In this document: positions 1-37,823 of the stretch, piece by piece
Position numbering within the stretch: the first letter of the stretch is position 1
How the letters are laid out: the number at the start of each line of letters is the position of its first letter
NCBI GenBank assembly: GCA_030683155.1
Contig: JAUXMV010000041.1
Span: 1 to 37,823 of the forward strand
Length of the DNA stretch: 37,823 bases
Source of the DNA: Bacteroidales bacterium
Lineage (GTDB): Bacteria > Bacteroidota > Bacteroidia > Bacteroidales > F082
Reading direction: 5' to 3'
Made by a program: the position numbers and the translations under genes
The notes under the pieces: generated by a model
Seen by the model: only the letters and a program-made list of their open reading frames with translations
What the model was told of the DNA's origin: nothing
Database searches by the model: none

Positions 1-125
1 ACCGCAACCTCGCGATACGACCTGATCAAATTGAACTTGTGCTGTTTCCATAGTTTTTTAATTTTGCTCAAAGCAAAATTAAAAAACTCTTCACTTTTCA
101 TACTCATGGGTGTCGAAGTTGTCAT
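1..125 (-). CDS. Unknown protein, 5' part only (runs off the window)
   Basis: An ATG at 125-123 opens a frame that stays open to the window edge (41 codons). The predicted start reads MTTSTPMSMKSEEFFNFALS and continues with a Lys-rich stretch and a Tyr-Arg-Glu-Val-Ala segment. I do not recognise a family. It would be transcribed in the same direction as the glycosidase operon, starting 164 nt beyond the last stop codon of that operon, so it is probably a separate unit. Internal ATGs at codons 7 and 9 are alternative starts. A perfect 17-bp inverted repeat lies inside the reading frame. The complementary strand is also open here, so the coding call is tentative. Confidence 0.4.
   Translation of the reverse strand, partial: MTTSTPMSMKSEEFFNFALSKIKKLWKQHKFNLIRSYREVA
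52..88. repeat. Perfect 17-bp inverted repeat with 3-nt loop
   Basis: The arms at 52-68 and 72-88 are exact reverse complements and are separated only by CAA. The arms are mostly A/T with one GC step next to the loop. Neither side is followed by a clean T-tract, so it is not an obvious intrinsic terminator. It lies within the predicted partial gene at the window start. Confidence 0.85.
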
Positions 126-230
126 GGATGTTTCATAATTCAATATTTTAATAATTAGAATACAACCAAAATCACGCCAAATTACCTAAGTTATTCTATA
201 GATGTATCTTAGCATTAATTAAGAAAAGGT

Positions 231-272
231 GTATTCTACCGATTTAAGATAATATTCCAAATTGTAGAATAC
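231..272. repeat. 9-bp inverted repeat downstream of the GH13 lipoprotein gene
   Basis: GTATTCTAC at 231-239 is matched by GTAGAATAC at 264-272, with a 24-nt A/T-rich spacer. It sits 18-59 nt past the stop of the last glycosidase gene. It could be a weak transcript-end hairpin or an operator for the leftmost gene. There is no T-tract to support termination. Confidence 0.4.
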
Positions 273-289
273 TTCTCATTTTACAACTA

Positions 290-1678
290 TTACTTCAAAA
301 CCAAATATCCCCATGCAGGAAGTGTAAAGGCGCTACCAGCAACGATTTCGATTGTTTCACCTGAAATGAGGTCAGTATATTTACCTTCAAGATTTTTGTC
401 AGAAATAGTGACTTCTTCATTCTCTCCGGTAACATTGATCAAAACCATGACACGATTGTCATTTTTTTCACGCACAAAAGAAAGAACTTCAGCAGCTTTA
501 TCTGTTGCGATTTCTGTAAAAGATCCACCATTGTCAGCGTTCCAGAGGCTTTCGCTGTCTTTTTTAATTGAATTAAGACATGTATAAAAAGCAGTGAAGT
601 CTGACTCTTTTGTCCAATCGATTTCATCCTTCTCAAAGAAAAGCAGTCTGTGATTCAGCGCAACTTCTTGTCCGTTGTAAATCATTGGAAATCCGGGGAT
701 GGTGTAACTCATTACAGCAAAAGCTTTTGCCCCCTCGCCCATTCTCTCGAATTCCGTTCCATTCCATGAATTTTCGTCATGGTTCGAAGTAAACATCATG
801 CGGTAAGACGAAGGCGCAAAAATGCTGTCTTCCTTTGCAAAATATTTCCAAACGTCCTTAGCCGTTTTCTCACCTTTGGCAATATGATTCATGATATGAT
901 GAAATTCCCATCCATAGTTGGCATCAAATGCTTTCTGCATAAGGTCGCGCTGTCCTTCATCTTCAGCCAACATAAATACCGGTTTGATGGCATCAAGCTC
1001 AACACGGGCTTTTTCCCAAAATGCAGTTGGCACCATTCCTGCCACATCACAACGATAGCCATCAATATTGGCCTCTGCTACCCAAAACTTGAGTGCATCA
1101 ATCATGGCATTCCAAAGTGCGGGATTGTTTTCATAGTTTAAATCGGCAACATCTGTCCAGTCATAAGGAGAAATAATCTCGCCATTTTCGTCTCTGTTAT
1201 ACCAATCAGGATGGTCTGTAGCCCATTGATGATCAAAGGACGTGTGATTTGCCACCCAATCCAGAATTACCTTAAAGCCCATTTCATGTGCTTTTTCAAC
1301 AAGATTTTTAAAATCTTCGAAGTTTCCAAATTCAGGGTTGACTGCTTTATAATCTTTAATTGAATAATAGCTGCCAAGGCCGCCCTTTCGGTTAAGTTCA
1401 CCGATAGGATGAATCGGCATAAACCAAAGAATATCCACGCCAAGTTCTTTTAAACGTGGCAAATGAGTTGCAAATGCATCAAAAGTTCCTTCTTTTGTGA
1501 ATTGCCTTGTATTGACTTCATAAATTACCGCATCTTTAGCCCAGGTCGGCGTCACCACTACAGAGAATGGTTTTACAAAAGATTTCTCTTCAGTTTTTGT
1601 GGCACATGATAGAAATCCCATCGAGATAACAACGAGGGCAAGAGCCATTACGATTAAATGAATCATTGTTTTTTTCAT
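290..1678 (-). CDS. Alpha-amylase family (GH13) lipoprotein
   Basis: A secreted GH13 enzyme that should hydrolyse alpha-1,4-glucans or maltodextrins by the retaining mechanism. The start MKKTMIHL leads a hydrophobic segment ending in a lipobox with Cys25, so the mature protein is probably a lipid-anchored envelope protein. The four GH13 signature regions are visible: DWVANH (140-145), nucleophile Asp211 in GYRCD, acid/base Glu239 in LAED, and His300-Asp301 in SNHDE. A short beta-sandwich C domain follows, ending WGYLVLK. At 462 residues it is compact for the family. It is the third gene of the operon, 35 nt after the GH31 stop. Exact substrate (starch, maltodextrin, branched dextrin) cannot be read from sequence. 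Confidence 0.93.
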   Translation of the reverse strand: MKKTMIHLIVMALALVVISMGFLSCATKTEEKSFVKPFSVVVTPTWAKDAVIYEVNTRQFTKEGTFDAFATHLPRLKELGVDILWFMPIHPIGELNRKGGLGSYYSIKDYKAVNPEFGNFEDFKNLVEKAHEMGFKVILDWVANHTSFDHQWATDHPDWYNRDENGEIISPYDWTDVADLNYENNPALWNAMIDALKFWVAEANIDGYRCDVAGMVPTAFWEKARVELDAIKPVFMLAEDEGQRDLMQKAFDANYGWEFHHIMNHIAKGEKTAKDVWKYFAKEDSIFAPSSYRMMFTSNHDENSWNGTEFERMGEGAKAFAVMSYTIPGFPMIYNGQEVALNHRLLFFEKDEIDWTKESDFTAFYTCLNSIKKDSESLWNADNGGSFTEIATDKAAEVLSFVREKNDNRVMVLINVTGENEEVTISDKNLEGKYTDLISGETIEIVAGSAFTLPAWGYLVLK

Positions 1679-1713
1679 ATTAAAATTGTTTCAATTATTG
1701 AAATAAATAGGTT

Positions 1714-4572
1714 TTATTTTGCTGTAATTATTGTTTCGTGTCCAGGCCAAACAACTCTTAGGCGCCATTGACCATTGTCGTCTTGCCAGAAGCCCTGTTT
1801 AACACTTTGCTGATCTTCTTTTTTCAATTCACTAAGCTTTTTACCATCATATTGAACCTCCCTGAGTTTTTTCTCAAGACCATAAATTACAACTTCAAGA
1901 AGACGAGATTCAGGCATTCCGGACCAGCCATTGCCTGTGCGGTTTAAGGCAATACTTATTTCACCTTTATCAAGTTTCCCATCAAAATGTAGAAGTTCAT
2001 AGTCTCCAGACTCAAAAGTTCCAAAGCTGCTTCCATTATCTTCAAACATTTGCCCTGAGAAACTTCCGTCAGCACCGGGGAGATACGTATGTAAAAACAA
2101 GTTTCTTGAACTATAATAATCTGTTGTATTCACCGAAGGTACTCTTGGGATAAAACTTCCGGCTTTTACAAACACAGGTATACTTTCCAAAGCTGTTTGA
2201 ACCAGAATACTCTTACCGCCATTGTGTTTCTGGCCTGACCAGAAATGATACCACAGACCTTTTGGCAATTCAACCGATATCTTTTGAACATTGCTTTCAG
2301 TCACCGGAACAATCAAAAGCTGACTTCCGAAATAGTAACTATCGAATGAGTCAGTGAATCTTTCATCATCAGAATGATAAAAGAAAAGTGGCTTTGTTAT
2401 TGGCAAGCCCGTCTGCGAATTTTCCCATGCAGCGGTATAGATGTATGGAAGCAATTCATAACGCAATTTCATAAAATGCCGGACAATCCGTTTGGTCGTA
2501 TCATTAAAAAAGATTGGTTCAGAAGGAATAACTGATCCATGTGGTCGCAAGATTGGCGTAAAAGCTGAAAACTGCAACCAACGTGTATACAATTCATCAT
2601 CCTTCACGCCAGTAGCAAATCCGCCGGCATCAGAATGCATGTAAGGAACACCGGACATACTCATATTGAGCATGGCAGGCAACTGCGCTTTCAATCCTTT
2701 CCAGCTGCGGCTCACATCGCCACTCCACGGAACAATACCATATCTCTGAGTTCCTGCAAAACCACTTCTTGCAAGAAAAAACAATCTTTTTTCAGGGAAG
2801 TCTTTTCTGAAATTTTCAAAAATAGTTTTCGACCAGTAGTGTCCGTAAATATTGTGTACTTCGTCGGCCTTACCTAAAACATGAAACATATCAGAAGGAT
2901 GGCTTTCAGGTTCACCGAGGTCACCCCAAAGGCCTTCAATTCCGATATCAAACTGTTTTCTGTATTCTTTCCATAGCCATTGCTGCGCTTCGGGTTTAAA
3001 AATATCGATCAGAGAGCCATTGCCGAAATAGAATTGTTTATCGACATAAGTTTTGCCAAGGCTATCGGTTGCAAGAATCTGAAGATCACTGGCAATTTTC
3101 CAATTTTCAAGACTGTCAATGATATATGGCTCAGAGATCGTGATTGTCTTTATTCCTTTGCTTCGGAAATCAGCGATCATCTTTTCAGGATCGGGCCAGC
3201 TTGGCTTCCACCAGTCGAGACGACCAAGATGACCCAGGATGCTATCTCCAAACCAGTAAAAGTCAAGAATAACAGCATCAACAGGAAAATCTTCGGCGAT
3301 CATTTGCTCAACAATTTCGGTAGTTTCCTGCTGTGTGCGATAAGCCATCCGGGATTGCAGGTTGCCAAAAGCCCAGCGAGGTAACATGGGTTGCACTCCG
3401 GTAAGCATGCCATATTGCTGCATTAAAAGCGGATAACTTTTTGCCGTTGCAATTATATAACGCATAGGTCCGCCAGCAGCGCCAAATTCAAGAATTCCAT
3501 CACCTTTGCTGTCGGCATCAAACCATGCTTTATGAGGATTATCAACCAATAAGAGATATTTTTTTGACGACACGAGCAATGGTATCATATAATTCAAATT
3601 ATCTGCACCAAACTCATAATTGTAATCGGGTCTGTTGTACAATCCCAGTTTGCGTCCACGAAGATTAATTCCACTTGTACGGCCTCCACTGCCATAAAGT
3701 TTCTCATCCTGATCGAGCGTAAACCGGATACCGTTTCCGTCGGTTCGCGAAAAGAAACCCCGCTCCTGACTCAAAATATTCTTTCCATTACTGAGATAAC
3801 TGACTTTGAAAGGTTTTTTCTGCACCAAAATCTGTAGCCCAGGCAAATCATACATTATTTTATCTCCAGCCTCAGCGAGGAAAGTCCTCACTTCTGCAGG
3901 CTTCAATATCACTGAATGCGAAGGCGGAAAACTTTCAAACCCATCAGGATGCCAGCTGGTTTCAACGATGCTGTCACTAAATGGTCTGACAACGATGGTT
4001 CCCTTATCTGTTTCAATGAAAAGATTTCCATTGACCAGCCTATGACTATTGTAAAGTATTTCATTAAAGAGGTAATCTGCTGGCTTTGATTGCAATGGCT
4101 TGTATCCATCAATTGGGACATAAATATCGGTGTTGGCAGCTGTTTTTCCAACCCTGCCTCCATTTACATCGCGAAAAACAAACGCAATCATATTCACCTT
4201 TATATCATCCGTAATACCAAATAAATCCTTTGGTACAAAGCTGGCTTCATAAAGATTATCTTCTTTTTTAATCATCTCAACGCGTGCATCATCTGCACCC
4301 CAATTGCCAACTACAAATTTCCAGTCGCGCTCATCACGACTTTGATTGGTTATCAATCCGGCATGGAAATAAACTTTTCCATAAACATCTTTCAATTCCT
4401 GATTTCCCTTTGTTGCATCAAAAAGAATGGTAATTTCATCAGTCATTTTAGGCGAAACAGGACTTACAGTCACCTCCTGAGCCATCAAAGGCATCATGAG
4501 GATGAATGAAAGTGCGAATGCAACATGCTTTTTTAAAGCAAGAAATGAATGGAAAGTTTTGAATAAAATCAT
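1714..4572 (-). CDS. Exported GH31 alpha-glucosidase
   Basis: A 952-residue GH31 glycoside hydrolase, expected to release glucose from the non-reducing ends of alpha-glucans. The N-terminus has a signal peptide ending near residue 31. Residues about 33-155 form an extra beta-sandwich, carbohydrate-module-like domain seen in front of some Bacteroidota GH31 enzymes. The GH31 N-terminal domain follows (about 165-370), then the TIM barrel (about 385-720) with nucleophile Asp551 in WGDLGEPE and acid/base Asp619 in PWSGD, then the C-terminal beta domains. It lies 18 nt downstream of the SusA-like GH13 and 35 nt upstream of the GH13 lipoprotein, so the three are almost certainly co-transcribed. Isomaltose versus maltose preference is not predictable here. 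Confidence 0.94.
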   Translation of the reverse strand: MILFKTFHSFLALKKHVAFALSFILMMPLMAQEVTVSPVSPKMTDEITILFDATKGNQELKDVYGKVYFHAGLITNQSRDERDWKFVVGNWGADDARVEMIKKEDNLYEASFVPKDLFGITDDIKVNMIAFVFRDVNGGRVGKTAANTDIYVPIDGYKPLQSKPADYLFNEILYNSHRLVNGNLFIETDKGTIVVRPFSDSIVETSWHPDGFESFPPSHSVILKPAEVRTFLAEAGDKIMYDLPGLQILVQKKPFKVSYLSNGKNILSQERGFFSRTDGNGIRFTLDQDEKLYGSGGRTSGINLRGRKLGLYNRPDYNYEFGADNLNYMIPLLVSSKKYLLLVDNPHKAWFDADSKGDGILEFGAAGGPMRYIIATAKSYPLLMQQYGMLTGVQPMLPRWAFGNLQSRMAYRTQQETTEIVEQMIAEDFPVDAVILDFYWFGDSILGHLGRLDWWKPSWPDPEKMIADFRSKGIKTITISEPYIIDSLENWKIASDLQILATDSLGKTYVDKQFYFGNGSLIDIFKPEAQQWLWKEYRKQFDIGIEGLWGDLGEPESHPSDMFHVLGKADEVHNIYGHYWSKTIFENFRKDFPEKRLFFLARSGFAGTQRYGIVPWSGDVSRSWKGLKAQLPAMLNMSMSGVPYMHSDAGGFATGVKDDELYTRWLQFSAFTPILRPHGSVIPSEPIFFNDTTKRIVRHFMKLRYELLPYIYTAAWENSQTGLPITKPLFFYHSDDERFTDSFDSYYFGSQLLIVPVTESNVQKISVELPKGLWYHFWSGQKHNGGKSILVQTALESIPVFVKAGSFIPRVPSVNTTDYYSSRNLFLHTYLPGADGSFSGQMFEDNGSSFGTFESGDYELLHFDGKLDKGEISIALNRTGNGWSGMPESRLLEVVIYGLEKKLREVQYDGKKLSELKKEDQQSVKQGFWQDDNGQWRLRVVWPGHETIITAK

Positions 4573-4590
4573 TGTTCTGTCGTTAGTCTT

Positions 4591-6456
4591 TTACTTTTTC
4601 AATTCGATAATTCTTGCAGACATTGCAGGAACAGAAATCATCTTCAGTTGGTCGAAATATGTGCGGTGCAGTAAATCTGTACCTGTTGTGAAACCTTCAA
4701 GATTTTCATTAAAACGTTCTGTTTTAATGGTTTTGCTTTCTTCATTGTTGTTGAGAATCACCATAACAGTTTCATCTTCATTGTAACGGAAATACACATA
4801 AATACCATCCTCCGGAACATAATGTTTCAGCATTCCATCATGAATTACCTTTTTGTTTTTCCGCCAATGCAAGAGCATTCGCAGAAAATCACCTGCTTCA
4901 TTTTGATCAGTAGTAAGGCCTTGTTTTTTAAAAGCATTGATTTCATCACCTGACCAACCTCCCGGAAAATCCTCTCTGATAAATCCGTGTCCGTCGTGTT
5001 CCCATCCGGTCATCAACAATTCAGTACCATAATAAATTTGCGGAAAACCACGCACTGTCATCAAAAAGGCCATAGCCATTTTAAATTTTCTCATATCTTC
5101 CTTCAAAACGGTGTAGATTCTATCAGCATCATGGTTATCGGCAAATACAACAATGTTTTGAGGATTGCTGTAAAGGTAATCCAGGCTTAAGGATTCATAA
5201 AGTTTTGAAACTCCGGAGCTCCAGCCATGACTTTCATTAAAAGCACTTCCAATGGCATATTTAAGCGGAAAGTCAAAAAGGTAGTTTAGATGAGAATTAT
5301 ATCCATCGGCATTGCTTGCATCCTCCATCCAATAAGCTACCTGAGGTGCTGTATTAAGCCAAACTTCGCCAACTACTGAAAAATTCGGATATTCAAAACG
5401 CAGTCTCTGCATCCATTCAGTCATAACTTCTTTACCAGAATAAGGATAAGTATCCATTCTTATTCCATCGAGTCCGGCATACTCAACCCACCATATACTA
5501 TTCTGAATGAGATAGTTGGCTACGTAAGGATTCTCCTGATTCAGATCTGCCATTGTTGTGTCAAACCATCCTTTTAACATCAATTTCTTGTCATGTTCCG
5601 ATGCATATGGATCTACAAGTGTTCCTCCACGATAATTTGAGCGTGTATATTCAGGCCATTGATTGATCCAGTCTTTCATAGGCAAATCCTTCAGCCACCA
5701 ATGGCTTGTGCCAAAATGATTGAAAACCATATCTTTTATGATGCGAAGACCTTTTTTTCCAGCTTCTTCGACCAACAAACGAAAATCTTCATTTGTTCCA
5801 AAACGCGCATCAACTTTATAAAAATCCGTTATGGCATAACCATGATATGTTACAGCTGGCATATTATTTTCGAGCACAGGATTTAACCAAAGTGCTGTAA
5901 CCCCCAGATCATTGAAATAATCAAGATTATCCCTAATTCCTTTGATATCGCCGCCATGCCTGCCATTCGGATTGCTTCGGTTCAATTTCTCCAACATTCC
6001 ATCAACATTGTCGTTGGATGGGTCGCCATTGGCAAAACGGTCAGGCATAAGCAGATAAATGACATCACTATTGTTAAAACCTTGTCGTTCGGCTGATCCT
6101 TTGGCTCTTTCAATTAGTTCGTAGCTGAAAGTCAATGGCTTTTTCTTGCCGGTTTCAAAAACAATCTGGAAAGTTCCGGGCTGCACATCAGGTGATAAAA
6201 CAAGATTAAGAAAAAGATAATTGGGGTTTTCAACCAAAACAGTTTCTTTCAGCTGAACGCCGGGATAAGTAATGCTAACGCGTGTTTTACCAATGTCCTT
6301 TCCATTTACCATTAACTGTAGTTCAGTGCTTTTCATTCCAGCCCACCAAAACGGAGGTTCAATGCGGTTCAACTCCTGACTGTGCAATGAACCCATTGGA
6401 ATAAAATAGAAGAATGCTAAAGCGGCTAGCATAATGAGATTGATTTTGTGTTTCAT
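4591..6456 (-). CDS. SusA-like neopullulanase/cyclomaltodextrinase (GH13)
   Basis: A 621-residue periplasmic GH13 enzyme of the neopullulanase/cyclomaltodextrinase type, like SusA of Bacteroides. A signal peptide ends near residue 26 (HSQ). Residues about 28-115 match the N-terminal beta domain typical of cyclomaltodextrinases. The catalytic barrel shows region I DMVFNH (242-247), nucleophile Asp335 in GIRMD, acid/base Glu364 in VVGEVW and the transition-state stabilising Asp443 in NHDADR. A C-terminal all-beta domain ends the protein. It is the first gene of the glycan operon; a promoter and LacI-type operator candidate lie about 190 nt upstream. No SusC/SusD pair or SusR-like regulator is present in the window. 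Confidence 0.94.
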   Translation of the reverse strand: MKHKINLIMLAALAFFYFIPMGSLHSQELNRIEPPFWWAGMKSTELQLMVNGKDIGKTRVSITYPGVQLKETVLVENPNYLFLNLVLSPDVQPGTFQIVFETGKKKPLTFSYELIERAKGSAERQGFNNSDVIYLLMPDRFANGDPSNDNVDGMLEKLNRSNPNGRHGGDIKGIRDNLDYFNDLGVTALWLNPVLENNMPAVTYHGYAITDFYKVDARFGTNEDFRLLVEEAGKKGLRIIKDMVFNHFGTSHWWLKDLPMKDWINQWPEYTRSNYRGGTLVDPYASEHDKKLMLKGWFDTTMADLNQENPYVANYLIQNSIWWVEYAGLDGIRMDTYPYSGKEVMTEWMQRLRFEYPNFSVVGEVWLNTAPQVAYWMEDASNADGYNSHLNYLFDFPLKYAIGSAFNESHGWSSGVSKLYESLSLDYLYSNPQNIVVFADNHDADRIYTVLKEDMRKFKMAMAFLMTVRGFPQIYYGTELLMTGWEHDGHGFIREDFPGGWSGDEINAFKKQGLTTDQNEAGDFLRMLLHWRKNKKVIHDGMLKHYVPEDGIYVYFRYNEDETVMVILNNNEESKTIKTERFNENLEGFTTGTDLLHRTYFDQLKMISVPAMSARIIELKK

Positions 6457-6611
6457 CGTGATATGGTTAAGATTTATTTTTACGACTTTTCTTAAAAAGA
6501 CCCATCTTCAATCACAATCCTATTGAATTGCTTTCCTGAAATTGCTCTAAACTGGTGAATCTTTTTTTTTCGATATAAAAATACAATTTTCTTGTATCTA
6601 ATTGACTAAAA

Positions 6612-6670
6612 ATCGAATGATTCTAAGCCCTCAACCGTGCAAACGATTGAAAAATAAGTATTCATTCGAT
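6612..6670. repeat. 9-bp inverted repeat flanking the glycosidase operator region
   Basis: ATCGAATGA at 6612-6620 and TCATTCGAT at 6662-6670 are perfect inverted copies 41 nt apart. The LacI-type palindrome at 6639-6650 lies between them. The remainder of the 6457-6752 spacer is A/T-rich and holds no gene that I can see. Confidence 0.55.
6639..6650. promoter_or_regulatory. Candidate LacI-family operator upstream of glycosidase operon
   Basis: GCAAACGATTGA is an imperfect palindrome centred on CG with the CAA..CG..TTG pattern typical of LacI/GalR-family operators. It overlaps the -7 box of the candidate minus-strand promoter at 6649-6679, which is where a repressor would act. No LacI-family gene is in the window, so the partner is unknown. 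Confidence 0.35.
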
Positions 6671-6679
6671 GAAAAGAAA
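6649..6679 (-). promoter_or_regulatory. Candidate promoter of the glycosidase operon
   Basis: On the minus strand TTTC (6679-6676), a 19-nt spacer and TATTTTTC (6656-6649) resemble the Bacteroidota -33/-7 consensus TTTG-N19-TAnnTTTG with one mismatch in each box. The predicted 5' untranslated region would be about 185 nt, which is long, so this is only a candidate. Confidence 0.33.
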
Positions 6680-6701
6680 AAAATGAGTGATTTTGAATAA
6701 C

Positions 6702-6732
6702 AAAAAAAAGCCGCACAAAATGCGGCCTTTTT
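6702..6732 (-). terminator. Rho-independent terminator of the DUF302 gene
   Basis: On the minus strand GCCGCA, loop TTTTG, TGCGGC is followed by eight T residues. It lies 21 nt after the stop of the DUF302 gene. The plus-strand side also has CTTTTT, so it may work in both directions, but no plus-strand gene leads into it. Confidence 0.85.
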
Positions 6733-6752
6733 CAATATAATTAATTTGATGA

Positions 6753-7229
6753 CTAGTTAATAGCAGCCTCAATCATTTTTTCGTTTTCAGCAAAGGCTTC
6801 TGACATAACTTTCTTTATTATGCCACCCATTGCACCAGCCATAAGGGATGAGTTCATCCGGGACAAATAAACTTTTCCGTCAGCCTTTTCATAGATGGCC
6901 ACCCGGCATGGCATCATTGCTGAAACAATGCGCTCCTCACTCTCCCGCAGAATTTTTTCAGCGTGTTCAGGATGACAAAGTTCGAATACTTTTACCGGAC
7001 CAACTGTTTTGCCAAAATTGTGCATAGTCGCCTGCAAATCATGAACTGCAGGAATTTTCCAACCTTGTTTTATTACAGCTTGTTCAAACTTTTGAACTGT
7101 TGTGTTAAAATCAGAGGAACTTGAACTTTCGATCAACATCATGCCTGGCATAAGTTTAAATAAAACAAATCCGGTAATTATCACTCCGGCAAAAAAGGCA
7201 GCTAAGCCTGTAAGAATACTTTTTCTCAT
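6753..7229 (-). CDS. DUF302 family protein, membrane-anchored
   Basis: A 158-residue protein whose residues about 40-158 follow the DUF302 pattern: the GW-(x)n-DLQ segment near residue 56-66, a conserved FELCHPEHA stretch around 83-91, the MMPCRVAIYE block and a DGKVYLSRMN block. The N-terminal 30 residues are a hydrophobic anchor or uncleaved signal, which places the domain in the periplasm. The molecular function of DUF302 is not settled; the Cys residues in the ELC and PCR motifs and the context of many family members suggest redox, sulfur or metal chemistry, which is inference. It is divergent from an exported YCII-like gene, has its own promoter (7267-7274) and terminator (6702-6732), and so is monocistronic. 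Confidence 0.88.
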   Translation of the reverse strand: MRKSILTGLAAFFAGVIITGFVLFKLMPGMMLIESSSSSDFNTTVQKFEQAVIKQGWKIPAVHDLQATMHNFGKTVGPVKVFELCHPEHAEKILRESEERIVSAMMPCRVAIYEKADGKVYLSRMNSSLMAGAMGGIIKKVMSEAFAENEKMIEAAIN

Positions 7230-7266
7230 TTCGGTAGATATTAGTTGAATAAATAATTTAATGACA

Positions 7267-7274
7267 CAAAACTA
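7267..7274 (-). promoter_or_regulatory. -7 box of the DUF302 promoter
   Basis: The minus strand reads TAGTTTTG, an exact match to the Bacteroidota TAnnTTTG element, about 38 nt upstream of the ATG. The -33 element is weak (TGTG, at a 20-nt spacing). Confidence 0.5.
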
Positions 7275-7314
7275 CACTTAATGATTTTCATATACACATA
7301 TAGATATATTAATA

Positions 7315-7336
7315 TATGTTAACAGTATGTTAACAG
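7315..7336. repeat. Perfect 11-bp tandem repeat between divergent genes
   Basis: TATGTTAACAG occurs twice with no gap (7315-7325 and 7326-7336). Each unit contains the palindrome GTTAAC, and the repeat period is about one helical turn. It lies between the DUF302 gene and the YCII-like gene, so a dimeric or cooperative regulator binding on one DNA face is plausible. Confidence 0.6.
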
Positions 7337-7437
7337 AATATTCAACATCTTAAGATTCCAACTATTCTGAGCTATTAATCCTGATCTAAAATGCCTTTAA
7401 TTGGAATAATATATATTTTCGCACAAATACTGAAAAA

Positions 7438-7908
7438 ATGAAAAAGCTAAATTTTTTAACCTATACCCTTTTAATTCTTTTCACTTACAATGTTGTATAT
7501 TCCCAAACAGTTAACAGTGAATATGATCCTGAACTGGCTGCAGCATTAGGGGCTGATGATTACGGAATGAAATCATATGTTTTTGTAATTCTTAAATCCG
7601 GAAGTGTCGTGCTGGAGGATAAAGCAAAACGTGACAGCATCTTCTCGGGGCATCTTCAGAATATTGGACGGCTGGCAGAAGAGGGCAAACTCATCGTTGC
7701 AGGCCCATTGGGTAAAAACACCTTAAATTACCGCGGCATCTTCATTTTAAATGTAAAAACACTTGAGGAGGCTGAGTTACTGCTTCAAACAGACCCTGCC
7801 GTCAAAGAAAAGCTTCTCGATGCTGAGCTTTTCACGTGGTACGGTTCAGCTGCATTGCCCGAATATCTGAAGGTACAAAGTAAAATTGTTAAGAAAAAGA
7901 TTGGCTGA
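7438..7908 (+). CDS. Exported YCII-related domain protein
   Basis: A 156-residue protein with a cleavable signal peptide (MKKLNFLTYTLLILF, cut near YSQ at residue 23). Residues about 44-140 resemble the YCII-related fold: YVFVILKSG at the start, a HLQNIGRLAEEGKLIVAGPL block and a later EEAELLLQTDPAV block, as in the alpha-beta ferredoxin-like YCII family. Family members are suggested to be small enzymes or accessory domains; the reaction here is unknown. The conserved His in GHLQNI and the GPL turn are present. The export signal is noteworthy because YCII proteins are usually cytoplasmic. It is transcribed away from DUF302 and converges on hisIE with a 46-nt gap that shows no clear terminator. 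Confidence 0.85.
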   Translation: MKKLNFLTYTLLILFTYNVVYSQTVNSEYDPELAAALGADDYGMKSYVFVILKSGSVVLEDKAKRDSIFSGHLQNIGRLAEEGKLIVAGPLGKNTLNYRGIFILNVKTLEEAELLLQTDPAVKEKLLDAELFTWYGSAALPEYLKVQSKIVKKKIG

Positions 7909-7954
7909 TTGCATTGTAAGATATAGAAACCAAGGCAAGAGAAGCATTTTATTT

Positions 7955-8560
7955 TCAGGACTTCAGTAGATGTCTTGTTTGTAATTCATTGCTTATATCC
8001 TTCAGGCTTAGTTTTTTAGCGTGAAGTAAGACTAAAACATGGTAGAATAAGTCTGCTGTCTCACTTATCAATTTATCATTGTCATCATTTTTTGCAGCAA
8101 TAACAACTTCTACGGCCTCTTCGCCAACTTTTTGAACCACCCTGTCTATGCCTCTTGCTAAAAGTTTTCGTGTATAAGACTGTTCATCAGTACTCAAACT
8201 TCTTTCTTCGATGATCTTTTCGAGCGATTCAAAAAACAGCTGTTTGTTCTCATTCGTTCTATCGAAACAAGTATCAGCGCCAGTATGACAAACAGGGCCT
8301 GAAGGTTCGGCCAGAATGAGGAGGCTATCGGCATCACAATCAGCTATGATTTCTTTAACTTTCAAAAAATTTCCGGATGTTTCGCCTTTTACCCATAGCC
8401 TGTTCTTCGACCTGCTGAAAAAGCAAACCACACCATCCTCTTCTGTTTTTTTGAGCGATTCGGGACTCATATAGCCCAGCATCAACACTTCACGTGTGTT
8501 TGCATCCTGAATAATAGCTGGAATCAGTCCTCCGGCTTTATTAAAATCCAATGTTTTCAT
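7955..8560 (-). CDS. hisIE: Bifunctional phosphoribosyl-AMP cyclohydrolase / phosphoribosyl-ATP pyrophosphohydrolase
   Basis: Catalyses steps 2 and 3 of histidine biosynthesis: pyrophosphate removal from PR-ATP, then ring opening of PR-AMP. Residues 1-about 105 form the HisI domain with metal ligands in ADCDADS and the two Cys of CHTGADTC. Residues about 110-201 form the HisE helical domain with the [12 protein letters not shown] motif. At 201 residues it is the normal length of the fused form. It is the last gene of the operon; its ATG overlaps the hisF stop by 4 nt (8557-8560), indicating translational coupling. Confidence 0.97.
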
Positions 8561-9309
8561 CTAACAACAATATTTTTTGTTTTCAAATAGCTTTTTAAGT
8601 CCGGAATAGCGATCAATCCATAATGAAACACTGACGCAGCGAGGGCTGCATCAGCATTTCCCAATAAAAATGCATCAGCAAAATGCTGCATATCTCCTGC
8701 ACCTCCGGAAGCAATTACAGGAATATTTATTAGTTCTGAAAGGGTTTTTAAGGCATCATTTGCAAATCCTGATTTTGTTCCGTCGTGATTCATCGATGTA
8801 AATAAAATTTCACCTGCACCAAGGTTTTCAGCCTCTTTTGCCCATTGAAACAACTCTTTTCCTGCCGGAATCCTGCCTCCATTTAAAAATACTTCCCAAC
8901 GATTGTCCTGCAAACGTGCATCAATTGCAACAACAACACATTGAGAACCAAATCGATCAGCAATTTCCCCAATCAGTGAAGGTCGTAAAATGGCGGCAGA
9001 ATTCAAACTTACTTTATCCGCTCCGGCTTTCAGAAGTGCAGCAGCATCTTCTACAGAAGATATGCCTCCACCAACGGTAAAAGGAATATTTATCTCTTTG
9101 GCCACTTTCATCACAAGCGCAGTAATGGTGCTGCGCTTTTCATGGCTTGCAGTGATATCAAGAAACAACAACTCATCAGCTCCCGATCCAGCATATTGCG
9201 CAGCGAGTTCGACAGGATTGCCTGCATCAATAATATTGACAAAATTTACCCCTTTTACCGTCCTTCCATCCTTTACATCGAGGCACGGAATGATTCGTTT
9301 AGCGAGCAT
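8557..9309 (-). CDS. hisF: Imidazole glycerol phosphate synthase, cyclase subunit
   Basis: TIM-barrel subunit that uses ammonia from HisH to convert PRFAR to imidazole glycerol phosphate and AICAR. The N-terminal catalytic Asp is in [11 protein letters not shown], and the second catalytic Asp is in the [12 protein letters not shown] loop. The phosphate-binding VGGGI and ASGGAG loops are present. The length of 250 residues is standard. Its start overlaps the end of hisA by 11 nt and its stop overlaps hisIE by 4 nt. Confidence 0.98.
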
Positions 9310-10033
9310 AAAATCTGTTTAATTCCTGTATATCTTTCAAAAGAATCTTTTCTTCATAAATTGCTTTTCCAAAAACAACAGACTGAATACCAGCTTTATC
9401 AAGCGTGATAATATCGTTCATGCTGCCAACACCACCACTTGCGATTATTTCCAGATCAGGCCAGTTTTGTTGTAAATTGCTATACAATTCTGCTGCCGGA
9501 CCTGTAAGCATTCCATCACGAGAAATATCAGTCACCAGAACTTTTTTTAATCCGTAGGGTACAAAATCTTCGATGAGCTTTTCTATTTCGAGATCAGAAC
9601 TTTCTGCCCATCCTGAAATCATCACTTTTCCATTCAGTACATCTGCCGCCAAAATGATGCGCTCCCCACCAAAATTTCGCAAACATTCGCGCAACATTTC
9701 AGGATTACGAATTGCAGCAGTCCCAATAACGGCGGCATAAATTCCTGCTTTGAGCGCATTTTCAACAAGTTCAGCTGATTTCATTCCTCCACCAGACTGT
9801 ACTTCCAGACCTGTCTGAGCAGCTATATGGCCAATCAGGATTGATTGCTGCGGACTACCTGCTTTGGCACCATCAAGATCAATGATGTGAATACGCGTAC
9901 AACCTGCATCAGCATAAGCTTTTGCCATCTCTAACGGGTCATGTTCATAGATTTTTTTATCTTCAAAACGACCTTGTAAAAGACGCACACATTTACCATT
10001 CATGAGATCAATTGCCGGAATTATTTGTATCAT
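9299..10033 (-). CDS. hisA: ProFAR isomerase
   Basis: 1-(5-phosphoribosyl)-5-[(5-phosphoribosylamino)methylideneamino]imidazole-4-carboxamide isomerase, a TIM-barrel paralogue of HisF that performs the Amadori rearrangement before HisHF. The catalytic Asp residues are in [15 protein letters not shown] and in [12 protein letters not shown]; the phosphate loops SGGGM and ASGGVG are present. It has 244 residues. The ATG overlaps the hisH stop by 4 nt. Confidence 0.97.
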
Positions 10034-10614
10034 ATTCTTAGAAATTTTTTTAAAAACTGCTCACCCGAATCTCCACTTTTTTCAGGATGAAACTGGCAAC
10101 CAACGAAATTATCTTTTTTCAGCACAGCAGATATTGGATTGATATACTCTGTTCTTCCAATTGTTTGGGAAGTTATTTCAGCATAAAAGCCATGCACAAA
10201 ATAAAACCAGTCTGCAACAGGCATTTCAGCACCAAAAGCCGGACTGTTCCATTCAACCATGTTCCAGCCCATATGAGGGACTTTTAACAAAGGCTCAAAT
10301 TTTTTCACATTGGCATCAAAAATACCCAGACCCTGCTCATCTCCTTCATCTGTTGCCTTACACATCAGTTGCATTCCAAGACAAATACCCAATACAGGCT
10401 GTTTCAAGGCTGGAATTACCAATTCAAGTCCATATTGTTTAAGCTGCTTCATGGCATAGGAAGCGTGGCCAACACCCGGAAAAATGACCTTGTCGCCACC
10501 AATAATTGTTTCTTTTTCGTTTGAAAGGATTATTTCTGTCACACCAATGCGTTCGAGGGCAAATGTAAGACTGGCAATATTTCCGGCTCCATAATCAATA
10601 ATGACAACTTTCAT
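10030..10614 (-). CDS. hisH: Imidazole glycerol phosphate synthase, glutaminase subunit
   Basis: Class I glutamine amidotransferase that feeds ammonia to HisF. The catalytic triad is visible: nucleophile Cys78 in GICLGMQ and His176/Glu178 in FHPEKSG. The oxyanion segment PGVGH is at about 46-50. It has 194 residues, the normal size. Its start codon directly follows the hisB stop, with no intervening base, and its stop overlaps hisA by 4 nt. Confidence 0.97.
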   Translation of the reverse strand: MKVVIIDYGAGNIASLTFALERIGVTEIILSNEKETIIGGDKVIFPGVGHASYAMKQLKQYGLELVIPALKQPVLGICLGMQLMCKATDEGDEQGLGIFDANVKKFEPLLKVPHMGWNMVEWNSPAFGAEMPVADWFYFVHGFYAEITSQTIGRTEYINPISAVLKKDNFVGCQFHPEKSGDSGEQFLKKFLRI

Positions 10615-11727
10615 TTATAAGACTCCTTTCGTGCTGGGCAGCACATCCGAATTACTATCGCGTTCGACTGCCATTCTCAACGTCCTTGCAAATGCCTTAT
10701 AAACAGCTTCAATTGTATGATGAGCATCATTTCCTTTTGCTGTAATGTGAAGATTACATGCTGACGCGTCACAAAATGAACGGAAAAAATGTTCAAAAAG
10801 CCCGACAGGAATCCCCCCTGGCTTCCTGTCGGCACTTTTGAACTTCCATTTAAAAAACGGCCTTCCGCCAAAATCAATAAGTACTTTGGCATTCGCATCA
10901 TCCATTGGGAGACTGAAGCCATAACGCTGAATACCAGTCTTTTTACCGATTGCACTCTTAAAAGCTTCTCCAAGAGCCAAACCTGTATCTTCAATGGTAT
11001 GATGTTCATCTATATGAAGATCACCTTTTGCCTGAAGAAAAAGGTCAAAGCCACCATGACGGGAAATTTGTTCCAGCATATGATCAAAAAAACCAATGCC
11101 GGTATTGATTTCAGACAAACCCTGCCCGTCAATATTGAGTTTGACGCTTATATTTGTTTCATTGGTTTTTCTGATAACTTTTCCGAATCGGTTGACTTTT
11201 TTTAAAAAGAGATAAATATCTTTCCAGGAAATAGTCTGAAGCGGTGTAACTTTTGCCAAATCCTCTGACAACAGTTCCTTTGTGTTAAAAAAGATTGCTT
11301 TTGACCCGAGATTCTTGGCCAGTTGAACATCTGTTAATCTGTCGCCAATCACAAATGAATTTTCAAGATCGTAACCATTTCTAAGATACTTTGAAAGCAT
11401 TCCAATTCCAGGTTTTCTTGTTGGAAGGTTTTGGTGCTCAAATGAACGGTCGATCATGATATCTTCAAACACTATGCCCTCATTGGAAAAGATTGTTAAC
11501 ATCTTGTTATGCACAGGCCAGAAAGTTTCTTCAGGATAGGAGCTCGTTCCAAGACCATCCTGATTGGTTACAATAACGAGTAGATAATCCATTTCTTCAG
11601 CAATACGTCCAAGATTTCTGATTACTCCGGGAATGAACTCAAATTTCTCATAACTATCTACCTGCCAGTCGATTTCCGGCTCATGTATCAATGTACCATC
11701 TCTGTCGATAATGAGTATCTTTTTCAT
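10615..11727 (-). CDS. hisB: Bifunctional histidinol-phosphatase / imidazoleglycerol-phosphate dehydratase
   Basis: Two-domain enzyme for two separate pathway steps. Residues 1-about 165 are a HAD-type histidinol-phosphate phosphatase with the DxDxT-like motif in LIIDRDGTLI. Residues about 175-370 are the IGP dehydratase with duplicated metal-binding HHTIEDTG and DAHHTIEA motifs. I place the start at 11727 (MKKILIIDRDGT), which overlaps the hisC stop as ATGA; an upstream in-frame ATG at 11799 would add 24 residues lying inside hisC and unlike the family. The length of 370 residues matches bifunctional HisB of enterobacteria and Bacteroidota. Confidence 0.96.
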   Translation of the reverse strand: MKKILIIDRDGTLIHEPEIDWQVDSYEKFEFIPGVIRNLGRIAEEMDYLLVIVTNQDGLGTSSYPEETFWPVHNKMLTIFSNEGIVFEDIMIDRSFEHQNLPTRKPGIGMLSKYLRNGYDLENSFVIGDRLTDVQLAKNLGSKAIFFNTKELLSEDLAKVTPLQTISWKDIYLFLKKVNRFGKVIRKTNETNISVKLNIDGQGLSEINTGIGFFDHMLEQISRHGGFDLFLQAKGDLHIDEHHTIEDTGLALGEAFKSAIGKKTGIQRYGFSLPMDDANAKVLIDFGGRPFFKWKFKSADRKPGGIPVGLFEHFFRSFCDASACNLHITAKGNDAHHTIEAVYKAFARTLRMAVERDSNSDVLPSTKGVL

Positions 11728-12758
11728 AAATTGTATTGCCTTAATGTTTTCATTAAAAGTTTGTTTTGATGCGCATTTCCAACTGTGATGCGCAAACAAT
11801 TTTCAAGCAATGGCTGATTGGACCGGTTGCGAACAATGATGCCTTTTTGAGCAAGGAAATTATACAAGTGATTGGAGTCAGTGACTTTTATCAAAATAAA
11901 ATTTGCTTCTGAAGGAAATACTTTCATTACAAAAGGTAATTTTTCGAAAGATTTCATCAACTTTTGCCTTTGCCTAATAATGCTTTTTATCTGAACAGAT
12001 AAAGTTTCTTTTTGTTTCAGGCGCTTCATTGCAGCCTCAATACTTAAAGCGTTCAGGTTGTATGGAAGTTTAATACGATCAAGCACTTCAATCACATCTT
12101 TGTGTGCAAACGCCATCCCTACCCTTGCGGCGGCAAGTCCAAGGGCTTTGGAAAAAGTTTGCAATACAACCAATCGGGGAAATTTTTTCAGAAGCGTCAA
12201 ATTTGAATCCCCTCCCGAAAAATCAGCATAAGCTTCGTCAACAACCACCAATCCGGAAAATACCTGAAGGATTTTTTCTAGAATATCATTTTTAATCAGA
12301 TTTCCGGTAGGGTTGTTAGGGGAACATAAAAAAAGGATTTTATATTGCTTCGATCTTTGAAGCAGTTTTTCATAATCAGGCTGAAAATCAGCCCCTAAAA
12401 GAAGTTCGTCTACACCAATTCCATGTGTATTTGCAGCCACTGCATACATGCCATAGGTTGGAGGCATAATCAGAATGGCATCTTTACCGGGTTCACAAAA
12501 AGCCCTTAAGAGCAGGTCAATGGCTTCATCACTGCCGTTTCCGGTAAAAACATTTTCAGGATTTACGCCTTTCCAAACAGCAACAGCTTTTCGCAGAACT
12601 GTCTGTTTTGGATCGGGATACCTGTTAAGCTTTAGATTATAAGGGCTTTCGTTGGCATCAAGAAACAATTTGGCTTCACCGGCATATTCATCTCTGGCTG
12701 TTGCATATGGCATCAGTTGAAGCAAGTGCGGTCGGATCAAAGATGTTATTTCAGTCAT
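11724..12758 (-). CDS. hisC: Histidinol-phosphate aminotransferase
   Basis: PLP-dependent fold type I aminotransferase that converts imidazole acetol phosphate to histidinol phosphate. The Schiff-base Lys204 is in TFSKALG, the cofactor-binding SPNNPTG motif is at 146-152, the DEAY motif at 174-177, and the C-terminal arginine region is in NCLRITVG. It has 344 residues, normal for the family. It overlaps hisD and hisB by 4 nt at either end (ATGA junctions). Confidence 0.97.
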   Translation of the reverse strand: MTEITSLIRPHLLQLMPYATARDEYAGEAKLFLDANESPYNLKLNRYPDPKQTVLRKAVAVWKGVNPENVFTGNGSDEAIDLLLRAFCEPGKDAILIMPPTYGMYAVAANTHGIGVDELLLGADFQPDYEKLLQRSKQYKILFLCSPNNPTGNLIKNDILEKILQVFSGLVVVDEAYADFSGGDSNLTLLKKFPRLVVLQTFSKALGLAAARVGMAFAHKDVIEVLDRIKLPYNLNALSIEAAMKRLKQKETLSVQIKSIIRQRQKLMKSFEKLPFVMKVFPSEANFILIKVTDSNHLYNFLAQKGIIVRNRSNQPLLENCLRITVGNAHQNKLLMKTLRQYNL

Positions 12759-14047
12759 GGTTTATTCAATTTAGCAAGTCGGATTGACACAGCATATTTA
12801 TGTGCTTCAAGTTGCTCAGCCTCAGCCATTAGTTCTATTACATTTCCAATGTTTTTCAGGCCTTGGGCGCTTAGTTGCTGAAAACTGATTGACTTTAAAA
12901 AGCTTTCGGTTGTAACTCCGCTGTATGCACGTGCAAATCCGTTGGTAGGCAAAGTGTGATTTGTTCCTGAGGCATAATCACCGGCACTTTCAGGACTGTA
13001 ATGTCCAATAAAGACAGATCCGGCATTTTTTACTTTCAAGGCTAAATCTTCGGCTTTGTCGCTAGCCAAAATAAGATGCTCCGGTGCATAAATGTTAGAA
13101 AACTGCATGGCTTCGTCAAGATTATGAAGCAAAATGGTCAGACTGTTTTGAAGGGCTTTGGCAGCCACGGCAGCACGGGGTAGCAGTTCAAGTTGTTTCA
13201 TTATTGCCTTATTCACATTATCGACCATTTTCATGGAAGTTGTAAGCAAAATAACCTGACTATCAGCTCCATGTTCAGCTTGTGAAAGCAAGTCTGCCGC
13301 CACAAATTCGGGATCGGCTGTCTCATCAGCTATAACGAGCACCTCCGATGGACCGGCAGGAAGGTCAATCGCGCAGTATGACCGCGCTGCAAATTGCTTT
13401 GCGGAGGTGACATATTGGTTGCCCGGACCGAATATTTTATCCACTTTTGGGATACTCTCAGTCCCTATCGCCATCGCAGCAATAGCCTGAGCTCCACCTA
13501 CAGCAAAAATTTTTGTAACGCCAACAAGCTTTGCAGTAAATAGCACGGCCTCATTCACTTTACCATCCGGTCCTGCCGGGGTGCATAAAACTAAATCCTC
13601 GCACCCAGCTATTATTGCCGGAATAGCAAGCATGAGTACGGTAGAAAAAAGCGGTGCTGAACCACCCGGAATATACAATCCAACCTTTTCAATGGGCAAT
13701 TTACGTTGCCAGCATTGAACGCCATTGGTTGTTTCAATCATTTCGGTTCCTTTGTTAAAAACGGAATGAAAAGTGCGGATGTTAGCGGCAGCATCTGCAA
13801 TTGCTTGTTTTAATTCATCCGACATGCCCGCACCAGCAGCATGGATTTCGTCAGAAGAAACTAAAAACGAATCCGTTTCCCTTTTTTCAAATATTTTCGT
13901 AAAGTTTTTAAGTGCTTTATCTCCAAAAAGTTCAACCTGATCAAATATTTCGTTCATCAGCTGATCTAATTCCCCTGTGTTCAATGCAGGCCGACGGCAT
14001 AAGTCTTTCCATGCTGCAGTGTCAGGATAATAAATGGTTTTCAACAT
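12755..14047 (-). CDS. hisD: Histidinol dehydrogenase
   Basis: Zinc-dependent NAD+ enzyme for the last two oxidations from histidinol to histidine. Recognisable blocks include GGAQAIAAMAIGTE, the FGPGNQYVTSAK loop, PAGPSEVLVIADE, NIYAPEHL and SAGDYASGTNHTLPT, which carry zinc and substrate ligands. It has 430 residues, full length. The start is 46 nt after the hisG stop, the only non-overlapping junction in the operon other than the directly abutting hisB-hisH pair. Confidence 0.98.
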   Translation of the reverse strand: MLKTIYYPDTAAWKDLCRRPALNTGELDQLMNEIFDQVELFGDKALKNFTKIFEKRETDSFLVSSDEIHAAGAGMSDELKQAIADAAANIRTFHSVFNKGTEMIETTNGVQCWQRKLPIEKVGLYIPGGSAPLFSTVLMLAIPAIIAGCEDLVLCTPAGPDGKVNEAVLFTAKLVGVTKIFAVGGAQAIAAMAIGTESIPKVDKIFGPGNQYVTSAKQFAARSYCAIDLPAGPSEVLVIADETADPEFVAADLLSQAEHGADSQVILLTTSMKMVDNVNKAIMKQLELLPRAAVAAKALQNSLTILLHNLDEAMQFSNIYAPEHLILASDKAEDLALKVKNAGSVFIGHYSPESAGDYASGTNHTLPTNGFARAYSGVTTESFLKSISFQQLSAQGLKNIGNVIELMAEAEQLEAHKYAVSIRLAKLNKP

Positions 14048-14093
14048 AGATTTATATTTTTACAGCTCCATTTTAACCGATGGTTCAATTTGT

Positions 14094-14954
14094 TTAGTAA
14101 ATCATTTTTTCAATTGGTATGATCAATATTCCCTCTGCACCATTGGCTTTCAGTGCGTCAATAATATTCCAGAAATCATCCTCGTGCACAACAGAGTGTA
14201 CCGAAACCCAGCCTTTTTCGACCAATGGGAGTACAGAAGGGCTTTTCATCCCCGGTAGTATCTTTTTTATTGAATCCAGCTTGTCTTCAGGACAATTTAG
14301 AAGCACATACTTATAGCTTCTTGCGTTCAATACTGATTGAATTCTGAAATGAAGACTACTTCTTAAAGCTTCTATCTCAGGTATTAAGTTCTTATTGCTA
14401 ATCAAAATAGCTTCTGATTTCAATAAAACCTCAACCTCTTTCAAGCCATTGCTGAAAAGTGTATTTCCAGAACTCACCAGATCACATATTGCATCTGCAA
14501 GGCCAATTGCCGGAGCAATCTCAACGGAGCCGTTGATCAAATGCAATTCTGCATTAATTCCCTTCTCCGAAAGATATTGGTTTATTGCAACAGGATATGA
14601 AGTCGCAATTCTTTTTCCATTCAACCAATCAGCGCCGGTATAATCAACCTCCTTTGGCACAGCAAGTGAAAGACGACAACGTGCAAATCCAAGTTTCTGA
14701 ACGATTTCTACATCAGACTGTGCCTCCAAAAGCACGTTTTCGCCAATGATACCCAAATGCACAACACCATCTTCCACATATTGCGGGATATCAGAGTTTC
14801 TTAGAAAAAGCACCTCAAGCGGAAAACCAAAAGCGGTAGATTTAAGTTTATCTCCGCCATTTTCGACCTTAATGCCACAATCTTTGAGTAACTTAAGCGA
14901 GTCTTCGTTAAGACGACCGGATTTTTGAACAGCAATTTTTAGTTTTTGAGTCAT
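14094..14954 (-). CDS. hisG: ATP phosphoribosyltransferase, long form
   Basis: First committed enzyme of histidine synthesis, condensing ATP with PRPP. At 286 residues it is the long (HisGL) form, whose C-terminal domain (about 215-286) is a PII-like regulatory module that binds histidine and allows feedback inhibition without HisZ. The catalytic part includes KIAVQKSGRLNEDS at the start and the GIIGENVL and SGNTLFSNGLKEVE blocks, the latter resembling the PRPP site. It is the first structural gene; its ATG follows the attenuator terminator by only about 11 nt. Confidence 0.97.
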   Translation of the reverse strand: MTQKLKIAVQKSGRLNEDSLKLLKDCGIKVENGGDKLKSTAFGFPLEVLFLRNSDIPQYVEDGVVHLGIIGENVLLEAQSDVEIVQKLGFARCRLSLAVPKEVDYTGADWLNGKRIATSYPVAINQYLSEKGINAELHLINGSVEIAPAIGLADAICDLVSSGNTLFSNGLKEVEVLLKSEAILISNKNLIPEIEALRSSLHFRIQSVLNARSYKYVLLNCPEDKLDSIKKILPGMKSPSVLPLVEKGWVSVHSVVHEDDFWNIIDALKANGAEGILIIPIEKMIY

Positions 14955-14965
14955 AACTTTAAATT

Positions 14966-15000
14966 AAAAAAAATCCCGCCTGATTTTTCATCAGGCGGGA
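14966..15000 (-). terminator. Attenuator terminator in the his leader
   Basis: On the minus strand TCCCGCCTGA pairs with TCAGGCGGGA (arms 15000-14991 and 14983-14974; one more pair closes the loop), followed by eight T residues (14973-14966). It lies 30 nt after the leader-peptide stop and just before hisG, so it can stop transcription before the structural genes. A leader segment at 15063-15057 (UCAGGUG) could pair with CGCCUGA of its 5' arm and act as antiterminator. Confidence 0.88.
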
Positions 15001-15030
15001 CATTCATGGTTTTGTAAATTTCTTTTGTTT

Positions 15031-15108
15031 TCAGAACATACAATACAACAAGCAATCACCTGACAGGATATTAAAATGATGATGCCTATGATGTAGTGTT
15101 GAAAACAT
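15031..15108 (-). CDS. hisL: Histidine operon leader peptide
   Basis: A 25-codon ORF starting ATG at 15108 and ending TGA at 15031. Residues 6-11 are His-His-Arg-His-His-His, all His codons being CAT. It is preceded by a promoter about 17 nt from the ATG and followed by an intrinsic terminator 30 nt past its stop. In the classic attenuation model, scarce charged tRNA-His stalls the ribosome on these codons and lets the antiterminator form, so hisG and the rest are transcribed. The arrangement is analogous to enterobacterial hisL, but the rest of the peptide shows no resemblance. The peptide itself needs no function. Confidence 0.85.
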   Translation of the reverse strand: MFSTLHHRHHHFNILSGDCLLYCMF

Positions 15109-15130
15109 AATTTCTTTTTGTTTGAGGCGG

Positions 15131-15161
15131 CTAAATTACCAATTAATGCTACATTAACAAG
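15131..15161 (-). promoter_or_regulatory. Promoter of the his operon
   Basis: On the minus strand CTTG (15161-15158), an exact 19-nt spacer and TAATTTAG (15138-15131) match the Bacteroidota consensus TTTG-N19-TAnnTTTG with one mismatch per box. Transcription should begin near 15125, about 17 nt before the leader-peptide ATG. Confidence 0.65.
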
Positions 15162-15181
15162 AAAGTTTGAAGAAAGTTCAT

Positions 15182-15209
15182 AAAAAAAAGCAGCAAAAAG
15201 TGCTGCTTT
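15182..15209 (-). terminator. Terminator of the uppS-bamA-ompH-ompH cluster
   Basis: Minus strand AAAGCAGCA, loop CTTTT, TGCTGCTTT, followed by further T residues (total run of eight). It is 24 nt after the stop of the second ompH gene and isolates it from the his promoter just downstream. Confidence 0.85.
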
Positions 15210-15232
15210 AATATTATTGATCTCAAATTCAA

Positions 15233-15748
15233 CTATTTAAGATTTAGCTTAGTCTTTACAAGTTTGGTAACGTCATCGGCATTGGCACCAACATGCAGCA
15301 AAACGCCAGTAGCAGCATCGATAATGTAGGTATAATTATTTTCTTTGCCCACATCTTCGATCGCTTTTTTCACTTTATCGATAAGTGGAGTAAGCAGCTC
15401 AACACGTTTTTCACCAAATTCGACGTCAGCATTTTGTTGAAAATCCTGAATTCTAGTCTGAAGATCAGTGATTTCCTTCTCCTTTGATTGACGAATCAAA
15501 TTTGACATTGTAGCCACATTGTTTTGATAATCGGCAACCTTTGTTTGATATTCGCCCATCATAAGCCTTAATTCAGCTTCAAGCTGCTTTTCAAAATCTT
15601 TGAGATTATTTTCTATTACAGTCCTTTCGGGCATCATATTCATGATTTCATTTGAATCAATATGACCGATTTTTAGCGATTGTGCCTGAACTGAACCGGC
15701 AAAAACAATCAAGGCAAGGAGGAGGAATGTTCGGGTTAATGTTTTCAT
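15233..15748 (-). CDS. OmpH/Skp family periplasmic chaperone (second copy)
   Basis: A 171-residue protein with a signal peptide (cut near VQAQ, residue 23) and an OmpH/Skp-type body. The family forms trimers with coiled-coil tentacles that hold unfolded outer-membrane proteins in the periplasm and deliver them to BamA. The core starts with LKIGHIDSNEIMNMMPE, continues through a long charged helical segment (about 50-110) and ends with YTYIIDAATGVLLHVG, the conserved C-terminal strand region. It is the second of two tandem paralogues and has a candidate promoter of its own in the 98-nt gap, so it may be expressed both with and without its neighbour. Confidence 0.92.
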   Translation of the reverse strand: MKTLTRTFLLLALIVFAGSVQAQSLKIGHIDSNEIMNMMPERTVIENNLKDFEKQLEAELRLMMGEYQTKVADYQNNVATMSNLIRQSKEKEITDLQTRIQDFQQNADVEFGEKRVELLTPLIDKVKKAIEDVGKENNYTYIIDAATGVLLHVGANADDVTKLVKTKLNLK

Positions 15749-15781
15749 TTTCTGATTGATAAGTTATAAAATAATTTTGTG

Positions 15782-15789
15782 CAAATGTA
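15782..15789 (-). promoter_or_regulatory. Candidate -7 box before the second ompH
   Basis: The minus strand reads TACATTTG, an exact TAnnTTTG match, about 34 nt upstream of the ATG at 15748. No good -33 element is found at 19 nt, so the call rests on the -7 box alone. Confidence 0.4.
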
Positions 15790-15846
15790 GTATTTTTTTT
15801 ATTTGTGTGATGCAAAAAACTGCAAGATGAATACCATTAAGAGTCT

Positions 15847-16416
15847 TTAACGTTTTTGACGATCTTCACGACGGACAGTTTGCATAACTGATCCCACTTC
15901 ATCAAGAACTTCATCACTTAAGTCAAGTCTGGGATTGGCATAAAGCATAGATGCTCCTGAAGCTTTGTCGAAAATAAAGGCATAGTTTTTTGTTTCAGCA
16001 ATATCCTGCATGGCGTTGTAGATCTTTTCCTGAATAGGTTGCACGAGCTCACTACGTTTTTTAAAAAGATCGCCTTCCGAACCAAAATACTTCATTTGAA
16101 GATCTTTGGCTTCCTTTTCCTTTTTTAGAATATCTTCTTCTCTCTTTCGCTTCAGATCCTGCGGCAATAAAACTGCTTCTGTTTGGTATTCTCTATACAT
16201 AGCCTCGACTTTTTCAAAGATAGCTTTTACTTCTTTTTCCCATTTTTCGGAAAGTGCGTTAAGTTCATCCTGTGCGTCCTTGTATTCGGGAATATTGGTT
16301 AAAATGTAATCAGTATCAACATATCCAATACGTTGATTCTGAAGTTGGGCTTGTGCTGTAAACGCTGTTATTGTTAAAATTACAAGCGACAACATCATCA
16401 TTTTCATTGTTTTCAT
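15847..16416 (-). CDS. OmpH/Skp family periplasmic chaperone (first copy)
   Basis: A 189-residue OmpH/Skp protein directly downstream of bamA (63-nt gap). A signal peptide ends near AQAQ (residue 24). The mature part begins QRIGYVDTDYILTNIPEY, has a long Lys/Glu-rich helical region (about 45-115) and closes with YAFIFDKASGASMLYA, all typical of the family. The adjacent bamA and second copy indicate a role in outer-membrane protein folding. An uncommonly good Shine-Dalgarno sequence precedes it. The C-terminus is basic (RREDRQKR), longer than in the sister copy. Confidence 0.93.
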   Translation of the reverse strand: MKTMKMMMLSLVILTITAFTAQAQLQNQRIGYVDTDYILTNIPEYKDAQDELNALSEKWEKEVKAIFEKVEAMYREYQTEAVLLPQDLKRKREEDILKKEKEAKDLQMKYFGSEGDLFKKRSELVQPIQEKIYNAMQDIAETKNYAFIFDKASGASMLYANPRLDLSDEVLDEVGSVMQTVRREDRQKR

Positions 16417-16423
16417 TGTGTTA

Positions 16424-16429
16424 CCTCCT
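16424..16429 (-). promoter_or_regulatory. Perfect Shine-Dalgarno sequence before ompH
   Basis: The minus strand reads AGGAGG, extended by T, with a 7-nt gap to the ATG at 16416. Bacteroidota mostly do not use Shine-Dalgarno pairing, and I see no comparable site before most other genes here, so this one is exceptional and fixes the start codon. Confidence 0.75.
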
Positions 16430-16479
16430 ATTTTTTATGTTTGCAGGCTGATTATACCAAAAAACCTGCCAAAGTTTCA

Positions 16480-19137
16480 TTAGTCGATAGATTGATTAAT
16501 TGAAAAGTGGAATTGACTTCCATTCGCACCAGGGATACCCGGTATTTTATCAAATCCATAACCCCAGTCGAGACCAAGGATGCCGAACATAGGTAGAAAA
16601 ACTCTGACTCCAAGTCCGGCAGATCGTTTAACATCGAATGGATTGAAAGAATCAGCACCAAGCCATGAATTTCCAGCTTCAACAAATCCCAATCCATAAA
16701 TTGTCGCACTGGGATTGAGTGAGAAAGGATACCTGAGCTCGAGCGTGTATTTTGTGAAAATATTACCACCAATGTTTTTGTCCTGATAATAGAAAGGAGT
16801 GATGGTTTCGTTTCCATAACCACGCATTCCGATAATTTCACGTCCATCAAGGTTATTGTATCCTGACAATCCATCACCACCAAGATAAAAACGCTGAAAT
16901 GGTGTAATCCCAATATCGCTGTTATAATCACCAAGAAAACCAAATCGTACACGTGTAGCAAGAACCAGTTTATTCACTGTTTCAACATACCATGATGAGC
17001 TAAACTTCCACTTGTAAAACTCAACCCACTTGTACTTTTCATTTTCGTCCATCGTGGTATAATCCTTATTATTCAAGAGTGAATAAGGCGCTGTTGCTTC
17101 CATTGAAAGTGAGAAATCAGAACCTGAACGCGGATAGATTGGCTGGCTGATAGAACTTCTTCCAAAGACCACATTATAGCTGAACACATTAAAGGAGCCT
17201 GTTCCTGAGCCAATTCTGAATATCTGCGAATAATTATTTAGTTCATATCGCATAAGATTCACACCTTGATAGAAGGTAAAATAATCATCAGGCCAGGTGA
17301 GACGCTGACCAATACCAACGGTTAAACCATTGATTACAAATGAGGCTCTTCTGATATCTGATCTATCGAGGCCGTTAGAATAAAGGGAGTGATAAAGAGA
17401 AACTGTGAGTGAGGTTGGTTTGCGGCCACCAAGCCATGGCTCAGTAAACGATGCACTGTAATTCATATATCCTTTACCATATGTCTGAAAGCGAAGCGAT
17501 AATTTCTGTCCATCACCTGAAGGTATTGGTTTCCAAGCACTCTTGTTAAGAAAGTTTTTAACAGAAAAATTATTGAATGAAAGCCCAAGTGTACCAATAA
17601 CCCGACCGTAACCCCAGCCACCTGATAACTCAATCTGGTCAGCAGATGTTTCTTCAACAGCATAATCGATGTCAACTGTGCCATCGCTCATATTTGGCTT
17701 GATGTCAGGGGCAATCGTTTCTGCATTAAAATAGCGTAAATTTGCAAGCTCACGGGTAGTTCTGATGACAAGTTCACGGCTGAACATCTGACCTGGTCGT
17801 GTCCTTAATTCCCTGATTACAACATGGTCATTGGTTTTTGTATTTCCTTTAACACCAACTCTGTTAACTCTTGCCTGCTTTCCTTCTCTGATTCTAATTT
17901 CCAGATCTATTGAGTCATTTTCCACTAATACTTCAACTGGCTCTGCATTAAAAAAGAGATAGCCATCGTCCATATATATTGAACTTACATCAAATCCATT
18001 GGGATTGTACGAAAGGTTGGTTTCAAGCAATTCTTTATTATATACATCGCCAGCCTGAATTCCTAATATTGAAGAAAGCATTTTATCTTCATATTTTGTA
18101 TTTCCTACCCAGTTAATATTTCTGAAATAGTAGCGATTTCCTTCGTTTAGTTTGATAACAAGTCCAACGTTACTCCCGTCTATTTTGTAAACTGAATCAC
18201 TAATAATCTGTGCGTCACGATAACCCTTAGAATTGTATTTCTTAATAATTTTTCGTAGATCTTCTTCGAGATTTGCTTCAATATATTTTGATGATTTGAA
18301 GATGCGAAGGCGATAGTTATCTGTGAAATAGGATTCAACACGCTGTATAGCACTATATGGTTTAATACGGATAACATCTGAGGCAAGGTCAACAACAAGA
18401 GGTCCAAGAGGTTGGAGCGGATTAAAAATACCTTTCTCCTTTGTTTCTTTCATGGCCGATTTCACTTGTTCAACAGTTTGTTCCTCATTGCCAATAATTA
18501 TAATTTCCTGAATCTTAACCTTTGCATTCTTTTTAACATCAATCATCAGATCGACATAGTTTTCACGTGTCGGATCTTCTGTCTGTGTTATTTCAACCTC
18601 CGTGTTGAGGTATCCTTTTTCAGAAAAATGCTTTTGTATAATCGTTCTGGTTTTCACAAAGAGATGATCATTAGCCACATCACCCCTGCTAAGATTTATT
18701 TTTGTTCTGATATCGTCTGCTTCCGATTTGCGCAATCCCTCGAACGAAAACTTTGAAACACGTGGTCTTTCCTTTAAATCGATATTGAGGAAGATAAGGC
18801 CTCCCTGAATATTGCTTGCAGAGATACTGACATTCTCAAACAGCCCCTGATCCCAAAGTTTGCGGATAGCCTCAGTTATTCGATCTCCCGGCACCTTAAT
18901 TTTGTCACCTACATTCAACCCTGAAAGCATTATTAAAACATTCTGGTCTAAGTACTTAACACCATTTACCGTAACACCGCCTATTTCATAGTCTTTTGGT
19001 CGTGCATAATCAAATGGTGAGAGGTCGGATCCTATCGCAATCTGAGCTGTGCTAACAAAAGGAGATGAAATAAACAATCCGGAAACCAAAAGAAAGAACA
19101 ATAACTTCAAACGGTACTTCATTTTTTTCTGACTCAT
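16480..19137 (-). CDS. bamA: BamA, outer-membrane protein assembly factor
   Basis: An 885-residue Omp85 protein, the central subunit of the machine that folds beta-barrel proteins into the outer membrane. A signal peptide (cut near STAQ, about residue 32) is followed by a string of POTRA domains (about 50-480), with typical segments such as VNGVKYLDQNVLIMLSGL and VGVKGNTKTNDHVVIRELRT, and then a 16-strand barrel (about 500-885). Barrel landmarks are the lid-loop region FYLGGDGLSGYNN (the usual RGF/Y-type motif is weak) and a GLGVRVFLPMFGILGLDWGYG end segment. The ATG overlaps the uppS stop by 4 nt; ATG at codon 6 is an alternative start. Two Skp-like chaperones follow. Confidence 0.96.
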   Translation of the reverse strand: MSQKKMKYRLKLLFFLLVSGLFISSPFVSTAQIAIGSDLSPFDYARPKDYEIGGVTVNGVKYLDQNVLIMLSGLNVGDKIKVPGDRITEAIRKLWDQGLFENVSISASNIQGGLIFLNIDLKERPRVSKFSFEGLRKSEADDIRTKINLSRGDVANDHLFVKTRTIIQKHFSEKGYLNTEVEITQTEDPTRENYVDLMIDVKKNAKVKIQEIIIIGNEEQTVEQVKSAMKETKEKGIFNPLQPLGPLVVDLASDVIRIKPYSAIQRVESYFTDNYRLRIFKSSKYIEANLEEDLRKIIKKYNSKGYRDAQIISDSVYKIDGSNVGLVIKLNEGNRYYFRNINWVGNTKYEDKMLSSILGIQAGDVYNKELLETNLSYNPNGFDVSSIYMDDGYLFFNAEPVEVLVENDSIDLEIRIREGKQARVNRVGVKGNTKTNDHVVIRELRTRPGQMFSRELVIRTTRELANLRYFNAETIAPDIKPNMSDGTVDIDYAVEETSADQIELSGGWGYGRVIGTLGLSFNNFSVKNFLNKSAWKPIPSGDGQKLSLRFQTYGKGYMNYSASFTEPWLGGRKPTSLTVSLYHSLYSNGLDRSDIRRASFVINGLTVGIGQRLTWPDDYFTFYQGVNLMRYELNNYSQIFRIGSGTGSFNVFSYNVVFGRSSISQPIYPRSGSDFSLSMEATAPYSLLNNKDYTTMDENEKYKWVEFYKWKFSSSWYVETVNKLVLATRVRFGFLGDYNSDIGITPFQRFYLGGDGLSGYNNLDGREIIGMRGYGNETITPFYYQDKNIGGNIFTKYTLELRYPFSLNPSATIYGLGFVEAGNSWLGADSFNPFDVKRSAGLGVRVFLPMFGILGLDWGYGFDKIPGIPGANGSQFHFSINQSID

Positions 19138-19892
19138 TCTTGTTTCTTTACGTTTTGTATTTGTTCACTTGTTTTTCCGAACCTTCTTTCGCGACATTGA
19201 AAGTCGAGAATGGCTTTATACAAGTCATCACGCCGAAAATCAGGCCAAAGGGTTGGGGTAAAATAAAGCTCGGCATAAGCAATCTGCCAAAGCATAAAAT
19301 TGGAGATACGCATTTCGCCACTTGTGCGGATAAGCAACTCAGGGTCAGGCATATCATGCGTACTTAAAAGTTTTTCGATACACTGCTGATTCACCTCTTC
19401 AGGTTTGCATTGGCCCGACTGGATCTGATCAGCTAACTTCCGCGCTGCTTCTACTATTTCCCATCTGCTTGAGTAGCTGAGAGCAAGTGTAAGTGTCATT
19501 CGGCTGTTGTTTGCTGTTTCTTCCATCACTTTATGCAAATGTTTGCGATTTCGTGGCGGCAAGCTATCAAGATCGCCAATAGCATGTAATCTGATATTAT
19601 TCTTATTAAGTGTTGTTACTTCCTGATTAATTGTTTGCAGCAACAATTGCATGAGTGCGTTAACCTCAACTCTGGGTCTGTTCCAGTTTTCGGTCGAAAA
19701 AGCATAAAGTGTAAGATATTTTACGCCTAACTCAGCGGCAGCCTCGGCAGCCTCCCTTACGGCAGTGATTCCATTGCGGTGACCAAAAACACGGAGTTGT
19801 CCATGTTGCTTCGCCCATCTTCCATTGCCATCCATGATGATGGCAATATGACTTGGTAGGCGGTTGAGGTCAATTTTTTCTTTAAGGCTCAT
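19134..19892 (-). CDS. uppS: Isoprenyl transferase (undecaprenyl diphosphate synthase)
   Basis: cis-prenyltransferase that extends farnesyl diphosphate with isopentenyl diphosphate to the C55 carrier used for peptidoglycan and other envelope glycans. Diagnostic motifs: IAIIMDGNGRWAKQ with the catalytic Asp at about 21, the FGHRNG and YAFSTENWNRP blocks, and RTSGEMRISNFMLWQIAY near the C-terminus. It has 252 residues, normal size. It overlaps bamA by 4 nt and follows the DUF6089 gene by 30 nt, a gene order common in Bacteroidota. Confidence 0.97.
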   Translation of the reverse strand: MSLKEKIDLNRLPSHIAIIMDGNGRWAKQHGQLRVFGHRNGITAVREAAEAAAELGVKYLTLYAFSTENWNRPRVEVNALMQLLLQTINQEVTTLNKNNIRLHAIGDLDSLPPRNRKHLHKVMEETANNSRMTLTLALSYSSRWEIVEAARKLADQIQSGQCKPEEVNQQCIEKLLSTHDMPDPELLIRTSGEMRISNFMLWQIAYAELYFTPTLWPDFRRDDLYKAILDFQCRERRFGKTSEQIQNVKKQE

Positions 19893-19922
19893 TGCTGCAA
19901 AAGCTATTTTATATGCTGTTTA

Positions 19923-20639
19923 TTATCTGTAAACATGATTGTCAAAAGTATTGCACTTGTGCTTTTTCTCGAGATTAAACTTGTAAGTAAGCGTCACTCC
20001 AGAGAAATTAAACCAGTCACTTACGCCAATATCGTCAAACGGTCTTCCGTAGATTGTTGGGTCAAGCGGATCACCATCTGCTATAGCCTGTAATGCCATA
20101 GTATTATCAATATCATCAGTGAAAGTTTTATGCATTTTCCACTCAACCGTAAGCCCAAGTCGCTCAGTCAGGCTGTATTTGAACCCTACGCCAAAAGGAA
20201 AGCTGATTTGGTTGAATGACAATGATTGAGAAAATCCGCCCTCCTGTGCTGCAAAAATGGAGAATCCTCCAAAGATATAAGGTGTTGCATAGGTTTTTTC
20301 ACTTCCGGTGAAATAGTCTAAGAAATTGAATTCGGCTACAACACCCAAATCAGATATATTTTTTTCAAACGACGCATTGCTAACTGTATTCACACGCGAA
20401 AATTTGCCATCAGAGGCAAGAACCCCTGTGGTAAAGCTCATTCTGAACGCCCATCTTGTTCCCTCACTGTAGCGGGCTATAAATCCAAAAGCCTGTTTAG
20501 GGGTATTATAAGGTACGCCAGGATTTAAATCACCATTGTAATAGGTAACTCCACCAAACAGACCTGTTTCAAGCATTTGCGCTGAACCGCTAAAAGCTAA
20601 CGAAAGTAGAAATAACAGTATGAAGGGTTTCTTATGCAT
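19923..20639 (-). CDS. DUF6089 outer-membrane beta-barrel protein
   Basis: A 238-residue protein with a signal peptide (cut near GSAQ, residue 21). The mature start METGLFGGVTYYNGDLNP is characteristic of DUF6089, a small beta-barrel family of Bacteroidota usually encoded next to uppS and bamA. Alternating hydrophobic strands, a final strand near VTLTYKFNL and a short Lys/His-rich tail fit a barrel of about eight strands. Its function is not established; the neighbourhood suggests a client of, or helper to, outer-membrane assembly. It is the first gene of the cluster and has a -7 box about 90 nt upstream. Confidence 0.85.
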   Translation of the reverse strand: MHKKPFILLFLLSLAFSGSAQMLETGLFGGVTYYNGDLNPGVPYNTPKQAFGFIARYSEGTRWAFRMSFTTGVLASDGKFSRVNTVSNASFEKNISDLGVVAEFNFLDYFTGSEKTYATPYIFGGFSIFAAQEGGFSQSLSFNQISFPFGVGFKYSLTERLGLTVEWKMHKTFTDDIDNTMALQAIADGDPLDPTIYGRPFDDIGVSDWFNFSGVTLTYKFNLEKKHKCNTFDNHVYR

Positions 20640-20728
20640 GTTTTTATCGCGTACTTTATGAAAAAATTGCAGGGATTAATGTCGTTTTTATAGACATAAA
20701 AAAATTCCGGGACAAAATTTTCAGGGTG

Positions 20729-20736
20729 CAAATTTA
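20729..20736 (-). promoter_or_regulatory. Candidate -7 box of the DUF6089-uppS-bamA operon
   Basis: The minus strand reads TAAATTTG, an exact TAnnTTTG match, giving a leader of roughly 80 nt before the ATG at 20639. The -33 region (GTGT) is poor. Confidence 0.42.
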
Positions 20737-20763
20737 CGTTTTTTTTGACTATTCTACACCAGA

Positions 20764-21642
20764 TTAATTTCTGACATCAAGTCCCCAAAGCAACTTTTCT
20801 CTTATGGTTCCAAAGAAGTCTTTATCTTCCATTTTCACCAAATGCATTCCAAAAGACGCCTTTTGGATTACGATATCGGTTGATTGGTCAATAACGGCTA
20901 TTCTTGAGTCCATACTTACTGTAAAATGGGTATGTCTGCCAACTACTCTTAATCTGATGATACTTTTGTCGGGTATAACGATAGGACGAACGCTTAAATT
21001 GTGTGTTGCTATAGGTGTGATAACAAAGTCGCATGCTGAAGGAACCAAGATAGGACCGCCGGCACTTAGTGAATAAGCAGTGGAGCCAGTAGGTGTTGCA
21101 ACGATCAGTCCGTCAGCCCAATAAGAATTGACAAAAATATCATCCACAAAAACCTGTATCACGATGAGCGAAGTAGCTTCTTTTCTGAAAACAGTAACTT
21201 CGTTCAAGGCGTAATTAATATCCATAAAAAGGCCTTCAGGGCTTTCAAGCAAGAGCAAACTTCTTGTTTCGATTGAGTAGCGCTTTTCAAAAATTGATTG
21301 TATAGCCTGTCCGATTTCCTGCTTCGAAATGCTGGATAGAAAACCTAAACGACCCATATTGATGCCCAAAACAGGAATCCCTGAATTGCGCACCAGCGGC
21401 AAAGTATCGAGCAAGGTTCCGTCACCACCAACAGAAAACAAAATATCGGTGTCTTTTGGGAGGTCACTGTGATTTTTAAAAACACCAATGTTTTCTGGTA
21501 GATCCAGATATGGCTTAACCTGGTTTAGATACGGCTGAAAGATTACCAATTCAGCGCCGGCATCAACAAGGCTTTCGAGCATCATTCTGAAGAATGGGAC
21601 TCTTTCGCCGGAAAAGTTTTTTCCAAATAATGCAATTTTCAT
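20764..21642 (-). CDS. nadK: NAD kinase
   Basis: Phosphorylates NAD to NADP using ATP. The GGDGT motif is at 72-76 with its catalytic Asp, NMGRLGFLS follows at 95-103, a conserved NEV segment at 147-149 and the nucleotide-binding PTGSTAYSLSAGGPI at about 184-198. At 292 residues it is full length. It stands alone between the DUF6089 operon and the D15-type gene, with a -7 box 32 nt upstream. Confidence 0.97.
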   Translation of the reverse strand: MKIALFGKNFSGERVPFFRMMLESLVDAGAELVIFQPYLNQVKPYLDLPENIGVFKNHSDLPKDTDILFSVGGDGTLLDTLPLVRNSGIPVLGINMGRLGFLSSISKQEIGQAIQSIFEKRYSIETRSLLLLESPEGLFMDINYALNEVTVFRKEATSLIVIQVFVDDIFVNSYWADGLIVATPTGSTAYSLSAGGPILVPSACDFVITPIATHNLSVRPIVIPDKSIIRLRVVGRHTHFTVSMDSRIAVIDQSTDIVIQKASFGMHLVKMEDKDFFGTIREKLLWGLDVRN

Positions 21643-21673
21643 TTAATGCTTTTTACTTGTATCGGCAAGATTA

Positions 21674-21681
21674 CAAATTTA
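21674..21681 (-). promoter_or_regulatory. Candidate -7 box of nadK
   Basis: The minus strand reads TAAATTTG (exact TAnnTTTG match), 32 nt upstream of the nadK ATG. No TTTG is found at the ideal 19-nt distance. Confidence 0.42.
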
Positions 21682-21716
21682 TGTTTATCCCATTTTGATT
21701 TTAACAAAATTTAGCC

Positions 21717-23171
21717 TTAAATCGGTGCAACAAAATGAATGAAAAAACCTGCATTGCCAAACTGATTGACAGAGTATTCAAAACGCCACACCAGATCATA
21801 ATATGTAACCAAATCCAGACCAAGACCAGTGCCGTATAGCATTCTGTTTTGATAATTATTTGTTGGTCCGGCCAGCGTATTATGCACATATCCAGCATCA
21901 AAAATCAAATTGAGGTATGCGGCATAATGAATTTTACCAAACTTATCGAATCTGATGTAGGGCAATTGTCCACTTCTGGGTTCGATCAAAGTATACTTGA
22001 GGTTGCTTTTAAAAAGGCCATAAGCAGACCCATCTGCTACAAAAAGTTCATAAGACCTTACAAATTCGTTGTTATAGCCTAAACCTCGCTGAAGAAAATA
22101 AGGCTCAGGCTCGCCAGCCGAAATTTTTGTTGATAAAGAAATGGCCCAATGTAATCTTTTGCGGATTGGCCTGTAGATATCGAAGGTCGTTTTCAGTGTA
22201 AAATAGTTCGGTTCATCTTTCAAAATGTGAAAACCTCTTTTATTGATTTCGGCATCAAAATAATGTCCCTTGAGCGGATAAGGCTTTGAATCCCGGTAGT
22301 CGTGTCTGAATTTGTAATTGAACTGAAACAAACTCAAAGACGCATTATCATTCTTCAAAAAATCCGGATTCAACATCAGTATTGTGTCAGCAAAATTGTA
22401 AGTCTCGTATCCAATTGAAAGGTTATGATTGTTATGAATGCCACGTCTGAAATTCAACTGCACACTTCCATACCACTGACTTCTGGCATAGCCATCCTGA
22501 TGCCGGTAAAATATCTGTTTGTTAAATTCTGTAATATATGGAATCTCCCTGCTTTGAGAGTGACCAACCAAAAAACCCATGCCAAAATTCTGCTTCTTGT
22601 TGATAGAAGGAATTTCGTAGAGCAAAAAATAGTTTTGGTTATAACCTGCTCTCAGCAATACTTTCAGCACTTCATTGCGGCCCCGGAAATTATTATAGGT
22701 AAGGAAAACACCAAAATTAGCTTTTCGGAAATCTTTCGTTTGCCACCAGGTATTGAAATTTCTTTCTGCAAGTTCAAAAATGGGCAAGGGCCAAATATAC
22801 CAGCGTTCAATCACACTTATAACAACATCTTTATTTTCAACTAATTGAGAGTAATTAATTGTATCGATTTCAACAAAATTAAAAAGAGAGCTGTTCAATA
22901 AATTCTGTCTGCTTTTTGTTGTAAGGCGACAAAAATCAAAATAAGACATAGTATCACCGGCCTTTAACTCTACCTCACGCAAAAGCACTCTGTCTCTTGT
23001 AATGTGATTTCCTTTTAGAATAATGTTTCTAACTACTATAAACTGATCAGTTGGCAGATTTGCACATGAATCTACATCAAAACCGTTACCATTGGTTTTC
23101 TCATTTTGCGCAACTGAAAGCTGCACAAAAGAAAGAATCAGAAAAATCAATAGTAAGCCGGAATGCCTCAT
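21717..23171 (-). CDS. Short Omp85/D15-type outer-membrane protein
   Basis: A 484-residue protein with a signal peptide (cut near SVAQ, residue 22), one POTRA-like domain (about 42-125: VVRNIILKGNHITRDRVLLR, then a LLNSSLFNFVEIDTI block) and a C-terminal barrel ending NAGFFIHFVAPI. The architecture is that of the BamA/TamA superfamily reduced to one POTRA. Roles in this superfamily include protein insertion, autotransport and lipid export; which applies is unknown. It overlaps the CBS-ACT gene by 4 nt, so it is translated with it and rsgA. A second, full BamA is encoded 2.6 kb away, so this is not the essential copy. Confidence 0.85.
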   Translation of the reverse strand: MRHSGLLLIFLILSFVQLSVAQNEKTNGNGFDVDSCANLPTDQFIVVRNIILKGNHITRDRVLLREVELKAGDTMSYFDFCRLTTKSRQNLLNSSLFNFVEIDTINYSQLVENKDVVISVIERWYIWPLPIFELAERNFNTWWQTKDFRKANFGVFLTYNNFRGRNEVLKVLLRAGYNQNYFLLYEIPSINKKQNFGMGFLVGHSQSREIPYITEFNKQIFYRHQDGYARSQWYGSVQLNFRRGIHNNHNLSIGYETYNFADTILMLNPDFLKNDNASLSLFQFNYKFRHDYRDSKPYPLKGHYFDAEINKRGFHILKDEPNYFTLKTTFDIYRPIRKRLHWAISLSTKISAGEPEPYFLQRGLGYNNEFVRSYELFVADGSAYGLFKSNLKYTLIEPRSGQLPYIRFDKFGKIHYAAYLNLIFDAGYVHNTLAGPTNNYQNRMLYGTGLGLDLVTYYDLVWRFEYSVNQFGNAGFFIHFVAPI

Positions 23172-23830
23172 ATGTTCAGATAATTCATCAGGGAATCAAA
23201 GCGATCGCGAAGATCTTCCACATCGTCATTTTCACTGAATGAGGCTACTATATTATAATTGAAACGGGTAAAGGTCTGAATAATAGGCGCAATTTCCTTG
23301 CGGTTCAATTTTAAGGTAACCTCAATTTTTGTAGAATCCTTGTCAGAATGAATAAAAAAACTCAGAATTTTTGTATCATTTGATTCCACAATGCGGGCAA
23401 TTTCAGAGAGCACAAAATCATTCAGACTCATCTCAAGAACGATTACACCGCCCGGCTCTGTTACCGACAAAGATTCAGCAAAATGCTCCAATAGGCTTTG
23501 CAGGGTTACGGAACCCAGGTATTTCTCATGTTCATCTACAACTGGTATCAGCGTCAGATGGTTTTGCTGCATGATACGAAGAACATCATAAATATGCTGA
23601 TATTCATTTACAAAAGGTTTAACCAACGACAAAGAATGATTGCCAAGGGCTTCATCAAAGTCATTAAATGAATAAATATCCATTTCGGAAACAAGCCCAA
23701 GAAAGCCCTCATTGTTCACAATTGGCAGATGCATCACTCTGAAATCTTCCATCCAGCTGAGTGCCGTGCGTCCGGTATCGCTTGTTTTAAGCGGCAAAAT
23801 ACCATCTGTCATTAGTTGCTTTGCTATCAT
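23168..23830 (-). CDS. CBS-pair protein with a C-terminal ACT-like domain
   Basis: A 220-residue cytoplasmic protein. Residues about 1-125 are two CBS motifs (for example MHLPIVNNEGFLGLVSEMDI and LTLIPVVDEHEKYLGSVTLQ), which as a pair bind adenine nucleotides in known families. Residues about 130-205 resemble an ACT-like fold, beginning GGVIVLEMSLNDFVLSEIAR. No catalytic domain is attached, so a sensor or regulatory subunit is likely. In Bacteroidota such proteins are often encoded close to nadK, as here (nadK lies 1.5 kb downstream). It starts 7 nt after the rsgA stop and overlaps the D15-type gene. Confidence 0.85.
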   Translation of the reverse strand: MIAKQLMTDGILPLKTSDTGRTALSWMEDFRVMHLPIVNNEGFLGLVSEMDIYSFNDFDEALGNHSLSLVKPFVNEYQHIYDVLRIMQQNHLTLIPVVDEHEKYLGSVTLQSLLEHFAESLSVTEPGGVIVLEMSLNDFVLSEIARIVESNDTKILSFFIHSDKDSTKIEVTLKLNRKEIAPIIQTFTRFNYNIVASFSENDDVEDLRDRFDSLMNYLNI

Positions 23831-23837
23831 CGTCTTT

Positions 23838-24764
23838 TTAGTTATCGTCTGTAAAATCGTTTCGCAGCATGTTCAAATAATTCTTATACCGTGTTGGGCT
23901 TATCGTACCATTTTCAAAATCCTTTTTAACAGCACAATCAGGCTCGTGAAGATGGGTGCAATTTGCAAAACGGCAATCTGGCATACGTTCTCTCATTTCA
24001 GGAAATCTTTGTGCCAGTGTATCGGCTTCAAAGTCGTAAAGACCAAATTCTTTAATACCCGGGGTGTCTACTATCCAACCTCCAAAAGCCAGAGGATGCA
24101 TTTCGGCAAAGGTAGTTGTATGTTTTCCTTTATTGCTGAATGTTGAAATTTCAGCGGTGCGCAATTTCAGGTTCTGATCAATTGTATTTATCAGAGCAGA
24201 TTTTCCAACGCCTGAATGACCTGTTAAAAGGGAAACTTTGTTCGAAAGCAATGACTTAAAACCATCAAGATTGGTTCCATCTTTTGCAGAAACTTTCAAA
24301 ACTGCGTAACCAATTCCGCCATAAAGGGACATCAATCTGTTCAGTGTTTCGTTGTTCCGGTCGTTATAAAGATCAATTTTATTGAAAACGATGGCTGCAG
24401 GAATATGATAAGCCTCTGCCGTTACCAGAAAACGATCTATAAAACCGGTTGAGGTTCTTGGATGGTCAATTGTTGCAATGAGCACAGCCTGATCAAGGTT
24501 GGCAGCAATGATATGAGCTGATTTCGAGAGTCTTGTGGCTTTTCTGATGATGATATTGTGCCTGTCGTGAATATGCGATATTACAGCTGTGTCCTGATCA
24601 GGCTCAATATGAAAAGTGACCCTGTCGCCAACAGCCAGCGGATTGGTTGTTCGAATACCCTTAAGGCGATACTGACCGCGCAAACGGCATAAAACCGTTT
24701 GCCCATCATCGGCATACACTGTGTACCAGCTTCCTGTTGATCTAATTACAATACCTTCTGGCAT
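23838..24764 (-). CDS. rsgA: Ribosome small-subunit-dependent GTPase A
   Basis: Circularly permuted GTPase that checks late 30S subunit maturation. An N-terminal OB fold (about 1-65) is followed by the GTPase motifs in permuted order: NKID (128-131, G4), GHSGVGKS (182-189, G1) and DTPG (233-236, G3). The C-terminal zinc knuckle has Cys264, Cys269, His271 and Cys277 in the spacing known for the family. It has 308 residues. It is the first gene of a unit with the CBS-ACT and D15-type genes and has a -7 box about 31 nt upstream. Confidence 0.97.
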   Translation of the reverse strand: MPEGIVIRSTGSWYTVYADDGQTVLCRLRGQYRLKGIRTTNPLAVGDRVTFHIEPDQDTAVISHIHDRHNIIIRKATRLSKSAHIIAANLDQAVLIATIDHPRTSTGFIDRFLVTAEAYHIPAAIVFNKIDLYNDRNNETLNRLMSLYGGIGYAVLKVSAKDGTNLDGFKSLLSNKVSLLTGHSGVGKSALINTIDQNLKLRTAEISTFSNKGKHTTTFAEMHPLAFGGWIVDTPGIKEFGLYDFEADTLAQRFPEMRERMPDCRFANCTHLHEPDCAVKKDFENGTISPTRYKNYLNMLRNDFTDDN

Positions 24765-24794
24765 AAGCTTCTTTGAACTTAAAACATTTGGCTA

Positions 24795-24802
24795 CAAAAA
24801 TA
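24795..24802 (-). promoter_or_regulatory. Candidate -7 box of rsgA
   Basis: The minus strand reads TATTTTTG, an exact TAnnTTTG match about 31 nt upstream of the rsgA ATG. The nearest TTTG upstream is at only 14 nt, so the -33 element is unclear. Confidence 0.42.
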
Positions 24803-24855
24803 TAAGTATCCGCTGACAAAAAGGGACATTGGCAGAAATATAAAAAGAAATGGGT

Positions 24856-24879
24856 AAAAATACTTGTCTTTTTCAAGTA
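24856..24879 (-). terminator. Weak terminator of the 140-residue orphan gene
   Basis: On the minus strand TACTTG, a 7-nt A-rich loop and CAAGTA are followed by TTTTT. The stem is only 6 bp and A/T-rich, but the location 49 nt past a stop codon and the T-tract fit an intrinsic terminator. Confidence 0.45.
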
Positions 24880-24927
24880 AGAGAGAACTTATCTGCCTCA
24901 ATTTTACTTCGGTGTCTGAAGAAGGAT

Positions 24928-25350
24928 TTACTTATTCAGACCAATTTCCAACATTGCATATTCGATCTTTTTCTGTCGCTCAAATGAAAATGTTTTATCA
25001 AGATTGTTGCAAAATTCATACATCTGCAAAGCCTTTTTAAAATACATCTTTCTACCAGAAGTCAAATCTTTTGTGCCAAACTGATGAATCACATCTGCAA
25101 GAAGTTCAATATTTTGGGTGTTCAAGCCATTGAAACGAGAAATATATTCTTTGATCTGAGATTCCTCAATTGTCAAAAAGTAATTCAGGTCAAAGCCTGT
25201 TTCATTGAATAATTGCTCAGTAGTGTCATCAAATTTTTTATCAATTTTAATGGCAAAATTCTCTTCTTCTCTTGTAAAAAGGGATAAAATTGCCCTGAGT
25301 AAAACTCCGATTTTCTCAATCTCACGCAATAAATAATCCTTTTGTTCCAT
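24928..25350 (-). CDS. Hypothetical helical protein, 140 residues
   Basis: I do not recognise this family. The protein starts MEQKDYLLREIEKIGVLLRA, has no signal peptide or membrane segment, and is predicted from its composition to be largely alpha-helical with many Glu/Lys. The start slightly recalls small DUF6483-like proteins of Firmicutes, but the resemblance is too short to use. The middle (QIKEYISRFNGLNTQNIELL) and the aromatic-rich C-terminal part (KKALQMYEFCNNLDKTFSF) resemble a TPR-like helical hairpin, which is inference. It is monocistronic between rsgA and a T9SS cargo gene. Confidence 0.72.
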   Translation of the reverse strand: MEQKDYLLREIEKIGVLLRAILSLFTREEENFAIKIDKKFDDTTEQLFNETGFDLNYFLTIEESQIKEYISRFNGLNTQNIELLADVIHQFGTKDLTSGRKMYFKKALQMYEFCNNLDKTFSFERQKKIEYAMLEIGLNK

Positions 25351-25518
25351 TCTGTTTTTAATTAGATAACAACAATATCATTTCCGGAAGAAAATTATGA
25401 ACTCTACAAATTTGAAGTCATGCAAAGCAAGTGTCTGACTTCCTGAAAATTATTTAGGAATACATTGTAAAAATAATAATTGTTGTGAAGACTAAACGCC
25501 TCAACTTTTTGACAGAAA

Positions 25519-26370
25519 TTAGTGAATCACAACAATCCTCCTTCTTAAAGTTACAGAATTACTTTTCAGTTCAATGAAATAAACACCTGATTCAGCAATT
25601 TCAACATTTGTTATTCTTTCTATATTTCTTTGTTTAATGACTTCTTGTCCATTTGCATTAAAAATACGCATTGACAAATCGTTGTTATATGGCATTTCAG
25701 ATGCAACAGTGAATCTGCCGGTTGAGGGATTTGGGAAAACTTTCAAATTGTCCGATTGATTGTTGCTTTCAACAGAATTGTACATATTTTCTGAAAATCC
25801 CAGTTCATTTATGGTTATCCTATAATAATTCTGGCTTGAATAAGGAATGACTTCAATCCAGCCCAGGTTGTTTTCAATTTTTACAGGAAGATACATTTTG
25901 CCAACAACTTCGAGCCAGTCGGTTAGTATTGAACTACCCCAGCCCACGAGCTGCAAGCGTCGGTAAACATATACGCTATTAGTACTGAAGTCGGACGAAG
26001 ATTTAATTGTATCGCCTTGGTTCAGGAGATTTGCAACATTAACAGTAGGAGTGTAAAAATTGAAAGTTGTGTCTTTTCGTTTTAGACCAATGCTGCAATT
26101 GATTAAAGGAGTAACTGCCACATAAGATTCTACAAAACCTAATGCGTCACCCGGATACCAGTTTCTTACGTAGAATTTTAGATCTTTTGCCCCATCGTTG
26201 TTTATGTCGATAGAAAAAGTGTCACTTCTGCTGGACATTGATGTACTCATTAACCTGGCAGGGGAAAATGTATGATGATACTTCATATTTGTATCGCCTG
26301 CAATAACAAAACTCTGCGCAAAAGCATCTAGCGAAAGAAAAAACAGCGCAATAAAGACGAACTTTTTCAT
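25519..26370 (-). CDS. Secreted protein with type IX secretion sorting domain
   Basis: A 283-residue protein with a signal peptide (cut near AFAQ, residue 19) and a C-terminal type A sorting domain (about 205-283) recognised by LKVFPNPSTGRF, an IFNANGQEV block and the final GVYFIELKSNSVTLRRRIVV strand. This sends proteins through the type IX system to the cell surface or medium. The cargo part contains DINNDGAKDLKFYV, a calcium-loop-like motif, but no recognisable catalytic domain. No T9SS structural gene is in the window. A 14-bp palindrome lies in its presumed leader. Confidence 0.85.
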   Translation of the reverse strand: MKKFVFIALFFLSLDAFAQSFVIAGDTNMKYHHTFSPARLMSTSMSSRSDTFSIDINNDGAKDLKFYVRNWYPGDALGFVESYVAVTPLINCSIGLKRKDTTFNFYTPTVNVANLLNQGDTIKSSSDFSTNSVYVYRRLQLVGWGSSILTDWLEVVGKMYLPVKIENNLGWIEVIPYSSQNYYRITINELGFSENMYNSVESNNQSDNLKVFPNPSTGRFTVASEMPYNNDLSMRIFNANGQEVIKQRNIERITNVEIAESGVYFIELKSNSVTLRRRIVVIH

Positions 26371-26395
26371 AGCCTATGTAATTGTTATGTAATTA

Positions 26396-26409
26396 TTTAT
26401 ACGTATAAA
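26396..26409. repeat. Perfect 14-bp palindrome upstream of the T9SS cargo gene
   Basis: TTTATACGTATAAA is its own reverse complement and lies 26-39 nt upstream of the ATG at 26370. A direct repeat of TATGTAATT (26375-26383, 26386-26394) separates it from the gene. It may be an operator or only A/T-rich chance. Confidence 0.45.
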
Positions 26410-26480
26410 ACTTCTGGTTTGCAAAAATTACTCTGATTATTTCAATCTGAATTTCATTTTATTAGTAAAAGATTCCCGCA

Positions 26481-27347
26481 TTATTTTTCAACTTCGATCA
26501 GCTCCTTCAGTCTTTTCATTGCTAAAGGAAACTTCATTTGCATAAATTCAAAATATTTTGGATCGGTGTCAACTTCAACCCTCAAAATGGTATCATTTCC
26601 GGAAGATATAAGCTGATAGTGTTCGCAGCTACCTGTCCATTTTTTCGTATTCTCATCGAGAAGCATCTCTTTAAATGCAACAATTTCTCCAATATGTTGA
26701 AATATAATTTGTTCATTTTCTTTGAGATAGATCACATTGCTATACATTCCACCACCAGAAGGTGAAAGAAAATGAATCCGCTTTCCAACAGACAACTCGC
26801 CTTCAAAATAAGAGCCTTCACAAAAAGGTTCAGTCCATTTGGTATACATTTCTTTGTCCCACATATGCTTCCAGATATCTGCCGGCTTAGCTTCAATTCT
26901 GATTTTAAAGACCAACTTTTCGATCCCATTGAGAAATAAGCGCAATACATCATGTACAAAATTGTCCCAGCCAAATTGAAAGTTTTCGGGCTTAAAATCA
27001 TCACCGGCATCGGCAAAGGTTTCAAGGCCAGTGTGTGTTAAGGTCAGTCTTGTTTGATTTCCTTGCTGTTCAAACTCCCACGTTACCAATGATTTTCCTT
27101 TGGAATGAGAAGGATGTTCCCAACTGTAAGCAATCAGTTTATCAGGGATAATTTCAGTGAAACGACATCGGTGGAGATAATTGCTGGAGTCTTCATTTTC
27201 GTAAAACCAAAACTCTTTTCCAACCTCAAACTTATAGTCGCGTACAGGAAAAAACCACTTTTTCAATGCTTTTTCATCAGATAACGCAGTCCAGACTTCC
27301 TCGATGGGGTTATCAAATATTTGAGATGATTGAACCGTTTTATTCAT
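26481..27347 (-). CDS. Tandem SRPBCC (AHSA1-like) protein
   Basis: A 288-residue cytoplasmic protein made of two START/SRPBCC ligand-binding domains. The first (about 1-145) begins VQSSQIFDNPIEEVWTALSD and includes IAYSWEHP and a TRLTLTHTGLE strand, as in AHSA1-type proteins. The second (about 147-285) repeats the plan from VFKIRIEAKPADIWKHMWD to LRVEVDTDPKYFEFMQ. Such domains bind hydrophobic ligands or act on chaperones; the ligand is unknown. Its start overlaps the upstream SRPBCC gene by 8 nt, so the two are co-translated. The duplication within one chain is unusual compared with the single-domain norm. Confidence 0.88.
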   Translation of the reverse strand: MNKTVQSSQIFDNPIEEVWTALSDEKALKKWFFPVRDYKFEVGKEFWFYENEDSSNYLHRCRFTEIIPDKLIAYSWEHPSHSKGKSLVTWEFEQQGNQTRLTLTHTGLETFADAGDDFKPENFQFGWDNFVHDVLRLFLNGIEKLVFKIRIEAKPADIWKHMWDKEMYTKWTEPFCEGSYFEGELSVGKRIHFLSPSGGGMYSNVIYLKENEQIIFQHIGEIVAFKEMLLDENTKKWTGSCEHYQLISSGNDTILRVEVDTDPKYFEFMQMKFPLAMKRLKELIEVEK

Positions 27348-27894
27348 TTAAACTGCTGTTTTCAAGAATATTCTTGAGATTTAACAAGCCTGTTTGCAGG
27401 TCATCTCCAATCATTTCTTCAAAGTCCATAAACAAAAGCATAAGATTCATGGGGTAATTCATTCGGCCGGTAAAACCCCATTTTACCAAAGTCTCGTTTT
27501 CTGAAACACTTTCAGTTGTCATATAAGCCTGATCTGTAGCTTCAAAAGGTTTGATGAAGCGTAATTCATACTCAATTCGTTCTCCGTCTGCAATGCTTGT
27601 GATTTCCTGTTCACCCACACCTACATCATCATCTTCACTTGCCCATGCAGAAACAAAACCAACCGTGCCATCAATTCCCCTGAAACTCTTTTCCATATTG
27701 GAATCCATGCTTGCCCACTTACTGAAATTATCCTGGTTTTTGAGAAATTTGACATAATCAAAAACTTCTTGTTTGGGTTTGCTGATAACAACTTCACGTT
27801 CTATGGCATAGTCATTTTTCACAAATAGTGCGATTACAAACGGAATCGCAACAATTATTAAGATTGCCAAAAGGACTTTTTTTAAAATTTTCAT
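27340..27894 (-). CDS. Membrane-anchored SRPBCC (polyketide cyclase-like) protein
   Basis: A 184-residue protein with one N-terminal hydrophobic segment (about 5-26: LKKVLLAILIIVAIPFVIAL) and a START/SRPBCC domain from about 30 (YAIEREVVISKPKQEVFDYV) to 180. The pattern KNQDNFSKWASMD, GTVGFVSAWAS and ETLVKWGFTGRMNYPMNLM is that of the polyketide-cyclase/dehydrase-like group. No enzymatic residues can be assigned. It heads a two-gene unit with the tandem-SRPBCC gene. Confidence 0.87.
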   Translation of the reverse strand: MKILKKVLLAILIIVAIPFVIALFVKNDYAIEREVVISKPKQEVFDYVKFLKNQDNFSKWASMDSNMEKSFRGIDGTVGFVSAWASEDDDVGVGEQEITSIADGERIEYELRFIKPFEATDQAYMTTESVSENETLVKWGFTGRMNYPMNLMLLFMDFEEMIGDDLQTGLLNLKNILENSSLNE

Positions 27895-27954
27895 AACATA
27901 ATAATTTTAAGTGAATTACAAAAATCTGCGTCTTTTAGAGTTATTTAGTAAGGT

Positions 27955-27962
27955 CAAATTTA
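27955..27962 (-). promoter_or_regulatory. Candidate -7 box of the SRPBCC gene pair
   Basis: The minus strand reads TAAATTTG, an exact TAnnTTTG match about 61 nt upstream of the ATG at 27894. No convincing -33 element is seen. Confidence 0.38.
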
Positions 27963-28012
27963 TAATAAATCAATGAACAACACTTTTACTTGCTTTTATT
28001 TTTTCAGACGAA

Positions 28013-28795
28013 TTATAGTCTTAAAAGTGGTTCAGCCAGCAGCATTGCTATATGGGCAAAAATGTGGGCAACAAAAGCGCTTTCCAAACCCCTTTTCCAG
28101 TATAAGTAACCGAAAATTATCCCACCTGTAAAATTGCCCAGCAATATATAAGCCAGCAATGCTATTGAAGGATTGCCGACCGCATAAAAAGCAACAGGAA
28201 AATGTCCTACCGCAAAAATTAACGCCGAGAATACAATTCCTATCCAATAAATTTCCGGCTTCTTTTCTTTAACAATCTTAAAAGCGAGCCAAACGATAAA
28301 GGTCATCAAACCAAAGCGCATCAAAATTTCCTCCGTTAGACCACCGTACAAAAATCTGGTGGCTAAACCGGGTTTTAGTTTCTCCCCCAATTCCAGAAAT
28401 TCTTCCGGCAACATTGGGTAAAAAATCAAACTGATCACACTGATTAATATACCTGCTATCAAACCTCCAGCAATGCCATGCTTAACAATGGTTTTAAAAT
28501 CCGGCTTAAAAAAACTTCTGCTGATCAACCATTGAAAGACAGGCAGTTGGAGATTCACTTTTTCAAAAAGTAGAATTCCTGCTGTGATTGCCACAATCAA
28601 CATTATTATAGGATTGATAAGCATAAGTAGCTTTATCTGCATCGGCGAAAATTTCGAACTTAAAATTTCTTCGGCTTCAGCAGGAATTGGAATTTCCATC
28701 GTCAGAACTGACATTATACCTGCAAGCCCAAATAAAAACAAAATGAATCCCAAAATCAATTTATTCCAGTTCATATGATTAGACTTTTTGATCAA
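28013..28795 (-). CDS. CPBP family intramembrane glutamic endopeptidase
   Basis: A 260-residue membrane protein of the CAAX-protease/bacteriocin-processing (CPBP) family. Motif 1 is the EE dyad in LTEEILMRFG, motif 2 is the FAVGHFP segment with its His, and motif 3 is the late HIFAHIA segment. About six to eight membrane segments are visible. Substrates of bacterial members are mostly unknown; the region offers no toxin or bacteriocin gene that would point to immunity. The ORF may begin at 28795 or at the second ATG (28774, MNWNKLI), which places the hydrophobic segment closer to the N-terminus. A 60-nt spacer separates it from the upstream ammonia-lyase gene, so the two may be co-transcribed. 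Confidence 0.88.
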   Translation of the reverse strand: MIKKSNHMNWNKLILGFILFLFGLAGIMSVLTMEIPIPAEAEEILSSKFSPMQIKLLMLINPIIMLIVAITAGILLFEKVNLQLPVFQWLISRSFFKPDFKTIVKHGIAGGLIAGILISVISLIFYPMLPEEFLELGEKLKPGLATRFLYGGLTEEILMRFGLMTFIVWLAFKIVKEKKPEIYWIGIVFSALIFAVGHFPVAFYAVGNPSIALLAYILLGNFTGGIIFGYLYWKRGLESAFVAHIFAHIAMLLAEPLLRL

Positions 28796-28855
28796 AAAGC
28801 AGCCTTAAGTATTTGCCTCATTCTAAGTTTGGTTTAAAAAGAAAAATACAATCCT

Positions 28856-31183
28856 TTATGAGGCTAATGCATTGGCAAACATCCTTTTAAAAATTGCTAT
28901 GGTTTCTTTCACAGCCTGTTCAGGGGATAATGCAGTATCCGAAATTCCGGAAACAACGCTTGAGATATCATGATCAACGGTTCCATCCTTTTTCCATTTG
29001 TTTATGGAAGCAGCCGTAAGGTAGGCAGAAAAATTATGATGCCCTGAACCTGGTCGTTCACCGATGATATGAATGATTCCTTTGACTTCAGTTTCATCTT
29101 TTTCATCACCATACAGCAACTCGCCGCAGGCATAACCTGCACGCACCCTGCCATGGGTAATGACTATATTCTCTTTGCCAACACTAAAATTATTCTCTTT
29201 TAATGCATTGGTTAATCCAGTAAGAAAGGGCTCCAAATGGTCTTCATCCATCAAAGCCCGTGGATTTAGTCCGTCTGATATTATTATTTGCACATCGGGT
29301 ATTTTGCTGCCCCATCGATCATGCATTTTTTCCAGAAGCCACTTGGAATCTTCACTTAATTTTTCACCTGATTCAGGATGATAAACATAATCTTTCCTAT
29401 CCTTTGAAAGTGTAATCAAAGGCAAAGCTGCCGGTATACCTGCAACGAAAGAAGGCAACATCTCTGACCATATGCTTACTTTGGCATCTTCGTAAAGTCT
29501 GTGCACCTCCTTGTCAAGTTCAGGATTTAATTCCCAAAAATGTTCTCCAAAGCCTTCTGCAATATTTACGCCTCTTTGTCGAATTCTCGACAAACATTCT
29601 TCCCCTTCAGCGTAGATTTCTGTTTGATTTCGTTTGTCTCCTTTGGCTTTACAATATTGAAAATAGACCCAGATAGGGTCTCCAAAATGTGTTGTCGGCT
29701 TGTCATCTTCATCTATTATATCAAGCTTTTTGAAAAAGTCCCACATCACATCGTTCACTTTATAACCAAACTTTTCACGTATTTTCACATGGTCATTGAA
29801 AGCAGTTGTTAAATAGCTGAGCATAGGATCATTTTTGGTTGGCAGCGCCATCAGATAGGCAGGATTTGCTGGCATCACCTGCTCAATACACCAGTCAAGA
29901 TCATCCAATGTAACATCCATGTGGAGTGTTGAGCAAATATCAAGACCAATGGTTAATCCATGCAATTTGCCCATTACAGTATCTTCAAGACAACATCTTA
30001 CAAGCTGTTCTTTGGTTCTGAAAACTTCAGGCCCAATAAAACCGGCAACGTCATTCACAAAAACCCACGGCGCTTCACTCAACGGATTTGCAGCAGCCAT
30101 TTCTGCTTTAAGGGCGCGTATAAAACCATATTTTCTGGATTCATGCACCACCATATCAAAACATTCTCCATGTCCGTTGGTAAAATCAGCGCCTTGGCCG
30201 GTTTCGCAATACAAGCCAAACTGACCGTTTCGCTTCTCTGCATGATCAAACATTTTTTCGATAGAAACATCAAATGTTTGGTTTGCATTCACTGTCCCTG
30301 CAATACTCTGAAACCAAATGCCTGTTGTGCCGGGTTGCATTTCTTCTGCTTTGGCCTGAACATCAATATGAGAAAGGACGCAGTTTGGGATGGTCTTTTC
30401 CAGACCAAAAGTCTTAATAATTTCGAACAATGCAGCTTCAATACGTGCAACAGATTCCGGTTCGCTTGAAACTGGATTTGTACCCAAAACAAGGTCACCA
30501 ACGCCATAGGACCAGCCATTAAAAACCTGCCATGCAATATCTTCCGTATTGTCCGTGGGTGAGTTTGGCTGAATCCGTGCACTCATATACCCTCTGGCTC
30601 CAATATTGCTTTTGGGCAATGGATTAAAAACTTTTTGCCCCACAGCAATCAAATCATCATTGCTCATTAGCTTAACGACACAAGCAATCACATCGCTGGT
30701 CAAAGAAGGCATTACAGACTTGATTGCGTCTTCTTTTTCAGAAAGTAAAAATTGTTTAAGTTCACCTATTGTCCAGTCTTGAATTTCGTTGTCTGAAGCG
30801 GTAGTTTGTTGAATCAGATCAAGAATGCCATCTTTAAACAGCACATTTTTATTCAAATCCCTTATTTTGGTATTTGACAGCAGCAGCCGTGCATTGGCTC
30901 TTGAAGATTCACTTTCGGCAGCAACGCCAATCGTCAGATCGCCTTCCTTAAAATCATTGGCCGCACCGACAATTTGTCTGTAAAGCGTTAAATCCATTTC
31001 AGCTTTGACACGATGGATATATTCAAAAATATCCTCACCATCAAATGGCTCATAAATAACGCTTAAGGGAGAAGTATTCTCATCAATTGATGGAATCCAA
31101 AAATTGCACCCATTGAGTAAAATCAGTGAAGCGCTCAACAGACCAGTTTGCGTGACAAAACTTCTTCGTGTTATTTGATTCAT
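28856..31183 (-). CDS. Ethanolamine ammonia-lyase, EutB-EutC fusion with Tat lipoprotein signal
   Basis: Adenosylcobalamin-dependent lyase expected to split ethanolamine into acetaldehyde and ammonia. Residues about 40-505 align with EutB; residues matching E. coli Arg160, Gln162, Asn193, Ser247, Glu287 and Asp362 are present as Arg203, Gln205, Asn236, Ser293, Glu327 and Asp415. Residues about 600-775 match the EutC core (IIISDGLNPRAL, HGRVRAGYACGELL, IGERPGSG). Residues about 506-598 are a linker in which I do not see the EutC N-terminal GRAG-type segment. The N-terminus reads TRRSFV followed by a hydrophobic stretch and LLNGC, i.e. a twin-arginine motif with lipobox Cys26. I use the ATG at 31183; an in-frame ATG at 31210 adds nine residues before the signal. 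No eut operon is nearby. It has a near-perfect promoter of its own. Confidence 0.92.
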   Translation of the reverse strand: MNQITRRSFVTQTGLLSASLILLNGCNFWIPSIDENTSPLSVIYEPFDGEDIFEYIHRVKAEMDLTLYRQIVGAANDFKEGDLTIGVAAESESSRANARLLLSNTKIRDLNKNVLFKDGILDLIQQTTASDNEIQDWTIGELKQFLLSEKEDAIKSVMPSLTSDVIACVVKLMSNDDLIAVGQKVFNPLPKSNIGARGYMSARIQPNSPTDNTEDIAWQVFNGWSYGVGDLVLGTNPVSSEPESVARIEAALFEIIKTFGLEKTIPNCVLSHIDVQAKAEEMQPGTTGIWFQSIAGTVNANQTFDVSIEKMFDHAEKRNGQFGLYCETGQGADFTNGHGECFDMVVHESRKYGFIRALKAEMAAANPLSEAPWVFVNDVAGFIGPEVFRTKEQLVRCCLEDTVMGKLHGLTIGLDICSTLHMDVTLDDLDWCIEQVMPANPAYLMALPTKNDPMLSYLTTAFNDHVKIREKFGYKVNDVMWDFFKKLDIIDEDDKPTTHFGDPIWVYFQYCKAKGDKRNQTEIYAEGEECLSRIRQRGVNIAEGFGEHFWELNPELDKEVHRLYEDAKVSIWSEMLPSFVAGIPAALPLITLSKDRKDYVYHPESGEKLSEDSKWLLEKMHDRWGSKIPDVQIIISDGLNPRALMDEDHLEPFLTGLTNALKENNFSVGKENIVITHGRVRAGYACGELLYGDEKDETEVKGIIHIIGERPGSGHHNFSAYLTAASINKWKKDGTVDHDISSVVSGISDTALSPEQAVKETIAIFKRMFANALAS

Positions 31184-31228
31184 GATTTTTAAATTGCAGT
31201 TTAGAAGCATTTTAGCATTGAACTACTG

Positions 31229-31259
31229 CAAAGTTAATCACAAACAACTCCGATTCAAA
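31229..31259 (-). promoter_or_regulatory. Consensus promoter of the ammonia-lyase gene
   Basis: The minus strand has TTTG (31259-31256), exactly 19 nt, then TAACTTTG (31236-31229): a perfect match to TTTG-N19-TAnnTTTG. The predicted start of transcription is near 31222, about 39 nt before the ATG. This is the best promoter in the window. Confidence 0.75.
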
Positions 31260-31316
31260 GAAACCAAATAAAATAAATGAAGATGTTTTAAGGCAATTTC
31301 AAATTTGGATTTCCTG

Positions 31317-33605
31317 CTAAAGCAGATTTCCTATCTTCAAAGACACGAAAAAAGTGCGCGGGCGCATTGGTCCATACATATAACCTGCATCTCTGAATGT
31401 GCCAAAATCAAAATCCTGCTGGTAGCTGTTGAAAAGATTCTGAACACCCGCTTCTGCCTTTAGCATCATACCATCAGCAATTTTGAAAGTATGAGACAAT
31501 TTCACATTCAATTCAAAAAAATCCGGAGTGGTTTTTATCTCATCATTTGGAATATAACCAGCAAAATGCGGAACTTTCATTGACCCAGTATAGAGTCCAC
31601 TGATGGTAGTGCTCAATTTAGGATTGAATTCCTTTATAAGGTTGAAATAGCCATAAACATTTGGTGACTTAGGCAAGGCTGTCAGCAGCTCACTTTCCGG
31701 GTCATCACTCCATGATTCAGGCTCTTTATAACGACTTCTTTGCAATGTAAAACCAGTTTGGAGCTGTATCTTCTGACTTATAACAGTTCTGTTTTCAACA
31801 TTGATTCCAAACACTTTTGCACCACTTCCATTGCGTCTTTCAACGATCATATTGCCTTGCTCATCGGTGTCGAGCGTTTCCAAAACAAAAACATCATCCA
31901 GTTGGGTGTAAAAACCTTCAACCATGAGGTTCGATTCCTTACCAAAGAGATCAAAGTAAGCGTCAATCGAGCTGCTAATGCTTTTTGAGTATTCCGGGCG
32001 AAGATTTGGATCAAGCTGAATGAGCATCACGCCGCCATTGACAGCAATGATATGAAGGTCTTCATCAAAGGCCTGTGGCGCTCTGAAGCCTGTAGAAATA
32101 CTTGAACGCCATTGTATTGCGGGTGTAATATTATTTAAAAAGGTAACCCTTGGGCTTACTATCACTTTTTCTATGAGGTTGTGTTTATCCATTCGTAAAC
32201 CAAGCATCAGACTTCCCTTTGGCAACTTCCATTGGCTTTGGCCATAAGCACCTGCAATCATAATATCCTGTTTCAAGTCACGATCATAACCGGGCATTAC
32301 ATCATGCATATTGTTTATCTGCAATTCAGTGCCTGCTACAAAATCAGCCTTTCCGAACAAAGCTTTTGCTTCTTTTCGTGTCCATTGCATTCCACCGACA
32401 AGCGTAAAATCTTTTGTAGCTCCGTATGCATTTAAATCTTGCTGAGCACCGTAATAACTTTGCCTGTCGATATGCTGTGCAGAAGTATAGAATGACATTT
32501 TTGAGCGTAGATCTTTAGAGTAATGATCATAAACCAATTCTCCGCCGTTAATCTGATGATCTGTCTGTTCAGTTATATCCGTTTCATGTGGCTGAAGATC
32601 AAATTTATTGCCACCACGCCTGAATTCACCAACATAATGATAGGTCAACGTAAGTTTCCCCTGATTTGAAGTCTTATAAAATGATCTTAATCCAAGTGAG
32701 TTTCCTTTAATAAGACCAATTTCTGAGAAACCGTCTCCGTTGGCATCATAATGATCACGGTTGCGGTTCACACCAAAAAGGTAGATGCCGGCCGCACGAT
32801 CGTCACTTATCAATGAACCGTTGAAAGAAGTATTTCTGTCGAATGATTTTCCGTTGATGGATGCTATGTTAAAACCACCTTCAAAGGAGTTTTTTACTGG
32901 TTCGCGTGTTATCACGTTGATAGTTCCCGCAATAGCATTTGATCCATAAAGAGCCGATCCTCCGCCTCTTACAACCTCAATACGTTCAATCATTGCGATT
33001 GGAATCTGTTCAATGCCATAAACACCACTCAAAGCGCTGAAAACTGGGCGGCTGTCGATAAGTATTTGTGAATAAGGACCTTCAAGGCCATTGATTCTTA
33101 CTTGTTGAAAACCGCAGTTTTGGCAATTGTTTTCAATCCTTAAGCCAGGTGAAAGCGATAGTCCATCGGCCATGCACATTGCGTTTCCGGCCTGGAGCAG
33201 ACCCGCATTGAGCACATTCACAATTACAGGAGCTTCCTGTCGGTTGGCCTCATAACGGTTTGCTGTCACAACCACCTCATTCAGTCCGATCCGGTCAGCT
33301 TCAAGATTGATTTCAAGCGCTTCAGAAGTTTTTCTCATGTTATAAGGAACTTCCATCGCTTTGAAACCCACACTTTGAATCCTGATGGTAAAATCTCCGG
33401 GTGGAAGTTTTTTTAGTTCAAAATGGCCTTGCTCATTGGTAACAGTGCCAATTGTGGTTCCTTTTATACTCACAGTTGCAAAAGAAACTGCTTCATTGTT
33501 ACTTACTATTTTTCCGCGAAGTACTGTTGGAGGTTCTGTAGCAGAAAGCGTAAAAATTACAGCTAAAAAGAAAAAAGTCAAAGCAAAAGACCTGTATGTT
33601 TTCAT
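31317..33605 (-). CDS. TonB-dependent outer-membrane receptor
   Basis: A 762-residue TonB-dependent receptor of the FepA/BtuB-like (non-SusC) type. After a signal peptide (about 1-22) comes a carboxypeptidase-regulatory-like domain (about 26-110), typical for Bacteroidota, with LNEVVVTANR as possible TonB-box region. The plug (about 115-235) includes ERIEVVRGGGSALYGSNAIAG. A CQNC motif sits in the plug just before the GFQQVRINGLEGPYSQIL segment. The barrel ends RPRTFFVSLKIGNLL. The ATG at 33605 is preferred over 33644 because it gives a normal signal peptide. Substrate unknown; corrinoid, siderophore or metal chelate are all possible. It lies upstream of the ammonia-lyase gene with 133 nt between them, but that gene has its own promoter. 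Confidence 0.93.
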   Translation of the reverse strand: MKTYRSFALTFFFLAVIFTLSATEPPTVLRGKIVSNNEAVSFATVSIKGTTIGTVTNEQGHFELKKLPPGDFTIRIQSVGFKAMEVPYNMRKTSEALEINLEADRIGLNEVVVTANRYEANRQEAPVIVNVLNAGLLQAGNAMCMADGLSLSPGLRIENNCQNCGFQQVRINGLEGPYSQILIDSRPVFSALSGVYGIEQIPIAMIERIEVVRGGGSALYGSNAIAGTINVITREPVKNSFEGGFNIASINGKSFDRNTSFNGSLISDDRAAGIYLFGVNRNRDHYDANGDGFSEIGLIKGNSLGLRSFYKTSNQGKLTLTYHYVGEFRRGGNKFDLQPHETDITEQTDHQINGGELVYDHYSKDLRSKMSFYTSAQHIDRQSYYGAQQDLNAYGATKDFTLVGGMQWTRKEAKALFGKADFVAGTELQINNMHDVMPGYDRDLKQDIMIAGAYGQSQWKLPKGSLMLGLRMDKHNLIEKVIVSPRVTFLNNITPAIQWRSSISTGFRAPQAFDEDLHIIAVNGGVMLIQLDPNLRPEYSKSISSSIDAYFDLFGKESNLMVEGFYTQLDDVFVLETLDTDEQGNMIVERRNGSGAKVFGINVENRTVISQKIQLQTGFTLQRSRYKEPESWSDDPESELLTALPKSPNVYGYFNLIKEFNPKLSTTISGLYTGSMKVPHFAGYIPNDEIKTTPDFFELNVKLSHTFKIADGMMLKAEAGVQNLFNSYQQDFDFGTFRDAGYMYGPMRPRTFFVSLKIGNLL

Positions 33606-33660
33606 CGGATAACGTTTTTGTTTCACAATGCAAAACAACTCCAATATACTTCGCTACGCC

Positions 33661-33678
33661 ATACCCAAAGATGGGTAT
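33661..33678. promoter_or_regulatory. Perfect 7-bp dyad upstream of the TonB receptor (operator candidate)
   Basis: ATACCCA, a 4-nt spacer and TGGGTAT lie 56-73 nt before the receptor ATG. On the minus strand the right half overlaps a TTTG that precedes TATATTGG (33650-33643) by 17 nt, a weak promoter-like pair. A regulator bound here would contact the -33 region. No T-tract follows, so it is unlikely to be a terminator. Confidence 0.5.
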
Positions 33679-33742
33679 TCGATCATCAGAATTGTATAAA
33701 AGATGAAAACAAGAAAAAGATATTCCGGAATTTGAGAAAAAA

Positions 33743-34891
33743 TCAATGATTTATAACTTTAACAATCTGGTTGTTTTTACCACTGCTTACATGGATCAAA
33801 TACAAGCCTTTATGAGAAAGAGTGACTTCCTTTTGGATTGTATTGCTGATAAAATCTCCGACAACCTGCCCTGTTGCATTGTAAATGGTGATGCGTTTCT
33901 CATGTACATCATCAAACTTCAGATTGACGATTCCATTGGAAGGATTTGGCCATGCAGTAATTACAGCATTCTTTGGAAGATTGATTTCGCCAACATTAAT
34001 GAGCCCATCCAATGTATATTTTCTGAAAAAACGCCAAATCTCCTTGCTGGCACTGAAATCCATATTCGTTACATTGAGATTGATCGCCGCACCAGGCCAC
34101 GAATGACCACCACCAATAATTTTGAAATGTTCCACAACTGTTCCATTCTGGCCTCCTTCATACAGATAATGTTCAGCTGTTGAACCATCATTTACATCTA
34201 TATCAGGCAATTGCGTAATGACAGGTGTTGAAGAACAACTGTTATTACTTACCCAGAAATCGAGCAAGCTTTGCACTGGCGCAAAAAACACATCTCCGGC
34301 ATAAGGCACTGTTCCGTCAGCTGTGCCATGAATCTGCATCACAGGCACGGCTCTTCCAGGGTTGCAAGCGGCAAGATTTGTACGAACCATTGTTCCGGTA
34401 ACAGAAGCTATTGCTGCAATACGATGGCTTAATGCACACGCAAGTTGAAAACTCATGAATCCACCATTGCTCATTCCGGTACTGTAAACCCTGTTGAGGT
34501 CTACATTGTAATTACCGGCCAGGGTATCAATCAAAGCAGAGAGAAAACCAACATCATCCACATTGGAAGTTCCAAAAGTGTTCCAGTGACGGATATTATT
34601 TACATCAAGTGTACCATTTGGATGAACCAACAAAAACCCTGCAGTATCAGCCACCCTGCTAATAAGTGTATAAAATTCCTGCTCAATATTGTTCGAGCCA
34701 TAGCCATGAAGATTCATTACCAAAGCTGCAGGGTTTGCCTGATTGTAGGATGCCGGAATGTAAAGTCTGTAGTTTCGCTGAATACCTCCATGCATCATTG
34801 AAGCAGAGACCGTTGTTTGTGCAATCAATCCTGAGGCAAATAAAGAAAAGACTGTTAACAAAAAAGATTGAAAGAATATAAATTTTTTCAT
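33743..34891 (-). CDS. PHB-depolymerase/LpqC-like esterase with T9SS sorting domain
   Basis: A 382-residue secreted alpha/beta hydrolase of the LpqC/carbohydrate-esterase-1-like group. After a signal peptide (cut near LIAQ, residue 25), the catalytic domain spans about 28-300: VMNLHGYGS (oxyanion region), nucleophile Ser in STGMSNGGF, Asp in IHGTADGTVPY and His in GGGHSWPG. Residues about 305-382 are a type IX secretion type A domain (ITAWPNPSNGIVNL ... KGLYLIHVSSG). Relatives act on polyhydroxybutyrate, feruloyl or acetyl esters; the true substrate is unknown. The T9SS tail predicts cell-surface or extracellular action. It is transcribed from its own promoter (34938-34969). Confidence 0.9.
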   Translation of the reverse strand: MKKFIFFQSFLLTVFSLFASGLIAQTTVSASMMHGGIQRNYRLYIPASYNQANPAALVMNLHGYGSNNIEQEFYTLISRVADTAGFLLVHPNGTLDVNNIRHWNTFGTSNVDDVGFLSALIDTLAGNYNVDLNRVYSTGMSNGGFMSFQLACALSHRIAAIASVTGTMVRTNLAACNPGRAVPVMQIHGTADGTVPYAGDVFFAPVQSLLDFWVSNNSCSSTPVITQLPDIDVNDGSTAEHYLYEGGQNGTVVEHFKIIGGGHSWPGAAINLNVTNMDFSASKEIWRFFRKYTLDGLINVGEINLPKNAVITAWPNPSNGIVNLKFDDVHEKRITIYNATGQVVGDFISNTIQKEVTLSHKGLYLIHVSSGKNNQIVKVINH

Positions 34892-34937
34892 AATATAAGC
34901 GGGTTTTTTGTAGTCATTTTAATCCTTAAACTTATTG

Positions 34938-34969
34938 CGAAGGTAAATAAACAAGGTGTGCAATTCAAA
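34938..34969 (-). promoter_or_regulatory. Promoter of the T9SS esterase gene
   Basis: The minus strand shows TTTG (34969-34966), a 20-nt spacer and TACCTTCG (34945-34938), one mismatch from TAnnTTTG. Transcription would start near 34931, about 40 nt before the ATG at 34891. Confidence 0.52.
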
Positions 34970-34976
34970 ATTTACT

Positions 34977-35432
34977 TCATACCGTTTCAAAAAACTGGTT
35001 CATAACTTTGCTTCTGTATTCAAAAATCTGCTGCACCTTATTCTTTACGAAAAGCTTATGGGCTATACGTCCCAGAAAACCAAAAGGCAAAACATAAGTG
35101 ACAATATCAGTCATTTCTACACCTTGTTCCACTTCCCGAAAATGATGCTCATGATGCCACATGCTGTAGGGGCCAAACCTTTGTTCATCAACAAAAAATT
35201 TCAAAGGCTCCACATGTGTAATTTCAGTAACCCAGGTGAGGGGAATTCCGGCAAACGGCTTCACTTTATAGGAAATAATCTGTCCCGGATACATTTTGCC
35301 ATCGCCTCCGGTGATTATATTAAACCCCATTGCCGGAGGGGTAATTTTTTTAAGATTTGCCGGAGAACTAAAAAAGTCCCAAACTTCTTCGATGGAAGCC
35401 TTTAAGATAACTTTTGATTTAAGGATATGCAT
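34977..35432 (-). CDS. SRPBCC family protein (ligand-binding START fold)
   Basis: A 151-residue single-domain protein. The segments VILKASIEEVWDFFSSPANL, then FAGIPLTWVTEITHVEP, FGPYSMWHHEHHF and VTYVLPFGFLGRIAHKLFV, follow the SRPBCC subgroup often found alone or next to TIGR01777-type sugar epimerases. It has no signal peptide. Function is unknown beyond likely binding of a hydrophobic ligand. It is divergent from the MFS transporter across a 278-nt spacer with two strong dyads. Confidence 0.88.
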   Translation of the reverse strand: MHILKSKVILKASIEEVWDFFSSPANLKKITPPAMGFNIITGGDGKMYPGQIISYKVKPFAGIPLTWVTEITHVEPLKFFVDEQRFGPYSMWHHEHHFREVEQGVEMTDIVTYVLPFGFLGRIAHKLFVKNKVQQIFEYRSKVMNQFFETV

Positions 35433-35450
35433 ATTAAATAGTTTTAACTC

Positions 35451-35518
35451 TTAACAAACGATACAATCAAATGTTTACAGCAGAAACAAAAACAGAACCC
35501 AACGCAACCGTTTGTTAA
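35451..35518. repeat. 10-bp inverted repeat between START and MFS genes
   Basis: TTAACAAACG at 35451-35460 and CGTTTGTTAA at 35509-35518 are perfect inverted copies 48 nt apart. The half-sites contain the CAAACG core seen in the LacI-type candidate at 6639-6650. The position, between divergent genes, suggests regulator half-sites or a DNA loop. Confidence 0.5.
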
Positions 35519-35534
35519 TTAGATTATTTTGGAC

Positions 35535-35550
35535 TATATTCATGAATATA
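35535..35550. repeat. Perfect 16-bp palindrome between START and MFS genes
   Basis: TATATTCATGAATATA is identical to its reverse complement. It lies 161 nt before the MFS start and 103 nt before the START gene. It is a good size for a dimeric regulator. The rest of this 278-nt spacer is A/T-rich, and I found no clear promoter for the MFS gene. Confidence 0.55.
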
Positions 35551-35710
35551 TTTTTCTGAAACACTAAGTTACATCAAATGTGATTGTTACGATTAAAAAA
35601 ACAAGCTTTTAAGGAAGGATAGAAATTTTGGCGCTGAAAATATTTTTCCATTGTTGGAAGATATTATTAATTTTATTCGCTCAATCTTTATCAATAAAAT
35701 ACACTGAATT

Positions 35711-37453
35711 ATGATCAAGCAACCCCGACTATCATTCTGGCAAATCTGGAACATGAGTTTTGGATTTTTAGGCATTCAATTCGGTTATGCGCTTCAAAAT
35801 GCCAATGTAAGCCGCATATTTCAAACACTTGGAGGAGATACGGATAAACTGGCTCTTTACTGGCTGGCAGCGCCTGTAACCGGCTTGCTGATTCAACCCA
35901 TCGTTGGTTATTTCAGTGACCGAACCTGGAACCGCTTTGGCCGCCGCAGACCCTATTTCCTTGTGGGTGCCATCATGGCAAGTCTTGGACTGCTGATCAT
36001 GCCAAATTCACCATTTTTGTGGGTTGCGGTCGGGATGCTCTGGATCATGGACGCCTCCATCAACATCTCGATGGAACCTTTCAGGGCTTATGTCGGTGAT
36101 ATGCTTCCAAGTGAGCAACGCACCAAAGGTTTTGTCATGCAAAGTTTCTTCATCGGCATCAGTTCAGTCGTTGCTTCAGCCCTGCCCTATATCATGGCAA
36201 ACTGGATCGGCATTGCAAATACTGCGCCTGAAGGCATGATTCCGCCATCTGTGAAAATATCCTTTTATCTGGGTGCTTTTGCATTTATCACAACAGTTTT
36301 ATGGACTGTATTTCGTTCACATGAATATCCTCCTGAAGAATACAACCAATACCATCCTGCTGAGACGGAAGCCGAAAAAGACACCTTTTGGCTGTTTCAG
36401 ATTTTTAAAGATTTTGGCACAATGCCAAAGACAATGATTCAGCTGGCTTTTGTGCAATTCTTTTCGTGGTTTGCCCTTTTTGCGATGTGGGTTTATTCTG
36501 TTCCCGCTGTTACAACGCACCTTTATGACATGAAAATGCATCGTGATCAAATTGTGCAACTGAGTGCAATGGCAAATGAAAGAAAAGCGGAGTTTCTTGG
36601 CAATACAGTTGAAATGGAGCGACTTACAATGGTCATGCGCGATTTGGATGTGTTAATGACGAAAACCGAAAAAGAACCTTTAGCCAATATAAATATCAAT
36701 CTGGCCAATTACTTCGTAAACGGACGTATTCTGACAAATGAAGAAATGGCTGCAGAACTTACAAGAGCTGCATCTGAAACTTCCTTACCCGCAATGAATG
36801 AAGTAGTGGAAAAAGATTTTGCCGAACTCAGAAAACAGATAGCCAATGGAACTGTGCCTACAGTAACTGCTGAAACCATCAGGTATTTCACGCAAAACAT
36901 GGATCAGTTCAATTTTGATAATGAGTTTAAAACAAGGCTTACTTTGCTCAATTCCCTTACCCATGCACAAGCTGAATACAACAACGGTGCGGACTGGGTT
37001 GGAGTAAGTTTTGGAGGATACAATCTTTTTGCTGCTGCTATCGCCTTCTTTCTGCCAGTGCTGGCACGTATGACAAGCCGTAAAACTACTCATATGGTTT
37101 CTTTGATTCTGGGAGGCATCGGGCTTTTGTCAATATATTTTCTTCCAAACTCAAATTGGCTCATCCTATCGATGGTTGGTGTGGGCATTGCATGGGCCAG
37201 CATTTTGAGTATGCCATATGCAATTCTTACAGGCAGCATACCCGGAGGAAAACTGGGAATTTACATGGGGATTTTTAACTTTTTCATTGTAATTCCACAA
37301 ATACTTGCAGCCACAATTCTTGGTTTCATGCTTAAAACTTTCTTTATGAACGAAAGCATTTTTGCATTGGTCATTGGCGGAGTTGCTTTTCTCATCAGTG
37401 CCGCACTCGTGACAATAGTGGATGATGTGGATGATGTGCATGCCAAAGCATGA
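35711..37453 (+). CDS. Sugar-type MFS transporter with a 149-residue insertion
   Basis: A 580-residue inner-membrane transporter of the GPH/SLC45-like branch of the major facilitator superfamily, similar to maltose-type carriers of Bacteroidota. Signature GYFSDRTWNRFGRRRPYFL is in the loop after the second helix; the start GFLGIQFGYALQNANVSRIF and the GADWVGVSFGGYN segment are typical. About 12 helices are visible. Residues about 274-422 are soluble, rich in charged residues and helical, between the seventh and eighth helices; usual homologues have only a short loop there. Proton symport of maltose or a related glucoside is a reasonable inference given the glycosidase operon in this window. 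It ends at a strong terminator (37491-37525). Confidence 0.92.
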   Translation: MIKQPRLSFWQIWNMSFGFLGIQFGYALQNANVSRIFQTLGGDTDKLALYWLAAPVTGLLIQPIVGYFSDRTWNRFGRRRPYFLVGAIMASLGLLIMPNSPFLWVAVGMLWIMDASINISMEPFRAYVGDMLPSEQRTKGFVMQSFFIGISSVVASALPYIMANWIGIANTAPEGMIPPSVKISFYLGAFAFITTVLWTVFRSHEYPPEEYNQYHPAETEAEKDTFWLFQIFKDFGTMPKTMIQLAFVQFFSWFALFAMWVYSVPAVTTHLYDMKMHRDQIVQLSAMANERKAEFLGNTVEMERLTMVMRDLDVLMTKTEKEPLANININLANYFVNGRILTNEEMAAELTRAASETSLPAMNEVVEKDFAELRKQIANGTVPTVTAETIRYFTQNMDQFNFDNEFKTRLTLLNSLTHAQAEYNNGADWVGVSFGGYNLFAAAIAFFLPVLARMTSRKTTHMVSLILGGIGLLSIYFLPNSNWLILSMVGVGIAWASILSMPYAILTGSIPGGKLGIYMGIFNFFIVIPQILAATILGFMLKTFFMNESIFALVIGGVAFLISAALVTIVDDVDDVHAKA

Positions 37454-37490
37454 TGCATTTTGAGCCGATTACCATTTGTTTAAAAATATA

Positions 37491-37525
37491 AAAACAATTT
37501 CTAGCTTTTAGAAATTGTTTTTTTT
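37491..37525 (+). terminator. Rho-independent terminator of the MFS gene
   Basis: AAAACAATTTCT (37491-37502), a 7-nt loop and AGAAATTGTTTT (37510-37521) form a 12-bp stem followed by further T residues. It is 37 nt after the MFS stop codon. Confidence 0.85.
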
Positions 37526-37823
37526 ATTTATTGCTTTTAGTTCGCTCTCCCGATTTGATCACTTAAAATAACCGCAATTAACCCAATAAGAATTATTTCC
37601 ATGTTGCGCAAGCAACAGAGTTGTATAGCTTCGCACTTGATTGAACCAAAAACGCCCAGAAGTTTCCTTTGAATACTAAACCAATTCATAAAGAAGATTT
37701 AAAAAACAAATAACCTTCAATACTTCAAAGAGACTCTGTTCAAAATTCTGTTGAAGGCCCTTGGCAGGTGCATGAAAACTTTCTGGATCTGGGTTGGGAT
37801 GCCGTTCTATCAGCTGCTTGGCT
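37526..37823. other. Right-end spacer with an unresolved coding fragment
   Basis: From 37526 to about 37675 I see only A/T-rich non-coding sequence. From 37676 to the end the minus strand is open for 48 codons and ends with TAG (37678-37676); the residues near its C-terminus read FEVLKVICFLNLLYELV. Two plus-strand frames are also open to the window edge, one containing GPWQVHENFLDLGWDAVL and another MKTFWIWVGMPFYQLLG. None has a clear start or a family I recognise, so at most one is real. The minus-strand frame looks like a possible gene 3' end. Confidence 0.25.

Follow-up and report, generated by a model that had tools for sequence, protein, structure and literature searches.

Can a coenzyme B12-dependent ammonia-lyase work outside the cytoplasm? 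The usual view places adenosylcobalamin enzymes in the cytoplasm, the compartment in which the cofactor is made and in which damaged adenosylcobalamin is swapped by an ATP-driven reactivase. The question is raised by a single gene in a Bacteroidales contig (JAUXMV010000041.1; the window, i.e. the whole stretch of DNA analysed, is 37,823 nucleotides long). Its product, here P0001, had been described in an earlier note as a fusion of the two subunits of ethanolamine ammonia-lyase, EutB and EutC, that is exported as a Tat lipoprotein.

The gene runs on the minus strand from an ATG at position 31183 to a stop ending at 28856, and the N-terminus of the product is MNQITRRSFVTQTGLLSASLILLNGC. An alternative in-frame ATG at 31210 would add nine residues; the starts of the relatives lie closer to 31183. 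A candidate promoter, selected with what we take to be the Bacteroidota consensus, sits at the expected place upstream, yet it is no rarer than chance (Table 1).

Table 1. Features of the fused gene and its product in the window.
Feature	Position	Strand	Basis
Fused EutB-EutC gene	28856..31183	-	775 aa + stop; Pfam, NCBIfam, nearest solved sequences, AlphaFold2, Foldseek
Putative Tat-type lipoprotein signal, residues 1-25	31109..31183	-	sequence; class kept in relatives; h-region hydrophobicity 1.69
Twin-arginine motif TRRSFV, residues 5-10	31154..31171	-	sequence and family comparison
Lipobox LLNGC, residues 22-26, lipidation predicted at Cys26	31106..31120	-	sequence; Cys in 32/70 Tat-type relatives
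EutB domain, residues 69-498	29690..30979	-	Pfam, conserved positions, Foldseek
Linker and diverged EutC N-terminal part, residues 499-585	29429..29689	-	helical in AlphaFold2 model
EutC domain, residues 586-771	28871..29428	-	Pfam, conserved positions, Foldseek
His705, His715, His738	in or near 28982-29071 (window)		alignment to E. coli EutC and family
Candidate Bacteroidota-type promoter, TTTG-N19-TAACTTTG	31229..31259	-	weak: 3 sites in window vs 3.08 expected

That one 775-residue chain contains both subunits is confirmed by profile searches and by the predicted fold. Both Pfam thresholds are passed: EutB (PF06751) with E=1.1e-139 and 466.5 bits vs a cut-off of 25, and EutC (PF05985) with E=1.2e-31 and 110.4 bits vs a gathering score of 25.8, the latter match beginning at profile position 62. 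P0001 is also above the NCBIfam cut-off for the EutB subfamily (NF011649, 602.6 vs 554 bits) and below that for the EutC equivalog (NF003971, 74.7 vs 230 bits), so that its C-terminal part is EutC-like and not an equivalog. The closest solved sequences are the EutB structures 2qez and 3abo. In Foldseek, the AlphaFold2 model (mean pLDDT 88.6) agrees with the E. coli enzyme at TM 0.87 for EutB (3abo_A) and 0.69 / 0.72 for EutC (3abo_B / 3abo_D), all by target length.

Two short patterns were used to scan a species-genome collection. Of the 127 relatives detected, 80 were analysed; with P0001 they make up a family set of 81, and 55 of the 80 plus P0001 were used in the model alignment. In the tree, the fused proteins group together as a single clade of 81 (support 100), set off by a long branch from 11 canonical EutB of Bacteroidota, and the root within the family is unsure. 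Members occur in Bacteroidota, Balneolota, Ignavibacteriota, Myxococcota, Planctomycetota, Acidobacteriota, Thermodesulfobacteriota, Pseudomonadota and one Chloroflexota MAG (bins may be mixed). When 395 genomes of its own phylum were drawn, P0001 matched in 13; the fused kind is present only in its own genome and in one other (G191), and the remaining 11 are the source of the canonical EutB in the tree. Of the 195 genomes in a Myxococcota set, 56 have a match at E<=1e-150. EutB was found in all 22 member genomes searched, with exactly one match in 18. Among viruses, 225 pattern matches include no relative, and PHROGs gave no match. Among plasmids, 148 records match, and at least 25 are rhizobial among the 60 matches listed (identity 50.6-54.5%). 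Three rhizobial N-termini were read (L133-L135). The member on pSymA of Sinorhizobium meliloti has a clear Tat signal (N-terminus MSKRLFSRQRDGLTRRDLLLMAGATATLASYSHAAK), and its record is annotated only as 'ethanolamine ammonia-lyase subunit EutB'; in this record, at least, the annotation would conceal an exported fused enzyme.

The mappable active-site residues of EutB are intact, as the earlier note had it. Nine positions, which we take to be the catalytic ones and whose numbers were counted in the 3abo_A alignment, are kept in P0001: R160, Q162, N193, S247, E287, F329, D362, M392 and L402. Eight of them are invariant in 81/81 members, and M392 is retained in 80/81. On the EutC side, S636, G638, L639, GRVR 678-681 and GERPG 708-712 are invariant as putative cobalamin-contact residues, and the overall fold is retained in the model. 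His705 and His738 are likewise invariant in 81/81 and His715 is found in 80/81, where E. coli EutC has other residues. Arg160 of EutB is named in a reference title in PMC10440813.

Regarding export, TRRSFV and LLNGC at Cys26 had been read as a Tat lipoprotein signal, and this reading agrees with the sequence and with the class conserved in relatives. P0001 combines an RRxF motif with a moderately hydrophobic stretch, and TatC is present in its genome; the h-region hydrophobicity (1.69) lies between those of signal-less members (mean 0.16) and Sec-type members (mean 2.72). Sorted by script and eye, the N-termini of the 81 proteins comprise 70 Tat-type, 3 Sec-type, 6 signal-less, 1 unclear and 1 truncated, where the Sec-type and signal-less rows were assigned by eye ahead of the script and L019 and L061 were set to RR by eye. 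In the Tat-type pattern, R-[R/K/N/E]-x-[F in most] leads into a stretch of moderate hydrophobicity and lies 54-73 residues ahead of a fixed anchor Asn. A strict rule (R[RK]xF plus low charge) selects 50/81 family members vs 3/654 other ORFs of the same loci, with identical counts for three window lengths; a looser rule selects 63/81 vs 34/654. Peak hydrophobicity separates the classes as well, at 0.95-2.08 for Tat-type, 2.63-2.77 for Sec-type and -0.31 to 0.53 for the rest. The N-terminal extension is absent in 11/11 canonical EutB. A further Myxococcota set of 30 loci, partly the same genes again, left 28 readable (L127 and L129 omitted), of which 23 have RR plus Cys and 5 have no clear signal.

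Not all of the predicted signal is equally conserved. The second motif position in the 70 Tat-type members is RR in 41, RK in 26, RN in 2 and RE in 1, and RK is a weaker Tat motif than RR; the Tat-type motif thus stood up to the survey of relatives, and the second arginine did so only in part. Similarly, LLNGC26 of P0001 agrees with the lipobox pattern, but a lipobox-like Cys is present in only 32/70 Tat-type members, a few of which (L064, L091) are unlike lipoboxes. Taken together, export looks conserved and the lipid anchor does not.

The six signal-less members (L080, L083, L088, L089, L092, L093) constitute one Archangium/Myxococcus clade, which has either lost the signal or never had it. 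Two genomes of this clade also have a Tat-type copy. In a larger tree of 104 rows, eight signal-less rows form one clade (support 99), and seven Sec-type rows together with two rhizobial Tat-type rows form another clade of nine (support 99); the tree implies a minimum of three transitions between the three signal states, as counted with L048, L076, L113 and L140 left out. Additional loci, read by eye, show the same mixture: among Thermodesulfobacteriota, L136-L141 are Sec-type and L142 and L143 Tat-type, and among L148-L176 (L164-L168 and L176 left out) 19 are Sec-type, 3 Tat-type (L157, L160, L175) and 1 unclear. The mixing of Tat and Sec signals within one clade implies that the route changed while export was retained. 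Replacement of the tag with export kept looks like the strongest sign in these sequences that export matters, the signal-less clade being the exception. Since a related clade carries Sec-type signals, leaving by Tat with the cofactor already loaded cannot be general in the family, and the myxobacterial clade has no signal; both points correct the original claim.

An alternative is that the N-terminus has no function, or serves only as a tether at the inner side of the membrane, and that the enzyme is cytoplasmic. The RK variants in 26/70 and the existence of a signal-less clade would fit this, but the motif and its spacing are kept across phyla, Sec-type signals replace Tat-type ones in related rows, a lipobox Cys occurs in 32/70, and the hydrophobicity classes fit the expectation for Tat and Sec. 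We regard a cytoplasmic location as very unlikely, and export as well supported by these comparisons.

Some neighbouring genes offer a link to function. The Sec-type, Geobacter-like L098 is accompanied by transport genes (ABC_tran, Peripla_BP_2, FecCD), by a gene for a solute-binding protein and by one for a membrane protein that matches no Pfam family. Sec-type EutBC at L098 (14123-16032) and L177 (4021-5932) is also adjoined by a MoxR-type ATPase and a DUF58/VWA protein, which possibly constitute a maturation or reactivation system. Upstream of the EutBC gene in L145 and L147 is an aldehyde:ferredoxin oxidoreductase. It could be argued from the corrinoid-type transporter genes, and from the lack of a reactivase, that these proteins are exported to bind or store corrinoid and have lost catalysis. 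This is highly improbable in our view, given that the catalytic positions are invariant in 81/81 and that the oxidoreductase adjoins two members.

Pelobacter carbinolicus carries two EutBC fusions without eutA, Pcar_0491 and Pcar_0467, which are 70% identical and clustered with a gene set like that of L098, and strains of this species grow on ethanolamine, according to PMC3543383; the passages on the fusions make no mention of EutBC export. An EutBC fusion without eutA is already in print (PMC3543383), which corrects the earlier note on this point. One of our genomes, G912, contains two Sec-type EutBC copies that are 70.8% identical to each other, about 29 kb apart, surrounded by L098-like neighbours and 60% identical to P0001, and is presumably P. 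carbinolicus. Catalysis by P0001 is thus supported by the invariant residues and by this Pelobacter link. The natural substrate of an exported enzyme could still be another vicinal amino alcohol, e.g. 2-amino-1-propanol, with which solved structures of ethanolamine ammonia-lyase exist (title of 5ysr); the long branch places the clade very far from canonical EutB, and no ethanolamine genes are near the Tat-type members. Since the mapped substrate-site positions are unchanged in 81/81 and P. carbinolicus strains grow on ethanolamine (PMC3543383), we consider a different substrate unlikely.

The Bacteroidales genome itself provides few partners. The fused gene is the only EutB-like gene found in it (one match to P0001), and a PF01923 adenosyltransferase is present. 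Its EutA-profile match is FtsA according to Pfam, not EutA; the microcompartment shell protein (PF00936) has 0 matches in the genome; and there is no aldehyde dehydrogenase among the 7 + 7 window proteins profile-scanned, the rest of the window being read by eye. The absence of EutA and of shell genes nearby had been noticed before and withstands the searches. Rfam gave no match in the window. Contig C71 carries the genome's sole cobalamin riboswitch, which adjoins a 429-aa protein with a type IX secretion tail (L132, 103-1392, minus strand); by eye this looks like a surface B12-binding propeller, Pfam finding the tail only.

Directly upstream of the fused gene is a TonB-dependent receptor (31317-33644, minus strand). 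It scores far below the B12-receptor cut-off (74.4 vs 599.7 bits), and a link between it and the fused gene is not supported as a family trait, the receptor not being common to the neighbourhoods of relatives. Among 96 of 136 flanking ORFs scanned in the relatives (loci L067, L070 and L088 left out), no Pfam family, of the 25 of 137 listed, occurs in more than 4. The fused gene mostly stands alone in the family. Elsewhere in the window are a secreted esterase that resembles polyhydroxyalkanoate depolymerases and carries a type IX secretion tail (33743-34891, minus strand), two amylase-family proteins flanking a third that by eye looks like a glycosidase (290-6456, minus strand), and an MFS sugar-type transporter (35711-37453).

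An EutA-profile match was obtained in 19/22 member genomes, in 18 of these only a short and weak one, which we take for FtsA, the identity being confirmed for the Bacteroidales genome only. Real EutA is present in one, a Nannocystis MAG (G415), and adjoins a second, signal-less EutBC fusion (L101, 4894-8582) whose EutC covers 3-234 of the profile, i.e. a full EutC. The Tat-type copy of this MAG (L095) is located away from both. A fused chain is therefore not in itself a sign of export, and in this single case EutA accompanies the unexported copy.

Weighing these results, we conclude from sequence and predicted structure that P0001 is probably an ethanolamine ammonia-lyase working outside the cytoplasm. 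In favor are the domains and fold, the nine kept EutB positions, the Tat-type class in 70/81 and 11/11 canonical proteins without extension, together with the mixed Tat/Sec clade of nine, TatC and the adenosyltransferase, growth of P. carbinolicus on ethanolamine, and the oxidoreductase at L145 and L147. Against it count RK in 26/70, the signal-less clade of 6 and the 5/28 Myxococcota loci without a clear signal, neighbours of Tat-type members that give no support, and the divergence of EutC below the NCBIfam cut-off. Nor, to our knowledge, is any mechanism known by which the enzyme could be reactivated or reloaded once it has left the cytoplasm, which likewise counts against this reading.

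The following scheme is inferred as regards the substrate, the loading of the cofactor, the anchor and how the enzyme does without reactivation. The chain would fold inside the cell and take up adenosylcobalamin there, the genome having a PF01923 adenosyltransferase; the loaded, folded protein would leave by Tat and be anchored by a lipid at Cys26. With the subunits fused, a single signal would suffice to take both across, the cofactor lying between them. Outside, P0001 may use ethanolamine in the periplasm, or else a closely related vicinal amino alcohol, e.g. from phosphatidylethanolamine, yielding acetaldehyde and ammonia that could enter the cell. In Sec-type relatives, the cofactor would need to be loaded in the periplasm. 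We tentatively extend this, with somewhat more doubt than confidence, to adenosylcobalamin radical chemistry outside the cytoplasm in which Tat-type members leave loaded and Sec-type members cross unfolded and take corrinoid in the periplasm, the Peripla_BP_2/FecCD transporter serving them and the MoxR ATPase and DUF58/VWA protein replacing EutA.

If true, nature would have provided, in an enzyme with both Tat and Sec versions, an experiment on the site of B12 cofactor insertion, and a clade spanning Bacteroidota, Myxococcota, Planctomycetota, Acidobacteriota, Thermodesulfobacteriota and rhizobial megaplasmids would break the cytoplasmic picture of B12 enzymes, with ethanolamine used without an ethanolamine permease or microcompartment. 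Sinorhizobium meliloti, Myxococcus or Pelobacter could serve to test by what means an exported enzyme acquires B12 and keeps it active. Searches of an open-access library brought up no publication in which ethanolamine ammonia-lyase is exported or linked to Tat. The fusion itself has been published, and P0001 apparently represents an overlooked, putatively exported variant of a known enzyme.

Compared with known systems, P0001 shares domains, fold and mapped active-site residues with canonical EutB/EutC (E. coli 3abo, Listeria 2qez), which, unlike P0001, are separate cytoplasmic subunits without an N-terminal extension. The canonical pair usually occurs with EutA and often with a microcompartment, according to PMC5821096. 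The fusions Pcar_0491 and Pcar_0467 are likewise without eutA, but, if G912 is indeed P. carbinolicus, they have a Sec-type start and cluster with transport, cobalamin and MoxR/VWA genes, whereas P0001 is Tat-type. The Nannocystis L101 fusion is also a single chain; in contrast to P0001 it has no visible signal, a fuller EutC (3-234) and a real EutA next to it. Reductive dehalogenases differ from P0001 in fold and chemistry, with iron-sulphur clusters and no adenosyl radical, and resemble it in being corrinoid enzymes that are exported folded by Tat.
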